A DNA stretch of 64,000 nt from Candidatus Loosdrechtia aerotolerans (GTDB lineage: Bacteria; Planctomycetota; Brocadiia; Brocadiales; Brocadiaceae). The notes under the pieces were generated by a model. That model was not told where the DNA came from. It did no database searches and saw only the letters and a list, made by a program, of their open reading frames with translations. Every line of letters starts with the position of its first letter. Position 1 is the first letter of the stretch. The stretch covers positions 1-64,000 of the forward strand of contig SOER01000005.1 in the NCBI GenBank assembly GCA_021646405.1. Direction: 5' to 3'. The position numbers were made by a program, and so were the translations under genes. Positions 1 to 64,000 of this stretch are shown in pieces.

Positions 1-126
1 AATTGTGAAAGGCTACAGTTGGATTTACTCTTCTACTTAGTGAGTCTGTTTGAAGAGCCGTGTGCGGTAATTCTGCATGCACGGTTCTGTGAGGGGCGGC
101 GGGAGTAATCCTGCCGTCTACTCGAC
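1..126 (+). mobile_element. 3' end of a group II intron (domains V and VI)
   Basis: The sequence shows the two terminal RNA domains of a bacterial group II intron. Domain V is a hairpin at about 55-87: AGCCGTG (56-62) pairs with CACGGTT (80-86), including the G-U wobble of the AGC catalytic triad, with a distal stem TGCGG/CTGCA. Domain VI is a perfect 8-bp stem, CGGCGGGA (97-104) with TCCTGCCG (109-116), closed by a GTAA tetraloop. A120 is the likely bulged branch-point adenosine, and the intron probably ends at C126. The rest of the ribozyme and any reverse transcriptase ORF lie left of the window. The downstream exon is non-coding and runs into the radical SAM gene. Confidence 0.85.
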
Positions 127-188
127 CAAATAATTTTTATTGCAGGCCTTTCCCTGCCATAGCTTAATTGGTATAATTGATAATTCTT

Positions 189-3074
189 ATGAATATCTCA
201 GATATACAACCCTATAATTTTTTAACATCCTCACAGGATATCAAAAAATGGTATGAGGAAAATTACCATTTACTTTCACTGGCTGGATTATGGTTAAAAG
301 GGGGAGAACCAAATACCATGGACGCATCCCTCTTCTCTCGGGCAAATTTGAAATTTCTCATCTGCAGGTTATCAAGCTACCGCGATGTATCTGTCTCTAT
401 CTCCCATCCGCTCGTTGCCCAGATTGCCCGGGAAGTTGAAGGCGTTTTCGTTGATTTCGCCTTCCTCCCGCCACCAAAAGATATGGAAGTAATGAGTGCC
501 TCCGGAATCCCATTGTGGGTAGGTACAACAACGAAAGAACCACCCTCTGCGTTTGATGTAGTGGGTATTAGTAATTCATTTGTGCTTGAGCTCCTTAACT
601 TGCCAAAACTTCTGCACTGTTCAGGGATTCCGCTTTTTAAAAATGATCGCATGACACGCCCTGATATCCCGTTTATTGTACTTGGTGGTGCTAATGCAGC
701 AGTTACATCAGTACTTCACGGACCGGTACAGGGATTCGGGAATAACTACGGACTCGTGGATGCAGTATTTATCGGTGAGGGAGAATATACAATAAAGCAA
801 TTTTTAGAGATCGTTAAAAAGGGAAAATCCTCAGGCTTGAGTAAAGCAGAAATTTTACGTGCTTGTCATGGAAAGGTAGACGGGTTTTACGAACCTGATA
901 AATATGAACACCGATATAAAAAAGTTGCAGTACGAAACCAGCTAGCAGAAGCAGGCAACGAACACATTGAGGAAAATCTGGCAGGGATCATACCCAAAGA
1001 ACCGTATGTATCTTTCCCGGTAAAGAGTGCAGTTGTATATGATCTTGATCAGGTAAGAACCATGGAAACCTGCCCTCTCTGGTATGAACCAGAAAGTTTG
1101 GGTACCGGAAGTTTACAAATCAGTGCCGGATGTCCATGCTTTTGCTCGTTTTGTGCGGAAAGCTGGGAGAGAAAGCCATACCGTGAGCGGTCATTACATA
1201 AACTTTCTGAAGGGTTACGGATAGCGAAGGCATATCAGGGGCTCGAAACCATTAGCCTCCTCAGCTTTAATTTCAATACCCACGGGGAGTTGTATCCCCT
1301 GTTATTATCTTTTTATAAAGAGATAGCTCATATTAGTTTAAAAAGCCAGCGGTTTGACCTGTTATCAACAGACAAATTCCTTGCCGAGGTATTGCAGATA
1401 ATCGGAAAGACAACCATTAGCTGCGGAATGGAAGGGATTAGCGAGCGGTTACGGCGTTATTTACATAAAAATCTTTCTGAAGAACAGATCTACAAGGCTT
1501 GTGAATTCTTATTTGAGAAAGGCATCCGGGAACTAAAGATTTTTTTGATTAATACAGGCCTGGAACAAGAGGAAGATTTTGAGGAGTTTGGAGGATTTGT
1601 AAAACGGCTAATGGATCTGAGAGGTATGTGTGATAGTAAAGCGCGCATCATCTTTAGTCTGACACCGCTCTACTACCCGCCCCATACCCCCTTAGAATTT
1701 CATACATGCACAACAGCTCTTGAAGACAAAAAGAATATACGAAATAAAATTGAATATCTATGCAAATTGCATAATACAGAATTCAGGGAAAGTACTTCAT
1801 TTGAAGAATCATGGCTCACCCAACTGCTGGCTATGGGCGACAGGAGGTTGACTCCGGCCATTATCCGTTCATCTGTAATAGATGGTTTTGTCTACTACAA
1901 TAACGTGCCCAAACCTGTAATTAAGAACTGGCGTTCCTATTTATCGGATATGGGGCTATCAGAGGAAAACTACTTTCGTGCAAAAGAAAAAAATCATGTC
2001 TTTCCTTGGGATGATATTGATCCCGGTATTCCGAAGAAATTTTTATGGCAGGAGTATGAACGTTCGGTCCAATTTACAGAGCGTGAGTACTGTTTGGGAC
2101 GCCCCCATGTAAAGGCACAATGTCTTGGCTGTAACGCCTGTCCGACAATTGAAGACAGGAAAAAAATCATACAACACAAGGCTTCTCAACCTTTTCTTTT
2201 AGAAGAACTTCATCGAATCGCAGACAGGAAACGAAATATACTCACGCTGCGTGTGGTTGTCGACATAGAGCCTTTTCAGCGATTGGTTCAAAAAAAACTT
2301 ATTGGAGCTGCTATTGCACGGGCACTCATGCTAGCCCTACCTGAAATCGTGTCGTATTATCACTCATTGTCCGGATATATAAGCGAGCCCGGTGACAAAA
2401 CACATGATGATTTCACTCACGGCATCAACGTTTATCATCTGGCATTCGCGCCAAAAGATGAAGTGAGAGAATTACTGAATGATAATTCTCTCTCCCGAAG
2501 GCTTACTCAGATACAGGAACAATGTCGGGGATTTACCATCAAAGAGTTCACTCTGGACCCTGTAAATACTCTGGATGTAAAATATATCCTCTTCAGGATA
2601 CATTTCCCGAAAGGCTTCAGCAAACCCTTTATAGAGAAGACACTGGGAAAATATCTCCATGATCATTATGTTAAACATACGTTTCTGAAAAGGCACGATC
2701 ATGCAATATTCAGGGTAGACGCAAAGCAGAGAAAAAACGCAATGGTTCTTTATGCGAGGACTGATATAGTAGAATCAACGGAGGAACCGGATACAGAGTG
2801 CTCGGTTCTCATGCTTGTATCGGCACGGTTTGATATCCAAACGTTCTTAAAGGCATTTTATGGGTTTGAAAGAAAACGAGAGATTATTCGTACGAAGGTA
2901 GAAGCACTAGGATATTACGGAAGGAACCATACCCCAAAAAATACGGTAAAATGTATATCCTGTAATAGTTATCTATACGAAACGTTTTTTGTAGGTCACC
3001 CTCTCATGAAATGTCAATGTCTTGCCTGTAGTATAGATAAAAGTTTTGATAATTCCATTCCTGTTAAAATATAA
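189..3074 (+). CDS. Large radical SAM protein with B12-binding-like N-terminal region
   Basis: About 961 residues. The N-terminal third resembles the B12-binding-like region of large radical SAM proteins (phrases such as FIVLGGANA and FIGEGE). The radical SAM Cx3Cx2C motif lies in AGCPCFCSFC at about residue 315, which should bind a 4Fe-4S cluster that cleaves S-adenosylmethionine. A second cysteine group, CLGCNAC, follows the TIM-barrel region, and the C-terminus has CISC followed by CQCLAC, possible auxiliary Fe-S or zinc sites. The ORF can open at TTG 177, but ATG 189 is more natural. The gene stands alone just downstream of a group II intron. Substrate and pathway are not recognisable. 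The length exceeds common radical SAM families, so the product is left general. Confidence 0.8.
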   Translation: MNISDIQPYNFLTSSQDIKKWYEENYHLLSLAGLWLKGGEPNTMDASLFSRANLKFLICRLSSYRDVSVSISHPLVAQIAREVEGVFVDFAFLPPPKDMEVMSASGIPLWVGTTTKEPPSAFDVVGISNSFVLELLNLPKLLHCSGIPLFKNDRMTRPDIPFIVLGGANAAVTSVLHGPVQGFGNNYGLVDAVFIGEGEYTIKQFLEIVKKGKSSGLSKAEILRACHGKVDGFYEPDKYEHRYKKVAVRNQLAEAGNEHIEENLAGIIPKEPYVSFPVKSAVVYDLDQVRTMETCPLWYEPESLGTGSLQISAGCPCFCSFCAESWERKPYRERSLHKLSEGLRIAKAYQGLETISLLSFNFNTHGELYPLLLSFYKEIAHISLKSQRFDLLSTDKFLAEVLQIIGKTTISCGMEGISERLRRYLHKNLSEEQIYKACEFLFEKGIRELKIFLINTGLEQEEDFEEFGGFVKRLMDLRGMCDSKARIIFSLTPLYYPPHTPLEFHTCTTALEDKKNIRNKIEYLCKLHNTEFRESTSFEESWLTQLLAMGDRRLTPAIIRSSVIDGFVYYNNVPKPVIKNWRSYLSDMGLSEENYFRAKEKNHVFPWDDIDPGIPKKFLWQEYERSVQFTEREYCLGRPHVKAQCLGCNACPTIEDRKKIIQHKASQPFLLEELHRIADRKRNILTLRVVVDIEPFQRLVQKKLIGAAIARALMLALPEIVSYYHSLSGYISEPGDKTHDDFTHGINVYHLAFAPKDEVRELLNDNSLSRRLTQIQEQCRGFTIKEFTLDPVNTLDVKYILFRIHFPKGFSKPFIEKTLGKYLHDHYVKHTFLKRHDHAIFRVDAKQRKNAMVLYARTDIVESTEEPDTECSVLMLVSARFDIQTFLKAFYGFERKREIIRTKVEALGYYGRNHTPKNTVKCISCNSYLYETFFVGHPLMKCQCLACSIDKSFDNSIPVKI

Positions 3075-3146
3075 TATTTTTATAAAAACCTTTTCTTTTT
3101 TACATATACTGTAATAAAATATATACTTTAATTTAAATTCGATATT

Positions 3147-3226
3147 GTAAGTACCTGACCACAAATTTTTGTATATTTTTATTAGTCAAGAGTTTCAATA
3201 TGCAAATATTTATGTACAGGTACTTA
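3147..3226 (+). repeat. Inverted-repeat element, copy 1 (AAGTACCTG ends)
   Basis: An 80-bp element bounded by AAGTACCTGAC and TACAGGTACTT, ending 25 bp before the nitrate reductase-like gene. The reverse complement of 28628-28711 matches it along its whole length, including the interior segments ACAAATTTTTGTA and AGTTTCA, so this is a dispersed family and not a chance palindrome. It carries no coding capacity. It resembles a MITE or REP-like element; no transposase for it is visible in the window. Confidence 0.75.
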
Positions 3227-3250
3227 ATACAAATGTAGAAAAGCAATTCT

Positions 3251-5362
3251 ATGTCAATTCAATGGAAGAAATCAACTTGCCCGTATTGTGGCCTGGGATG
3301 TGGGGTAACAGTTGGTGTTGAAAATGGAAAGATTATTTCTGTTCAGGGAATAAAGGATCATCCGGCAAATTATGGGGATCTGTGCACGCTTATCCGTAAC
3401 TACCCGCCCCTCTTTAACAACGCTGAGGATCGGTTAACACAACCGAAGATTCGTCATAACAATATATTAAAGGATGTTTGCTGGGATGAGGCTATTACAT
3501 ACGCTGCAAACGAACTAAACCGTATTAAAAAGGAACATGGACCAGACTCAATAGCCTTCTACTGCGGTGCAGCCAGTTTTAGCGAAGAATACTACGTTAT
3601 AAACAAACTCATGAAGGGTTGTATCGGTACGAATAATGTAGAATGCACCTCCCGCTTATGTATGGCAAGCACAGCAATGGGGTTTATTTCTACCTTTGGC
3701 GCTGATGCCCCGCCTACCTGTTACGCTGATATTGAAGAGGCTGATTTATTTCTGATTGCGGGTAATAATATGGCCGTATCGGTACCTGTCTTATTTAGCC
3801 GCATCCGTGCTGCTAAAAAGAAAAATAATGCCAGGATTATTGTTATAGATCCCCGCCGGACAGAGACTGCCTCTTTAGCGGATATACATCTTCAAGTTAA
3901 ACCAGGCACAGATGTAGCATTGAATAATGCCCTGGCATATATCCTCCTTAAAGAGGGTTTTGTTCAAGAAGAGAACGTAGAGCGTTTTTCTACCGGTATT
4001 CATGATCTAAAACTGGTATTAGAAGAGTATCCACCATCACGTGTTGCTGCGATAACTGGTTGTACAGAAAAACAAATTTACGAAGTTGCATATACCATTG
4101 GCCGGGCCAGGGCAATGCTAACCTTTTGGTTTCAGGGCTACAACCAATCAACACAGGCAGTATTCAAAAATAATACACTCCACAACCTGTCACTCCTGAC
4201 AAATAACTTTTGCCGTCCGGGAGCGGGACCCCTGTCAATTACCGGTGAAGCAAACAGCTTGGGCAGTCGCTGGATCGGAGTACTTTCTCATCTCCTGCCG
4301 GGAATGCGGTATGTTACTAATCACAAACATCGCCAGGAAATTGCTCATTTTTGGAATGTCCCCGTTGAGAAAATTCATCCTGCCCCCGGCCGTTCAATTA
4401 TTGACATTGTGAGAGGGCTTCATTCAGGTGAAATACGTGCCTTATGGGTAATGGCTTCAAACCCTGCAGCCTCCCTGCCGGATACCCGCTGGGTAAAAGA
4501 AGGACTTAAGAAAGCGGAATTACTTATTGTTCAGGACATATTTCACCCGACAGAAACAACAGCACTGGCAAATGTAATCCTCGCCGGAGCCCAATGGTGT
4601 GAAAAAACCGGTACCTTTATCACTTCGGAGAGACGTGTTGAACTTGCGGAAAAAATCATTGATCCACCGGGAGAAGCAAAACCCGACTACGAGATCGTCT
4701 GTCGTATAGCCAGGGCAATGGGATTTCAGAAGGAATTTCCCTATGCCTCTCCTGATGAAATCTTTGAGGAACTCAAGAAAATTACCAGCGGCCGGATCTG
4801 TGATATGAATGGAGTGAGCTATGAACGTCTCTGCGATAAGACAGGCCCGCAGCTTCCCTGTCCTAGGATACAACATCCAGGCACACCAAGATTGTTCACT
4901 GACTTTCATTATCCCAGGCCGGATGGCCGTGCCGCACTGCTCGCCCGTAATTATGCAGAACCGGCTGAACCTGTAGATAATGAGTATCCCTTTATCCTTA
5001 TTACCGGCCGCCTGGCACATCAGTTTAATACAGGTACCCGCACCGGCCGCATAAAAAGACTTAACGATATTGAACCACATAATTATGTAGAAATACATCC
5101 CGCAGATGTCTGTCGTCTCGGAATTACTGAAGGAGAAGAAGTTGAAATTGTTTCACGCCGGGGCAGTATCCGGTGCATAACACGTATTAAGGATCGCGTA
5201 CCTGAAGGTTGTATTCATATAAATCTCTGTTATGGCAATTCATTTTTGGTAAGAGAAAGCCGGGGGATAAACTTTATCTGTAATGCAGCCTGTGATGTTC
5301 ACTCTAAACAGCCCGAATTCAAGTATTGTGCAGTTAAAGTAACCAAAGTCCCCAAAAAATAG
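3251..5362 (+). CDS. Molybdopterin oxidoreductase, assimilatory nitrate reductase catalytic subunit type (NasA/NarB-like)
   Basis: A 703-residue cytoplasmic-type molybdoenzyme with no signal peptide. The N-terminus binds a 4Fe-4S cluster through CPYCGLGC (residues 10-17) plus Cys45. The likely molybdenum ligand is Cys137 in SRLCMAST, followed by GADAPPTCYADI and AGNNMA, a pattern typical of NasA/NarB nitrate reductases. Formate dehydrogenases usually have Sec or Cys followed by His here. The MGD-binding regions (IDPRRTETA, SNPAASLPD, HPTETT) and the C-terminal beta-barrel domain ending in SKQPEFKYCAVKV are present. Nitrate reduction to nitrite is the inferred reaction. No electron-transfer subunit, nitrite reductase or transporter gene adjoins it. 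A formate dehydrogenase-like role remains possible. Confidence 0.75.
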   Translation: MSIQWKKSTCPYCGLGCGVTVGVENGKIISVQGIKDHPANYGDLCTLIRNYPPLFNNAEDRLTQPKIRHNNILKDVCWDEAITYAANELNRIKKEHGPDSIAFYCGAASFSEEYYVINKLMKGCIGTNNVECTSRLCMASTAMGFISTFGADAPPTCYADIEEADLFLIAGNNMAVSVPVLFSRIRAAKKKNNARIIVIDPRRTETASLADIHLQVKPGTDVALNNALAYILLKEGFVQEENVERFSTGIHDLKLVLEEYPPSRVAAITGCTEKQIYEVAYTIGRARAMLTFWFQGYNQSTQAVFKNNTLHNLSLLTNNFCRPGAGPLSITGEANSLGSRWIGVLSHLLPGMRYVTNHKHRQEIAHFWNVPVEKIHPAPGRSIIDIVRGLHSGEIRALWVMASNPAASLPDTRWVKEGLKKAELLIVQDIFHPTETTALANVILAGAQWCEKTGTFITSERRVELAEKIIDPPGEAKPDYEIVCRIARAMGFQKEFPYASPDEIFEELKKITSGRICDMNGVSYERLCDKTGPQLPCPRIQHPGTPRLFTDFHYPRPDGRAALLARNYAEPAEPVDNEYPFILITGRLAHQFNTGTRTGRIKRLNDIEPHNYVEIHPADVCRLGITEGEEVEIVSRRGSIRCITRIKDRVPEGCIHINLCYGNSFLVRESRGINFICNAACDVHSKQPEFKYCAVKVTKVPKK

Positions 5363-5438
5363 TACACCGTCAACTTTATTGCTGTTGGCATTTACTACCT
5401 TAATTTCTGTTTGTAAAATAGCAACACAACCCATCATT

Positions 5439-5484
5439 ATAAATTACATTGACAATGTGGTAGTACATTGTCAATGTAATTTAT
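5439..5484. repeat. Perfect 20-bp inverted repeat with 6-nt loop
   Basis: Positions 5439-5458 and 5465-5484 are exact reverse complements, separated by GGTAGT. Each arm also contains the near-palindrome ACATTGACAATGT. There is no T-run, so it is not a standard terminator. It lies between the nasA-like gene and the sensor kinase gene and could be a double operator, a cruciform or a small mobile palindrome. Confidence 0.75.
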
Positions 5485-5602
5485 GATAGTACTACTAACT
5501 CAATCTGCAAGATTGAACCAACCGTGGCTTTGTTTATCAAATATCAGTGTATAGTCTATTATTGAAAATCACTTTGACGATCTAGTAGTTAAAACACATA
5601 CC

Positions 5603-7216
5603 ATGAGACAGAATACAATTAAGTTTTTTGAAAAGCTGCTTCGCGCATCAAGTGACGGAATTGTAATCACTGACGTAGCGCATAACATTATCGTTGTCAA
5701 TGAAGCATTTTGCAATTTCTTCCACCGGGAGTACTGTGAGGTTATTGAAACAAACCTGTTCTTTTGGTTAGAGCATCTAGGACCTAACAGTCTTCAGCAG
5801 TGGATTAAAATGGAGCATTACATTCACCTTGAGGGTACATATCATGACATAGAATTTATGTTAGCGGCAAATGATACTACGAAATATCTGAGTGTTAAAG
5901 CCTCTCTTGTTGAAATAGTTGGTACTGAGGAGACAAACGTCGTCATGAGTATCTGGCGTGAAATTACCAGCCAAAAACGGGTTGAGGAAGAAATAAAGAT
6001 GCTGAATAAACACTTGGAACAGCGTGTAAGAGAAAAAACAGCAGCGCTGGCAAAAACAAATGAAGAGCTACTGAGAAGAATTGAAGAACAAAAACTGACG
6101 GAAAAAGCACTGCGTGCAAGTGAGAATAAATACCGGATGCTTTTAGAAAATCTCCCCCAAAAGATATTCTATAAGGACAGGAATTCAGTCTATATATCAT
6201 GTAACGAAAACTTAGCCAGGGACCTGCATATACGACCGGATGAAATTACCGGAAAAACCGATTATGATTTTTTCCCGAAAAGACTGGCAGAGAAATACCG
6301 GGCAGACGATAAAAGGATCATGGAATCAGGAAAGGCAGAAGATATAGAAGAACAGTATATCGGGAATGGAAAAGAATTAACGATCCATACCGTCAAAACC
6401 CCGATAAGGGATGAAAAGGGTAATACCAATGGTATATTAGGCATTTTCTGGGATATTACTGAAAAAATCAGTCTGGAAAGGGAGGCAATACTCAACAGAC
6501 AACTCGCGGCATTAGGTGAACTCGCTGCTGGTATAGCCCACGAAATCAACAATCCTATAACAGGTATTATCAACTGTGCTCAAATATCACTGGATAAAAG
6601 CACTGAAGATAGCAGCGAAAGAGATATTGCCAGGAGAATTATAAAAGAGGGCAATCGTATAGCGAATATTGTTAGTAAACTGCTCTCATTTGCCCGGCCA
6701 ATGAACAGAAATGAGGAAAGGTGCCCTATTAATATCTGTGAGATAATATTTGATACCCTTATCCTGACAGAAACACAATTGCAAAAAGACGGTATCGAAA
6801 TACAAATGAGGGTTCCTCAAAGATTACCAGAAATCATAGCGCATCAACAACAAATCCAGCAGGTATTTTTAAATATTATCAATAATGCACGATATGCCCT
6901 GAATCAAAAATATCCGGGTGTACACGATTGTAAAATCCTTGAGATTTTCGGCGATGAGGTATCAATTAATAGTTGTTCATACATAAAAATTACCTTTTGC
7001 GATTATGGCATCGGCATACCTGACGTTGTAAAAGATAAAATAATGAACCCCTTCTTTACAACAAAACCTCATGGTAAAGGATCCGGGCTCGGTTTAAGCA
7101 TTAGTCATAATATTATCCAGGAACATGATGGTAATATTATCATTGACAGTACTGAAGGAGAGTTTACCAGAGTAACGATCCTCTTACCTGTACAGAGAAA
7201 AACCCTAAGGATATAA
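5603..7216 (+). CDS. Cytoplasmic PAS-PAS sensor histidine kinase (NtrB-like)
   Basis: A 537-residue soluble sensor kinase. A PAS domain occupies residues 1-130, a coiled coil about 130-175, and a second PAS about 180-290. The HisKA dimerisation domain carries the phospho-acceptor His in GIAHEINNPITG, and the HATPase domain has the G1 box DYGIGIP, the F box FFTTKPHGKG and the G2 box SGLGLS. No transmembrane segment is seen, so it should sense an internal signal. No response regulator gene adjoins it. It sits between the nitrate reductase-like gene and glutamate dehydrogenase, which hints at nitrogen sensing, but that is inference from position. Its 3' end overlaps the convergent gdhA by 12 bp. 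Confidence 0.9.
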   Translation: MRQNTIKFFEKLLRASSDGIVITDVAHNIIVVNEAFCNFFHREYCEVIETNLFFWLEHLGPNSLQQWIKMEHYIHLEGTYHDIEFMLAANDTTKYLSVKASLVEIVGTEETNVVMSIWREITSQKRVEEEIKMLNKHLEQRVREKTAALAKTNEELLRRIEEQKLTEKALRASENKYRMLLENLPQKIFYKDRNSVYISCNENLARDLHIRPDEITGKTDYDFFPKRLAEKYRADDKRIMESGKAEDIEEQYIGNGKELTIHTVKTPIRDEKGNTNGILGIFWDITEKISLEREAILNRQLAALGELAAGIAHEINNPITGIINCAQISLDKSTEDSSERDIARRIIKEGNRIANIVSKLLSFARPMNRNEERCPINICEIIFDTLILTETQLQKDGIEIQMRVPQRLPEIIAHQQQIQQVFLNIINNARYALNQKYPGVHDCKILEIFGDEVSINSCSYIKITFCDYGIGIPDVVKDKIMNPFFTTKPHGKGSGLGLSISHNIIQEHDGNIIIDSTEGEFTRVTILLPVQRKTLRI

Positions 7217-8455
7217 CCCCCGCATCTTTTTCGCCTCTGCAACACAGCCTATACCTAACATAAGACCGGCAGTACGCATGTCTATACCCCTTTTATTGGA
7301 AAGCGCATACACCTTATTGAATGTGTCCACCATAACACCTCTTAATTTCCTTTGTATATCTTCCTCACTCCAAAAATAGTATTGGATATCCTGAACCCAT
7401 TCAAAATATGAGACAGTTACACCTCCTGCATTAGCAAGGATATCTGGTACCAGAAATACCTTATTATCCTGCAAAATTTTATCGGCCTCCGGCGTAGTGG
7501 GACCATTCGCACCCTCTACGATAACCTTCGCCTTAATTTTGTCAGCATTCTTTTCTGTAATCTGTCCTTCTATGGCAGCAGGAATGATAACATCACAATC
7601 CAATTCAAACAACTCTTCGTTTGTGATAGGATCCGTATCCCTCATACCGGCAACATGCTTACTCTCTCTCAGGTGATGCAAAAGGTATGGAATGAGGAGT
7701 CCTTTAGAGTTATACACCCCACCACTAACATCACTAACGGCCACGATATTGCATCCCTGGTCATTTAAAAGTTTGGCTGCTACAGAACCGACATTTCCCA
7801 CACCCTGTATAGCAACGCGCAGACCACGGAGGTCCTTGTACAGGACCCTTGCGGCTTCCATTACCATGTACGCAACACCCCGTCCAGTACCTTCTGCCCT
7901 GCCGCGTGAACCACCAAGTAGTAAAGGTTTGCCTGTAACGACACCGGGAACTGTGTTCCCCTGCTGCATACTATACGTGTCCATCATCCATGCCATGGTC
8001 TGTGTATTCGTAGAGAGATCCGGGGCCGGAATATCTTTATCTGGTCCAATGACCTGTACTATTTCAGTGGTATAACGGCGAGTCATGCGCTCCAACTCAT
8101 CTTGTGACATTTCTTCCGGATTGCACTCTACCCCCCCTTTTGCACCCCCATACGGCATACCCATAAGAGCACATTTCCACGTCATTAACATGGCAAGCGC
8201 TGAAACTTCTTTGAGGTCTACATTAGGATGGTATCGAATACCACCTTTGGAGGGACCAAGGGTAATATCATGCTGTACCCGATATCCTTTAAATACTTTT
8301 ATCTTCCCATTATCCATTTTAACAGGTACAGAAACAATAAGGGAGCGTTTTGGATACCTCATACGCTCCCTTATTCCATCTTCAATATGTAATATCTCTG
8401 CAACGGCATCGAACTGCCTGAGCGCCGTTTCGTAGAGAATATCATTATTAACCAT
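7205..8455 (-). CDS. gdhA: Glutamate dehydrogenase (Glu/Leu/Phe/Val dehydrogenase family)
   Basis: About 416 residues, the usual length for hexameric GDH. It interconverts glutamate with 2-oxoglutarate and ammonium. The substrate-binding region GGIRYHP followed by MTWKCALMGMPYGGAKGG holds the catalytic lysines, and the Rossmann fold begins at VAIQGVGNVGS. The ORF extends upstream to 8509, but ATG 8455 (MVNNDILYE) has a good ribosome-binding site, GAAAGGATGC, and matches family length, so it is preferred. It stands alone on the minus strand and is convergent with the sensor kinase gene. Acting on leucine or another amino acid is less likely but cannot be excluded from sequence alone. Confidence 0.93.
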   Translation of the reverse strand: MVNNDILYETALRQFDAVAEILHIEDGIRERMRYPKRSLIVSVPVKMDNGKIKVFKGYRVQHDITLGPSKGGIRYHPNVDLKEVSALAMLMTWKCALMGMPYGGAKGGVECNPEEMSQDELERMTRRYTTEIVQVIGPDKDIPAPDLSTNTQTMAWMMDTYSMQQGNTVPGVVTGKPLLLGGSRGRAEGTGRGVAYMVMEAARVLYKDLRGLRVAIQGVGNVGSVAAKLLNDQGCNIVAVSDVSGGVYNSKGLLIPYLLHHLRESKHVAGMRDTDPITNEELFELDCDVIIPAAIEGQITEKNADKIKAKVIVEGANGPTTPEADKILQDNKVFLVPDILANAGGVTVSYFEWVQDIQYYFWSEEDIQRKLRGVMVDTFNKVYALSNKRGIDMRTAGLMLGIGCVAEAKKMRGLYP

Positions 8456-8546
8456 AGTGCATCCTTTCTCGATAGTCAATTCACGAGTGTCCCTCTTCCG
8501 TACAAGCAAAAACCATACATAATTGCTTACGCCCCCGGGAGCGAAC

Positions 8547-8620
8547 AGGGATATAAATACCTACCGGAATAGCATTATTAATCTCATTTTTGTTGCATAA
8601 CAGCTATTATTTATATCCCT
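8547..8620. repeat. 13-bp inverted repeat upstream of gdhA
   Basis: AGGGATATAAATA (8547-8559) and its exact complement TATTTATATCCCT (8608-8620) are separated by 48 nt in the gap between gdhA and the DUF2156 gene (8456-8817). It may be a short mobile element or a regulatory pair of sites for gdhA. Nothing else in this gap could be assigned. Confidence 0.45.
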
Positions 8621-8817
8621 ACTACGAGCATATGCACCAAAAAACAATAGCCATTCACGGCCAGAATCTGAATTATACATTTTTATCAGTGCAGTTTCAA
8701 GATCCCTTATTTAATGAAGAAATCATCCTTAATTCGTTATCATAAATTTTCATTTGGAAACCTTTCTAAAGGAAGAGCTCTAGAGGGGGACGAAACGAAC
8801 TTACCATACAGGCATCG

Positions 8818-9888
8818 CTACTGCCATCCTAAATTATCTTTTGTATCGTAAATAAGAAATTTCTTCGCTAACATGCACGGTCGGTATGACATCTTTGCCA
8901 GTCTGAGTCCTTCTATACCCCAATCCTCACCTGCATTAATATAGAGTGTATCGGAAAAACTACTTTCACAAAACCGCTGGTAAATAAACTGCGGCATGCC
9001 ATGAAAATCGCCGTTAGTCTTCTCAATAAGAATTGAAGCAGTATGAGGTGCTACATATTCGCCTAAAGTAATACCCTCAACTTGGCTATTAATGGCAACA
9101 ACAGCCCCCTTCAAACCCAATTCCTCCGAAAAGATAATCGCACATTTTGCCGCCTCTGATTCAAGAATAATACCATGATAGTAATGAGCTTCGCGATGAT
9201 TTAAAAGGTTTGTCTCACGTATTTTCTCCTCTTTCCACCGGTCTATCATAAGGAGGGCATCTACTTTATGCTGAGGGGAGAATTTTTCGTATGTGGCGTT
9301 GTAGTGTTTTTTAAAGAAGTTTATCTCGTTTCTCTTCTTTTCATACCTTCTGCCGCTGAGTTTTATAAGGTTTGATGAATTGTAAATATAATCAGGATAA
9401 CCTTCAATAATATAGTAGGAGCTTTTATCAAAAAGATTGAGAAAACCTTCATAAACATAATTAATGTAAGATACAAAGCCATCACCATCATTCACATCAT
9501 GCATGAGATTAAAGCATTCCCGCAAGGTATCCTGAATGTTATTTTTCCCCAATGGGGGAAGCATCATACGCATGCCCTTCGAAGTCAATCCAAAGAGGCA
9601 AAAATTGTCATGAATGAGTTTCCATAATAATTCTATTGAACCCTTCCAAATAAAATTGTTTGCAAAAGAATAATCGCATAAATTCGAACCTTCTTCACGC
9701 ACATACATGTCAAAAATTTCTTTATCTTCAATTTTTAATTGATACAAACCATAGCACTTACATTTCTCCTCAATATTTACGTTGTACTCTCTTACTCCTA
9801 ATAAATTACTATCAATAGGTTGTAAAATGGTTTCTCTCCAGATGCGGTTTACACCTTTCTCGACCTTACGACGGAGGTTCAAGATCAA
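8818..9888 (-). CDS. DUF2156 (LPG synthase C-terminal-like) protein
   Basis: 356 residues. The middle contains the DUF2156 hallmark LSGRRYEKKRNEINFFKKHY, followed by the GNAT-like second half with an acyltransferase-type fold (GAVVAINSQVEGITLGE, then INAGEDWGIEGLRLAK near the end). DUF2156 proteins are related to the catalytic domain of lysylphosphatidylglycerol synthase and may transfer an aminoacyl group, but this soluble version lacks the membrane flippase half. The annotated start lies ahead of the conserved region, and a start a little inside is possible. It stands alone between gdhA and the gapA cluster on the opposite strand. Substrate unknown. Confidence 0.8.
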   Translation of the reverse strand: MILNLRRKVEKGVNRIWRETILQPIDSNLLGVREYNVNIEEKCKCYGLYQLKIEDKEIFDMYVREEGSNLCDYSFANNFIWKGSIELLWKLIHDNFCLFGLTSKGMRMMLPPLGKNNIQDTLRECFNLMHDVNDGDGFVSYINYVYEGFLNLFDKSSYYIIEGYPDYIYNSSNLIKLSGRRYEKKRNEINFFKKHYNATYEKFSPQHKVDALLMIDRWKEEKIRETNLLNHREAHYYHGIILESEAAKCAIIFSEELGLKGAVVAINSQVEGITLGEYVAPHTASILIEKTNGDFHGMPQFIYQRFCESSFSDTLYINAGEDWGIEGLRLAKMSYRPCMLAKKFLIYDTKDNLGWQ

Positions 9889-9931
9889 GTGTAGACCATT
9901 GCAAAATTATGGCAAACATCCCCCTCGGATG

Positions 9932-10039
9932 TCTGAACCGGTAATTATTGTTCTGCACAATAAATTTTATTTTCAATGAATGAATTTTTCTTAATAATCT
10001 TCTCATAAAAAATTGCCCTACAATAATTACCGGTTCAGA
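9932..10039. repeat. 108-bp MITE-like element with perfect 20-bp terminal inverted repeats
   Basis: TCTGAACCGGTAATTATTGT (9932-9951) and its exact reverse complement (10020-10039) bound a 68-bp AT-rich centre without coding potential. The perfect arms and the size fit a miniature inverted-repeat element. It sits between the divergent DUF2156 and gapA genes. No flanking target duplication is obvious. Confidence 0.7.
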
Positions 10040-10217
10040 TATAGAAAACCTAAATTGATAAAATTATACAACGCTAACGGGTATTTTCAAGTATTAGCCA
10101 TTAATATAAGCTTATTTATTACAGAACTTACCCATAAACATACTAAAAATATATGAGATTCCCTAATAGGCAAACAAAAAGTTTTCTTTTCTGTGTTCCC
10201 AAAAGGATTATTAAAAC

Positions 10218-10247
10218 TTGACAAAATATTATATTCTACGCTACAAT
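10218..10247 (+). promoter_or_regulatory. Sigma-70-type promoter of the gapA cluster
   Basis: TTGACA at 10218-10223 and TACAAT at 10242-10247 with an 18-nt spacer, 114 bp ahead of gapA. Both boxes are close to consensus. Transcription would start near 10254, leaving a leader of roughly 105 nt. Confidence 0.65.
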
Positions 10248-10280
10248 AATTTGTCTTGCTTTTTTGTATTACCTTTTAAG

Positions 10281-10302
10281 ATGCCATAAGGCGATATGGC
10301 AT
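10281..10302 (+). promoter_or_regulatory. 8-bp palindrome in the gapA leader
   Basis: ATGCCATA (10281-10288) and TATGGCAT (10295-10302) flank AGGCGA. Lying about 30 nt downstream of the predicted start point, it could be a repressor operator or an RNA hairpin. No regulator gene adjoins. Confidence 0.4.
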
Positions 10303-10342
10303 AATAAGTTATAAAATCCTATAATAAAATACGGATAAATAA

Positions 10343-11362
<1,020 letters not shown>

Positions 11363-11396
11363 ATTACCCATATCCTTGTTTAACCGGTAAAACTTT

Positions 11397-12593
11397 ATGA
11401 ACAAACTATTCATACGCGATATTGATGTACGCAAAAAGAAGGTTCTTGTCAGAACGGACTACAATGTACCACTGGACGAGGAGGGAGAGATTACCGATGA
11501 CACCAGGATAAGGGCAACGTTGCCGACAATTGATTATCTCCTGGACGAAAAAGCAAAAGTAATTATTGCTTCACACCTGGGAAGGCCCGATGGCAAAGTA
11601 AATCCCAAATACACCCTGAGACCCGTTGTAAGGCGATTACAACGGTTCTTGAATGAAAAGGTAAAGGTGTCAATGGCAACCGATTGTATCGGGCCGGAGG
11701 TAAAAAAACAGATCGGGGAAATGAATTACGGCGATGTAATCGTGCTGGAAAATTTAAGATTTCATCCCGGTGAAGCAGGAAATGATCCTGGTTTTGCTAA
11801 AGAGCTTGCCAGTCTTTGTGACGTATTTATACAGGATGCATTTGGAAATTGCCATAGAAAACATGCCTCAATGATCGGCATTAATAATCTTGTCCCTTCA
11901 GCCGCTGGTTTCTTATTGAAAAAAGAGATCGATTACTTTGAGAAATCCGTAAATAATCCGATGAGACCTGTCGCTGCACTCTTAGGAGGCGCAAAGGTAT
12001 CCGATAAGATAAAGATTATCGATAATTTATCAAAAAAGATGGACAAGGTCCTTATCGGCGGCGCAATGGCGTTTACCTTCCTCAAGGCACAGGGCTTTGG
12101 TATCGGGAAATCCCTGGTTGAGGACAGTATGCTTGATGTAGTAAAAAATCTTATGGATACATCCAGAAGAAACGGCACAAAATTATATTTGCCCGTTGAT
12201 TTCGTCGTTGCAGAGAACTTCAACGGACGGGCAGAAACAAAGGTTGTTCCATATCAGGAAATTCCGGAAAAGTGGATTGCGCTGGATATTGGCCCGGCAA
12301 CGACAAAACTATTTTCTGAAGCGCTTCAGGATGCCAAAACAATCCTCTGGAACGGTCCAATGGGGGCTTTTGAGCTTGATGCCTTTAGCCGTGGAACATA
12401 TGCAATGGTAGATATAGTAACAAATTCACACGCCTCAACAATCGTTGGCGGTGGTGATACCGATATGGCCCTTCATAAGGCCGGAAAAACACACGATGTA
12501 ACGTTTATATCCACAGGCGGTGGAGCATTCTTGAAATTATTAGAGGGAAGTGAACTTCCCGGCATTGCAGCATTATCAGACAGAAAAGTATAA
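11397..12593 (+). CDS. pgk: Phosphoglycerate kinase
   Basis: 398 residues, the normal length. It transfers the acyl phosphate of 1,3-bisphosphoglycerate to ADP in the step after GapA. The N-terminal substrate domain has VRTDYNVPL and SHLGRPDGK, and the C-terminal nucleotide domain has LGGAKVSDKI, the LWNGPMGAFE segment and the glycine-rich GGGDTDMAL. The last motif is usually GGGDSAA, so the serine is replaced by threonine. It lies between gapA and rpe and is probably co-transcribed with both; rpe starts 6 bp after its stop. Confidence 0.97.
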   Translation: MNKLFIRDIDVRKKKVLVRTDYNVPLDEEGEITDDTRIRATLPTIDYLLDEKAKVIIASHLGRPDGKVNPKYTLRPVVRRLQRFLNEKVKVSMATDCIGPEVKKQIGEMNYGDVIVLENLRFHPGEAGNDPGFAKELASLCDVFIQDAFGNCHRKHASMIGINNLVPSAAGFLLKKEIDYFEKSVNNPMRPVAALLGGAKVSDKIKIIDNLSKKMDKVLIGGAMAFTFLKAQGFGIGKSLVEDSMLDVVKNLMDTSRRNGTKLYLPVDFVVAENFNGRAETKVVPYQEIPEKWIALDIGPATTKLFSEALQDAKTILWNGPMGAFELDAFSRGTYAMVDIVTNSHASTIVGGGDTDMALHKAGKTHDVTFISTGGGAFLKLLEGSELPGIAALSDRKV

Positions 12594-12599
12594 AAACCT

Positions 12600-13298
12600 A
12601 TGCAACCAAAAATTCAAATCTCGGCATCTATCCTGGCAGCCAACCCGGTACGCCTTGAAGATGAAATCAGAAGAATAGAAGTAGCCGGCGTTGATCTCAT
12701 CCATATCGATGTAATGGATGGTCATTTTGTTCCGAATATTACCATGGGGCCATTTATCGTAGAAGGAATAAAACGCATTACAGAGGTGCCCTTAGACATT
12801 CATTTAATGATTGAACATCCGGAAGAGTACATTAGCGCATTTGCAAATGCTGCCGGAAAGGACGACATAATAACATTCCATAGAGAAGCCGCAAAAAAAC
12901 CCGGGGAAGTTATTTCATTGATCAAAAATGCAGGACTAAAAGCAGGTGTCTCTCTGAACCCGGACACACCCGTTGAATCGGTAGAAGACCTTCTGGATAT
13001 CGCGGATATGGTGCTTGTTATGTCAGTAAACCCCGGCTTTGCCGGACAGAAATTTATACCGGCAGTTTTACCGAAAATTGCGCACCTGCGAAATTTGGCA
13101 CCTGAAATGGACATAGAAGTAGACGGCGGTATCACACCAGGGACTATCGCTCAGGCTGTGCAACAGGGGGCAAATATCATCGTTGCTGCATCTGCAATCT
13201 TTAAGACAAACGACCCGTGCGGTGCAATCAGAAATCTAAAACAATTAGCAGAACAGGCCGTCGGTAAGGAATGCCCCGGCATGCTAATCCAGGACTAA
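12600..13298 (+). CDS. rpe: Ribulose-phosphate 3-epimerase
   Basis: 232 residues forming a TIM barrel. It interconverts ribulose 5-phosphate and xylulose 5-phosphate in the pentose phosphate pathway. The metal and catalytic segments HIDVMDGHFVPNITMGP, HLMIEHPE, VMSVNPGFAGQKF and EVDGGI are all present in order. The start is 6 bp after the pgk stop, so it is translated as part of the same operon. It ends about 240 bp before accD. Confidence 0.96.
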   Translation: MQPKIQISASILAANPVRLEDEIRRIEVAGVDLIHIDVMDGHFVPNITMGPFIVEGIKRITEVPLDIHLMIEHPEEYISAFANAAGKDDIITFHREAAKKPGEVISLIKNAGLKAGVSLNPDTPVESVEDLLDIADMVLVMSVNPGFAGQKFIPAVLPKIAHLRNLAPEMDIEVDGGITPGTIAQAVQQGANIIVAASAIFKTNDPCGAIRNLKQLAEQAVGKECPGMLIQD

Positions 13299-13539
13299 AC
13301 TAAGCTGCCGGCTATTAATTACCCTGAAGAGGTAAAAAAGAATAAAGACCCTCTTCTTATAAGATTATAAAAGAATAGCAGCGAATTGGCGTTATTTTTT
13401 ATTTTAAAGACGAAAAAACAACTTGTTTTTTGATAAAAAATTTATACACTATTTGAATCATTTTACCGTATTAAATTCATCATTTTTTAAAACTATTTTG
13501 GACAGACAAAGCATTTGCTTCTGAGAAAGGTGTTGTTCA

Positions 13540-14352
13540 ATGGTTTTTTTTAGAAAAAAGAAAGACATGCCTGATGGTTTATGGGTCCGTTGTGACGGCT
13601 GTAAAGGTGTGGTTTATAAAAAAGCGATTGAAGAGAGGATGTCTGTTTGTCCGGAATGCAACTACCATTTTCGCATATCGAGTAAAGATAGGTTAAAGCT
13701 TTTACTTGATGAAGATAGTTTTGAAGAGATGTGGGAAGGTATGATACCAGCAGACCCATTATCTTTCCGCGACCGGGTATCTTATTCTGAAAGGGTAATT
13801 TCGGAGCAGAAAAAGTCAGGAACAAAAGAGGCCGCAATCACAGGAAGAGGAAAGATTGATGGCAAAGAGGTAATGATTGGGATTACGGACCATAATTTTA
13901 TTATGGGGAGTATGGGATCTGTTGTTGGAGAAAAAATAACCCGCCTTGCAGAAAAGGCTGCAGAGTTAAAGCTGCCCTTAATAATAATCTCAGGATCTGG
14001 TGGTGGTGCCCGTATGCAGGAAGGGGTTTTCTCGTTAATGCAAATGGCAAAGACCTCAGCCGCCATAGCCCGGTTTAAGGAAGAAGGTGGTTTGTATATA
14101 TCAATCCTGACAGATCCGTCATTAGGTGGTGTAATGGCCAGTTTTGCCTCTTTGGCAGATATCACCCTGGCCGAGCCAAAGGCCCTGATCGGTTTTGCAG
14201 GTCCGAGGGTAATTCAGGAGACGATCAAGCGTTCACTGCCAAAAGGATTCCAGACTGCTGAGTTTTTGCTGGAGCACGGTTTTTTAGACCGCATAGTCAA
14301 CCGGCAGGACATGAAAAAAGAATTATCTAGATTTATTGACTATTTACAGTAA
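13540..14352 (+). CDS. accD: Acetyl-CoA carboxylase carboxyltransferase subunit beta
   Basis: 270 residues. With AccA it transfers the carboxyl group from biotin to acetyl-CoA, making malonyl-CoA for fatty acid synthesis. An N-terminal zinc ribbon is visible as CDGC and CPEC, about 15 residues apart. The crotonase-like core has [11 protein letters not shown] and the [10 protein letters not shown] segment that form the oxyanion hole. ATG 13540 follows an AAAGG site. accA is not in the window, so the complex is split across the genome. tRNA-Asn begins 28 bp downstream. Confidence 0.95.
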
Positions 14353-14380
14353 AATACAGTACAATATACACAATTCGTAT

Positions 14381-14455
14381 TCCCCTGTAGCTCAATGGTA
14401 GAGTAGCCGGCTGTTAACCGGTTGGTTGTAGGTTCGAGTCCTACCGGGGGAGCCA
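14381..14455 (+). tRNA. tRNA-Asn (anticodon GTT)
   Basis: A complete cloverleaf is visible. The acceptor stem TCCCCTG pairs with CGGGGGA, followed by discriminator G and an encoded CCA at 14453-14455. The anticodon stem GCCGG/CCGGT holds the loop CTGTTAA with anticodon GTT. The T arm is GTAGG-TTCGAGT-CCTAC. The gene directly follows accD. Confidence 0.95.
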
Positions 14456-14463
14456 ATTTTATA

Positions 14464-14520
14464 AGGCTTTCATGGTTGATTGTACAGGATTTGTACACAA
14501 CCTCGAAAGCCTCTTTTTTT
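14464..14520 (+). terminator. Rho-independent terminator after tRNA-Asn
   Basis: AGGCTTTC (14464-14471) pairs with GAAAGCCT (14505-14512), and an inner TGTACA/TGTACA hairpin extends the stem. A T-run follows at 14514-14520. It would end the accD/tRNA-Asn transcript. Confidence 0.75.
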
Positions 14521-14915
14521 ATATGAACTCTGAAGCTTATCATAACAGGGCAAAGTTTTAGCCGTGCTCCCCTTTTTCATCCCTCCTTGCAATGGCGTGA
14601 AAGTTATATCGAGAATAAGAATAATTGTGAGAACTCAAGAAATGAAAAATAATAAGCCTCTCGATTACTTCACGATTACCTCACGATTTCCAGAAATATC
14701 ATCCGATAAACAATTACGTCCTGACAAATTTGCATTGCCAGCGAAAATACTGCAACATATAAGGTAATCTCTATTCTATATTTCCTATTTTCAAGGTCAG
14801 ACCCTGCTCTGGAAATTTGGTGTACCTTAAGCATTAAGAGAGAATTTAAAGGATATTTATCAGGAATTAACTAGCAGTAACGTTCAATATTACATTTAGA
14901 AAATAATTATTTATT
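14521..14915. other. Gene-poor gap
   Basis: No supported gene. A short open frame (14642-14767, beginning MKNNKPLDYF) is present but has no recognisable domain or neighbour support. Confidence 0.4.
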
Positions 14916-15418
14916 ATGACGAAAAAATCCAAAGAACAGATTCCGCAAAAAATGAAACTAATATACGAAAGCATCGTTCGCCTCACCGATGATGTTTGCC
15001 AACGCCATCTTGATCAGGAATATGCAGAGCTTTGCCGTAAAATGACCGCAGCTTTGGCCCGTAAGCGTCCCTCCCCCTGTTGAGTGGCGCGGTGGAAACC
15101 TAGGCATGTGGTATTATCTATGCCCTTGGAAAAGTCAATTTTTTGTTCGATAAGTCTCAGACGCCTTACATGCAGGCCGAAGAACTATGCTCCTTGTTCG
15201 GGGTTGCCAACAGCACCGGCGCTGCAAAAGCAAAGCGCATCATGAATCTGCTGAACATAGGCGTAATGGACCCGAAATGGTACCGGCCAAGCAAAATGGA
15301 GAAGAATTTGAGAGTATGGCTAATTGAACTAAACGGGCTTATCGTAGATGTCCGGGTTATGTCACGTGGGATTCAGGAAGAAGCGTTTCGTCGAGGGCTT
15401 ATTCCGTATATACCATAA
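14916..15418 (+). pseudogene. DUF6398-like protein, broken by a frameshift and a stop
   Basis: The first frame starts at ATG 14916 (MTKKSKEQIPQKM) and reads to ARKRPSPC before a TGA at 15081. One frame over, reading resumes as LLSGAVET, hits TAG at 15101, and continues ACGIIYALGKVNFLFDKSQ to the stop at 15418, ending GLIPYIP. The joined product of about 167 residues resembles DUF6398 proteins, in which SPLL and ETWACG would be continuous. So a C was lost from the C-run near 15073-15077 and a Trp codon became TAG. Two independent lesions argue for a real pseudogene. The function of the family is unknown. Confidence 0.75.
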
Positions 15419-15476
15419 ATATAGTAATTCAAAAATGAAGCCGAATAAAACGAATCAGAATTGATTCTATCAGCAC

Positions 15477-15523
15477 GGACAAACCATATCCCCGTTCAAG
15501 GCATACGGGGATATGGTTTGTCC
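15477..15523. repeat. Perfect 19-bp hairpin repeat, copy 1
   Basis: GGACAAACCATATCCCCGT (15477-15495) and its exact complement (15505-15523) flank the 9-nt loop TCAAGGCAT. The right half and flank (about 15491-15540) recur as a degenerate reverse-complement copy at 28272-28319. It lies downstream of uup on that gene's strand but lacks a T-run, so a repeat is more likely than a terminator. Confidence 0.7.
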
Positions 15524-15613
15524 ATGCCACCCTATCTCAATGGCCATTTGTCTGGAGCGAGGATCAGACCTACCGCCTCTTCAGCTTGATCCTGTGTATG
15601 ATATTTTTCGCTG

Positions 15614-17437
15614 TCAAAAAGTTACGGTATCCTGTAACTTTTCCAAAATCTCCCATCGTTCATAGGCTTCAGCCAATTCGGATTCCAGGGATGATACCCT
15701 GGCCTTAATATGCACAATCTCATCTTTCCCTTTTTGATAAAACGCGGGGTCACCCATAATCTGATATAATTGCTGCTGTTCTGCCTCCAGGGTTTCAATA
15801 CGCTGGGGCAAGGTTTCAAGTTCACGCTGCTCTTTAAAACTAAGCTTGCGTGGCCGTTCTTGCTGCTTGTATACCGGTTTTGTCTTCGAAGGGACTTTTT
15901 CTACAAGAATTTTCTTCTTTTCTTCGCTCTGACGTTGCCAATCGTCATACCCGCCAATATACTCATTCACCTTCCCTTCCCCTTCAAACACAAAGGTACT
16001 GGTTACTACGTTATTGAGGAAGGTCCGGTCGTGGCTGACCAGGAGGAGTGTACCCTTATAGTCTAAAAGCAATTCTTCCAACAACTCTAAGGTCTCTAAG
16101 TCCAGATCATTCGTGGGTTCATCCATTACAAGGACATTGGACGGCCTGGTAAACAGGCGTGCCAGAAGGAGACGGTTACGCTCTCCGCCTGAGAGGGCAT
16201 GAACAGGGACGCGTACCCGGTCGGGAGAAAACAGAAAATCCTGCAAGTAACCCATAATATGCCGTGGTTTCCCGTTAAAGGTAATGAAGTCATTCCCATC
16301 CCCTACATTATCAAACACCGATTTATCTTCTTTCAATTGGGCGCGGAGTTGGTCGAAATAGGTAATGTTAAGACGGGTACCATGCCGCACAGTGCCCTGT
16401 TGGGGAGTCAACTCTCCTAACAAAAGGCGTAAAAGCGTGGTCTTGCCCGAGCCATTGGGACCAATAATCCCTATCTTATCGCCCCGCATAATCGCTGCAG
16501 AAAAACCGCTGATAATCGGTCTGGTGTCATAACCATAGGAGATGTCTTCAACCTTTATCACGAGTGCACCGGAGCGCTCAACTTCCTGGGTCTGCATGCG
16601 CACCGCGCCCATAACCTGGCACCGTTCCTGCCGTTCCTTACGCATATCTTCCAGTGCCCGTACGCGCCCTTCATTTCTGGTACGCCGGGCCTTAATCCCC
16701 TGCCGGACCCATATCTCTTCCTGAGCCAATTTCTTATCAAAAACAGCCTGCTGACTCTCTTCAGCATCAAGGACTGCCTGTTTGCGCACAAGATAGGTCT
16801 CATAACCACACGCCCAACTCGAGAGATTTCCCCGGTCAAGTTCAACAATGCGGGTGGCTAGTTTTTTCAGAAACGTACGGTCATGGGTAACAAAGAGTAT
16901 CGTTCCTCTATAACGCAAAAGAAACTCCTCCAGCCAACTGATCGAATCAACATCCAAATGGTTGGTAGGCTCGTCGAGTAAGAGAATATCGGGATCGCAC
17001 ACCAATCCCCTGGCAAGTAACACACGGCGTTTGAGACCGGAGGAAAGTGTATTGAATTCTGCATCGGCATCCAATTGCATCTGTGAAATTACCTTTTCTA
17101 CCCGATGCTGCTCTTTCCATCCCTGATCTCTGTTTTGTATGGATTGGCAATGATCTGATCCCTTCAGCCCATCGGATACAATATTGAATACAGTACCGTG
17201 CAATTCCCCGGGAATTTCCTGAGAAAGATATGCGGTGCGCATCCCTTTCTGACGAACAACTTCACCCGAATCGGGTGCCAGGTCGCCATTGATCAGTCTC
17301 AGTAAGGTAGACTTACCGGTGCCATTGCGGCCGAGAAGGCACACCCTTTCACCCCGTTCTATCTGCAGATTCGCATGCTCAATCAACAAAGGTCTTCCAT
17401 AGCCCATACTTACATCCTGTAAACTTAGCAATGCCAC
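15614..17437 (-). CDS. uup: ABC-F family ATPase, Uup-like
   Basis: 607 residues with two ABC ATPase domains and no membrane segments. Domain 1 has Walker A GRNGTGKST and LLLDEPTNHLD. Domain 2 has GPNGSGKTT, the signature LSGGERNRLLLARL and VMDEPTNDLD. In domain 1 the signature is LSSGLKRRVLLARG, one glycine short of LSGG. The linker ARRTRNEGRVRAL and the C-terminal coiled coil (about residues 520-600, LSFKEQRELETL onwards) mark the Uup subgroup. Uup proteins act on ribosomes or branched DNA and affect precise excision of transposons. Single gene; no antibiotic-resistance context is seen. Confidence 0.9.
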   Translation of the reverse strand: MALLSLQDVSMGYGRPLLIEHANLQIERGERVCLLGRNGTGKSTLLRLINGDLAPDSGEVVRQKGMRTAYLSQEIPGELHGTVFNIVSDGLKGSDHCQSIQNRDQGWKEQHRVEKVISQMQLDADAEFNTLSSGLKRRVLLARGLVCDPDILLLDEPTNHLDVDSISWLEEFLLRYRGTILFVTHDRTFLKKLATRIVELDRGNLSSWACGYETYLVRKQAVLDAEESQQAVFDKKLAQEEIWVRQGIKARRTRNEGRVRALEDMRKERQERCQVMGAVRMQTQEVERSGALVIKVEDISYGYDTRPIISGFSAAIMRGDKIGIIGPNGSGKTTLLRLLLGELTPQQGTVRHGTRLNITYFDQLRAQLKEDKSVFDNVGDGNDFITFNGKPRHIMGYLQDFLFSPDRVRVPVHALSGGERNRLLLARLFTRPSNVLVMDEPTNDLDLETLELLEELLLDYKGTLLLVSHDRTFLNNVVTSTFVFEGEGKVNEYIGGYDDWQRQSEEKKKILVEKVPSKTKPVYKQQERPRKLSFKEQRELETLPQRIETLEAEQQQLYQIMGDPAFYQKGKDEIVHIKARVSSLESELAEAYERWEILEKLQDTVTF

Positions 17438-17580
17438 GAATATCCTCTTTCTAAAACCGCCTTCATAATTTTTATGTTAAAAAGTATTTTGCAATAATTG
17501 TACCAGTAATGTATTGAAAAGCAAGATATGGTGAAGAGATTGTCTCTTCTTAGTCGGGACGATTGATCCATGAATACGGT

Positions 17581-18392
17581 TCAGGTCTCTCTGCAAAAAA
17601 TTTCTGTCATACAAAGCAGGAATTGAGAGAGTTCTGCATTAGCACCTTTTCTCCCCCGCAATAAAAATTGTCCTGCTCCTGAATTTCGTTTCATGTGGCC
17701 AAATGGCAATTCTACTTTTCGTTTTCGTGAGAGGACTTCTTGGTCTCCTTAAAAGTCTTTGCGATATCCTGAATCGCTGCCTGTAATTTCTCTTGATCCA
17801 TGAGTTCCTTTTTCATCTTGACCAATAACCCTTTTCCCTCTTCTTGCCGATCAATAAGCACTGCCTCATCTACCAAACGATCTAAGTTCTTTGAGATCTT
17901 TTCAAGATACTCTTCACACTTTTTATCAGTCCAGGTATTCTTGTTAGAAGCATTTGCCCAAAATTTGCTTCCATCAATAAACAACATATTTCCCTTAACA
18001 AGATTGAGTTCTATACAGAGTCTTACACTTTGTTTGAGGATGTTTTTAATGGCTTCTTTATGTTCACTGTGAAACCGGGCTATTGTCCGATAATCGGGTT
18101 TTAATCCAGACATCAACCAGATGAACGGCACCTCATAATAGCAAGCCCTTTCTAATTCTCTGGAGCTATAAATACCATAAGAATATCCGTAAATTATCAG
18201 CTTTAACATTGCTCGGGGATGATATTCAGGAGCTCCTGCCTTATCGGATTGGACAGGTATCCCAAATTCTTCGAGATTAAGGAGATCTACGAATGTATCA
18301 TATGCTCTCACGGGATCTTCAGGGCTAACGTATTCATCTATTGTCGGGGGAAGAAAGGTTGTTCGCTTTCGATCTCCTATTTTATATGCCAT
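17581..18392 (-). pseudogene. IS1182-type transposase with its catalytic core deleted
   Basis: The N-terminal 226 residues (17712-18392) start MAYKIGDRKRTTFLPP and include PDYRTIARFHSEH and the first catalytic-type aspartate in FIDGSKFWANAS, as in IS1182-family transposases. The frame stops at 17712. In another frame, 17581-17712 encodes ELPFGHMKRNSGAG and LLRGRKGANAELS, which is the typical C-terminal end of the same family. The central DDE-bearing segment of roughly 200 residues is therefore missing, and the two ends are fused out of frame. The element cannot move by itself. No clear terminal inverted repeats were found. Confidence 0.8.
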
Positions 18393-18955
18393 GGTATATC
18401 TCCCTTATTCTATATTCTATTAAAAATATTTGATTTTTAAGAAATTATACCACATATAAGCTTTGTTTCATTAATGAATGTTATGTATAGACAAATTTTT
18501 TATTTGACCTAGACAGAGATGCTTCGGCGGGCTCAGCACATGGTTTGGGAACAAGCAGGAGAGCAGGCGAGTAGACATATGCATCAAGCTAAGGTGCCCC
18601 TCCTCAGTTGGCAGTTGGCTGAGAATGGTTATGCAGAACACTTCATTCATAATCTACCGAAAAATGAGTACCCTGTTTTTTGAATATTATTGATTTAAGA
18701 ATAAAAATAATTGTTACTATTGAAATACATTGTAAAGTATTTTCTACTTTTGAGATGTAATAACCTAATTTCTAAATACGCCATTCTTGTTCTTGTATTT
18801 TGTATTAGTTGGCACATATTTTGAATATTTATGACTCAAGATAATTTCTAAATATTAAAATGCATTGTAAAAGGCACAAAAGGAAGAGGTATACAACACA
18901 TTTTTTCCCTTGTAATTTTTACTAAACACTGATTTTTCAGGAGAGGAGGGATAAG
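18393..18955. other. Long non-coding region ahead of the multicopper oxidase gene
   Basis: No gene seen. It holds a degenerate direct repeat (18680-18735 and 18821-18873, both starting TTGAATATT and ending CATTGTAAA) and, at 18809-18825, TTGGCACATATTTTGAA. The latter has sigma-54-like spacing but lacks the usual GC of the -12 element. Confidence 0.4.
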
Positions 18956-20785
18956 ATGTCAACCAGACACCAATTTTTAAAGATCATCGCAATTGCATTG
19001 ATTGGAGCAGGATATTCTTTGCCCTGGAGTTTCAGTATTAGACATGCTTATGCCCAACTTCAAACCAGTATTGACCCGCTGTTTACACAACCTGTCTTAG
19101 ACTCCGCATCCATACCGAAGTACGTTACCCCACTACCAAACCCGCTTGATCCGAACTTCATCCTGATGCCGGATACAATGACGTATCCAGGATTCGATTT
19201 CTACACCGTGAGTCAGCGTCAGATTACTTCACAGATCTTACCTGAAGGATTTCCGGAGACTACCGTGTGGGCTTACGGTGATCCCGGCAATACTGATACC
19301 TTCTCATATCCCGGACATACAATCGTGGCGCGGTCCATGTTCGGCCCGGTTAACGGATCCGGACTCGGCAGGCCCGTAAGGGTGCAGTACGATAATGAAC
19401 TTCCGTTTGATCACCTTTTGCCAGTCGACGAACATGTTCACGGCACAGAGGATGGAGAACCAGATGTACGGACCGTCGTCCACCTGCACGGTGGAAAAAA
19501 CGTTGAACCGGAGAGCGACGGATACCCCGAGGCCTGGGTCACTCCTGACGGGAAAACGATTGAAGATTTTATTGCTCATCCAACAGAACCATTTGCCCCT
19601 TTCAATCCAAATCCATTTGAATATCCCAATAATCAGGAAGCTGCCACACTCTGGTTTCATGATCATGCACTTGGCATTACTCGTCTGAACGTTTATGCTG
19701 GCCTGGCGGCATTCTACATCATACGTGATGATAATGAAGACGAGCTGATTGCTGATGGTTTTCTCCCTACTTTTCCCTATGAAGTACCGGTCCTTATCCA
19801 GGACCGAATGTTCTACCCGAATGGGTCCTTAGCTTACCCTGACGTTGAAGTCGAAGGAGTAGACCCGAGCATCCAACCCGAGTTCTTTGGTGAAGTCATT
19901 GTGGTAAATGGTGTAACATGGCCATTCCTTGAAGTAGAGCCCCACAAATATCGTATTCGTTTCCTTAACGGGTCTGACTCACGCTTCTACAAACTATTCT
20001 TTTCCTCAGGACTGCAATTCCATGTAATAGGCATGGAAGGAGGCTTCCTGAATACTCCGGAGACGGTTAATCAACTGACACTTGGTCCGGCCGAACGGGC
20101 CGACTGTATTATTGACTTTGCACGATTTACAGGGCAGACAATTACCTTGCGGAACATTGCCAGATCACCGTTCCCGAAAGGAGAAACGGTAAACCCAAAT
20201 ACAGCAGGCCAGATCATGCAGTTCCGAGTGACCTTACCATTATCGGATACACCTGATACTACGCACCCCACTCATCTACGCCCCGTTGCTGGTGCTCTGC
20301 CTCCGGTTGTTGTGCCACCCGGAACGGTAACGAGACAGCTTATACTCTTTGAGGGAACGGATAGCTTTGGGCGTTTACTACCATTGCTTGGTACGACCAC
20401 AGATGGCGGGCTCAACTGGTTCTCCCCTATCACTGAAAACCCTGATGTGGGAGCCACCGAGGTCTGGGAAGTTTACAATACCACCCCGGATGCGCATCCC
20501 ATCCATATTCATGAGATCTTGTTCCGGACTGTTAACCGGCAGAAGTTTAGAGCAGATCAAAACCCAGATACCGGTGCACTTACAAGTATCCGGTTAACAG
20601 GCAATCCCAAACCGCCTGCAGTGTTTGAGAGTGGATTCAAGGATACCGTAATCATGTTCCCTGGTGAGGTTACCCGCATCCTTGCCACATTCGAGAGTGG
20701 AGGGCTTTTTGTCTGGCATTGTCACATCCTGGAACATGAAGACCATGAGATGATGCGGCCATATTTTATTGGTGATATTCCGTAG
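18956..20785 (+). CDS. Exported multicopper oxidase (CotA/bilirubin oxidase type)
   Basis: 609 residues with an N-terminal signal sequence (hydrophobic IIAIALIGAGYSLP, likely cut after AYAQ). TRHQFLK resembles a Tat motif but has only one arginine. All copper-binding blocks are present: HLHGG at about residue 175, WFHDHALG near 233, HPIHIHE near 514 and HCHILEHEDHEMM near 588. The last supplies the type 1 Cys and a Met axial ligand. Such enzymes oxidise metal ions or phenolic compounds and reduce oxygen to water in the cell envelope. The gene has a strong site (GAGGAGGG) and stands alone. The natural substrate cannot be told; an oxygen-using enzyme is notable if the host is anaerobic. Confidence 0.92.
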   Translation: MSTRHQFLKIIAIALIGAGYSLPWSFSIRHAYAQLQTSIDPLFTQPVLDSASIPKYVTPLPNPLDPNFILMPDTMTYPGFDFYTVSQRQITSQILPEGFPETTVWAYGDPGNTDTFSYPGHTIVARSMFGPVNGSGLGRPVRVQYDNELPFDHLLPVDEHVHGTEDGEPDVRTVVHLHGGKNVEPESDGYPEAWVTPDGKTIEDFIAHPTEPFAPFNPNPFEYPNNQEAATLWFHDHALGITRLNVYAGLAAFYIIRDDNEDELIADGFLPTFPYEVPVLIQDRMFYPNGSLAYPDVEVEGVDPSIQPEFFGEVIVVNGVTWPFLEVEPHKYRIRFLNGSDSRFYKLFFSSGLQFHVIGMEGGFLNTPETVNQLTLGPAERADCIIDFARFTGQTITLRNIARSPFPKGETVNPNTAGQIMQFRVTLPLSDTPDTTHPTHLRPVAGALPPVVVPPGTVTRQLILFEGTDSFGRLLPLLGTTTDGGLNWFSPITENPDVGATEVWEVYNTTPDAHPIHIHEILFRTVNRQKFRADQNPDTGALTSIRLTGNPKPPAVFESGFKDTVIMFPGEVTRILATFESGGLFVWHCHILEHEDHEMMRPYFIGDIP

Positions 20786-21185
20786 AACCTTTTCTGTTAT
20801 TTGATATTGAAACGAAGGAAACAGCCGCGTTATAGACCGTGGAGTCGACCGCATGTGGGTCATTATCAAAACCCGGACAGGTAAACAGGCGAGCAGGTAG
20901 GCAGGCAAGCAAACGTTCTGTGAACGTTGGGTGAGAAGTAGCAATTGTCCCCCTCCGGAGCTTATCCTTACCCATATCTTTTCCTCGTTGCCTTTGGCAA
21001 CTTGTTGCCGCAAAATGTAGCCGCATCCCTTTAGGGTGCGCTCATGCCAGAGTGCGGAATAGTGCGGTACTCTTTTCTGATGTTTCTACTCGTCTCTACT
21101 CGTTTCAACGCCCTGTGTCATATTTCCATAGTAATTGGATTTCAAACTAAAACATTCCTATTTCAAATAAATCCGGCGTAGATAA
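20786..21185. other. Non-coding gap
   Basis: No supported gene or clear repeat. Short open frames here have no recognisable domains. The sequence looks like degraded remnants. Confidence 0.4.
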
Positions 21186-21518
21186 TCAATACCATCTGCA
21201 TGCAAGAGAGGTTGCGTATGGTGACTGGAAATGCAAAACGACATTAACATCGGAACGCTCATGGAGTATGCCGAAATGGAAACCATTTTCCGCTGAAGGT
21301 TTCTTCTCGTTCAAAACAGCACCGTCTGAGATCCGGCAAATTGCAACCTGCTCCCTCGTAATCTCTCCCATCCATGACCCGGTTGCAGTAATAAGCATAA
21401 ATTCCTCATTTATCCGGCAGGACAAGTTACCGCTGCTGCTGCGCACCAATCCGTGTGATGCCACACTGTGGCAGGCAGTAACAAACTCATCTAAACATTT
21501 TTCAGAAATGTGCATCAT
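21186..21518 (-). pseudogene. Class II aldolase/adducin family fragment
   Basis: 110 residues beginning MMHISEKCLDEFVTACHSV. The family signature region GLVRSSSGNLSCRINEEFMLITATG is clear. The fragment reaches VVLHFQSPYATSLACR, where intact members have a metal-binding His-X-His (here HFQ), and then stops. Normal members have about 200 residues, so the C-terminal half is missing and no continuation was found in other frames. It is most likely a non-functional remnant of a sugar-phosphate aldolase or MtnB-like dehydratase. Confidence 0.7.
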
Positions 21519-21653
21519 TTATTCCCGGAGTTAATTATATTCTGTTAACGCAAAAATATTTCTTATGGGAAGAAAATAAAACTTACTGTGAAGAGAGTAC
21601 TGCATTAACGCATCACCCTTGATGAGTATTGAGAAATTCTAGATATAACCGGA

Positions 21654-21880
21654 TCACTGGTACGTCTGCTTCTGCTCGTTTTCCTGAATTTCCGCAATTT
21701 TCATGATTGCTTTTAACAAGCCTAATTTTAAATCCTTGTTACCCGTGAACAGGAACGCTTATTCTTTCTTTCTTTTCTTTCCGCTTTCATATAAACGTGA
21801 TGACTTCCCCGCACAGTTTTCAAGTGCCAGCCCTTCTTTTCCAATATTCTGCACAAATCCTTACCGGATATGCTTTTCAT
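21654..21880 (-). pseudogene. hicA: HicA-type toxin gene broken by short insertions
   Basis: The start ATG at 21880 overlaps the hicB stop by 4 bp (ATGA). The first 30 codons give MKSISGKDLCRILEKKGWHL and GSHHVYMK, typical HicA with its catalytic His (GSHH). After MKAERKER the frame is lost: RISVPVHG is read one frame over, and NKDLKLGLLKAIMKIAEI in the third. This fits a 4-nt duplication in a GAAA-rich tract and a further single G. Corrected, the protein has about 73 residues, the normal HicA size. The unshifted frame gives only 50 residues, ending at 21728. HicA is an mRNA interferase neutralised by HicB. Confidence 0.75.
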
Positions 21881-22080
21881 ACAGCAATTTCCAACACCTT
21901 ATCTTCTGGTTTTATTTGGACGCTTTCAACATCAACAGAAAGACATGCCTCAATTGCTTCATAAATATTCTGCAATAATTCCTCCCAGGTATCACCCTGT
22001 GTAAAACAACCTGGGACAGCCGGAACTTCTGCCCAGTAACCGCCCTCTTCTGCTTTATGAACTACTACTTTTAGTTTCAT
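21877..22080 (-). CDS. hicB: HicB-type antitoxin
   Basis: 67 residues, the short form of the HicB antitoxin. MKLKVVVHKAEEGGYWAEVPAVPGC, split here for brevity as MKLKVVVHKAEEGGYW and AEVPAVPGC, followed by FTQGDTWEELLQNIYEAIE, is the standard partial RNase H-like fold. No separate DNA-binding tail is present. A good site, AGAGGTGA, precedes ATG 22080. The gene is upstream of, and overlaps by 4 bp, the frameshifted hicA, so this is a hicBA operon that keeps the antitoxin while its toxin is broken. Confidence 0.88.
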   Translation of the reverse strand: MKLKVVVHKAEEGGYWAEVPAVPGCFTQGDTWEELLQNIYEAIEACLSVDVESVQIKPEDKVLEIAV

Positions 22081-22246
22081 AAATCACCTCTATTTCATAT
22101 TTTTAAAATTCCTCATGGGAATACTATAGGAGGAGTGGTCTTCGAACTTTTGTAAACGGTTTAGGAATATCTCATTAAAGAGGAAAAATCACAATCCCCT
22201 TCAGTGTATACAACGGTTGGATTGATGAAGAAGAAATAAAAACGCA

Positions 22247-22273
22247 GAAAGAGCACCCCTCTGCTCGTGTTCT
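22247..22273 (-). terminator. Probable terminator of the acyltransferase gene
   Basis: On the minus strand, just past the stop, GAGCA-GAGGGG-TGCTC forms a hairpin with AGAA/TTCT below it. TTTCTGCGTTTTTATTT follows. The T-run is interrupted, so confidence is moderate. Confidence 0.45.
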
Positions 22274-22274
22274 A

Positions 22275-22943
22275 TCAACTGCGCATTTTTATTATCCGTG
22301 CAGGTATCCCCGCAGCGATACTACCGGCAGGGATATCATGAGTTACTACAGAACCTGCACCTACCACTGCACCCTTGCCAATTCGTATACCATCTAACAC
22401 AATGACACCACAACCGAGCCAGACATCGTCCTCAATAATAATGTTTCCCTTCGTCTTTAACCCCTGCTTCATTATAAGTTCGCCAGGAGCAAAATCATGA
22501 GCATACGGATAGAATGAGCACCTCGGTGCGATCTGTACATAGCTCCCGACAATAATGTTTCCCTTATAGGCAGAAAACTGGCACCACGACTGTATATGGG
22601 TATCTGCACCTATTTTTATACTGCCACCAGCGCCGGTCTGTATAAAGGTATCGCCGTAAAGATGCACACGCTCACCGATCTCCACTTCCCCACCGTTTTT
22701 ATCCTGAAATATTGTAACGCGGTCACCAATAAAGATATGTGCGCCGAGTTTTAAGTTGGCATGATAAACGGTTGCCCTGGGAGAAATGTATCCTTTTGAG
22801 TTGGCCCGCGCAAGGTATCTGCATCCGGAATGAGGTGGAGCAAACAGCATTGCAATACGGGTAGCAATGCGTCCAAAAAAACCCAAACCGGAAAAATACA
22901 TCCAAAATTTTGCCCATAAACGTCGTAATTTGTGAGATATCAT
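22275..22943 (-). CDS. Hexapeptide-repeat acyltransferase (WcaF/NodL/CysE-like)
   Basis: 222 residues. A left-handed beta-helix is made of repeated hexapeptides such as VEIGER, IKIGAD and IVGSYV from about residue 60. The C-terminus carries the acetyl-CoA-binding loop GKGAVVGAGSVVTHDIPAGSIAAGIPA, the hallmark of maltose/galactoside-type acetyltransferases. The N-terminal region (LWAKFWMYFSGLGFFGRIATRI) may associate with the membrane. The acceptor is likely a sugar in a surface polysaccharide, but no glycosyltransferases adjoin it. Single gene. Confidence 0.85.
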   Translation of the reverse strand: MISHKLRRLWAKFWMYFSGLGFFGRIATRIAMLFAPPHSGCRYLARANSKGYISPRATVYHANLKLGAHIFIGDRVTIFQDKNGGEVEIGERVHLYGDTFIQTGAGGSIKIGADTHIQSWCQFSAYKGNIIVGSYVQIAPRCSFYPYAHDFAPGELIMKQGLKTKGNIIIEDDVWLGCGVIVLDGIRIGKGAVVGAGSVVTHDIPAGSIAAGIPARIIKMRS

Positions 22944-23440
22944 CAGCGATAGAATAGAATTACAGGAGAATTTTTGAGAGATAGAATAAAAGTGCTGAAG
23001 TTCATTTCATGAGACATTCTTGCATGAAAAAAACCTTTACCTTTATAAAATCAAAATATATGCCAGGCAGGAAAAAATTCATGGGCTTTTTTCTGTAGTT
23101 TTACTTTAAAACGATACCTTAAGTTATTGTTTCAAAAACAGAAAACAGACAATAGAAAAAATAGATTATTCAACAGAAAAGATACGGTACTGAAATATAT
23201 CGTGGTAAACCAGAATGTCAACAAGGTGTGCCGTCACAAAGATGTGTCAGCGCGGGGCGTGCCATGTCACATCATGCTCATTTCATGAATTGAGACTGCA
23301 TCATCGTTTCACCCTGGAATAACCGGGGCTTATGTATCATGTATAATCGAGAAGTAACCGGGAAGCAAACAAGAAGAAAAACAGGGCAAAAATATGAATA
23401 GTGAACTTACCGCCTTCGGCGGACTTTTACTCAACACACT
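22944..23440. other. Non-coding gap
   Basis: No gene recognised. The only notable item is the small hairpin CCGCC-TTC-GGCGG at 23411-23423, immediately left of the long dispersed repeat. Confidence 0.4.
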
Positions 23441-23823
23441 CCATGGTAGAGTTGTTATACCCCGGACATACGACTTTTGGCGTATACCCTATGACAATAC
23501 ATGGTGTTCCTCTCTCGTGCAAGGATGAATCTCTTTCATCAAGGATGAGACCCTTCGCTCCACTCAGGGTGACAGCATACAGGGTGCCATCCTGAAATCC
23601 TTCATTCCACTTAAGATGTCAGCAGGGAATTTGTCATTCTGAGCGAAGCGAGTGTGTTCAGGGTAAACTCCACGAAGAATCTCCCATGATACCAGCCCAA
23701 AGAAAAATATCATCAGTACCGGGAATTTGTCATTCTGAGCGGCAGCGAAGAATCTCGTCTTTTCATGGTGTTAAGAGAGCATCTTATACTGAACACATGA
23801 AAAATTCCTATACAATCAAGTTA
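23441..23823 (+). repeat. Long dispersed repeat, copy A
   Basis: A 383-bp non-coding unit with a near-identical direct copy at 28821-29115. It contains TGTCATTCTGAGCG and GAAGAATCTCGTC and, in the other orientation, GAGACCCTTCGCTCCACTCA, strings seen in intergenic repeats of many bacteria. Copy A carries two 21-bp GGGAATTTGTCATTCTGAGCG-type boxes (23625-23645, 23721-23741). Copy B has one and lacks exactly the 96 bp between them. Confidence 0.85.
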
Positions 23824-24078
23824 TAAAAGATAGCATCTCAGGAAAGCAGGAAATTCAGGAAAAAAAGATTTCCGTTTCTACAAGGGCTTAAAAAAGTAGA
23901 GATCTCTACACATCCTACCAATTTCCTCTTTCCTGTTTCCCCCTTCCTGCCATTCCTGCTTTCCTGAGATGTTCTGTATAGAGTATTCAACAGATAAGAC
24001 CGAACAGAATATGAAAGCAGTTATGTTCTTTCTCAGTATCAGTATCTCCCAAGGCATTACATTTCCCTCTCTTGATAC

Positions 24079-24170
24079 AGCTCCGTTAGGAGCGGTCTGT
24101 TTGTAGAAAGAAAACCATAACACAAAGAGAGCTCCAGAGGAGCGACCTGTACTCTGTTTTACGGTGTTTT
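24079..24170 (+). repeat. REP-like repeat, left copy
   Basis: About 92 bp with two palindromic units, GCTCCGTTAGGAGC and GCTCCAGAGGAGC, separated by a TTTGTAGAAAGAAAACCA stretch and ending in GTTTTACGG. A reverse-complement copy lies at 28521-28612. No gene is supported between 23824 and 24271. Confidence 0.75.
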
Positions 24171-24271
24171 AAGGACGTGGGTAAGGATAAGCTCAGGAAT
24201 ACAGAATGGGGAACATACCATATATCCTGGTGGCTTTGTGTGAGGATCAGAAAAAAGTACCGCATTGTTTC

Positions 24272-24769
24272 TTAGCTTGACGAAGGAGTCTGCGTAATCT
24301 GCGGACCCTGTTCAGGGTCATCTAAGTTTACAATCTCTACCTTAATACCCGCCATTGCGAGCATCTCCTTCGCAAGGGGATCGGGATAATCGGCGAGGGC
24401 AACGATACGTTTAATTCCCGCATTTACCAGCATTTTGACACACAGGGAACAGGGAAATGTTGTGCTGTACAGGGTAGCCCCGGAAATTTTTATGCCGTAA
24501 TGTGCTGCCTGGATCAATGCATTCATTTCAGCATGGAGACCCCGGCACAATTCATGCCGCTCTCCCGGCGGTATCTTGAGCTTTTCCCGTAAACATCCTA
24601 TTTCCAGACAGTGCTGAATTCCACTTGGTGCCCCGTTATAGCCGGTTGCCAGGATATGTTTATCTACTACCAAAAGGGCCCCAACCTGCCTCCGTAAACA
24701 GGTAGACCGCTGGGCGACTTCTCTCGTAATTCTCAGAAAATATTCATCCCATGAGGGCCTTTTCGTCAT
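24272..24769 (-). CDS. Deoxycytidylate (dCMP) deaminase family, ComEB-like
   Basis: About 165 residues. It should deaminate dCMP to dUMP for thymidylate synthesis. The zinc site is complete: HAEMNAL with the catalytic Glu, and PCSLCVK supplying two cysteines. The N-terminal [18 protein letters not shown] is typical of this family. A TTG at 24781 is in frame, but ATG 24769 follows GGGAAGTGAG and lies 1 nt after the mnmE stop, so it is preferred. It is the last gene of the trm112-yidC-mnmE run. ComEB-like proteins in competence loci share the fold, and no competence genes are nearby. Confidence 0.9.
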
Positions 24770-24770
24770 C

Positions 24771-26180
24771 TCACTTCCCAATACAGAATTCGGAGAATAT
24801 CGTACCTAAAATGTCCTCTGTTGTTACCACTCCGATGATTTCTCCCAGGGTATCAATTGCAGCACGCATGTTTAATGCTATAAACTCAAAACCCTCTTCA
24901 TCCCGGGCTGATTTCCCGGCCTGTTGAACTAAGTGCAGCGAGTGCCGGAGTGCCTCCTTCTGGCGCACCGTACAGAGCGAAGGGTCACCTGCCCGGTTGA
25001 TATGGCCTCCCAGCACACAATCTTTCAGGGCCTTTTTCAGTTCTTCCATACCTTGTCCGGTTACAGCAGAGGTATGTACGAAGGGATAACCCCTGAGCTT
25101 ATCCGGCAGTTTAAGGGAAGAACACCTTTCCTGAAGATCACATTTATTGAAAACAACAATCACTCTGCCCGTTATATCCTCTAATTCCAGATCCCTTAAT
25201 TGTCCGGTAATATCACTATCGCTGTCGAAAACCAGTAATACAATCTCTGCCCTTTTTACCATTGATTGTGTCCTCTCCACCGCCCGGGCCAGAACGATAC
25301 CCCCTGCATCGTCCTCCACTCCTGCTGTATCCCGTAAATGAAAACGAATGTTATCGATTTCTAAGGTATCTGCAACACTATCCCGGGTTGTACCTGGTAT
25401 ATCACAGACAATAGATCTTTTCCTTCCTAAAAGGGTATTGATAAGGCTTGATTTACCAACATTGGGCTTGCCATAGAAAATAGTATGAACCCCTTCCGGG
25501 GAAATTTTGGCAGGTTCCGATTCAGTAAGAAGCCCGGAGATATTCTCCTCAATTATCTCCAGTCTCTTTACCATTTCCCCCGGGGTTATCAGCTCAATGT
25601 CCTGGTCTGAAAAATCAATCGCTGCCTCTATATGTGAACAGAGGAGAACCATATCATCCTGAATCTGTCTAATCTTCCGTGAAACATCCCCCTCCAATTG
25701 AGCAAGTGCCATAGTTAGTTCCCGATCTGTCTGTGCACGAATAACGCGCATTACGGCTTCTGCTTGCGCAAGATCTATCCGGCCGTGGAGGAAGGCCCGT
25801 TTTGTAAATTCACCCGGTTGTGAGAGCCGGACGCCTCTTTTCGTCTGAGCATTCTTCGTTACGATCAGATCCAGAAGCATCTCAACAATAATAGGAGTGC
25901 CTGGCGTATGAATCTCTACCACATCTTCTTTTGTGTAAGAGTAAGGTCGCCTCATGATATAGAGAGATACAGGGATTTCTGTATGTTCATCAACTATATG
26001 AATATGACCTCTTATTGAGCTGTAAGAAGGAACCTGTTCCAGATCAATTTTTGAGGCGGGCACAAAAATATCTTTGATACATGGAATGGCTTCGGGACCG
26101 CTAATTCTGATGATTGCGCACAACGACTTCCCCGAGGGCGTGGAAGCTGCAACAATTGTGTCTTGGGTTTCGGGGAACAT
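24771..26180 (-). CDS. mnmE: tRNA uridine-5-carboxymethylaminomethyl modification GTPase MnmE
   Basis: 469 residues, full length. With MnmG it modifies the wobble uridine of several tRNAs. The N-terminal folate-binding domain (about 1-120) has RISGPEA and [22 protein letters not shown]. The G domain has [23 protein letters not shown] and NKCD. The invariant C-terminal FCIGK, holding the catalytic Cys, is intact. It begins 19 bp after the yidC stop and directly abuts the deaminase gene, so co-transcription is likely. mnmG is not in the window. Confidence 0.97.
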
Positions 26181-26199
26181 AGAATACAGAGATATACAA

Positions 26200-27891
26200 T
26201 TATTTATATTTGGGTTTTATCTTACCCAGAGATTTCCGGATGATAATACCTTCAATGATACTCAATACGGTACTTACCGTCCAGTAAAGTGTAAGACCTG
26301 AGGGCATACTATAGAGAATAAAAGCAAACATGATTGGCATAAATGACATCATTTTCTGCTGTGCCTGGGCTTGCGGGTCTGTTGCAGGGGCCTTTGGTGT
26401 TAGTTTCATTTGAGCAAAAGAGGCGCCTGTCATAATCAACGGTAATATATTAAGGGAGTTTCCGAGTAAAGGGATATGGAATGGGAGCATCATCAGGGTA
26501 TCAGGTCTGGAAAGGTCGTCAATCCATAAGACAAACGGGGCTTGCCTCATCTCGAACGAGAGTTGTAAGGTACGGAAAAGTGCAAAAAATACGGGAAGCT
26601 GTAACAACATCGGAAAACAGCCACTCATTGGGTTTACCCCATATTTCTTAAACAACAACATCTGCTCCTTGCCCATCTTCTGTTTATCATGCTTATACTT
26701 TTCCTTTAGTTGATTGATCATTGGCTGCAACTGCTGCATTCTGAACATAGAAACCTGACTTTTCCTGGTTAATGGGAATAGAAGGGCTTTTATGATAATC
26801 GTCAGTATGATGATAGAAACACCATAATTGGGGATCATCCGATGGACAGCGTTTAAAAAAGATAAAAGCACCTTACTGATTGAGCTTAGCCAGCCGTAAC
26901 TGAGGAGCACTTCTAATGTATCATATTGCTCCAGCACCTCTTCTTTTTTGGGACCCATGAAGTATAGATAACTCTGTTTAGCAGTACCTTGTGATGGGAG
27001 GCGGAATTTATTGGTATGCAAACTAACGATGAAATTACCATTTTTTGCCTCTTCACCTGAAAGGGCACCACTTTCATTCAGTGCCTGCGCATTGATGAAT
27101 TTAATCAACTCACCGGATGATGGTTTCAGAACTGTTGCAAAATACTTATTCATTGAACCTGCCCACGTAATGCCAACAGATTCATTTTTAAAGGGCAGAT
27201 TTTTCAGTGCCGTGCGTAACAATTTAACCCTTGCCCCGCCCGTGTCTAAACCGGCCACAGCAGCCATATCTGCAGAAGGTTCACCTTCTTCAGCAATCAG
27301 GGAAGATGCAATGAGATCATATGTCAATGACAGATCAGTATCGGTAGTATTCTCTAAAACAATATCCATACCTACATGATACTTGTGAGGGGGTAAGCTA
27401 ACGGTTTTGATAATATTTATTCCCTCCCCGAGGCTTGTAGTAAATACGACCTTGTCTCTTGTCTGTTCACGAACAATATATCGCCGTCTTCGAAAATCCT
27501 CTTCCTGAAAAATATTGTCTATAGCAAGCGGAAGATATGTCGTTTCAACATCCTTCTTTACTAAATCGAGAATACCTTTTGTTTCTGTATCTTTAAATCG
27601 CTTGAGTTCAACGGATTTGACGGCTGCCCCTTCATTTGTCCATACCATCCTTACCAGTTCATTTTCAATAACAACATCCTTCAGGTGAATATCCTCCTGA
27701 GGTTGTGTTTGTATAGGTTTAGGCCTTACCTGTGCTGCCTTTTCTTCCTGAGGTTCCTCCGGGATAACAACCTCCTCTTTAACCCCTTCAGGGGCAGGTT
27801 TCCTCGGTGAAAGCAATGGTAATATAAAGGGATAATACAAAAGCATAATTATCCCGCAAATAATTATAGCGATAAGCGCTTTTCTATCCAT
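26200..27891 (-). CDS. yidC: Membrane protein insertase YidC
   Basis: 563 residues of the Gram-negative type. An N-terminal transmembrane helix (IAIIICGIIMLLYYPFI) is followed by a proline/glutamate-rich linker and a large periplasmic beta domain (about 65-340). The conserved insertase core at 350-560 has five membrane segments with NYGVSIIILTIIIKALLFPLT and MSGCFPMLLQLPVFFALF. It inserts and folds inner-membrane proteins with or without Sec. The start codon abuts the trm112 stop, and mnmE follows, a common order in bacteria. rpmH and rnpA, often upstream, are absent here. Confidence 0.97.
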   Translation of the reverse strand: MDRKALIAIIICGIIMLLYYPFILPLLSPRKPAPEGVKEEVVIPEEPQEEKAAQVRPKPIQTQPQEDIHLKDVVIENELVRMVWTNEGAAVKSVELKRFKDTETKGILDLVKKDVETTYLPLAIDNIFQEEDFRRRRYIVREQTRDKVVFTTSLGEGINIIKTVSLPPHKYHVGMDIVLENTTDTDLSLTYDLIASSLIAEEGEPSADMAAVAGLDTGGARVKLLRTALKNLPFKNESVGITWAGSMNKYFATVLKPSSGELIKFINAQALNESGALSGEEAKNGNFIVSLHTNKFRLPSQGTAKQSYLYFMGPKKEEVLEQYDTLEVLLSYGWLSSISKVLLSFLNAVHRMIPNYGVSIIILTIIIKALLFPLTRKSQVSMFRMQQLQPMINQLKEKYKHDKQKMGKEQMLLFKKYGVNPMSGCFPMLLQLPVFFALFRTLQLSFEMRQAPFVLWIDDLSRPDTLMMLPFHIPLLGNSLNILPLIMTGASFAQMKLTPKAPATDPQAQAQQKMMSFMPIMFAFILYSMPSGLTLYWTVSTVLSIIEGIIIRKSLGKIKPKYK

Positions 27892-28068
27892 TTATTTTCC
27901 TTTTTGTTCCTCCGGCAATTCAGCCTCGTCAATAAGCATTACAGGAATATCGTCTTTTATAGGGTACCGACGTCCGCATTTCGTACAAACAATCCTATCC
28001 CCTTCCAACCGAACATCAGTTTTACAGAGCGGACAAGCAAGGATATCCAACAATTCCTTATCAATCAT
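27892..28068 (-). CDS. Trm112 family (YcaR-like) zinc-ribbon protein
   Basis: 58 residues. Two cysteine pairs, CPLC and CTKC, frame a zinc-ribbon core, and YPIKDDIPVML is the family hallmark at the C-terminal side. Trm112 proteins act as activating partners of methyltransferases in eukaryotes and archaea; the bacterial role is less defined. The stop TAA lies immediately before the yidC ATG, indicating translational coupling. Start ATG 28068 is the first in frame. Confidence 0.9.
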   Translation of the reverse strand: MIDKELLDILACPLCKTDVRLEGDRIVCTKCGRRYPIKDDIPVMLIDEAELPEEQKGK

Positions 28069-28271
28069 AATAATTGCCTCAGTGCGGATTAAAGTATAAC
28101 AGACAGGTTAATAAGAACCACGACTTAACATTTTATTAAATTTATAATTACAATAAAGGTTAAATAGTAACAAACTGGTATAATAATTTCAATTTAAAAT
28201 TTCCGAGCATTTTGAATCTCGTCATATAGAGCCAGATCTCTCTGGTATTCATATGGTGAGACCGGATGTTA

Positions 28272-28319
28272 TTGAGATGGGGTAGTACAGGCAAACCATA
28301 TCCTGATTGCCTTGAACGG
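28272..28319 (-). repeat. Degenerate copy of the 15.5-kb hairpin repeat
   Basis: GCAAACCATATCC followed by TGCCTTGAACGG, with TTGAGATGGGGT upstream, aligns with the reverse complement of about 15491-15540. The second hairpin arm is degraded here. No gene is supported between 28069 and 29310. Confidence 0.55.
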
Positions 28320-28520
28320 AGCCCTCTTTTGCCCGTGTTCATAGAATCGACACTGATTCATCTGAGTGATAAAACAAGGGTGTGTCTGCTAGATAAACCG
28401 GAAGGGTTATTACTATGGAGGGTTCAGCGCTTTACTACTGCTGAACGGTTAATGCAAATGGTATTCTTTCGTTTACCAACCGGTTCAAAAGGAAGAATCC
28501 CCTCTTTTGACCTCATCCTT

Positions 28521-28612
28521 AAAATACCGTAAAACAGATACAGGTCGCTCCTCCGGAGTTCTCTTTGTGGTGTGGTTTTGTTTCTACAAACAGATCGCTC
28601 CTAAACGGAGCT
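28521..28612 (-). repeat. REP-like repeat, right copy
   Basis: Reverse-complement copy of 24079-24170, with the palindromes GCTCCTCCGGAGTTC and GCTCCTAAACGGAGC and the shared TTTCTACAAACAGA. Together with the left copy it brackets the deaminase-mnmE-yidC-trm112 block in inverted orientation. Confidence 0.75.
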
Positions 28613-28627
28613 TTCCACTGCAGGTAT

Positions 28628-28711
28628 AAGTACCTGTACCTGTACATACCTATTTGCATAGTGAAACTCCTTATTAATAAAAATGTACAAAAATTTGTTG
28701 TCAGGTACTTA
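28628..28711 (-). repeat. Inverted-repeat element, copy 2 (AAGTACCTG ends)
   Basis: Reverse-strand copy of the element at 3147-3226. The ends AAGTACCTGTAC and CAGGTACTT are conserved, as are TACAAAAATTTGT and TGAAACT inside. Just to the right, GCCTCTTGAATGTCGG (28737-28752) matches the ends of the element at 37531-37680, so this spot holds pieces of several families. Confidence 0.75.
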
Positions 28712-28820
28712 TTTCTGAGAACCTCTTCATCTGAAAGCCTCTTGAATGTCGGTTACAAGGATACTACTATACCTTTTTATAGACCAAATACCACCTTTTT
28801 GGTTGCGGCCAAAGGCCGCG

Positions 28821-29115
28821 CCATGGTATAGTTGTTAGTTACACCCCGGACATTCGACTTTTGGTGTATACCCTATGACAATACCTGGTATTCCTCTCTC
28901 GTGCAAGGATGAATCTCTTTCATCAAGGATGAGACCCTTTGCTCCACTCAGGGTGACAGAATACAGGGTGCCATCCTGCAACCCTTCATTTCACTCTGGA
29001 TGAGATGTCAGCAGGGAATTTGTCATTCTGAGCGGCAGCGAAGAATCTCGTCTTTTCATGGTGTTAAGAGAGCATCTTATACTGAACACATGAAAATTCC
29101 TATACAATCAAGTTA
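28821..29115 (+). repeat. Long dispersed repeat, copy B
   Basis: Direct copy of 23441-23823, from CCATGGTATAG to CAATCAAGTTA. It is shorter because the 96 bp between the two TTTGTCATTCTGAGCG boxes of copy A is absent. A GCGGCC-AAA-GGCCGC hairpin precedes it at 28805-28819. From 29116 to 29310 nothing was recognised. Confidence 0.85.
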
Positions 29116-29310
29116 CAAACCTGAACCTGCTGTGGGAAGGCATGGAAACAATCGATGCTAATCGTACCGAATCTTTATACCATCCAAACAGTCTTTTCCT
29201 AACGCTTTTAACCCTGAACCCTGAATAGTTACCAAGGAACACCTTACCTAATTTTTAGTTTACAGCATTAAGCAAAGTGTTCCCAATTCTAAAGTAATTC
29301 AAATTTTCAA

Positions 29311-29580
29311 TTAAATTGAATCCTTTATCTTTTTTCCCACCTTGAAAGCCACAGTTTTGCTAGCCTTAATTTTTATGGGCTCTCCTGTTTGCGGGTTTCT
29401 TCCTTTCCTTGCCTTTCTTGTCCTTACTTCAAACGAGCCAAATCCGATGAGTTGCACCCGTTTGTCTTTCTTTAGACCCTTCTGAATACTACTTATTACA
29501 GCATTTACTGCATTTTCAGCCTGTTTTGCCGGGGTCCCCAATTCTTTTGCCACACTGTTAATTAATTCTTGTTTATTCAC
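29311..29580 (-). CDS. hup: HU family DNA-binding protein
   Basis: 89 residues, typical of HU, which binds and bends DNA as a dimer in the nucleoid. MNKQELINSVA opens the helical dimerisation part. The signature GFGSFEVRTRKARKGRNPQTG forms the DNA-binding arm with its proline, and KVGKKIKD ends the protein. The start codon is GTG at 29580, preceded by AAAGGAAAG. It is divergent from pyk and has its own promoter at 29669-29696. Confidence 0.96.
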   Translation of the reverse strand: MNKQELINSVAKELGTPAKQAENAVNAVISSIQKGLKKDKRVQLIGFGSFEVRTRKARKGRNPQTGEPIKIKASKTVAFKVGKKIKDSI

Positions 29581-29668
29581 TGGTCTTTCCTTTCATTAAA
29601 AAGACAGAAGACAGAATACGGAAAATAGAATTCAGAAGGCAAAATAATTATGCGATCAATAATGTTAC

Positions 29669-29696
29669 TTTATACCACATCTTTTTTTCATTTCAA
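29669..29696 (-). promoter_or_regulatory. Sigma-70-type promoter of the HU gene
   Basis: On the minus strand TTGAAA (29696-29691) and TATAAA (29674-29669) are 16 nt apart, about 90 bp ahead of the HU start. Confidence 0.55.
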
Positions 29697-29881
29697 GCAT
29701 TATTTACCTGTAATTGCTGAAAATTCTGTTGAATTTTAAATACTTACTCTGACTCCAGGTTTACGGTTAGTTTACCTTTTCCGGTGATTGCAGACTGAGA
29801 AGGGCACCTTTCATCTTGTTTCCAAACAAATGCTTCAGCAGGCTCTCAGTCACTCCTCACAAGCTCTTTTCCACAAAACCC

Positions 29882-29910
29882 TTGAAATCCGTATATCTTT
29901 GTAAGATAAT
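29882..29910 (+). promoter_or_regulatory. Sigma-70-type promoter of pyk
   Basis: TTGAAA (29882-29887) and GATAAT (29905-29910) with a 17-nt spacer, 63 bp before the pyruvate kinase start. The rest of the 29581-29973 gap shows nothing else assignable. Confidence 0.55.
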
Positions 29911-29973
29911 TGAGGTGTTACATCTGAGCATGCCGGTTTTTACAAAAATTTTTATTGATATCAGACTCTCATA

Positions 29974-31392
29974 ATGGGCTATCATTCTAAAACAAAGATT
30001 GTATGTACTATTGGGCCTGCTTGTAACTCCCCTTCTATGATCGAAGACTTGATGCGTGCAGGGATGAATGTGGCACGGTTAAATTTTTCTCACGGAACAC
30101 TGCCAGAACATGCAGAGGTTATTAAAAACATACGCAGCATATCACAACGGCTAAACAAGCCCGTTGCAATTCTTCAGGATTTATCTGGACCAAAGATCAG
30201 AATAAAATCACTTTATAAAGATTCAGTCATCTTAAAGGGTAATGAGGTATTTACCCTTACGAATAAGAATGTAGAGGGTAATGAGAAGATCGCATCAATT
30301 ACCTATACGCCGTTACCGGACCTGGTTTTTCCGGGAGATACTATCTTCCTTGCAGATGGCGAGATCGAGCTGAAGGTTATTAATAAGGACAGGAACGACA
30401 TTCATTGTCGTATTATTGTTGGTGGTACTATATCCCCCGGAAAGGGTATCAATATACCAGGAAGAAGCCTGCCAATATCACCGTTAACAGAAAAAGACAA
30501 GAGGGATTTCGAATTCGGCGTTGAGCATGACGTTGATTATATGGCCTTATCCTTTGTAAAAAATGTCGACGATGTCTTGGAACTTAAGGAACTCTTACGT
30601 AAAAAAAACAAGAATATACCTGTTATTGCTAAAATTGAAAAACATGAAGCGGTTAATAACCTTGAAGATATTATAAAGGTTGCTGATGCTATTATGGTTG
30701 CCAGGGGAGATTTAGGCGTGGAAATACCCCTGGAAAGGGTACCCCTTGTTCAAAAAAGGATCATTCATATTGCAAACTGTTACTGCAGGCCTGTAATCAC
30801 CGCTACACAAATGTTAAGTTCCATGGTTAGAAACTACAGGCCAACCCGCGCAGAAATCTCCGATGTTGCTAATGCTATTTTTGATGGAAGCGATGCCGTT
30901 ATGCTTTCTGAAGAAACGGCAAAAGGCCGTTACCCTGTAGCATCCGTACTTATGTTGTCCCGGGTTGCAAAAGAGATAGAACCAAACGTGGTAAGAGATA
31001 AAGATTTTGAATCACTCCGGATCCCGGGTACTTCAGTTACCGTGCCTGATGCAATAAGCATCGCAACATGTCATGTCTCCAATAGCCTTAATACCAATGT
31101 TATCCTTACCGCCACACAAACAGGAAGCACTGCACAATTTATTTCTAAATACCGCCCCCGGCAACACATCCTTGCTGTGACTCCATCAGTAAATACGTAT
31201 AGAAAACTTGCACTGGTATGGGGTGTTATACCTATTATTACCGAACCCATACAGAGTACCGATGATATGATGAAAAACAGCATTAAAGCTGCTAAACAGG
31301 CAGGTTATATTAAAGAGGGCGAGATTGTGGCCTTCACCGGAGGCGTTCCTATGTGGAAGCCAGGCTCTACGAATTTGTTAAGGGTTTTTTAA
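29974..31392 (+). CDS. pyk: Pyruvate kinase
   Basis: 472 residues, normal length. It makes pyruvate and ATP from phosphoenolpyruvate. KIVCTIGPAC opens domain A, MNVARLNFSHG binds substrate and potassium, the B-domain cap follows, and the signature IPVIAKIEKHEAV holds the catalytic lysine, with MVARGDLGVEIPLE after it. The C-terminal domain is complete. No strong Shine-Dalgarno sequence precedes ATG 29974. The GAF/HD gene starts 2 bp after the stop, so the two are surely co-transcribed. Confidence 0.97.
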   Translation: MGYHSKTKIVCTIGPACNSPSMIEDLMRAGMNVARLNFSHGTLPEHAEVIKNIRSISQRLNKPVAILQDLSGPKIRIKSLYKDSVILKGNEVFTLTNKNVEGNEKIASITYTPLPDLVFPGDTIFLADGEIELKVINKDRNDIHCRIIVGGTISPGKGINIPGRSLPISPLTEKDKRDFEFGVEHDVDYMALSFVKNVDDVLELKELLRKKNKNIPVIAKIEKHEAVNNLEDIIKVADAIMVARGDLGVEIPLERVPLVQKRIIHIANCYCRPVITATQMLSSMVRNYRPTRAEISDVANAIFDGSDAVMLSEETAKGRYPVASVLMLSRVAKEIEPNVVRDKDFESLRIPGTSVTVPDAISIATCHVSNSLNTNVILTATQTGSTAQFISKYRPRQHILAVTPSVNTYRKLALVWGVIPIITEPIQSTDDMMKNSIKAAKQAGYIKEGEIVAFTGGVPMWKPGSTNLLRVF

Positions 31393-31393
31393 A

Positions 31394-32491
31394 ATGAAAA
31401 ATACTACCATACATAACAAAAGTAAGGACCTTTCACTGCTCCTGGATATTTCACTCCAAATGATCGAGAAGACAGACCTCGATTCCCTTCTCCGGCTTAT
31501 CATGGAAGAGGCAACGAAAACTATGAATGCCGACAGAAGTACGTTGTACCTCATAGACCGGGAGAGGACCGAACTGGTGAGCTTCTTTGCTCAGACGTCA
31601 GAGATCAGGGAAATTCGTCTTCCGCTCGGGACTGGCATTGCCGGATTTGTTGCCTGTCATGGCACTACCATAAACATCGACGATGCATACAGCAATCCGC
31701 TCTTTAACAGGGAGACGGATACAATAACAGGATATAGGACAAAATCCGTTCTCTGTGTACCGATGAATATCCATAATAATGAAATTATCGGCGTTTTACA
31801 GGTGCTGAATAAAAAAAACGGAGTATTCTCCGAGTATGATGAATGGCTTTTCAAAACTTATGCCAACTATGCTGCTACTGCCATTGAAAATGCCCGGCTG
31901 CATGGAGAGCACGAGAAGATGTTTCTCAGCGCTATTAAGGCTTTAGCTGCAGCAATCGACCGCCGGGACCCCATTACGTCCGGGCATTCGGAGCGCGTTG
32001 CGAACCTTTCAGTAGAAATAGGAAAGGCCATCGGTTTATCAAAAAACGAGTTAAAAATTCTTAAATACACAGCGGTCTTGCACGATATTGAGAAAATCGG
32101 AATCCGGGATGCCATTCTGCTCAAACCAGACAGATTCACCCTGGAAGAAAAGCTGGAAATGAATAAGCATGCTCAATATACAGAGGAAATTCTCAAGGAA
32201 ATTTATTTTACAGGGGAATTCAGGAATATCCCGGAAATTGCGGCCGCACATCATGAACGACCTGACGGAACCGGATATCCGGGAAATTTAAAACTGGACC
32301 AGTTAGATATAAAAAGCCGTATAATCGCTGTCGCAGATATCTTTGATGCACTTACCGCATGTGACAGGCCCTACAAGAAATCATTCTCACAAGAAGAAGC
32401 ACTGGATATCTTAAGAGCCGAGGCAGAACAAAATCACCTTGATAGCTCTCTTGTAAATATCCTTACCGAGAGGCTGAAAAGTCCGGAGTGA
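31394..32491 (+). CDS. GAF domain HD-GYP phosphodiesterase-like protein
   Basis: 365 residues. A GAF sensor domain (about 15-175; DRSTLYLID, GIAGFVACHG) is joined to an HD-GYP domain (about 185-360). The metal-binding HD is present in AVLHDIEKIG, where the usual HDIGKIG has Gly replaced by Glu, and the GYP segment reads HHERPDGTGYPGNLK. HD-GYP enzymes hydrolyse cyclic di-GMP. The protein has no receiver or membrane part, so GAF probably senses a small ligand in the cytoplasm. It is tightly linked to pyk, an unusual pairing that suggests a metabolic signal. Confidence 0.9.
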   Translation: MKNTTIHNKSKDLSLLLDISLQMIEKTDLDSLLRLIMEEATKTMNADRSTLYLIDRERTELVSFFAQTSEIREIRLPLGTGIAGFVACHGTTINIDDAYSNPLFNRETDTITGYRTKSVLCVPMNIHNNEIIGVLQVLNKKNGVFSEYDEWLFKTYANYAATAIENARLHGEHEKMFLSAIKALAAAIDRRDPITSGHSERVANLSVEIGKAIGLSKNELKILKYTAVLHDIEKIGIRDAILLKPDRFTLEEKLEMNKHAQYTEEILKEIYFTGEFRNIPEIAAAHHERPDGTGYPGNLKLDQLDIKSRIIAVADIFDALTACDRPYKKSFSQEEALDILRAEAEQNHLDSSLVNILTERLKSPE

Positions 32492-32580
32492 AACCGGGGA
32501 AAGATACCCTCACCATTTTGCAGTAAGGGTGCGGCTACAGCTCATTCAAACACACCCAACGAATTGGTTCTTTTTAAATA

Positions 32581-32656
32581 GGACACGGGTTTTTCGCAGA
32601 TAAACACAGATAAAAAATTTTTTAAAATCAGTGTCCATCCGCGTTTATCTGTGTCC
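32581..32656. repeat. Inverted repeat with CAGATAAACACAGAT core
   Basis: GGACAC (32581-32586) and GTGTCC (32651-32656) bound a 76-bp unit holding GCAGATAAACACAGATAAA and, near the right end, ATCCGCGTTTATCTGTGT, which are partly complementary. Strings of this kind occur in intergenic repeats of other bacteria. It is 3 bp past the aminopeptidase stop and may also act in 3'-end formation. Confidence 0.55.
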
Positions 32657-32658
32657 CA

Positions 32659-35295
32659 TTATTCTTTTATGAGCCAGTTTTGATTGAAGTGTCTGATCTT
32701 GACGTTCCTTTCAAGCACATCATTAGCCTCAAGCCAGATGCGCCGGGCGGCGGGTGACAAGGTTTTCATCCCATTCAAATAATTTTGGCTCTTCGCCAAT
32801 ACCTTCTGGGAACAAAGGTTATGAGGGAAAAGGCTGCCAAAGACATCCCTCATATACCAGATGCGGGACCAGTCTGCTTCATTGCAAACAAAATCAAAAA
32901 AGCGGTCTACATACGCCTCTGAAAGTTCCGGATAGTCGGGGTTATGAAAGAATTTAGAGACCACTGTCCGCTGATAAGAGGATATTTCCTTATCCGGCCC
33001 GGTCAGGACCTTCCAAGCCTCCTCCTTATTCGTTTTATCAGGAAACGCCACCCTGGCTGAAAGGGCTGCCGTTTGCCCCAGAAAAGTTGCATCTCTCTGA
33101 AGCTCTGCCTCAATAAGTTTCGGGGTATCAGAAGCCCCGAGACGTGAGAGTGTCTGGATAACCTTCCACCGGCGTTTCTGATCAAGCCATGATGTGTTTA
33201 ACAACGACAGGAGATTGTCCTGCGCCTTACCTGTATGTGCAATGGAAAGGAAATAATCAAGCCACAGAACATGAGACGGTGAGTTTGCAGGGAGCTTTTG
33301 CAGAGAAGACCAACTCACCCGTTCTAATTCAGGGGCAACCACATCACGCTCGGATGGTGTAAGGATATTCCAGAAGAATCCTGAGAAATAGGATTTCTCT
33401 GATAACAGATATGCCAGGACTTTCTGATCTGTTTCTTTCTGAATTGCAAGGAGGTAGGCATTGATAAAATCCCCCATCCCCAGTTCCCGGGCACGCACCA
33501 TACGACCAAGGTCTAACCAGAGCATTTTCCTCAGGGTGGGGTCATTGATTTTGTTCAGGTCTTTTTTGATAGCATCCAGCGACTGAGGGTCTAAAGAGGA
33601 AAAGATATAATCATAACCCTCCAGATTTGCATACACAAAATCGGGGCGTTTTAAGCCAGCAGCCTTTTCAATCCTCGTCTCTGAACCGGAAAGTCTTGAG
33701 TCTATGACGTGATAAAGCTCAAGGGTACCCGATTCCGTATATTCAAAGAACCCAATCCTTGTTTTATGGGGCAGGAATTTACCTGAGACCGTTGGCTCCT
33801 GCAGAATCAAAAATTCACTGATACGATCATTATCATACTGCAAGACCGGTTTTGTTGAATTCAGGCCTGCAGATTGCAGCCATCCTCCGGACCAATCCTC
33901 TAACTCTTCACCAGAAGCCATGGCAATCTCACGGATAAAATCGCCGAGGGATGCATTCCCCCATTGATATTTTTTAAAATATGAGCGAACCCCTTTTTGA
34001 AAACTTTCGGGTCCGACGTAGAATTGGAGCTGTCTGAGCACAGCAGCCCCCTTACCATAGGTAATTCCATCGAAATTCATCACGGCCATATCTGTGTCAA
34101 AAATATCCGAGACAATGGGGTGGGTTGTAATCAGCTGATCCGTTCTATAAGCCCATTCCTTCATTCCCACAAATATCTGCCATGCCTCGCTGCCCAATCC
34201 CAGGGCATCTTCCTGTCCGATAAAGGCCATAAGGGTAGCAAAGCTTTCATTTAACCAGAGGTCCTCCCACCACTCCATTGTTACCAGGTCTCCAAACCAC
34301 ATGTGGGCCATCTCGTGAAGGATGAGATTACTCCTGCCGAGAAGATCCATTTCTGTGGGAACACCACGAAAGATCATATTCTCATTTACGGTCACCGCCC
34401 CCGGGTTTTCCATACCACCAACAAACAGTTCCGGGGAAAAAATATAATCGTATTTTTCAAACGGATATGAAAAGTCAAAATACTCCCCGAAGAATTTCAG
34501 TCCCTTCCGGGTGATATCAAAAAAGGCCCCGGCAGTCTCAGCCTCCACATATTGAGCCATATCCTGTCGCGCATACAGAGCCACCGGAATACTGCCGGCC
34601 ATTGAGTGCCAGACCACGTAATCCCCGCAGCCAATAAACAAAAGATAGGTACTCAACAAGGGGGTTTGTTTGAACTTTACAACCTTACCGCCTTTAGTCT
34701 CCCGGGTAGATTCGACAGGATTATTGGAGACAGCGACCCATTCCCCGGGTATTATCTGAGTAACATCAAACTTCGCTTTCAGATCGGGCTGGTCGAAGCA
34801 GGGGAAAAATGCATGAGCACCGTACGGTTCAGAACTCGTATAAATATATTCCTTTTCATCAACAGGATCTTTAAAATAGTAAAAACCATTACTCTTTTTA
34901 CTATACTTTTTCTGATAATCGATAACGATTTCATTTTCAGACCGGAGATACTGTGAAGGTATTTCTAAAAACCCTTCATATACCGCAGCATCCCGGATCT
35001 GATGATCATTCACTACAATCTTTTTGATCTCAGTTACAGCAGCATCGATTCTTAAAGGGATACCAGGGGTATTTAATTCAACGGCTATCTTCGTTGTCCC
35101 GTCGAAACTACCGGCATTTTTCCGGAAGCGGAATTCCAGTTCATAATTCACCGATTTTATCTGTTTTTTTCTTGCCTGTGCCTCCTGCCTGGTGAGAATA
35201 TTTTTTGCGGCCTGTTTCAAAGATTGACCTTCACTGATAAAATGTGTGCCCAGGATGAAAAAATAGAGCAGGAAAATAAGTAATTTTTTCAGCAT
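32659..35295 (-). CDS. Exported M1 family aminopeptidase
   Basis: About 878 residues. After MLKKLLIFLLYFFILGTHF, a signal peptide, comes the aminopeptidase N-like fold. The exopeptidase motif GGMENPGA and the zinc site HEMAHMW (near residue 327), with NESFATL supplying the distant Glu, are all intact, so it should be an active zinc metallopeptidase trimming N-terminal residues. The long helical C-terminal domain is also present. The ORF runs to 35319, but ATG 35295 has GGAGGAAG at the right distance and begins the signal peptide. It stands on the same strand as DUF58 and moxR, about 120 bp downstream of them. Confidence 0.93.
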   Translation of the reverse strand: MLKKLLIFLLYFFILGTHFISEGQSLKQAAKNILTRQEAQARKKQIKSVNYELEFRFRKNAGSFDGTTKIAVELNTPGIPLRIDAAVTEIKKIVVNDHQIRDAAVYEGFLEIPSQYLRSENEIVIDYQKKYSKKSNGFYYFKDPVDEKEYIYTSSEPYGAHAFFPCFDQPDLKAKFDVTQIIPGEWVAVSNNPVESTRETKGGKVVKFKQTPLLSTYLLFIGCGDYVVWHSMAGSIPVALYARQDMAQYVEAETAGAFFDITRKGLKFFGEYFDFSYPFEKYDYIFSPELFVGGMENPGAVTVNENMIFRGVPTEMDLLGRSNLILHEMAHMWFGDLVTMEWWEDLWLNESFATLMAFIGQEDALGLGSEAWQIFVGMKEWAYRTDQLITTHPIVSDIFDTDMAVMNFDGITYGKGAAVLRQLQFYVGPESFQKGVRSYFKKYQWGNASLGDFIREIAMASGEELEDWSGGWLQSAGLNSTKPVLQYDNDRISEFLILQEPTVSGKFLPHKTRIGFFEYTESGTLELYHVIDSRLSGSETRIEKAAGLKRPDFVYANLEGYDYIFSSLDPQSLDAIKKDLNKINDPTLRKMLWLDLGRMVRARELGMGDFINAYLLAIQKETDQKVLAYLLSEKSYFSGFFWNILTPSERDVVAPELERVSWSSLQKLPANSPSHVLWLDYFLSIAHTGKAQDNLLSLLNTSWLDQKRRWKVIQTLSRLGASDTPKLIEAELQRDATFLGQTAALSARVAFPDKTNKEEAWKVLTGPDKEISSYQRTVVSKFFHNPDYPELSEAYVDRFFDFVCNEADWSRIWYMRDVFGSLFPHNLCSQKVLAKSQNYLNGMKTLSPAARRIWLEANDVLERNVKIRHFNQNWLIKE

Positions 35296-35417
35296 CTTAC
35301 ACTTCCTCCGGCAAACCATCTATAGTATTCTCAGGATGAAACCGAACATATTTCCAACTGACGAAACACTATCCCGCCGGTTATTGCGAGGGTCTTTTCC
35401 AAAGCATCGTATATGGA

Positions 35418-36323
35418 TTATGTTTTGTGAAGCGGAGACGGGGCAGCTTCTCTTCTTGAGAGAAACTTAATCAATGCCTGGTCCAATGGTGTAGATGTAT
35501 CAATAAGCAGGTAGTCTATTTGGTTTTCAAAACAGGTTTGCCTGAATTTCTCAAGAAAACGGTTCATCTCAGAGAGGTATCGTTCTTTAATAGATTTGGG
35601 CTCTGCAAGGATGCGCCTTTCATCCTCTATCGATTCAAAAAAGGTAATTGTCTCAAAAGGAAATGTGAGCTCATACGGGTCGAGTGTATGGAATAAAATG
35701 ATTTCATTCTTCTTAAACTGAAAATATTTCAGCTGCTGGAGTATTTTTTCAATATCATCAAAGAAATCAGACATGATAATAACCAGAGAACGGCGACCAA
35801 TCTTCTCGATAAATTCTCCCAATACGCCACTGATATTTGATTTACCAGACGTCTTTAATCCTGTTAAGGCATTCAGCAAGAAATGCAAATGGGTAATACG
35901 AGACCGCGGAGGAATGTATTGTAACACGGTATCGGTAAAACTGATCAATCCAACAAGGTCAGACTGTTTTAATAACAAGTATGCCAGTGAGGCTGCAAGG
36001 GTAGAGGCATACTCAAATTTGCTTACCCCTGTGGATTTATATCCCATTGATCCGCTGGCGTCAAGGAATATATAGCACTTAAGATTGGTCTCTTCCTCAA
36101 ATTGCTTGATATAATACTTATCAGTTCTCGCATGCACCTTCCAGTCAATATGCTTTATCTCATCCCCTGGTGTATACTCCTTGTGTTCCAGGAACTCAAT
36201 ACTGGAACCTCTAAACGGGCTTTTATGAATGCCTGACAAGGCCCCGTCTACTATAAGCCTCGCACGCAGTTCCATATTAGCAATCTTCGATAATATTACA
36301 GGATCAAACGGATTTTGAGCCAT
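35418..36323 (-). CDS. DUF58 domain protein (vWA-like)
   Basis: 301 residues. The DUF58 signature HKSPFRGSSIEFLEHKEYTPGDEIKHIDWKVHART, abbreviated here as SPFRGSSIEF and GDEIKHIDWKVHART, is followed by a von Willebrand A-like part with FLDASGSMGY (MIDAS DxSGS) and IIMSDFFDD. DUF58 proteins are encoded with MoxR ATPases and are thought to help in assembly or metal loading of partner complexes. It starts 35 bp after moxR. The membrane-bound vWA partners (BatA/BatB type) are not in this window. Confidence 0.92.
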   Translation of the reverse strand: MAQNPFDPVILSKIANMELRARLIVDGALSGIHKSPFRGSSIEFLEHKEYTPGDEIKHIDWKVHARTDKYYIKQFEEETNLKCYIFLDASGSMGYKSTGVSKFEYASTLAASLAYLLLKQSDLVGLISFTDTVLQYIPPRSRITHLHFLLNALTGLKTSGKSNISGVLGEFIEKIGRRSLVIIMSDFFDDIEKILQQLKYFQFKKNEIILFHTLDPYELTFPFETITFFESIEDERRILAEPKSIKERYLSEMNRFLEKFRQTCFENQIDYLLIDTSTPLDQALIKFLSRREAAPSPLHKT

Positions 36324-36358
36324 AGTGTTTTCGCTATTTTAACTTCATGAGCATTTGC

Positions 36359-37369
36359 TTATGCATGTTCTTTCACTGTGTCAAGCAACTGGTCAATAAT
36401 ATGTAAGGATGTTTTTCCCTCAGCCTCGGCATGGAAATTCGTAATGATACGGTGCTGTAAAATATGCTTTGCAATTGCCCTGACATCATTGCACGTAACG
36501 GCATACTGCCCGTTCAGTACAGCACGTGCCTTGCCTCCGAGGATGAGGTATTGAGATGCGCGCGGACCTGCTCCCCAGTTCACCCATTTTTTAACAAAAT
36601 CAGGCGCCGCCGGATTTGCCGGTCTCGATGCCCGTACCAATCTGATAGCATATTTAATGACATAATCAGCGACAGGAACCCTCGCAATAAGCTCCTGAAG
36701 ATGTAGGATTTCTTCGGGACTAAATATCTTCTCTACCTTTGGTTTATAAGCGGATGTCGTTGTTCTGACAATTTCGACTTCCTCGTCTTCAGACGGGTAT
36801 TCAACGTTGATTTGAAACATAAACCGGTCCAGTTGCGCTTCAGGCAGAGGATATGTACCTTCCTGTTCGATAGGATTCTGTGTGGCAAAAACGATAAAAG
36901 GCAGGGCGAGATTATACGTAGTTCCACCAGCCGTGACCTTGTATTCCTGCATTGCCTGGAGTAATGCCGCTTGTGTCTTCGGCGGTGTGCGGTTAATTTC
37001 ATCCGCAAGCAGAATATTTGAAAAGATAGGACCTTGAATAAACTTGAAAAACCTTTTTCCCGTTGCATGGTCCTGTTCCAGGATCTCGGTTCCCGTAATA
37101 TCGGCAGGCATGAGATCGGGAGTGAACTGGATACGGTTAAATTTCAGATTCAGGACATCTGCAAGGGTACTGACAAGGAGCGTCTTTGCAAGTCCCGGTA
37201 CCCCAACAAAAAGACAATGGCCTTTACAAAACAGGGCTATGAGGAGATTTTGAATCACCTCATCCTGTCCTATGATAACCTTTGCTACTTGTTTTTTTAT
37301 TTCTGATTGACCTTTCACTATCCTATCGATAGTTTCAAGGTCTGTTTTTTCCATTTCAGTTACAGTCAT
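36359..37369 (-). CDS. MoxR family AAA+ ATPase
   Basis: About 336 residues. Walker A reads GVPGLAKT (MoxR-type, Ala in place of the usual Gly), Walker B is ILLADEINRTPPKTQAALL, and sensor 1 lies in FVFATQNPIEQEGTYPLPEAQLDRF, shown here only in part. MoxR ATPases act as chaperones that activate partner complexes, usually with DUF58 and vWA proteins. The ORF can open at ATG 37384, but ATG 37369 (MTVTEMEK) is more likely because the earlier ATG touches the T-run of a strong leader hairpin. Immediately downstream lies DUF58. Confidence 0.93.
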   Translation of the reverse strand: MTVTEMEKTDLETIDRIVKGQSEIKKQVAKVIIGQDEVIQNLLIALFCKGHCLFVGVPGLAKTLLVSTLADVLNLKFNRIQFTPDLMPADITGTEILEQDHATGKRFFKFIQGPIFSNILLADEINRTPPKTQAALLQAMQEYKVTAGGTTYNLALPFIVFATQNPIEQEGTYPLPEAQLDRFMFQINVEYPSEDEEVEIVRTTTSAYKPKVEKIFSPEEILHLQELIARVPVADYVIKYAIRLVRASRPANPAAPDFVKKWVNWGAGPRASQYLILGGKARAVLNGQYAVTCNDVRAIAKHILQHRIITNFHAEAEGKTSLHIIDQLLDTVKEHA

Positions 37370-37384
37370 AAGTTTTTCACCCAT

Positions 37385-37468
37385 AAAAAAGTGCGTTGGT
37401 GTCGAAGCTGCTCAGATAAGCCCAAAACTGAGCATGTTAAAACCAAGGCTTTTCCCCGGCACCAACGC
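37385..37468 (-). promoter_or_regulatory. Structured leader with terminator-like end before moxR
   Basis: On the minus strand GCGTTGGTGCCG (37468-37457) pairs with CGACACCAACGC (37404-37393), 11 of 12 pairs, and TTTTTT follows at 37390-37385. Inside, TGCTCAG pairs with CTGAGCA, and the 12-nt loop TTTTGGGCTTAT contains GGCTT, complementary to AAGCC near the left arm, so a pseudoknot is possible. It could be an attenuator or riboswitch-like leader, the terminator of the upstream synthetase gene, or a palindromic repeat. It matches no class I know. Confidence 0.55.
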
Positions 37469-37530
37469 TTTCGTTTTGTATGGAAATGATACCAAAAACC
37501 AGACTGTTTGTGAATGAAAAATTTATAAAT

Positions 37531-37680
37531 ACCCTGTATATCCGACATTCAAGAGGTCCAATTTTTAAGTTATTGCTATTTAATGGCTTAATTAACTGAG
37601 CAATAAAATATCAGTTTCATAAGCTTTTGAAATTACAAGAGATATAAAAACCTCTTGAATGTCGGGTATATGTTCCAGGG
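37531..37680. repeat. MITE-like element with long inverted ends
   Basis: TATCCGACATTCAAGAGGT (37539-37557) and ACCTCTTGAATGTCGGGTA (37650-37668) are near-exact complements. Outside them, ACCCTG at 37531 and CAGGGT at 37676-37681 extend the match after a small gap. The interior has a further TTATTGCT/AGCAATAA pair. A single end also occurs at 28737-28752. No coding potential. Confidence 0.7.
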
Positions 37681-37784
37681 TCATAAATTCACGGGATACT
37701 ATAGCGGTATCCAAAAATCATTTCAAGTATTTTTTGTTTTTTCTTATGACCTTCTTACTTCTCTATCTGAAGGACGGAAAATTC

Positions 37785-39173
37785 TCACCGGGACGGATGC
37801 AGAATACCTTCCTGTAATATCTTCCTTTTAAACAGTATGGACATAGCCTGTGCACTCCGCTCAGGCGAAGGATAAACAGGCAACATACGTTCTTCAAATA
37901 GTTGTTTCACCCTCAGGGTAAATGCCCCGCCAACGGTACAGATTACGGCAGGTTTTCCTGATGACCTCATGGTATCGGCTATAAGACCGACCACCTTTTC
38001 CGACATACCCTGGGGGGCCATAAGCGGTATAATGATAACAGCATCATATTCATCACTCTCAACCATGCAGGTATGCAGCGCAATACGATAATCCTCATCA
38101 GATGCACTCCCGGTTAAATCAACGGGATTATTGACGACATAAAATCCTGAGAATTGAGCTTTTAATTTCTCCCTTAACTGATCTGAGAGGGGAGGAATTT
38201 CCAGGCCATTTTCTGAACAGTGGTCAGCAACAATGACACCAAACCCGCCGCCGTTGGTAATAATCAGGACCCGGTTCCCCTTTGGCGGATTCTGCATGGA
38301 AAGGGCTTTCACACCGTCGATAAATTCCTCAAGACCATTTGCCTCGATAATGCCCGATTTCAGAAACGCAGCCTTATAGATTTCATATCTCCCTGCAATA
38401 GCGCCTGTATGAGACTTAGCAGCAGCTATACCGGCTGCACCTTTGCCAACCTTCAGTGCAATAATGGGTTTTTTCTTTGAGCAAGCCTTCGCTACCTCAA
38501 TAAACCTTCGCCCATGATCAACTGATTCCATATAGATAGCAATAACCTTTGTAGAGATATCATCCGACAAGAAAGGGAGAAAGGCAGACTCTCCCACATC
38601 AACTCTGTTCCCATAACTTATCATTTTGGATATCCCGAGTCCTTCCTGTGCCGCCAGGTCTAACAATGCAATAGCAAAAGCACCGCTTTGTGAAAGGATT
38701 GATAGTGAGCCTTTTTTGGGCTTGCTTACTCTTTCTCTGGGTAAAAATGAGGTGGTAAAATTGGTATAATTATCCAGAATACCCAGACAATTAGGCCCCA
38801 GGACCCGTATTGCATGTTCGCTGGCAGTTTGTTTTATCTTCTCTTCCATTTCCATACCTTCTGTACCCATTTCGCGAAAACCAGCACTGATGATTATCGA
38901 ATAGTGAACCTGTTTCCTGGCCTGCTGCTTTAGTATATCCAATACGGCCGGGGCAGGAACAGCGATAACCGTTAATGCTATTTTACCGGGAATATCAAGT
39001 ATCGAAGGAAAACACATCAGACCAAAAACACTTTTATATTTCGGATTTACCGGATATATGTTCCCTTTAAATCCCATATCAAGGAGATTTTTTATAATAA
39101 CGCCGGGTAAGCTCCCCGGTTTTTCTGTAGCCCCGACGATTGCGACCGAAGAAGGATTAAAAAAAGTTTCCAT
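37785..39173 (-). CDS. ADP-forming acyl-CoA synthetase, alpha subunit (CoA-binding/CoA-ligase part only)
   Basis: 462 residues. The Rossmann CoA-binding domain starts at SSVAIVGATEKPGSLPG. The ligase domains follow with ILSQSGAFA and the phosphohistidine segment AAKSHTGAIAGR. The protein ends where fused enzymes continue into the ATP-grasp (beta) part, so a separate beta subunit is needed for activity: acyl-CoA plus ADP and phosphate to free acid, ATP and CoA. No beta gene adjoins it. A fused paralogue lies at 47509-49602. It follows the O-antigen ligase/TPR gene by 3 bp. Confidence 0.9.
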   Translation of the reverse strand: METFFNPSSVAIVGATEKPGSLPGVIIKNLLDMGFKGNIYPVNPKYKSVFGLMCFPSILDIPGKIALTVIAVPAPAVLDILKQQARKQVHYSIIISAGFREMGTEGMEMEEKIKQTASEHAIRVLGPNCLGILDNYTNFTTSFLPRERVSKPKKGSLSILSQSGAFAIALLDLAAQEGLGISKMISYGNRVDVGESAFLPFLSDDISTKVIAIYMESVDHGRRFIEVAKACSKKKPIIALKVGKGAAGIAAAKSHTGAIAGRYEIYKAAFLKSGIIEANGLEEFIDGVKALSMQNPPKGNRVLIITNGGGFGVIVADHCSENGLEIPPLSDQLREKLKAQFSGFYVVNNPVDLTGSASDEDYRIALHTCMVESDEYDAVIIIPLMAPQGMSEKVVGLIADTMRSSGKPAVICTVGGAFTLRVKQLFEERMLPVYPSPERSAQAMSILFKRKILQEGILHPSR

Positions 39174-39176
39174 ATC

Positions 39177-41813
39177 CTAAAAACCTCTGTTTGTTTCTAA
39201 TGAAATCCGGGTGAGCAGGTCCTTAACTTCCTGATCGTTTGCATTTAACCCGGCGGCCTGATCCAGCACCTTCTTTGCAAGCCCGTATTGGTGTATGTTG
39301 TAATATGAAATACCAAGCATTTTGTATGCAACTGACGATTTGTTATCCATCCTGATAATGTACTCACATTCAGGAATGGCTTTTTCCCAGTTATTTGTTT
39401 TTATATATATCTGAGCAAGAAGTATCCGGATGTTCATAGAACGGTGGTCAGGATACGTTGTGTGAAACGCCTGAATGACCTGCACTGCATCGGTATACTT
39501 CCCCTGAATTGCCAATGAACTCGCAAGATTATGAACATACATCGGCTCTTCAGGATTTATTTCTCTTGCCTTTCTAAATCTACGAACCGCCTCCTCATGC
39601 ATCCCTTTTTTGTTCAGGATACACCCTAAGGTATTATAGTACCGCGGCTCTTCAGGATTACCTTCAATAGCTTTATTTAAGAAAAAGCAGGAATCGTCCA
39701 AATCGCCCTTTTGTAAAAAAAGGACATTTGATAAACGTTCTGCATACACTGGCGTATGAGGACGAAGCAGATATGCCTGATAGAATTCCTGAATTGCAGG
39801 GTCAATCTCCCCCTTTGTACTATATAAAGATGCGAGATTGCTATGAAAGGAAGCCTGAAAGGGATCCATTTTAATGGCTGTTTTGTAATATGCAATAGCC
39901 TTCTCCGTTGTGTCCTGGCCGGCATTCTCTGCCAGCATTTGATATACTATGCCCAGGTAAAAAAATCCCAGATAATGCTGTGGAATTAATTCCAGGGAAT
40001 TGCATACCTCTTCGTGTACTCTTTGTATCCATATCCCGTCTTTTGTTTTGAACGCCATTTGCAAATAAGCCCTGCAGAGTTCATCACGGTAAAATACTTC
40101 ATATGGGTTGAGAGAAATGGCATGTTTTATAAGAAACAAGCCCTTCTCCGTTGCAATACGTGAATCTTCTTTATCCCCGCGTCCCAGAACCTTTCTTCCG
40201 TACTCAAAGTATGCATCGGCTCTATAAACCCGTATGACAAACGTCAAGACAAATCCTATTGTTGTCAATATGATCCCGCAACAAACCCACTTATAAACGG
40301 AAGAGGATCCCGGAGTTTGATTATCATTACCCCATTCTCCCGGTCTTTCATTTTCCGGGACTTTATTCCTTATCAGGTGTTTATCTGCCTCATTGATTTT
40401 TCCAAGAGAAATACAAAGCCCTATCATCATCCAGAAAAGGGTTACGATCGGTGTATTTCCAAAACTAAATTCGTTTTGGATAAGATAACATACTATTCCG
40501 GCCAGGATCCCTGACATAAGCAATTTGTTTTCATTCCTTAATCTCCTGAAATTCCTGCCAACATGTATTCCAAAGGCCGTTAGCAACCATATATAGGTAC
40601 TTAACCCTAAAATACCCCGGGTAACGGCTGTATCGAGAATATCGTTATGAATTCTATCCTGTCTCGGGAATATAAAATCCCCGTCACTCTCCTGTGGCGA
40701 AAACACCTTTGCCAGAATCCTTTGATAAATAATCCCTATGGTATCCGGACCGATACCAAAAACAGGGTAATCCTGTATTATTTTTAACGCAGTCATATAT
40801 TGAAATATCCGGGAAAAGGATGAACCGGTAACGGATAGTTTTGTCGCAATCCATGGTCTTTGTATCGTTTGTACTGTGTCAGAGGCAGATAATTTACTCT
40901 GATTCTCTTCCCCGGGGGAACTCTCCGCAGTATTTACATCTGCACTAAAATGTCTGATAACCGATGTCTCATGTCTTATATTAAACAATATTCCAATGAT
41001 AATGCACGGGATAATCAAAACGATAAGTTTATACCTTTCCGTGAATTTTCTTTTTGAAATAAAAAAAAGGAGTGGAACCAGCCCGCCAAGAAGTGCTACA
41101 AAACAGGCACGGGTATTGGTAAGCCAAAAGGTAGTATAAATAATTAAAGATGCTACAAAGAAAATCCATACAGCATGGTAATTTTTTAAAGCAGATAATT
41201 CCTGGTATTCAAAAGGATTATTGAAAAACAGGACAACGGCTAATGGCAGAACCATAACAAGGTATGCCGAGAAAAAAACAGGGTTCCCAAAAGTAGAGAA
41301 TACCCGCCGGGCCTCAAAACTACTCCAGGTAAAAACATCGAATCCAAGATGCTGTGCAATCCCGTAACATGATGAGATAAAAGCACCGGCAATAATAGAT
41401 ACCAGAATAAGATATAATCTTCTTTTTGTAGTTACAAAATTCACTACGGTATAAAAGAGAAATAGGTAACATACGGTAGCCGTCAGACCTTCAAAACGTT
41501 TGTATGTACCAAAAAGGCTCATAAGGGGATTTATCGACAGCATCGAAGAGATGATAAAAACGAGTAAATAAGCAAGAATAGGTATATCGAGTGGAGTATG
41601 GACGAATGGAAAACGGGATGTAAAGGAAAGCGCAACTGACCATACGATTACAATAGCTATTGTCAATAAATAGAGGGCAGTTACCTTGCTCAGATCAAAG
41701 ACACTGTGCAGACGAATATCAAAGAAAAGAGGAACAATGATAACTGCAGCTATCAATAAACTTAGTACTAATTTATCGTAATGCAGGATTCTGTTTTTCA
41801 AAACATCTCTCAT
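39177..41813 (-). CDS. O-antigen ligase-like polymerase with C-terminal TPR repeats
   Basis: About 878 residues. Roughly a dozen membrane segments in the first 500 residues form a Wzy/WaaL-like (O-antigen ligase) domain; the conserved loop with IFQYMTALKIIQDYPVFGIGPDTIG is seen near 360-385. The C-terminal 300 residues are tetratricopeptide repeats (for example AIAYYKTAIKMDPF and AVRRFRKAREINPEEP). Such proteins join or polymerise surface sugars, while the TPRs bind partners. The ORF opens at 41855, but ATG 41813 (MRDVLKNRIL) after GAGAAG is preferred. It overlaps no gene and is followed by the synthetase alpha gene. Substrate unknown. Confidence 0.85.
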   Translation of the reverse strand: MRDVLKNRILHYDKLVLSLLIAAVIIVPLFFDIRLHSVFDLSKVTALYLLTIAIVIVWSVALSFTSRFPFVHTPLDIPILAYLLVFIISSMLSINPLMSLFGTYKRFEGLTATVCYLFLFYTVVNFVTTKRRLYLILVSIIAGAFISSCYGIAQHLGFDVFTWSSFEARRVFSTFGNPVFFSAYLVMVLPLAVVLFFNNPFEYQELSALKNYHAVWIFFVASLIIYTTFWLTNTRACFVALLGGLVPLLFFISKRKFTERYKLIVLIIPCIIIGILFNIRHETSVIRHFSADVNTAESSPGEENQSKLSASDTVQTIQRPWIATKLSVTGSSFSRIFQYMTALKIIQDYPVFGIGPDTIGIIYQRILAKVFSPQESDGDFIFPRQDRIHNDILDTAVTRGILGLSTYIWLLTAFGIHVGRNFRRLRNENKLLMSGILAGIVCYLIQNEFSFGNTPIVTLFWMMIGLCISLGKINEADKHLIRNKVPENERPGEWGNDNQTPGSSSVYKWVCCGIILTTIGFVLTFVIRVYRADAYFEYGRKVLGRGDKEDSRIATEKGLFLIKHAISLNPYEVFYRDELCRAYLQMAFKTKDGIWIQRVHEEVCNSLELIPQHYLGFFYLGIVYQMLAENAGQDTTEKAIAYYKTAIKMDPFQASFHSNLASLYSTKGEIDPAIQEFYQAYLLRPHTPVYAERLSNVLFLQKGDLDDSCFFLNKAIEGNPEEPRYYNTLGCILNKKGMHEEAVRRFRKAREINPEEPMYVHNLASSLAIQGKYTDAVQVIQAFHTTYPDHRSMNIRILLAQIYIKTNNWEKAIPECEYIIRMDNKSSVAYKMLGISYYNIHQYGLAKKVLDQAAGLNANDQEVKDLLTRISLETNRGF

Positions 41814-41941
41814 TGAATCTTCTCGTTCACAGCCTTCAGATATAAATACTATCATATTGGGTATCGCCGGAAGAGAATAAGAAGTTATGATCAGGACTTA
41901 TTCCATCATTTTCTCAGGGAGGACCGGATGAAAAAAACCCT

Positions 41942-43372
41942 TTAGTTACCGCACGAGATACGATAACCCTCCTTCTTTTTCTGCAATTGCACAGTAATTT
42001 CAGTTTTTCTCTGCTCAAATTCTTTTTTTCCGAGTAATGCAAGGGTATTGATTTTTCCGGCTTCAACACCCGGCTGGTCAAAGGTATTTACCTTATAAAA
42101 CTTACCTGCATATGCAGTTTGCAATTCGAATAAGTAGAATAACTGCCCTAAAGTAAAGGCTGAAAGCTCATCAAGGGTAATGGTACAATTCGGACGTTTC
42201 TGTTCTGTCAGGGCAAGGCGCGTACCTTCAAATTCTGTCTCTATAAGGTCATTCAATGAATGCCCCTGTAAATACTCCAGGCCACTCTCAACAGCATCCT
42301 CCTTGTTTATAATAGGAACAGTGTTGATAAATCGCTCTATTTTCCAGAATGTTATCACTTTATCATAGGGCCCTTCCATGTAAAGCTGCAGTTGTGAATG
42401 CTGATCCGTAACACCAATAGCCTTTACCGGTGTTGAACCTGTATGGATAATTTCTTTACTAACCGAAAATTTTTTACCCAGGCTCTCTGCCCAAAGTTGA
42501 CAAAACCAATCGGCAGCCCCCCTAAGAGCACTTGAGTAGGACATCATAATCAAAAGATTTTTATTCTTTCCCGCGTGACTTAAAAAATAGAGTGCTGCTC
42601 CCATTAAAGCAGGATTCTCCCAAATATTATCAGACTGACAAGCCTTATCTACCCATGCAGCCCCATCCAATAAAGCACCTATATCTACACCGCTCATTGC
42701 AGCAGAGAACAGACCAACCGGTGTTAGCACAGAATATCTTCCCCCTACTCCGGCAGGTATTGAGAAGGATTGAAAACCCTCACGTTCTGTAATAGCCCTT
42801 AACGTTCCCCTCTCACTATCTGTAATAGTAATAATATGGTCTTTGTAGCCATTGCCTAGCTTATTGCGTAAGAGCCTTATGAGAATAAGAAACTGGGACA
42901 TAGTCTCAACCGTCGTACCGGATTTTGTGGTAAAATTAAAAAGTGTCTCATGAGGTTTTATAATATCCAGAAGATGGGAAAACCCGTCCGGGTCGATGTT
43001 GTCGTGAATAAAAATACGGGGAAACCCATTTCTTTCCCGATCAGTCAGGAGGTTGTGGAAAGAATGATTGAGCGCTGTGTGGATAGCAATATTACCTAAT
43101 GCAGAACCCCCGATTCCCAGAACGACAAGGTTTTTAAATTTTTCCTTGATAAAATCCACTGTCTCAAGTATCTGCACCACAATATCCTGATTATACGGTA
43201 AATCAAGGAATGGTAATTTACCCTGAATACGTTCATCCTTTAACTCTTTTACATACTGGCTGGCAAGGGGCTCAAGGCCTTTTAACTCCTCTTCGGTTAT
43301 TCCGTGTTCCGGCCCGATACTATCTGCCATCATATTATGAAAATCAAGATGTACTGTCTTTTTATCTCCCAT
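41942..43372 (-). CDS. pgi: Glucose-6-phosphate isomerase
   Basis: 476 residues. It interconverts glucose 6-phosphate and fructose 6-phosphate. Sugar-isomerase segments are present: VVLGIGGSALGN, the phosphate loop FTTKSGTTVETMSQ, GGRYSVLTPVGL and the late helix with KINTLALLG. The length is nearer the shorter bacterial/archaeal-type enzymes than the 550-residue form. ATG 43372 follows GGGAGA. It begins 18 bp after the UDPGP-family gene and is probably translated from the same message, linking sugar phosphate supply with nucleotide-sugar synthesis. Confidence 0.93.
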   Translation of the reverse strand: MGDKKTVHLDFHNMMADSIGPEHGITEEELKGLEPLASQYVKELKDERIQGKLPFLDLPYNQDIVVQILETVDFIKEKFKNLVVLGIGGSALGNIAIHTALNHSFHNLLTDRERNGFPRIFIHDNIDPDGFSHLLDIIKPHETLFNFTTKSGTTVETMSQFLILIRLLRNKLGNGYKDHIITITDSERGTLRAITEREGFQSFSIPAGVGGRYSVLTPVGLFSAAMSGVDIGALLDGAAWVDKACQSDNIWENPALMGAALYFLSHAGKNKNLLIMMSYSSALRGAADWFCQLWAESLGKKFSVSKEIIHTGSTPVKAIGVTDQHSQLQLYMEGPYDKVITFWKIERFINTVPIINKEDAVESGLEYLQGHSLNDLIETEFEGTRLALTEQKRPNCTITLDELSAFTLGQLFYLFELQTAYAGKFYKVNTFDQPGVEAGKINTLALLGKKEFEQRKTEITVQLQKKKEGYRISCGN

Positions 43373-43390
43373 GCTGCTCTCCCATTTTAT

Positions 43391-44818
43391 CTACAAATGT
43401 AAAAGTCCGTCAAACTGAAACGTTTGCGGTATCTTCTTTCGTAGTTCCTCTTCATCTAATGCAAAGAAGGGACTAATCTCGATCAGACCAATAACATTAC
43501 CACGGGCATCTACCGGAATTGTTATTCCCGCATTATGCAGCCATCGCCCGAATAAGTTTATCATATCCTGTTTTGCCGTCTCAGGGGAATTCTCCCCCTC
43601 CATATTCTTTACCGGTGAGAATTCATCCTCACGCAGCGCCTCAACAATGGTTGCCTTTTCTACATGTTTGAGTATATCAAAGATAAAACTCTCATATTTT
43701 ATGGCATTGTTCTCTTCAGGGAGAACAAGATCGCCATGCTCATTCAGAAAAGGTACCTTCTTCCTGGCAATATGATAGGGAAGAGCATCCTCTCTCTGGT
43801 AGACCTTCTCAAGAAAATCAATATTCATAACATGGACCGCAATATTCCCGGCATGATATTTCAAGCCGCCGTTCTCGTCTCTTGCCTCCATATCCTCCTG
43901 ACTCAGTTCACTATATTCGACAATCTGCAATCGCCCGTCAATGTATCCCACAATACCTACCTTTTCCCCACCCTGCCGTTTCCTTACCACCTTTAATGAC
44001 ATCTCTGCCGCATTGCTTACATGATAGCCAAGAAACGCCGGATCAGCAATCTTAATCAGGACATTATCCACCTGATGATAAAAAAGAGAGCGAATCCCCC
44101 GTCTCTTCATATCCGCAAGGATTCCTTTTTCCTTTAATGCAATAAGGCTGCCTCCATGGCCGTTAGGACTCTTAATGATTGTAGAGCGGGAGTTCATCAG
44201 GAGCTTCCCCTCAAGACTGAGTACCGGAAGCATTCCTTGCATGAAAAAGCACAGGTGCCGGGGGTCGAGCCCGAAGAAATCATGGGATGCAAAAAACTCC
44301 TGTGTGGCTTTATTATTCGTCTCACTGGTCATGATGTACCAGGGGATTACCGTGCCGTAACGTTTCTGAAGCGCACAGATCTTCTCGGCATGAAGCTGAA
44401 ATATACTCTTTCCGCTAATCGGTGCAATGTGAAGAGTCCCCTTCGGCCCATTCCCTCCCAGCCGTGTCCCGTCCCCTCCTGCAACCGTAAGTACGGCAAT
44501 CTCCCCCCTTCTCAGGAATGATTCCCCTATGCGGTATATCCGCTCTGCTGACCTTCTCTCTTCCGGGGTAGCCGGAACGGAAATAACGTATGGCGGAGCC
44601 AGGGTGCCCCGGAAAGTGGATACGGGTTTTTGAAGATAGGTATGAAACAGTTTGTGGAGAAAAGGGAAGTCTATCGATGCTACCTGCCTTAAGAGGTTTT
44701 CCTTCTCAAAGGGTGATAGTGCATCCCACCACCGGAAGATATGCTGTTGCCCGGCCTCAAAGGCACTTCTTATCTGATCCCTGTAGTCCGGATATTCTTT
44801 TTCTAATTGTTCTCTCAT
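43391..44818 (-). CDS. UDPGP-family nucleotidyltransferase (UAP1/AGX-like UDP-sugar pyrophosphorylase)
   Basis: 475 residues. The nucleotide-binding loop LTVAGGDGTRLGGNGPKG and the segments FFMQGMLPVL, KSPNGHGGSLIAL and YHQVDNVLIKIADP match the eukaryote-type UDP-N-acetylglucosamine/UDP-glucose pyrophosphorylases. It would join UTP and a sugar 1-phosphate. This family is uncommon in typical bacteria and known in planctomycetes and relatives. Whether GlcNAc-1-P or Glc-1-P is used cannot be settled. It lies directly upstream of pgi. Confidence 0.88.
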   Translation of the reverse strand: MREQLEKEYPDYRDQIRSAFEAGQQHIFRWWDALSPFEKENLLRQVASIDFPFLHKLFHTYLQKPVSTFRGTLAPPYVISVPATPEERRSAERIYRIGESFLRRGEIAVLTVAGGDGTRLGGNGPKGTLHIAPISGKSIFQLHAEKICALQKRYGTVIPWYIMTSETNNKATQEFFASHDFFGLDPRHLCFFMQGMLPVLSLEGKLLMNSRSTIIKSPNGHGGSLIALKEKGILADMKRRGIRSLFYHQVDNVLIKIADPAFLGYHVSNAAEMSLKVVRKRQGGEKVGIVGYIDGRLQIVEYSELSQEDMEARDENGGLKYHAGNIAVHVMNIDFLEKVYQREDALPYHIARKKVPFLNEHGDLVLPEENNAIKYESFIFDILKHVEKATIVEALREDEFSPVKNMEGENSPETAKQDMINLFGRWLHNAGITIPVDARGNVIGLIEISPFFALDEEELRKKIPQTFQFDGLLHL

Positions 44819-45183
44819 TGTTTTTTAAGGAAGTTTGTTGAGAAGAGTTAGATTACAGAATAAATACACGTAAAATTTTCTACACTTCTCTGAGACAATA
44901 TTTTAAATTTTATTTATGTATTTTCCGTATTTGCAATTTAAGCGGGGTTTCTTAACCGATAGGTGCGTTGATTATATGTTAATCTTCTTTGCAGGGCAAG
45001 AATTTTATGGAATATTTATTGGGCAATTAGGGAGATTTTGGTGAACATCGTTAAGTCAAACCTCGGTTTATTCCTGAGTTAAGATTTAGTTTAACCCTTT
45101 TAAAAATTTAGACTTGAAATAAATCTTGAATAACAGTAACCTTAATAATCATAACTCTACTTAAGTAATTAAAAATAGAATTG
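44819..45183. other. Divergent intergenic region
   Basis: Lies between the UDPGP-family gene (minus) and the AsmA-like gene (plus), so promoters for both are expected. A weak TTGAAA at 45114 with a 17-nt spacer to TAACCT was noted. No gene or strong repeat seen. Confidence 0.35.
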
Positions 45184-47496
45184 ATGAAGAAGACATTATT
45201 CATTACAGCCATCACCCTTGGCCTCATACTCGGAATAATAATTGCGGCTGGATATAGTACTATCAAAAGGAAGACATCAGACGAAGCGATTAAGAACCGG
45301 CTGTTAAGCACATTAAGGGATTTTGGAGAGGCGGAGATTGATCATGCGCACATAGATTTTTTTGAGGGGATCACAATTGACAATCTTTCTTTTACCGGTA
45401 TATCCGAAAACGTACAGGGTAAGTCTATTAAAATCCCCAAGATTGTGCTAAAGCACGATCCCCGAAGTCTTTTAAAAGGTCAACTTAAAATTGATCACAC
45501 TACTATCATTTCACCGGAATTAACTATCGAGGAGCCTTCAGGCATATGGAATCTCTTAAATACCATAAAGACAAACTTCGATAAGCTAAAGATGCCACTC
45601 TATGCCGATGTGTTGCATAAAGGCATTACAATAAGAGATTTAAAGATCCGCATCAAAGAAAATAAGCAAAGAAACACTCCGGAGATTATATTATCCGGAA
45701 TAAATGTTACCTTTTTACCTTTTGCAGGATCTTTTCAAGACATTATAATCAAAGGAAAAATAAACGATGAATTTTTAGGAAATTACGTATTCTCCATGAA
45801 CCTGCACCCGCATATTCCCAGCTTAAATCTTGAGGTACACGCAAGGAATCTTATGGTAAACGAAACGGTCCTGAACCGGATTCCATTCGCTGGTGAAAAG
45901 CTGTGGAATAGTTACAGACCAGCGGGAAAGATCAATGTATCCTGTAATGCCAGTTTTAATAATCAAAACAATCAAGAAAGAATGGATTATAGTATCACTA
46001 TAGACCTTAACAGGCTCAAGGCCCTCTATAAAGATTGGCCATTTTTGATTCGTGACTTAACCGGCAGTGTAATACTGAATCCGGAAAAGCTCTATCTTAA
46101 GGATGTTGTAGGTTACCTTCAAAACGGGGATTATACATCTCAGGTTGAATTCAATGGAGAGTTTGGTTTCTCCAGTCCAAAAAAAACCTTTGTTATAACC
46201 ATTCCGAATTTATTCATAAACAAGGCATTTTTAGAAAAGATACCGAAGATTGGTGAGCAGGTATGGCCAAAAATACAGCCGACCGGTTTAGTGGATATCG
46301 CCTTTCAATATAATAAAGGAGAAGGACAGGAGAAAGGTACGTATTTCCTTGTTGTCGATAGTAAAGGCCTGGAGATTAAGCCTCAGGATTTTCCATACCC
46401 GATATCATACATGAATGGTCAATTCAAAATGGCAGACAATATACTTTTATTGAAAAATGCCAGTGGCTTTATCGCGTATGACAATCAGCCGGTTTTCGCT
46501 GAATTGAATGGCATTTATGATATAGAGAGTGGGAGAAGAATATTTAACATTCATGTACCAAATATATTTATTACAGAAGCATTGTTCCATGCATTACCTG
46601 ATAAAAGTACTGGCAATGGGGTGTGGAAAACGCTCAAACCCCGGGGAAGAGCCGAGGTAGTTGTTCACTATCAGGGTTTTCAGGACAAAAAGGATGATGC
46701 TTATTTCGTTGAAATCGATCTTAAAGATTGTGAAATCTTAATTACGAAACATAAAATTCCCGTCTGGGGCATAGAGGGCAGAATTGAGATTAATAAACAG
46801 AGGCTTGTAGGCAAACGCATTGATGCAAAATGTTACGGGGGGCGTTTGGAAGGGGATATATCAATCACCCTGAATGCAAATTCGCCCCGGTATAAGGGAG
46901 AACTCAGCATCGCGGAGATTCATATCGAAAAACTTGCACATACCATTATGAAGACAAAAAAACCATTGGCGGGAATACTTTCCGGGAAGATTAATTACCA
47001 GGGGGAAGGTACAGAGCTAAAAAATCTTTCTGCCCAGGGGAAGGTAAACGTAACGGAGGGTTATCTCTCTGACGTTCCTATCATTCTCAATATTTTCAAT
47101 TTTTTAAGCCTTAATCTGCCAAAGAAAGAAAGCTTTCGTGATGCACAGGTAAAGTTCATTGCAAACAAAGGAAAAATTCATATTCACGATGGTGCAATCT
47201 CGAGCGATACTATCGAACTGAACGGACGGGGAGACATCGATTTTGACGGACGGCTCCATTTATCTGTTGTTGCAGAATTCGACAGGAATTTTTTTTCTCA
47301 AATCCCCCTTGTAGGGAAAGTATATGATTTTATCGTTGGAGGCGTCCGGAGACAATTAACCATGGTAGAAGTGAAAGGTACTTTTTCAAAGCCAGAGATT
47401 CATTCGATACCTTTTAAACCCTTAACCCGTTCTATTAGAAATTTACTTGATCTGTTACCGCCGGATAAACGAAAAGATTCTCATCAATACAATTAA
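45184..47496 (+). CDS. AsmA-like envelope protein
   Basis: 770 residues. An N-terminal membrane helix (LFITAITLGLILGIIIAAGY) anchors a long periplasmic beta-rich region. Repeated sections with PRSLLKGQLKIDHTTI, TVDI-like short strands and the C-terminal SGKINYQGEGTELKNLSAQGKVNVTEG and GRGDIDFDGRLHLSV match AsmA/TamB/DUF3971 proteins, which move phospholipids between membranes. An in-frame TTG lies directly before ATG 45184; the ATG is preferred. It is followed within 12 bp by the fused acyl-CoA synthetase gene, a chance grouping or a loose operon. Assignment rests on fold-like patterns, not on catalytic residues. Confidence 0.8.
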   Translation: MKKTLFITAITLGLILGIIIAAGYSTIKRKTSDEAIKNRLLSTLRDFGEAEIDHAHIDFFEGITIDNLSFTGISENVQGKSIKIPKIVLKHDPRSLLKGQLKIDHTTIISPELTIEEPSGIWNLLNTIKTNFDKLKMPLYADVLHKGITIRDLKIRIKENKQRNTPEIILSGINVTFLPFAGSFQDIIIKGKINDEFLGNYVFSMNLHPHIPSLNLEVHARNLMVNETVLNRIPFAGEKLWNSYRPAGKINVSCNASFNNQNNQERMDYSITIDLNRLKALYKDWPFLIRDLTGSVILNPEKLYLKDVVGYLQNGDYTSQVEFNGEFGFSSPKKTFVITIPNLFINKAFLEKIPKIGEQVWPKIQPTGLVDIAFQYNKGEGQEKGTYFLVVDSKGLEIKPQDFPYPISYMNGQFKMADNILLLKNASGFIAYDNQPVFAELNGIYDIESGRRIFNIHVPNIFITEALFHALPDKSTGNGVWKTLKPRGRAEVVVHYQGFQDKKDDAYFVEIDLKDCEILITKHKIPVWGIEGRIEINKQRLVGKRIDAKCYGGRLEGDISITLNANSPRYKGELSIAEIHIEKLAHTIMKTKKPLAGILSGKINYQGEGTELKNLSAQGKVNVTEGYLSDVPIILNIFNFLSLNLPKKESFRDAQVKFIANKGKIHIHDGAISSDTIELNGRGDIDFDGRLHLSVVAEFDRNFFSQIPLVGKVYDFIVGGVRRQLTMVEVKGTFSKPEIHSIPFKPLTRSIRNLLDLLPPDKRKDSHQYN

Positions 47497-47508
47497 AGCA
47501 GGTACGCT

Positions 47509-49602
47509 ATGCTAGAACATTTCTTTTCACCAAAAACAGTTGCTGTCGTTGGCGCTTCCCGTGAAGAAGGGAAGGTAGGCCATGACCTGTTCAAAAACAT
47601 TCTTCGTTATGGGTACACGGGTACTATTTATCCGGTAAACCCTAAAGCAGAGAGTATTCTGGGAAGAAAGGTATACTCAAGCCTCAGGGAAATCCCTGAA
47701 AAGGTCGAGCTGGCAGTAATTGTCGTACCTGCCCAGTATGTAGGGAGCGTAGTCGATGAATGCATTGAGAAAGGAGTCGACTCAATCATTGTCATTAGTG
47801 CCGGCTTTAAAGAAAGCGGTACTGAAGGAGCAAAGAGAGAGCAGGAGTTATACCAGAAAATCAAACAACATTCAATACGTATGCTTGGACCCAATTGTCT
47901 CGGCCTCATTAGTACAGAATCATCCCTCAATGCCTCTTTTGCAGCGGATATGCCTGCAGAAGGCAATCTTGGATTCTTTTCACAATCGGGGGCACTCTGT
48001 ACAGCAATTTTAGACTGGGCAGTTAGAGAACATATTGGTTTTTCCAAATTTATCAGTATAGGAAATAAAACAGATATTGATGAAGTTGACCTTGTAAAGG
48101 CACTCGGTGACGACCCCCGCACAAAGGTTATTCTTGGTTACCTGGAAGGGATAAAGAGGGGAACGGCATTTATTACCACCGCAAGAGATGTAACCAAGAA
48201 GAAACCAATGATCATCGTAAAATCAGGAGGTACTGCAGCAGGCGCTAAAGCCGCTTCATCACATACAGGAACATTAGCCGGTGCCGAGAATGCTTTTGAT
48301 GCAGCATTTAAGCAGTCAGGCGTTTTACGTGCGAGAACAATTGAAGAGCTCTTTAACTATGCCAGGGTATTCAGTTTTCAACCTTTACCAAAAGGACCGC
48401 ATCTGGCATTAATCACGAATGCAGGCGGACCCGGTATTATTGCAGCAGATGCTGTAGAGCACTCGGAATTAAAAATGGCAGCTTTTTCCAAAGACACAAT
48501 AAACTCTCTGCGTTCCGCCTTACCGGCAATGGCAAATGTCTATAATCCCATTGATGTATTGGGTGATGCAAAGGCAGACCGATACCAGTTTGTTATTGAA
48601 AAAGTGATAGAAGACCCGAATGTAGACGCAGTCCTTGTCATCCTGACACCTCAGACCATGACAGAGATTGAAGAAACAGCAAAGGTAATAGGTGAAATCG
48701 CAATCCGAACCGATAAAACAATTGTAACCTCGTTTATGGGAGGCAAAAGAACCGAGGAGGCCTTTACGATTCTTTCACAGGGGAAGGTACCGAATTACCT
48801 GTTCCCTGAGAGTGCAGTATCTGCGGTTGATGCCCTCTATCGATATTCCTTATGGCAAAACAAGCCACTGCCAGAAATCAAAGAAATTCGTGCCAAAAAA
48901 GAGAAGGTAATGTCTGTCATTCAGAAGCTTCAGCACATGGGACGCCAGCACTTGATCGAGGAAGAAGCAAAAGAGGTAATCACAGCATATGGTTTTCAAA
49001 TTCCAAAAAGTATCATCGCCGCATCAGAAGAGGAAGCTGCACAGGCCGCCGAAGAAATTGGTTTTCCTGTTGTTATGAAAATTTCCTCACCGGATATCCT
49101 CCATAAATCAGATATTGGTGGAGTCGTTGTAGGGATACAGAATGTCACTGAGGTAAAAAGGCATTTTCGTGGTATTACTCAAAAAGCACACCGTTTTATT
49201 CCTAATGCTGAAATACGAGGTGTCCTGGTTCAACAGATGGTTCCCAAAGGCAAAGAAGTAATTCTTGGAATGTCACGGGATCCGCAATTTGGCCCTTTAT
49301 TAATGTTTGGCCTCGGTGGTATTTATATAGAGGTACTAAAAGATGTTACCTTCCGGGTAGCACCTATCGGATTGCAGGATGCCGAAGAAATGGTTCAAGA
49401 AATTCGGTCTTTTCCACTTTTGAGAGGTGTCCGTGGTGAAAAATCCGCGGATATCGAAGCCATTGTAAATAACCTTATAAAACTTTCACAACTGGTAACA
49501 GATTTCCCTCAAATTCTGGAAATGGATATCAATCCGTTAATAGTATTTTCCCGTAATGAGGGAGCAATCGTCATAGACGCACGAATCTCAATATCGCTTT
49601 AG
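47509..49602 (+). CDS. Acetate-CoA ligase (ADP-forming), fused alpha and beta
   Basis: 697 residues. The alpha half opens with TVAVVGASREEGKVG (CoA binding) and includes FFSQSGALC and the phosphohistidine region ASSHTGTLAGA. The beta half (about 470-697) is an ATP-grasp domain with FPVVMKISSPDILHKSDIGGV. The enzyme converts acyl-CoA, ADP and phosphate to acid, ATP and CoA, reversibly, either to conserve energy or to activate acetate. All conserved parts are present, unlike the alpha-only paralogue at 37785-39173. The next gene encodes a DRTGG protein, 131 bp on. Confidence 0.95.
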   Translation: MLEHFFSPKTVAVVGASREEGKVGHDLFKNILRYGYTGTIYPVNPKAESILGRKVYSSLREIPEKVELAVIVVPAQYVGSVVDECIEKGVDSIIVISAGFKESGTEGAKREQELYQKIKQHSIRMLGPNCLGLISTESSLNASFAADMPAEGNLGFFSQSGALCTAILDWAVREHIGFSKFISIGNKTDIDEVDLVKALGDDPRTKVILGYLEGIKRGTAFITTARDVTKKKPMIIVKSGGTAAGAKAASSHTGTLAGAENAFDAAFKQSGVLRARTIEELFNYARVFSFQPLPKGPHLALITNAGGPGIIAADAVEHSELKMAAFSKDTINSLRSALPAMANVYNPIDVLGDAKADRYQFVIEKVIEDPNVDAVLVILTPQTMTEIEETAKVIGEIAIRTDKTIVTSFMGGKRTEEAFTILSQGKVPNYLFPESAVSAVDALYRYSLWQNKPLPEIKEIRAKKEKVMSVIQKLQHMGRQHLIEEEAKEVITAYGFQIPKSIIAASEEEAAQAAEEIGFPVVMKISSPDILHKSDIGGVVVGIQNVTEVKRHFRGITQKAHRFIPNAEIRGVLVQQMVPKGKEVILGMSRDPQFGPLLMFGLGGIYIEVLKDVTFRVAPIGLQDAEEMVQEIRSFPLLRGVRGEKSADIEAIVNNLIKLSQLVTDFPQILEMDINPLIVFSRNEGAIVIDARISISL

Positions 49603-49733
49603 ACTATAACCAAATACAATCAGAATAGAATTACTTGTATCATCATTTTCCGTATTTTTAATACTTCTGGGAAAAATGGAATGAGATTATTATATAACAC
49701 CATTAAAGACACTACTATCGTAAGGGAGTTTTT

Positions 49734-50804
49734 ATGATACCCATATTTATTGCTTCTCTTTCAACCTTTTCAGGAAAGAATCTTATTTGTCTCGGATTAG
49801 GACTAAAATTCAAGAAAGACGGACACAAAATTGGATATTTTAAACCAGTCGGATTTTCGCCCATTCACCTTGGTGATGTGATTACCGATGAAGATGCTCT
49901 CTTTCTTTCTAAAGTACTTGAAGTAAATGAACCCCTTGATTCAATTTGCCCTGTTATCTTAACAGATGACCTTATAAAACGTTTAATGGAAGGGGAAGAA
50001 TTACATATCCGTCAGAAGACTATGGCGGCCTTTCATCAAGCCTCTGCCGGAAAAGATATTATGATCGCAAGAGGAATTGGAAGGCTCTCCGGTGGTACGA
50101 GCCTGGGCTTTTCAGAACTGGATTTTATCCAGGAATCTGATGCACGGGTAATTTTCGTAGATAAATTTGAGTCCTCCATTGATATGCTTGACGGGTTTAT
50201 CTATGCGTCTAAAATACTGAAAGACAAATTACTTGGAGTAGTATTCAATCTTATTCCTCCTGCACGGCTACCTTATGTACAGAATACCCTTATTCCATTT
50301 TTAAAAGCCAACGGCATTACTACCCTGGGGATCATCCCTAAAGATCCGGTCCTTGGTGCTGTCCCAATCAAAGAAATTGTTCATTCCCTTCAGGGGAAGG
50401 TTCTTTGCTGTGAGGATAAAATTGATGACCTGATTGAGCATTTCGTTATTGGCGCAATGAACGTTGAGAGTGCCCTGCGCTATTTCCGGAAGGTTTCAAA
50501 CAAGGCCGTCATTACCGGTGGTGATCGCAGCGATATTTTACTCGCAGCACTTGAAACACCTACGAAATGTTTAATTCTTACCGGAGAGCTTTATCCATCG
50601 GCTTCCATTCTCGGTCGTGCCCAGGAAGCTGGTATACCGGTTGTTGTAGTGGGGTCTGATACAGCAGAGACAATTGAGACGTGTGAAAACCTTTCAGGAT
50701 GTCTCAGTCTGCACTTTAAGTCTAAAGTACAGCGCGCTGCTGAGGTAGTAGAACGCGAAATTGATTTTCATACAATTTACCAGCAACTGAAATTATCAAA
50801 ATAG
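49734..50804 (+). CDS. DRTGG-domain protein with BioD/Pta-N-like ATPase fold
   Basis: 356 residues. The N-terminal domain starts PIFIASLSTFSGKNLICLGLG, a P-loop of the BioD/dethiobiotin synthetase-like kind, and FKPVGF follows. The C-terminal part is a DRTGG domain (VITGGDRSDILLAAL). The same two domains occur at the N-terminus of long phosphotransacetylases, but the catalytic acetyltransferase part is absent. A regulatory role in acyl-CoA or acetyl phosphate metabolism is inferred from its position after the ADP-forming acetyl-CoA synthetase. AAGGGAG precedes ATG 49734. Confidence 0.82.
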   Translation: MIPIFIASLSTFSGKNLICLGLGLKFKKDGHKIGYFKPVGFSPIHLGDVITDEDALFLSKVLEVNEPLDSICPVILTDDLIKRLMEGEELHIRQKTMAAFHQASAGKDIMIARGIGRLSGGTSLGFSELDFIQESDARVIFVDKFESSIDMLDGFIYASKILKDKLLGVVFNLIPPARLPYVQNTLIPFLKANGITTLGIIPKDPVLGAVPIKEIVHSLQGKVLCCEDKIDDLIEHFVIGAMNVESALRYFRKVSNKAVITGGDRSDILLAALETPTKCLILTGELYPSASILGRAQEAGIPVVVVGSDTAETIETCENLSGCLSLHFKSKVQRAAEVVEREIDFHTIYQQLKLSK

Positions 50805-50858
50805 ATGTATATCGATACTATTTAACGGTATCATCTTAACCTAAGGAGCATAGATATT

Positions 50859-52733
50859 ATGTTTAAGGATTTTAAAAAGATACACTTCAAAATGCCTAAG
50901 AACTTGTCTGTCTGGCATATTATTATTGCCTTCGGATTCTTCATCCTTTTACAAATGTATTTGATGAACCCAGGGGTAAGAGATATCAGCTACAGTGAGT
51001 TCAAAAAGTTCGTTAAAGAGGGTAATGTTTTGGAGTGTCAGATTACCCAGACGATGATTCGGGGTAAACTCCGGGAGATGGAGCGCGGAACGCAGAAGAA
51101 TGCTGTTTTTATCACCGCACGTGTGGAAGATCCTGACCTGGTAAAAGACCTGGAAGCAATGGGTATACAGTACGCCGGACATTATGAAAGCCCCTGGTTT
51201 AAGACATTCTTTTTCTCCTGGGTAATACCGTTAATGATCCTGTTTGTAATCTGGCGCTTTATATTTAAACGGTACGGTCCCGCCGGCAGCATTATGACCT
51301 TCGGAAAAAACAAAAGTCGCCTTTATGTTCAGGAAGACCTTAATGTAACTTTTGATGATGTAGCAGGAATTGATGAGGCCAAAGAGGAGCTCCAGGAGAT
51401 TATTGAATTTTTGAAAATTCCGGAAAAATTTCGCTCGCTGGGCGGAAAGATTCCGAAAGGGGTTTTGCTCGTTGGTTCCCCGGGAACGGGAAAAACCCTT
51501 CTGGCAAAAGCTGTCGCAGGTGAGGCTGGTGTGCCATTTTTTAATATGAGCGGCTCAGAGTTTGTGGAAATGTTTGTTGGTGTAGGCGCTGCACGAGTAA
51601 GAGATCTGTTTAGCCAGGCAGATCAGAAGGCGCCCTGTATTATCTTTATCGATGAGCTTGATGCACTCGGTAAGGCCCGCGGGACAAGCCCCATGGGGGG
51701 ACATGATGAACGAGAACAAACGTTAAACCAATTATTAGTGGAAATGGACGGATTTGACTCAAATAAAGGGGTTATTATTATGGGTGCCACAAATCGTCCA
51801 GAGATGCTGGATCCGGCCCTTTTACGCCCGGGCAGATTTGACCGCCAGGTGGTTGTCGACAGACCTGATTTACACGGCCGGGAAGCCATACTAAAAGTGC
51901 ACGCCAAAGAGGTAAAGGTAGAAAACGAAGTTAATCTCCATTCAGTTGCCGCCATGACACCGGGGTTTGCCGGCGCAGACCTTGCCAACCTTGTTAACGA
52001 AGCAGCCCTATTAGCTGCGCGAAGAAACAAGAAGGCCGCAGGAATGCCGGAATTTGAAGAAGCAATCGACCGTATTATGACAGGACTTGAAAAGAAGAAG
52101 CGATTGATGAATAAGAAGGAAAAGGAGATTGTTGCTTATCATGAATCAGGCCACGCACTTATGGCATGCTCAGTCCCGCACGCAGATCCAGTCCGAAAAA
52201 TATCAATGATTCCCCGGGGTATCGGGGCACTAGGATACACACTGCAGAAACCTACGGAAGACCGATACCTGATGACAAAGGCAGAGTTGCTCGACCGGAT
52301 AGCGATTCTCCTTGGAGGAAGAATTGCAGAAGAAATTATTTTCAAAGAAATATCAACGGGTGCTCAAAATGATTTAAAAAAGGCTACAGAGATTGCACGA
52401 CTGATGGTAAAGGAGTACGGAATGAGCGATACCATAGGGATGATAACTTTTGATCAGGACAGCAGGCCGCTCTTTCTGAATGGAAGCTTTACCACAAACA
52501 AAGAATACAGTGAAGAAACAGCACGGGAAATAGACCTGGAAATTAAAAAAATTATCGATGACTCTTCCCGTCGTGTAAAAGCACTCTTAACCGGAAAAAA
52601 AGAGATATTAGAATGTATGGCAAAAAAACTCATGGAACAAGAGGTAATTGAGGGAGAGGAGTTAAAAAAACTCTTGGAAGAACTACATAAATCCAATGGG
52701 AAAGAACATGATCTTAAAAACATTTATCCATAA
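50859..52733 (+). CDS. ftsH: ATP-dependent zinc metalloprotease FtsH
   Basis: 624 residues, membrane-bound. Two membrane helices (about 20-37 and 110-130) flank a short periplasmic part. The AAA+ domain has Walker A GSPGTGKT, Walker [12 protein letters not shown] and the second region of homology [13 protein letters not shown]. The protease domain has HESGHA zinc ligands. It degrades membrane and regulatory proteins. AAGGAG precedes the start. The 3' end overlaps the GGDEF gene by 26 bp, and lon follows, so quality-control and signalling genes share one unit. Confidence 0.97.
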
Positions 52734-53805
52734 ATATACTTATTGTGCCGTTGGTGCTCTCATTGCTGTAAATTGTGCTGTTGTAAGTATTTTTAAACTA
52801 GAAGGTATCTACTTCGGATTCGTTGTCTTCGCCTTCTGTTGTACTCTCCAGTTTCTCATAAAGGAAGAAGAGCAGAATAAACCGGATGATAAGAAACTCA
52901 TTGTTATCCCCGAGGACTTATTCCATAAGATTATGAATATCATCCCTGAAACTGTATATATTTCCCGATTTGACGGCTCCGTAAAATATATCAGCGATGG
53001 AGTAGAAAAGATGATAGGGTATAGGCCTGATGAGATTTACAGAACACGAAACTTCTTGCTTCAACTGGTACATCCGGATGACAGAGAAAAGATAGTACAA
53101 CAACTCCGGAAATTGCAGAGTGGAAGTGAGGCAACGATAGAATACCGGTTATTACGAAAAGATGGAACATATACCTGGGTCTCTGATTCTTTGAAAAGTA
53201 TAAAGAATGAATGGGGCAATACGACCCACTATAATGGCGTCCTCGTTAACATTGATGAAAAGAAAATACATGACAAAGATTTGCAGACATTAAACGCGAG
53301 AGTCTATCAGTTGAACGATATGGTAAATCATCATGCAGTGCGTGATAGCCTGACGAATGTTTATAACAAACGGTATTTACTCGTAATTCTTCAAAATGAA
53401 TTTAACCGGGCACGTGTACAGAAGAAACCATTATCATGCCTCCTTATAGATATTGATTACCTTGAAGCTATTGATCATACCTATGGATATTTTATTGGTG
53501 ATCGTATCCTCGTGGAAGTCGCAAAGTGCTTACAGAAAAACCTGAATCCATCCGGTATCGTTTCCCGGTTTGGAGATGATGAGTTTTTGGTTGTATTACC
53601 AGAAGTTGGTAAGGAAGAATTAGTAAAGATATCCGACACCTTAGTTAGGGAAATTGAGAATTGTACGATAAAAGATGAGGAGAAAAATATAACCATTTCT
53701 TTTCATGTAACAGCGGGAGGAAGTACGGTTACCGAGAAGACCAAAAACATTACCGACCTCATTGAACAGGCAAGTAAAAATCTTTTTGCCGCCAAAGGGA
53801 TATAG
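52708..53805 (+). CDS. Membrane PAS-GGDEF protein (putative diguanylate cyclase)
   Basis: About 365 residues. Two N-terminal membrane segments (YCAVGALIAVNCAVV, YFGFVVFAFCCTLQFLI) precede a PAS/PAC domain (about 75-190) and a GGDEF domain. The active-site loop reads RFGDDEF where RFGGDEF is standard, so the second glycine is Asp and cyclase activity is uncertain. The DxD-type metal Asp region LLIDIDYLEAID is present. ATG 52708 follows GGGAAAG and overlaps the ftsH end; 52696 is an alternative start. Translation is likely coupled to ftsH. Confidence 0.88.
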   Translation: MILKTFIHKYTYCAVGALIAVNCAVVSIFKLEGIYFGFVVFAFCCTLQFLIKEEEQNKPDDKKLIVIPEDLFHKIMNIIPETVYISRFDGSVKYISDGVEKMIGYRPDEIYRTRNFLLQLVHPDDREKIVQQLRKLQSGSEATIEYRLLRKDGTYTWVSDSLKSIKNEWGNTTHYNGVLVNIDEKKIHDKDLQTLNARVYQLNDMVNHHAVRDSLTNVYNKRYLLVILQNEFNRARVQKKPLSCLLIDIDYLEAIDHTYGYFIGDRILVEVAKCLQKNLNPSGIVSRFGDDEFLVVLPEVGKEELVKISDTLVREIENCTIKDEEKNITISFHVTAGGSTVTEKTKNITDLIEQASKNLFAAKGI

Positions 53806-53835
53806 AAAGGTATTGAGGGGTAATTAAGAGGGCAA

Positions 53836-56220
53836 ATGAACGTGGCGAAAAAGAAGAAATTCTCTTTCTACAGAAGAGATACTATAGTGCTTCCGGAAAT
53901 TATTACTATCATTCCTTTAAGGGATGATGTTGTTTTTCCCCATGTAATTCATCCCTTGTCGGTGGCTGGAGAAGAAATGATAACAGCAGTAAACGATGCA
54001 GCATCCAGGAACAAGCTTATCGGCATCGTCACCCTGAGATATGATGTTGAATCGCCGAAACCAGCCGACTTCTATGATATTGGTACCGCTACAACAATAC
54101 TCCAGGTAACCGAATCCACCTTTGATGCGATGCATGTTCTAGTAGAAGGTGAGGTGCGAATTAAAATAATAGAATTTGTACAAACAGAACCTTACTACAG
54201 GGCACGGGTAGAAGAGCTTCGGGAGTTTTCTGAAAGAACCGAGACCATTGATGTGCTTATGCAAAGCGTAAAAACACTTTTTAAAATGAGCGCAATGCTC
54301 GGTAAAGCCCTGCCAAAAGATATTTATCCGATGATCGATGAAATACACAGTCCCTCAGTATTAGCTGATCTGGTAGCTGTTTATTTAGATCTGTCTTTCG
54401 ATGAAAAGCAGAAGTTATTAGAGATGATCGATCCGCAAAAACGGCTGCGGGTTACATTCCATTATTTGAATAAGGAAGTCCAGCAGAGAGAGATTCGGGG
54501 AAAGATCGATGAAGAGGTTGCAAAGGAAATGAGCAAAACCCAGCGGGAATACTTCTTAAGGGAACAATTAAAAGCGATTCAAAAGGAGTTAGGAAGAGAA
54601 GACCCGCACATTGAAGAAGTTCATAAGCTGGAAGAAAAGATTAAAGAAGCAAACATGCCAAAGGAGGTAGAAGAAATAGCTCTGAAAGAGTTAGAGAGGC
54701 TACGGGATATTAACCCTGCATCGGCTGAATACCCGGTATCCCGTACCTACCTGGACTATCTTATCACTATCCCCTGGAACAAAAAAACTATTGATAATTT
54801 AGATATTCATCAGGCAGCAAAGGTTCTTGATGAGGATCACTATGATCTCGAAAAGGTTAAAGAACGTATCCTGGAATTTTTAGCTGTCCGTAAAATAAAA
54901 GAAAAGACCAGAGGGCCTATCCTCTGTTTCTGTGGCCCTCCCGGAACGGGGAAAACATCATTAGGAAAATCCATTGCACGTTCCCTCGGCAGAAAGTTTA
55001 TCCGCATCTCTCTGGGTGGTATTCGTGATGAAGCCGAGATCCGCGGGCACAGAAGAACGTATGTGGGTGCGTTGCCTGGGCGTATTATGCAGGAAATTTG
55101 CCGTGCCGGATACAGTAATCCGGTATTCATGCTTGATGAGGTTGATAAGATCGGTACAGATTTTCGGGGGGACCCTGCCTCTGCTTTATTAGAAGTGCTG
55201 GACCCTGAACAAAACTTCAGTTTTGTTGATCACTATCTCGATATCCCCTTCGATCTTTCCCACGTCCTGTTTATTACGACGGCCAATATACTTGATACCA
55301 TTCACCCTGCATTGAGGGATAGAATGGAAGTTATCTATCTTCCCGGCTATAGTGACGAAGAAAAGTTAATGATAGCGCATCAGTTTTTAATTCCAAAGCA
55401 GGTTGTGGAAAACGGACTGGAAAATTACCCGGTAGAGTTTCAGGATGATGCCCTTCATAAGATTATCCGGGAATATACGAGAGAAGCAGGACTGAGAAAC
55501 TTAGAACGGGAAATAGCATCCATCTGCAGAAAGATTGCAAAAGAAATTGCAGCCGGTAAACAGATAACAAAAATCATAACCCCGGAAATCGTTGAAAGGT
55601 TTCTGGGTCCGCGGAGGTTTTTTTATCAGGTAACCGATGAGGAAGACCGGATAGGAGTAGTTACCGGGCTTGCCTGGACAGAAACAGGTGGAGATATTAT
55701 TTTTATAGAAGCTTCCCGGATGAAAGGAGAAAAGGAATTAACCCTTACCGGCCAGCTTGGTGATATTATGCAAGAATCTGCCATTGCATCATTAAGCTAT
55801 GTTCGCAGTAATGCACAACGGTTTGGTATTGATGAAAATTTTTACGATACTTCAGAAATTCATATTCACGTCCCTTCAGGTGCTATACCAAAAGATGGTC
55901 CTTCTGCCGGCCTTGCAATGTGTATGGCGTTGATTTCACTCTTATCAGGAAAATACGCGCGGAGAGAAATAGCAATCACCGGTGAGATTACCTTAACCGG
56001 AAATGTATTACCCGTCGGAGGGGTAAAAGAAAAAGTACTGGCAGCTATAAGGGCCGGTGTAAAGACAATCGTTCTCCCGCTAAAGAACAGAGAAGATTTT
56101 GAGGAAATCCCAAAAGAGATTCGTGATATGATTAAACCTGTTTACGTTCAAAGGGTTTATGATGTTGCAGACACTGTATTGATTCCAAAGCAATACCAGA
56201 ATAAGGAGAAAGGCACGTGA
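53836..56220 (+). CDS. lon: ATP-dependent serine protease Lon
   Basis: 794 residues, full LonA. The N-terminal substrate domain starts at IIPLRDDVVFPHVIHPLSV. The AAA+ domain has GPPGTGKTSLG and FMLDEVDKIG. The protease domain has the Ser-Lys dyad in KDGPSAGLAM and PVGGVKEKVLAAI. It degrades damaged and regulatory proteins in the cytoplasm. It follows the GGDEF gene by 30 bp and overlaps uspA by 4 bp, so the group ftsH-GGDEF-lon-uspA is probably one operon. No heat-shock promoter was recognised. Confidence 0.97.
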   Translation: MNVAKKKKFSFYRRDTIVLPEIITIIPLRDDVVFPHVIHPLSVAGEEMITAVNDAASRNKLIGIVTLRYDVESPKPADFYDIGTATTILQVTESTFDAMHVLVEGEVRIKIIEFVQTEPYYRARVEELREFSERTETIDVLMQSVKTLFKMSAMLGKALPKDIYPMIDEIHSPSVLADLVAVYLDLSFDEKQKLLEMIDPQKRLRVTFHYLNKEVQQREIRGKIDEEVAKEMSKTQREYFLREQLKAIQKELGREDPHIEEVHKLEEKIKEANMPKEVEEIALKELERLRDINPASAEYPVSRTYLDYLITIPWNKKTIDNLDIHQAAKVLDEDHYDLEKVKERILEFLAVRKIKEKTRGPILCFCGPPGTGKTSLGKSIARSLGRKFIRISLGGIRDEAEIRGHRRTYVGALPGRIMQEICRAGYSNPVFMLDEVDKIGTDFRGDPASALLEVLDPEQNFSFVDHYLDIPFDLSHVLFITTANILDTIHPALRDRMEVIYLPGYSDEEKLMIAHQFLIPKQVVENGLENYPVEFQDDALHKIIREYTREAGLRNLEREIASICRKIAKEIAAGKQITKIITPEIVERFLGPRRFFYQVTDEEDRIGVVTGLAWTETGGDIIFIEASRMKGEKELTLTGQLGDIMQESAIASLSYVRSNAQRFGIDENFYDTSEIHIHVPSGAIPKDGPSAGLAMCMALISLLSGKYARREIAITGEITLTGNVLPVGGVKEKVLAAIRAGVKTIVLPLKNREDFEEIPKEIRDMIKPVYVQRVYDVADTVLIPKQYQNKEKGT

Positions 56221-56678
56221 TCAGTATAAAAAATATCCTTTGCCCGATAGATTACTCCATTTACTCAGAAAAGGCATTAGATTACGCAATAGAGATTGCC
56301 GAAAGATATCAATCAAAACTCATCCTGATGCATGTACTCGATATCCGTGTTTACGATATCCATGAATCAGAACTATATGGTGTTGGTGTTATGGATAACG
56401 ATACCATCGAGAGGTTAAAAGATAAAATGCTTAACTATGTAAAAGAGGATATCGGAAGTAGAATACCTATCGAAGCCGTTGTTGTGCAAGGAATTCCATT
56501 TATCGAAATCGTTAAAGCAGCAGAGGAATATCAGATAGACCTGATTGTAATGGGTACTCATGGCAGAACAGGTATATCCCATGCCCTCATGGGGAGTATT
56601 GCAGAAAAAGTGGTACGCAAGTCCCCCTGCCCGGTACTTACTGTCAAACGCACCGAACATGACTCCCTTACGCCGTAA
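56217..56678 (+). CDS. Universal stress protein (UspA family)
   Basis: 153 residues with the complete Usp fold. NILCPIDYSIYSEKALDYA opens, and the ATP-binding signature MGTHGRTGISHALMGSIAEKVVRKSPCPVL, quoted here as MGTHGRTG and GSIAEKVV, is intact. The start is GTG at 56217, overlapping the lon stop in GTGA. Cellular role: stress survival, details unknown. Linkage to lon and ftsH supports a stress operon. Confidence 0.93.
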   Translation: MISIKNILCPIDYSIYSEKALDYAIEIAERYQSKLILMHVLDIRVYDIHESELYGVGVMDNDTIERLKDKMLNYVKEDIGSRIPIEAVVVQGIPFIEIVKAAEEYQIDLIVMGTHGRTGISHALMGSIAEKVVRKSPCPVLTVKRTEHDSLTP

Positions 56679-56878
56679 GCCGCTTCAGGTTTTTAAGAAA
56701 AAATCATCAATGGAGGGCACGGGTTATATTTGACCTATAGTGCCTGTTAAGCCCCAAGTTCATTTGCGGCTGTATATATATTTTTAAAACGGTATTTTGT
56801 CTATGAAAGATACAGAAAATAGATGCCTATCGCTGTCGTATACCGAAAGAAGATAAGCGGTTTTTTAAAAAAAGAATC

Positions 56879-59299
56879 ATGAAGATCAGACATAAACTTG
56901 TCATTATCCTGGCCACCTTACTTGTCATATTGAACGGTACGATTGCCTTCTTTATCTATAAACGAATACGCTACGAATTCATTACAGAGTATCGTGAAAA
57001 GGCGAAGTTAGTCGCCATGGAACTCGAGACCACACGGAATTATCTTGCTTCATCACTGCAAAAATCGGGTATTGAAATTAACGAAAAAACAAAACATTTT
57101 ATTCCCGCTGTTTCTGGTCATACTATTGGTAAAGAGTTTGAAGAAAAAACAGGCTATATCGTTAAACAAACAAGTCTGCAATTCCGAAACGTGGAAAACA
57201 GGCCCGATCCCTTCGAAGAAAAAGTACTCCGGAAAATGAAAGAAAACCCTGGTCTTTTAGAATATTGGTCAGAAGACATCGTACGTGGGGGAAGGGCTGA
57301 GCGATATATGTATGCCCTCTATGTAAAAGAGGACTGTCTTCTCTGCCACGGCTCACAGGAAAAAGCGCCAGAGTTTGTAAAGAAAAATTATGATATTGGA
57401 TATAATTATAAGGTTGGAGAAGTACGGGGTGCGATTAGTGTCGTTATTCCCAGGGAAATAGCGGAACAAAGATTTGCTGCGAATGTCATTTTCTTTATTA
57501 CCTTGAGTTCTGTCAGTGTTGTATTGGTTGTTGCTATTATCTTCCTTACAACAAGAAGGTTTGTACGCCCAATAGAACAACTAACCGATACGGTTACCAG
57601 GATTATAAAAACCGGTGACTTTACAACGATGGTAGATATCTCCTCTAAAGATGAAGTCGGTATACTGAGCAGGGCATTTAATGAGTTATCCGAAAAATGT
57701 CACTATACGTATGCTACGCTTGAACAGAAGATAGCGGAAAAAACAGCACATTTGCAAAAAGCCAATGTAGCGTTAGAGCGAGCAAACAAAATGAAATCGG
57801 AGTTCCTGGCTACTATGTCTCATGAGTTACGAACCCCACTCAATGCCATAATCGGCTTTGCTGAGGTGTTGAGGGATAAAATTTGCGGTGAACTGACGGA
57901 AGAACAAACGGAATTTGTTAAAGATATTCACAGCAGTGGTCTGCATCTCTTGCAGATGATCAATGATATACTGGACTTATCCAAGATCGAGGCTGGTAAG
58001 ATGGAGCTTCAGTATGAGATTTTTCCTGTACCAGAGGCAATACAAGAGGTGTATACTATTTTGAAAGGACTTGCAAACAAAAAAGAACAGCGCTTAACGA
58101 TAACCATTCAACCGGATGTGAATACCATAGAGGCAGACCGCGTGAAATTTAAGCAAATCCTGTACAATCTCCTGTCAAATGCTATAAAATTTACACCGCA
58201 GAATGGCAGTATTACTTTAGAAGCTCAGGTTAAGGATGATAGATTACAGGTTTCTGTGGCAGACACAGGAATTGGAATGAAACCGGAAGAGCAAGAAAAG
58301 GTATTTAAAGAATTCTGGCAGGCAGACAGTTCTTTTGCCCGAAGGTATGAAGGGACTGGATTAGGTTTGGCCTTAAGCAAAAAGATTATTGAAATGCATG
58401 GTGGAAAAATCTGGTTCGAGAGCGAATATGGGAAAGGAAGCACGTTTTACTTCTCACTACCATTACATGTCCGGTATCAAGCAGCACAAGCCAGGGAATC
58501 AGAGACAAAAACACATCATCCTGAAACAATACCAGATAAAGGGGCAAACACCATTCTGGTTGTAGAAGATGACCATACAGCCGCTCATCTTCTTACCGTA
58601 TACCTGACAAGTGCAGGCTACAATGTAATTGTCGCAGCGGACGGCGAGGACGCAATTAAAAAGGCGAAAGCGTCTCATCCATTTCTCATCACCCTCGATA
58701 TTATGATACCAAAAATAGATGGATGGGATGTTCTTTCTGAATTGAAAAATTATCCGGAAACAGCAGATATCCCTGTAATTATTGTATCGATAGTGGATAA
58801 CCAGGAACTAGGGTACAGCCTGGGTGCCTCTGAGTACCTGATAAAACCCATAGGGAGGGAAAGGCTTATCGCTGCGGTAAATACCTGCATTTCTCCAAAA
58901 AAGAAAAAAGATAAATCTCTCAGGATTTTAGTTGTAGATGATGATGTTAAGGCGGTGAAATATATGAGCACGATTCTTGAGAATGAAGGGTTTGAAGTGT
59001 TTAAGGCATACAACGGCAGCGCAGGAATCAATTTAGCAATACAGAGTGAACCGGACCTTATGATTCTCGATCTCATGATGCCTGAGGTCAGCGGTTTTGA
59101 CGTGGTTGAAAAATTACGGGTTCATCCGACAGCAAAGGAAATTCCTATTATTATCTGCACAGCAAAAGATGTCACACCACGGGAGAAAGATGAGTTAAAT
59201 GGCAATATTCTTACTATTGTACAGAAGGGAAGCCATACGAAAGAAGACCTTCTTTCAGCAGTAAAGAAAATAGAACAACAGCGTGCCCAAAGACAATAA
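56879..59299 (+). CDS. Membrane hybrid histidine kinase with periplasmic c-haem (DUF3365-like) sensor and two receivers
   Basis: 806 residues. A membrane helix (LVIILATLLVILNGTIAFF) is followed by a periplasmic DUF3365/Tll0287-like domain with CLLCH (153-157), a c-type haem attachment motif, and a second helix near 205-225. Then come HAMP, a coiled coil, HisKA (MSHELRTPLNAIIGFAEVL, His), HATPase (DTGIGM, GTGLGLAL) and two REC domains with phospho-acceptor Asp in LDIMIPK and LDLMMPE. It should sense redox state or a haem-binding gas and pass phosphate to receivers. Two response-regulator genes follow on the same strand. No methyl-accepting or DNA-binding part. Confidence 0.92.
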   Translation: MKIRHKLVIILATLLVILNGTIAFFIYKRIRYEFITEYREKAKLVAMELETTRNYLASSLQKSGIEINEKTKHFIPAVSGHTIGKEFEEKTGYIVKQTSLQFRNVENRPDPFEEKVLRKMKENPGLLEYWSEDIVRGGRAERYMYALYVKEDCLLCHGSQEKAPEFVKKNYDIGYNYKVGEVRGAISVVIPREIAEQRFAANVIFFITLSSVSVVLVVAIIFLTTRRFVRPIEQLTDTVTRIIKTGDFTTMVDISSKDEVGILSRAFNELSEKCHYTYATLEQKIAEKTAHLQKANVALERANKMKSEFLATMSHELRTPLNAIIGFAEVLRDKICGELTEEQTEFVKDIHSSGLHLLQMINDILDLSKIEAGKMELQYEIFPVPEAIQEVYTILKGLANKKEQRLTITIQPDVNTIEADRVKFKQILYNLLSNAIKFTPQNGSITLEAQVKDDRLQVSVADTGIGMKPEEQEKVFKEFWQADSSFARRYEGTGLGLALSKKIIEMHGGKIWFESEYGKGSTFYFSLPLHVRYQAAQARESETKTHHPETIPDKGANTILVVEDDHTAAHLLTVYLTSAGYNVIVAADGEDAIKKAKASHPFLITLDIMIPKIDGWDVLSELKNYPETADIPVIIVSIVDNQELGYSLGASEYLIKPIGRERLIAAVNTCISPKKKKDKSLRILVVDDDVKAVKYMSTILENEGFEVFKAYNGSAGINLAIQSEPDLMILDLMMPEVSGFDVVEKLRVHPTAKEIPIIICTAKDVTPREKDELNGNILTIVQKGSHTKEDLLSAVKKIEQQRAQRQ

Positions 59300-59429
59300 C
59301 AATGAAAGAAAACACTATTTTTATTCCCTGGAGTATTTTTTGAAATTGGCTTACCTGTACTATACTTAATTTTCCAAACGTATTTGTACTCTATATTATA
59401 AATTTTATTATCTGTAAGAGAAAGATTGT

Positions 59430-59804
59430 ATGTCTGATAAAAATGTAATGGTAGTTGAGGATAATGAAAAGAACAGAAAACTCATGCGTGTAATTCTCAA
59501 GGCAAACGGATACAACGTAATCGAGGCAACTACTGGTGAGGAGGCATTAAATTTACTAAAAGACCAAAAACCTGATATTATTCTTATGGATATTCAACTC
59601 CCGGGTATAGACGGCATTACCCTGGTAAAACATATCAAGGCAGATGCAACCACAAATGACATTCCCATTGTTGCCGTAACTGCATATGCGATGAAGGGTG
59701 ATGAACAAAAGATCCTTGATGCAGGCTGCAATGCATATATCAGCAAGCCCATTAATACCCAAGAACTGCCACGTATCGTAGAGAAATATATAAAAAAATT
59801 ATAA
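59430..59804 (+). CDS. Single-domain response regulator
   Basis: 124 residues, a receiver only (DivK/CheY-like). The acidic pocket VVEDNEKN, phospho-acceptor Asp in ILMDIQLPGIDG, the Thr in VAVTAYAM and Lys in ISKPINTQEL are all present. It begins 130 bp after the haem kinase and is its likely partner. No output domain, so it acts by protein contact or in a phosphorelay. Confidence 0.94.
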   Translation: MSDKNVMVVEDNEKNRKLMRVILKANGYNVIEATTGEEALNLLKDQKPDIILMDIQLPGIDGITLVKHIKADATTNDIPIVAVTAYAMKGDEQKILDAGCNAYISKPINTQELPRIVEKYIKKL

Positions 59805-59948
59805 CCACGGCGAAAGGCTCTTACCGGCCAACACGAACAGGATATACTGAAAAGAATATCTTGTATATAAAATATTTGTTCAATACAATACATTTCTTAT
59901 GATTCGTGTTACTTTACATTGGTTATTATTTATTATGCAAAAAAGATC

Positions 59949-60680
59949 ATGAACAGGGCTAAGATATTAGTGGCAGATGATATTAAACAGAACGTAAAAT
60001 TACTTCGGGTAATTCTCACGGCATCAGACTATAATGTGATAGAGGCATATGACGGCGAAGAGGCACTGGATAAAGCAAGTTCGGAAAACCCGGATCTCAT
60101 ACTCCTGGATATCATGATGCCAAAGATCACGGGGTATGAGGTGTGTCAAAAGCTGCGTGAAGATGAGAAAACAAAAAACATACCAATCATAATAATTACA
60201 GCCCTCCATGAGATGGACGACCGAATTAAGGGAATTGAAGCAGGTGCCGATGATTTTATCAGTAAACCATTCAATAAAGCAGAACTCCTCGCCAGGGTAA
60301 GGTCACTACTGCGAATGAGACAAATAACTACAAAAAAGGATGATGTGCAAGTCCTGGAATCGATCTTATCTGAATTAGCAGAAGGCGTAATTATCACCGA
60401 CGGCAAGTGGAAAATCAGGAACATAAATCAGACAGCGCGCGAGTTATTGAATATTCGCGAGGCAGATATAAGAAATATTGATCTTCTTTCATACTTGTCA
60501 AATCAGAAACTGTCCCTCCCTCTTGATACCATTACAAATACACGGGAAAAAAATACCAACTTTCAGGTCTCTTCCTCAAACGCCCAACCCACTTTCCATC
60601 TAAACGCCCGAATGACAAAATTGTTTGACGAACAAGAAAATATGATTGGCGCTACCCTGGTTTTACGGAAGGAAAAATAA
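59949..60680 (+). CDS. Response regulator with PAS-like output
   Basis: About 243 residues. The receiver (1-120) has VADDIKQN, the Asp in ILLDIMMPKITG, ITA and ISKPFNKAEL. The rest (130-243) resembles a PAS domain (LSELAEGVIITDGKWKIRNINQTA) without kinase or DNA-binding motifs. A TTG at 59919 is in frame, but ATG 59949 (MNRAKILVADD) is at the true receiver start. Probably part of the haem-kinase signalling group, as a relay or docking protein. Confidence 0.88.
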   Translation: MNRAKILVADDIKQNVKLLRVILTASDYNVIEAYDGEEALDKASSENPDLILLDIMMPKITGYEVCQKLREDEKTKNIPIIIITALHEMDDRIKGIEAGADDFISKPFNKAELLARVRSLLRMRQITTKKDDVQVLESILSELAEGVIITDGKWKIRNINQTARELLNIREADIRNIDLLSYLSNQKLSLPLDTITNTREKNTNFQVSSSNAQPTFHLNARMTKLFDEQENMIGATLVLRKEK

Positions 60681-61162
60681 CCCCGCGGATATCAGGGCTA
60701 AAAGCCATGCCTGATTGCATGAAAGCTCTATTTCTGCATGGGTAATCATACCTTTGGCAATTTTATTTTTTTCCGATTGCAAAATATGAGGGCATTTGTA
60801 TAATCAAATAAAAAATATCCTTCGTAGTAGACAACCATTGCAAAAATCCTAGTATACCGTGTATTTATGGAGTCCAAACTTATGTCCGGGAGAAAAAACA
60901 TGCTACTCAAATATGGGTGAGCACACATATTAAGATGGCGGTGCCATTCCCTGGTCAGGCGGATAAGATATGGACTCTGCGCAATCCGTTAGTAACGCAA
61001 TTCTTCACGTTACATGAATGTTTTTACTTCGCAATCCATATAGTATTCATTAAGACCTACCCTTATCCATTTCAATACCTCTCCAGAGAGAAAAGCATCG
61101 TCCTTTTCCAATAGTTAATTGGATTTCTTTCTATTTCTATAGAGAAACAAAAGGAGGTGCCT
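60681..61162. other. Leader region before the corrinoid cluster
   Basis: No supported gene. A small nested hairpin (ATCAGG/CCTGAT with GGCT/AGCC, 60691-60715) follows the response-regulator gene and may be a weak terminator. No cobalamin-riboswitch B12 box was found. Confidence 0.4.
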
Positions 61163-61879
61163 ATGCAAATGAAATCTGATATTTTAGACACATTAGCCCG
61201 GGCTGTAATCGATATGGATATAGCCCTTGTTCAGAAAACGGCTACTGAGGTAATACACCATAAGGTCGACCCATATGAGGCAATAATGGATGGTCTTGCA
61301 AAGGGAATGGATACGGTTAATGAATTATTTGAAAATGAAGAGTATTTCGTTCCGGAAATACTCCTCTGTGCCGATGCCATGTATGCAGGAATTGAGATAC
61401 TTAAGCCTTACCTGCCTAAGGAATCTACCTGGAATAAGAGAAAGGCAGTCATTGGTGTTGTGAAAGGTGACACGCATGATATTGGGAAGAATCTGGTAAA
61501 AATCATGTTGGACAATGCTGGATTTGAAATGTGTGACCTGGGCAGAAATGTACCGTATTCAAAGTTCATTGATATGGCTGGAGAATTGAAAGCTGATCTG
61601 GTCTGTCTTTCCACCCTTATGACGACGACCATGGATGGCATGCAAGTAATTATTGAAGATCTTAAGAAAGCCGGTATAAACTCCAGGGTTATGGTTGGTG
61701 GCGGACCGATCTCTCCGGGATTTGCGAAAAATATAGGAGCAGATGGATATGCAAAGAATGCAGCTGAAGCGGTTAAAGTTGCCAAAGGTCTATTGAATAA
61801 TACGCCTCTCGATCTCCTGCCATTTTCAATACCCAAGCTTGTCTATATAAAAAGAGAAAAAGGGGGATGTATACAATGA
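61163..61879 (+). CDS. Methyltransferase corrinoid protein (MtbC/MttC-like)
   Basis: About 238 residues. The N-terminal helical cap (about 1-85, EYFVPEILLCADAMYAG) is joined to the cobalamin-binding domain: VKGDTHDIGKNLV has the DxHxxG motif whose His is the lower ligand to cobalt, and GADGYAKNA lies near the end. Such proteins carry a methyl group between a substrate methyltransferase and an acceptor methyltransferase. ATG 61163 follows AAGGAGGT; a GTG at 61157 is less likely. It overlaps the next gene by 4 bp. The methyl substrate is not identified; no MttB- or MtaB-like gene is in the window. Confidence 0.93.
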   Translation: MQMKSDILDTLARAVIDMDIALVQKTATEVIHHKVDPYEAIMDGLAKGMDTVNELFENEEYFVPEILLCADAMYAGIEILKPYLPKESTWNKRKAVIGVVKGDTHDIGKNLVKIMLDNAGFEMCDLGRNVPYSKFIDMAGELKADLVCLSTLMTTTMDGMQVIIEDLKKAGINSRVMVGGGPISPGFAKNIGADGYAKNAAEAVKVAKGLLNNTPLDLLPFSIPKLVYIKREKGGCIQ

Positions 61880-62931
61880 GCTATGCAGACGAAATGACAC
61901 CAAAGGAAAGGATGCAGGCAATTATACAGGGAAAAGAGGTCGACAGACTGATCGTAAGCCCCCTGATTCTTAATTTTGCATCCAGGAGCTTAAATTTAAC
62001 GGTTAGGGAGTTCTGTACAAATGGCAAAAATATGGGGAATGCCAATATTGCATGCTTTAAAAAGTACCGGCATGATATCGTGTATATCTTCTCTACCACG
62101 TCTACTTTAGCAGAAGCCATGGGCACCAGGATGTACTTCCCTGAAGATGATGCACCGCAAGTAGAAACCCCGTTTATACAAACAAGAGAAGATCTTAAGA
62201 ATCTTCAACCAGTAACTCCTGAAAAGGATGGCAGGATCCCTGTGTACATCGAAGCAGTAAAACGCTGTATGGAAGCTATCGGAGATGATGTTTTTATCGT
62301 CCCTGTCATAGGAGCGCCATTCACAACATCTGCAGCTTTAAGAGGAACTGAGGTATTTATAAAAGAACTTTATACGGATCCCGAGCTGGTTCATACCCTT
62401 ATGAAGATCGCTACCCAATCAGTTAAAAACCTTATTGATGCCTATGTAAAAGAAGGTGGCGTGCCTGCAACGGTTGAACCAGTGGCCACAGGGTCCATGA
62501 TCAGTGAGAAACATTTCAGGGAATTTGTTCTGCCGTATTTAAAGGAAGTATATGCACATATCCATTCTCATAACCTTCCCGGCGTGCTTCACATCTGCGG
62601 AAAAACAAAAAGAGTGATACAGTGTATGGCTGAGAGTGGTGCCGATATCCTGAGCATTGATAATATTAATCTCCAGGAAGCCAGAGAATTGGTGGGAGAG
62701 AAGGTTTGCCTCATGGGAAATATAAGTCCGGCAGATGGCATGTTAAAAGGAGATCCGGAAATCATAACTACCATGATCAGGGATTGTATAGCAAAGGCAT
62801 CGAATAATCCAAAGGGATATATTGTAGCAACGGGATGCGAGGTCCCTATAAAAACACCTCATGAGAATTTAGTAGCATTTCTTGAGGCAGGGAGAAGGTT
62901 TGCACAGCTTCCTATTAATTTATCCTGTTAA
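61876..62931 (+). CDS. UroD/MtaA-family methyltransferase
   Basis: About 351 residues. A uroporphyrinogen decarboxylase-like barrel of the MtaA/MtbA/CmuA type: TPKERMQAIIQGKEVDR opens, PVIGAPFTTSAALRG and HICGKTK lie in the middle, and GCEVPIKTPHEN is near the end. The His-X-Cys and later Cys are the zinc-thiol site of methylcobamide methyltransferases, which true UroD enzymes lack. It would take the methyl group from the corrinoid protein. The earlier ATG at 61867 abuts GGGGG, so ATG 61876 is preferred. It overlaps the corrinoid gene by 4 bp. Confidence 0.9.
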   Translation: MSYADEMTPKERMQAIIQGKEVDRLIVSPLILNFASRSLNLTVREFCTNGKNMGNANIACFKKYRHDIVYIFSTTSTLAEAMGTRMYFPEDDAPQVETPFIQTREDLKNLQPVTPEKDGRIPVYIEAVKRCMEAIGDDVFIVPVIGAPFTTSAALRGTEVFIKELYTDPELVHTLMKIATQSVKNLIDAYVKEGGVPATVEPVATGSMISEKHFREFVLPYLKEVYAHIHSHNLPGVLHICGKTKRVIQCMAESGADILSIDNINLQEARELVGEKVCLMGNISPADGMLKGDPEIITTMIRDCIAKASNNPKGYIVATGCEVPIKTPHENLVAFLEAGRRFAQLPINLSC

Positions 62932-63041
62932 TTTAAAATAAAAACGTTTCCGAAAAAAGGTATTCATCCGATTAAGAGAGTTGTAACTCAAGATTTTCAT
63001 CCTGGAAAAGAGATTCTCAAACCGAAGGTTTCGATTACAGA

Positions 63042-64000
63042 ATGAATATTATGACAGAAAAAGAAAGACTTTTTAAAGTTCTTCGTGGTGAAAGTGTTGA
63101 CAGAACCCCCGTTATCTGTCCCGGTGGCATGATGACCATGGCAAGCAGGGAAGTTATGGTACAAACAGGTTGCTATTGGCCGGCAGTCCATAGGGATGCA
63201 GAGAAAATGGCAACACTCTCGGTTGCTATGCGGGAAAAGACAGGGGTTGAAAACATTGGTATTCCTTTCTGTATGACCGTTGAAGCTGAGGCCTTAGGCG
63301 GAGAAGTGGAAGACGGTGATGAAACGACTATACCTGGTATAGTAAATTACCCCCTCCAATCTGTTGAACAGTGGAGAGATTTAAAGAGACTAAACCCTTA
63401 CAAAGACGGCCGTCTTCCAACAATTCTCAAATGCACCTCGATACTAAAACAAAAAGTCCCGGATACTCCTGTAGTAGGCAATTTAGTTGGCCCGTTAAGC
63501 CTTGCTACCTCTCTTATCGATGCAGCAATACTTTATAAGGCAATTAAGCAATATCCGAAAGATGTCCACAACTTGCTCAAATTTTTAACGGACAACAGCA
63601 TCGAGTATGGTAAAGCACTCGTCAGGAACGGTACAGACCTTATTGTGATAGCCGACCCTTCTGCAACCGGTGAAATACTTGGACCTGTATTATTTAAAGA
63701 GTTTGCACTTCCGTATCTGAACGATATAACAACAAGTATGCATATGCTGGGTAAACCAGTTATTGTCCATATATGCGGAGATATACGTTCTATCTGCAAG
63801 CCTCTCAGAGAACTCTCTTCTGAATGCATCAGTATTGATTCTTTAGTAAACATAAAAAAGATGCGAAATGCTATTCCAGAAAAAAAACTTATGGGTAATG
63901 TGAGTACCATCCTCCTGCAAAATGGCCCTATAAGCAAAATACAAGTAGTTTCAAAGAACCTCTTGACATCGGGTATTGACATCCTTGCCCCTGCATGCGG
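63042..64000 (+). CDS. UroD/MtaA-family methyltransferase, cut by window edge
   Basis: At least 319 residues, open at the right edge. MTEKERLFKVLRGESVDRTPV is the MtaA/CmuA-type start (an ATG at 63051 is also possible). VGNLVGPLSLATSLIDA, VHICGDI and the last visible ILAPACG fit a zinc-binding HxC...C site. It belongs to the same family as the preceding gene but is clearly different in sequence, so two acceptor or donor methyltransferases share one corrinoid protein. It follows the first by 110 bp and is likely in the same unit. Confidence 0.88.
   Translation, partial: MNIMTEKERLFKVLRGESVDRTPVICPGGMMTMASREVMVQTGCYWPAVHRDAEKMATLSVAMREKTGVENIGIPFCMTVEAEALGGEVEDGDETTIPGIVNYPLQSVEQWRDLKRLNPYKDGRLPTILKCTSILKQKVPDTPVVGNLVGPLSLATSLIDAAILYKAIKQYPKDVHNLLKFLTDNSIEYGKALVRNGTDLIVIADPSATGEILGPVLFKEFALPYLNDITTSMHMLGKPVIVHICGDIRSICKPLRELSSECISIDSLVNIKKMRNAIPEKKLMGNVSTILLQNGPISKIQVVSKNLLTSGIDILAPAC

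Follow-up and report, generated by a model that had tools for sequence, protein, structure and literature searches.

ZTP and fluoride riboswitches are pseudoknotted RNAs in which the loop of a hairpin pairs back to another strand. In Vibrio, Vsr217 originates from the 5′ untranslated region of malK and reportedly acts both in cis and in trans, with fbp as a demonstrated target (PMC8265627). For anammox bacteria, whose contribution to oceanic nitrogen loss is estimated at about one half (PMC7438415), no described small RNA was found among the results examined from the open-access literature. Likewise, queries on anammox small and non-coding RNAs, structured motifs, Kuenenia start sites and moxR riboswitches led, among the results examined, to no description of the RNA presented here.

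The RNA is encoded on the minus strand of the window, by which we mean the whole analyzed stretch of 64,000 nucleotides of Candidatus Loosdrechtia aerotolerans (contig SOER01000005.1), and lies upstream of moxR and DUF58 genes. Positions 37471..37385 hold the whole structure. Its closing stem is formed by two arms of 12 nt (37457..37468 and 37393..37404), which are 92% complementary and contain one mismatch. It encloses an inner hairpin of 7 bp (37428..37434 with 37409..37415), in whose loop the sequence GGGCUU (37418..37423) can pair with an upstream AAGCCU strand (37446..37451), the latter residing within the nearly invariant GGGGAAAAGCCUUG. Judged by this complementarity, a pseudoknot is possible. 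A U6 tract (37385..37390) follows, which together with the closing stem resembles a terminator. A first-pass annotation of the window had named the stem with its mismatch, the inner hairpin, the AAGCC/GGCTT complementarity and the T6 run, each of which the minus strand does contain. The feature itself, however, reaches further upstream than described there, to a sigma-70-like promoter sequence (37486..37514, minus strand) composed of a -35 hexamer TTCACA (37514-37509), a spacer of 17 nt ending with TGG and a -10 hexamer TATCAT (37491-37486). From the positions of the -10 box and the U-tract, the putative RNA gene would comprise approximately 95 nt, from a presumed start near 37480 to the U-tract (37385..37480). 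The moxR gene (AAA_3; Pfam PF07726, E 6.4e-61) extends over 36359..37369 on the minus strand. Its start had been placed directly behind the T6 run, at ATG 37384. Since the moxR sequences of relatives mostly align from residue 5-6 of this open reading frame, i.e. from the next ATG, position 37369 is the more likely start and the former one probably lies 15 nt too far upstream. By eye, the start region exhibits no clear Shine-Dalgarno sequence.

Promoter-like sequences were also compared among the loci. TTCACA occurs within about 110 nt upstream of the RNA in all 29 distinct loci of the window's family, its identity being given by construction because the loci were aligned on this hexamer. Located 17 nt past it, a -10 hexamer ends 5-6 nt before the stem in 26 of the 29 loci and 15 nt before it in the window. 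The -10 hexamer has a mean identity of 83%, the spacer one of 81% and the 20 nt preceding TTCACA one of 77%, compared with 38-44% further upstream. Three loci of other families (L039, L040 and L043) contain a near-consensus TTGACA-17-TA(G/C/A)AAT, which was matched by none of 100 shuffles; the promoter-like TTGATTGACAAA(T/C)A is common to the truA copy L040 and both cobS copies (L039, L043). No convincing promoter was found at L033, L034, L037 and L045, where 37-93 of 100 shuffles scored as well, and the scores of other single sequences were often equalled by shuffles. A promoter pattern scan of the window yielded one site against 1.3 expected in shuffles and was thus not above chance. At the other end of the RNA, 37 of 44 copies (29/30 in the window's family, 8/14 in the others) contain, past the stem region, eight consecutive bases with at least six T; the searched stretch was wide, and in L044 the run is not adjacent to the stem. 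The copies with a weak U-tract (at most five T in eight: L026, L033, L036, L039, L042, L043 and L045) mostly precede truA or cobS. Directly upstream of the promoter-like sequence of the window, an inverted-repeat element of about 135 bp was observed (37536-37671), whose 21-nt ends are 95% complementary. Five further long copies (88-96%) exist in the same genome, and a total of 57 genome matches, which include self and inverted self-matches, mostly concern the ends. The element looks like a MITE.

The 91-nt RNA folds at -31.3 kcal/mol, compared to -21.8 ± 3.2 kcal/mol for shuffled sequences (z -2.97), and none of 200 shuffles was as good; for a stretch of 136 nt, z was -2.59 and three of 200 shuffles were as good. 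In alignment A1, comprising 43 copies after omission of one identical locus, GGGGAAAAGCCUUG, AGUUUUGGGCUUAUCUG and CUUC are fully or almost fully conserved, and the loops barely vary. Both helices covary, as both bases change in 12 of 25 pairs with 91% of the cells being paired, whereas only 30-44% were paired when the structure was slid along the alignment. Covariation was as high in none of 500 shuffles, and the count of further pair types was reached by three of 500; since the aligned rows are related, these counts are not probabilities. In a model-fitted alignment, which leans to the structure, both partners change in 13 of 19 pairs. Much of the variation of the inner hairpin goes back to a single split between families. 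The compensating changes in stems of relatives, which the first-pass annotation had suggested as a check, were found in the closing stem as well as in the inner hairpin. The columns of the candidate pseudoknot (23-28 with 51-56) are 99.6% paired and too invariant for a covariation test. Only three changes occur in them, two of which retain a G-U pair while one (L033) breaks the end pair. As an isolated duplex, AAGCCU/GGGCUU (37451-37446 with 37423-37418) has a predicted energy of -8.2 kcal/mol.

Rfam 15 applied at gathering cut-offs to the window and eight further loci (nine sources) gave neither a match at the RNA nor a riboswitch family. A permissive scan of the window and the L044 and L034 stretches disclosed nothing near a cut-off; its only riboswitch in the window was the Na+ family, with 12 bits in a match 16 bases long that lies downstream of the stems. 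A known Rfam class was rejected at the thresholds used; the first-pass annotation had not recognized the class, and indeed no Rfam family fits. At the edge of the window (53-126), Rfam matched the catalytic domain of a group II intron with 48.7 bits.

By DNA search, 44 of 59 genomes including that of the window gave a match at E below 1e-5 which spans the fold. A covariance model (R1) yielded a strong match (E 4.2e-15 or better) in 47 of 62 genomes of the order, one per genome, namely in 30/33 genomes of the window's family (f1), 15/17 of f4, 2/2 of f5, 0/9 of f2 and 0/1 of f3. Two weak matches (E about 0.04), a second one in G010 and one in G018, were left uncounted. Within a sample of 392 genomes of the phylum, 35 reached E 0.1 or better, 31 of them inside the order; the four outside (E 0.006 to 0.06) were treated as noise. 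This search used strict filters that could miss diverged relatives. When genome records were searched for the core pattern, 37 of 40 loci fitted the model, and the titles of these 37 records read Ca. Brocadia, Jettenia, Kuenenia, Scalindua, Anammoxibacter or unnamed Planctomycetes. Core-pattern loci in Rhodocytophaga, Aestuariibacter and Methylophilaceae gave no model match and were taken as chance. Within the collections searched, the RNA was found only in anammox lineages.

Its distribution inside the order is not uniform. The RNA occurs in three of the four families with detected hydrazine synthase. The nine f2 genomes gave no convincing R1 match with strict or laxer filters (best E 0.10), and eight truA loci from seven f2 genomes and one f3 genome contained no RNA (best 15.7 bits with filters off). 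As hydrazine synthase alpha was detected in six of the nine f2 genomes, anammox as such does not require the RNA, and the idea of an anammox-defining RNA was rejected. Either the RNA arose or became recognizable within the group, or it was lost in f2. Among the non-carriers of the carrying families, G018, G021 and G025 also lack a close moxR orthologue (only matches of 28-57%) and G050 and G056 lack a truA match; in these five genomes missing contigs are a likely cause of the absence.

The genomic context was determined for 44 of the 47 carriers (G415, G416 and G417 were left out), with a Pfam run on one moxR, two truA and one cobS product. The next gene is co-directional at all 44 loci (open reading frames of at least 100 aa; moxR by tblastn), while the gene before the RNA varies in identity and direction. 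In the window's family, moxR is next at all 30 loci even though the upstream neighbor changes, and DUF58 follows at 29 of them (it was not found in L032). The expected position before moxR was thus confirmed for this family, but it does not hold for f4 and f5, where the next gene is truA at 12 and cobS at two of the 14 loci and this moxR was unmatched in the fetched stretch. The 37 named records revealed a similar picture, with moxR at 22, truA at 12, cobS at two and a contig end at one, these three genes being the only ones sought. At both f5 loci (L044, L045), the RNA resides between truA and a gene which we take, reading its sequence by eye, to be asd-like. In all eight checked genomes carrying the RNA before moxR or cobS, truA lies elsewhere; as each of these genomes has one strong model match, truA there has no copy of the RNA. 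In the f3 genome G034, the site directly upstream of truA, where f5 carries the RNA, is occupied by another stem structure of very high stability (z -5.2; L137, 1370-1510), which does not match R1.

What survives of the first reading, which had likened the element to an attenuator or riboswitch in the leader of moxR, is a conserved structured RNA before this gene; a moxR-specific switch is not supported, truA or cobS being next at the other loci. Since the downstream gene changes and the RNA is kept, the RNA itself appears to be the conserved product. We lean, with modest confidence, towards an independent small-RNA gene from a family not yet described, which would act in trans and whose terminator would leak into the next gene, and we favour this over a ligand-controlled attenuator. 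Transcription would begin at the closing stem or immediately upstream of it and in most cases end at the U-tract, releasing an RNA of approximately 90 nt in a compact pseudoknotted fold. This RNA may work in trans via a protein or another partner recognizing the fixed loops. The gene behind it, in the window moxR, would be expressed by read-through of the terminator, so that the RNA doubles as a leader. That the next gene is always co-directional and that moxR begins so soon after the RNA suggests that this gene uses the promoter of the RNA in this way. In 20 of 30 loci of the window's family, the aligned moxR start lies at most 25 nt from the end of the match; transcription of moxR there probably passes through the RNA or begins inside it.

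Several findings argue for the small-RNA gene: a single strong copy in 47 of 62 genomes, covarying helices, a near-invariant core, and conservation that is independent of the neighbors, as three different downstream genes and changing upstream neighbors were found. Furthermore, a promoter-like sequence is common to one truA and both cobS copies, truA has no RNA of its own in the eight checked genomes, the closing stem is predicted with a probability of at least 0.95 in all 44 copies, and Vsr217 provides a precedent for a small RNA that stems from a 5′ leader and acts in trans (PMC8265627). On the other hand, the co-direction at 44/44 loci and the attachment of moxR at 30/30 favour a role in cis, the U-tract is weak in 7/44 copies, and a conserved complementary target was not found. 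The target search was carried out with the complements of two 14-nt core segments in 10 genomes, allowing one mismatch. It gave 30 and 26 non-self sites, compared to 18 and 4 with reversed patterns, a control that does not keep dinucleotides. Of the 56 sites, 40 were examined with their flanks (14/30 for one segment, 26/26 for the other); 36 lie in predicted open reading frames (16 sense, 20 antisense) and four are intergenic. Among these 40 sites, no conserved antisense target shared among the 10 genomes was found for the two core segments. Sense sites within 30 nt of a predicted start occur in L225, where the site lies 16 nt after the start, and in L230; L230 and L237 concern the same gene and the same segment in two genomes. 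In G036, two gene copies that are 96% identical and start with MPRIARIIVPNLPYHITQRGN (L239, L240) carry, on the strand opposite to the gene, a sequence exactly complementary to the hairpin loop. By eye the gene looks like a transposase, and the complement is likely due to chance.

The main rival, a cis-acting attenuator or riboswitch, is possible but in our view doubtful. Here, binding of a ligand or protein to the pseudoknotted domain would set how often the closing stem terminates transcription, and different lineages would have placed different genes under its control. The order of promoter-like sequence, structured RNA, U-tract and co-directional gene suits such an element, as does the short distance to moxR at two thirds of the loci of the window's family, and near-invariant loops combined with covarying helices resemble an aptamer. 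A conserved structured domain does lie upstream of a co-directional gene. However, a function or metabolite shared among the moxR (30), truA (12) and cobS (2) loci was not found, and we know of no metabolite common to these three genes. A single copy per genome with a changing gene is also unusual for a switch, and seven of 44 copies have a weak U-tract. An alternative structure that could serve switching is offered by the local hairpin CCGGGG/CCUUGG (columns 15-20 with 26-31). It competes both with the top of the closing stem and with the pseudoknot, and is favoured by RNAalifold, whose model does not include pseudoknots. Yet column 16 covaries with column 71 of the closing stem (C-G to U-A in seven copies), while its hairpin partner, column 30, is constant. 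This speaks for the long closing stem and would still allow the pseudoknot. In predictions that leave out pseudoknots, the competition of this hairpin with the closing stem is limited to the top of the latter. Removal of the 3′ arm of this stem costs from 8.6 (window) to 21.8 kcal/mol. An intrinsic switch was not supported by structure prediction, as in 44/44 copies the closing stem is stable without a ligand in a calculation that leaves out pseudoknots.

That the element is just a strong terminator or RNA-stability element, protecting the downstream mRNA or setting its level without a separate trans or ligand function, seems improbable to us. A stable closing stem with a U-tract, always situated before a co-directional gene, is what such an element would look like, but such a role does not require that GGGGAAAAGCCUUG be nearly fixed and the hairpin loop be fixed in three families. 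A simple scan for intrinsic terminators found none at the RNA, which says little as its pattern admits only loops of 3-8 nt. Least credible of all is the view that the element is mobile, repeated or a short coding gene, because, even though the locus differs between families and a repeat-like element adjoins at 37536-37671, there is one strong copy per carrying genome, which excludes the scattered repeat named earlier as the refuting alternative and led us to reject a repeat or mobile element, no viral contig contained the core pattern, no single frame of the 84-nt core is free of stops in all 44 copies (best 38/44), the stem changes compensate each other, and the L032 copy exhibits a length change of 1 nt.

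Tentatively, and with doubt slightly prevailing, the RNA may be regarded as the first RNA class dedicated to anammox bacteria, i.e. a pseudoknotted functional product, protein-bound or ligand-binding, which is kept as a single copy through at least three families in front of an exchangeable gene. Its near-invariant core and single copy in three families of the order make it a tangible candidate regulator, and it can serve directly as a probe for RNA-seq data, for instance those of Kuenenia (PMC7438415). It also calls for caution, since a position before moxR does not mean that the RNA regulates moxR.

In comparison with the systems introduced above, the anammox RNA shares with ZTP and fluoride riboswitches a compact fold, fixed loops, a possible pairing between loop and strand and a U-tract near the start codon, but in none of the nine sources does it reach the gathering score of an Rfam riboswitch. 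Like Vsr217, it is conserved and situated in a gene's leader region; Vsr217, however, is described with malK and has fbp as its target, whereas the gene downstream of the anammox RNA changes and no target was found for it (PMC8265627). It also resembles the orphan structured RNA candidates found by comparative genomics, which are likewise conserved and covarying without an assigned function (PMC2864571, PMC8040213); the RNA described here differs from them in being confined, in the collections searched, to anammox lineages.
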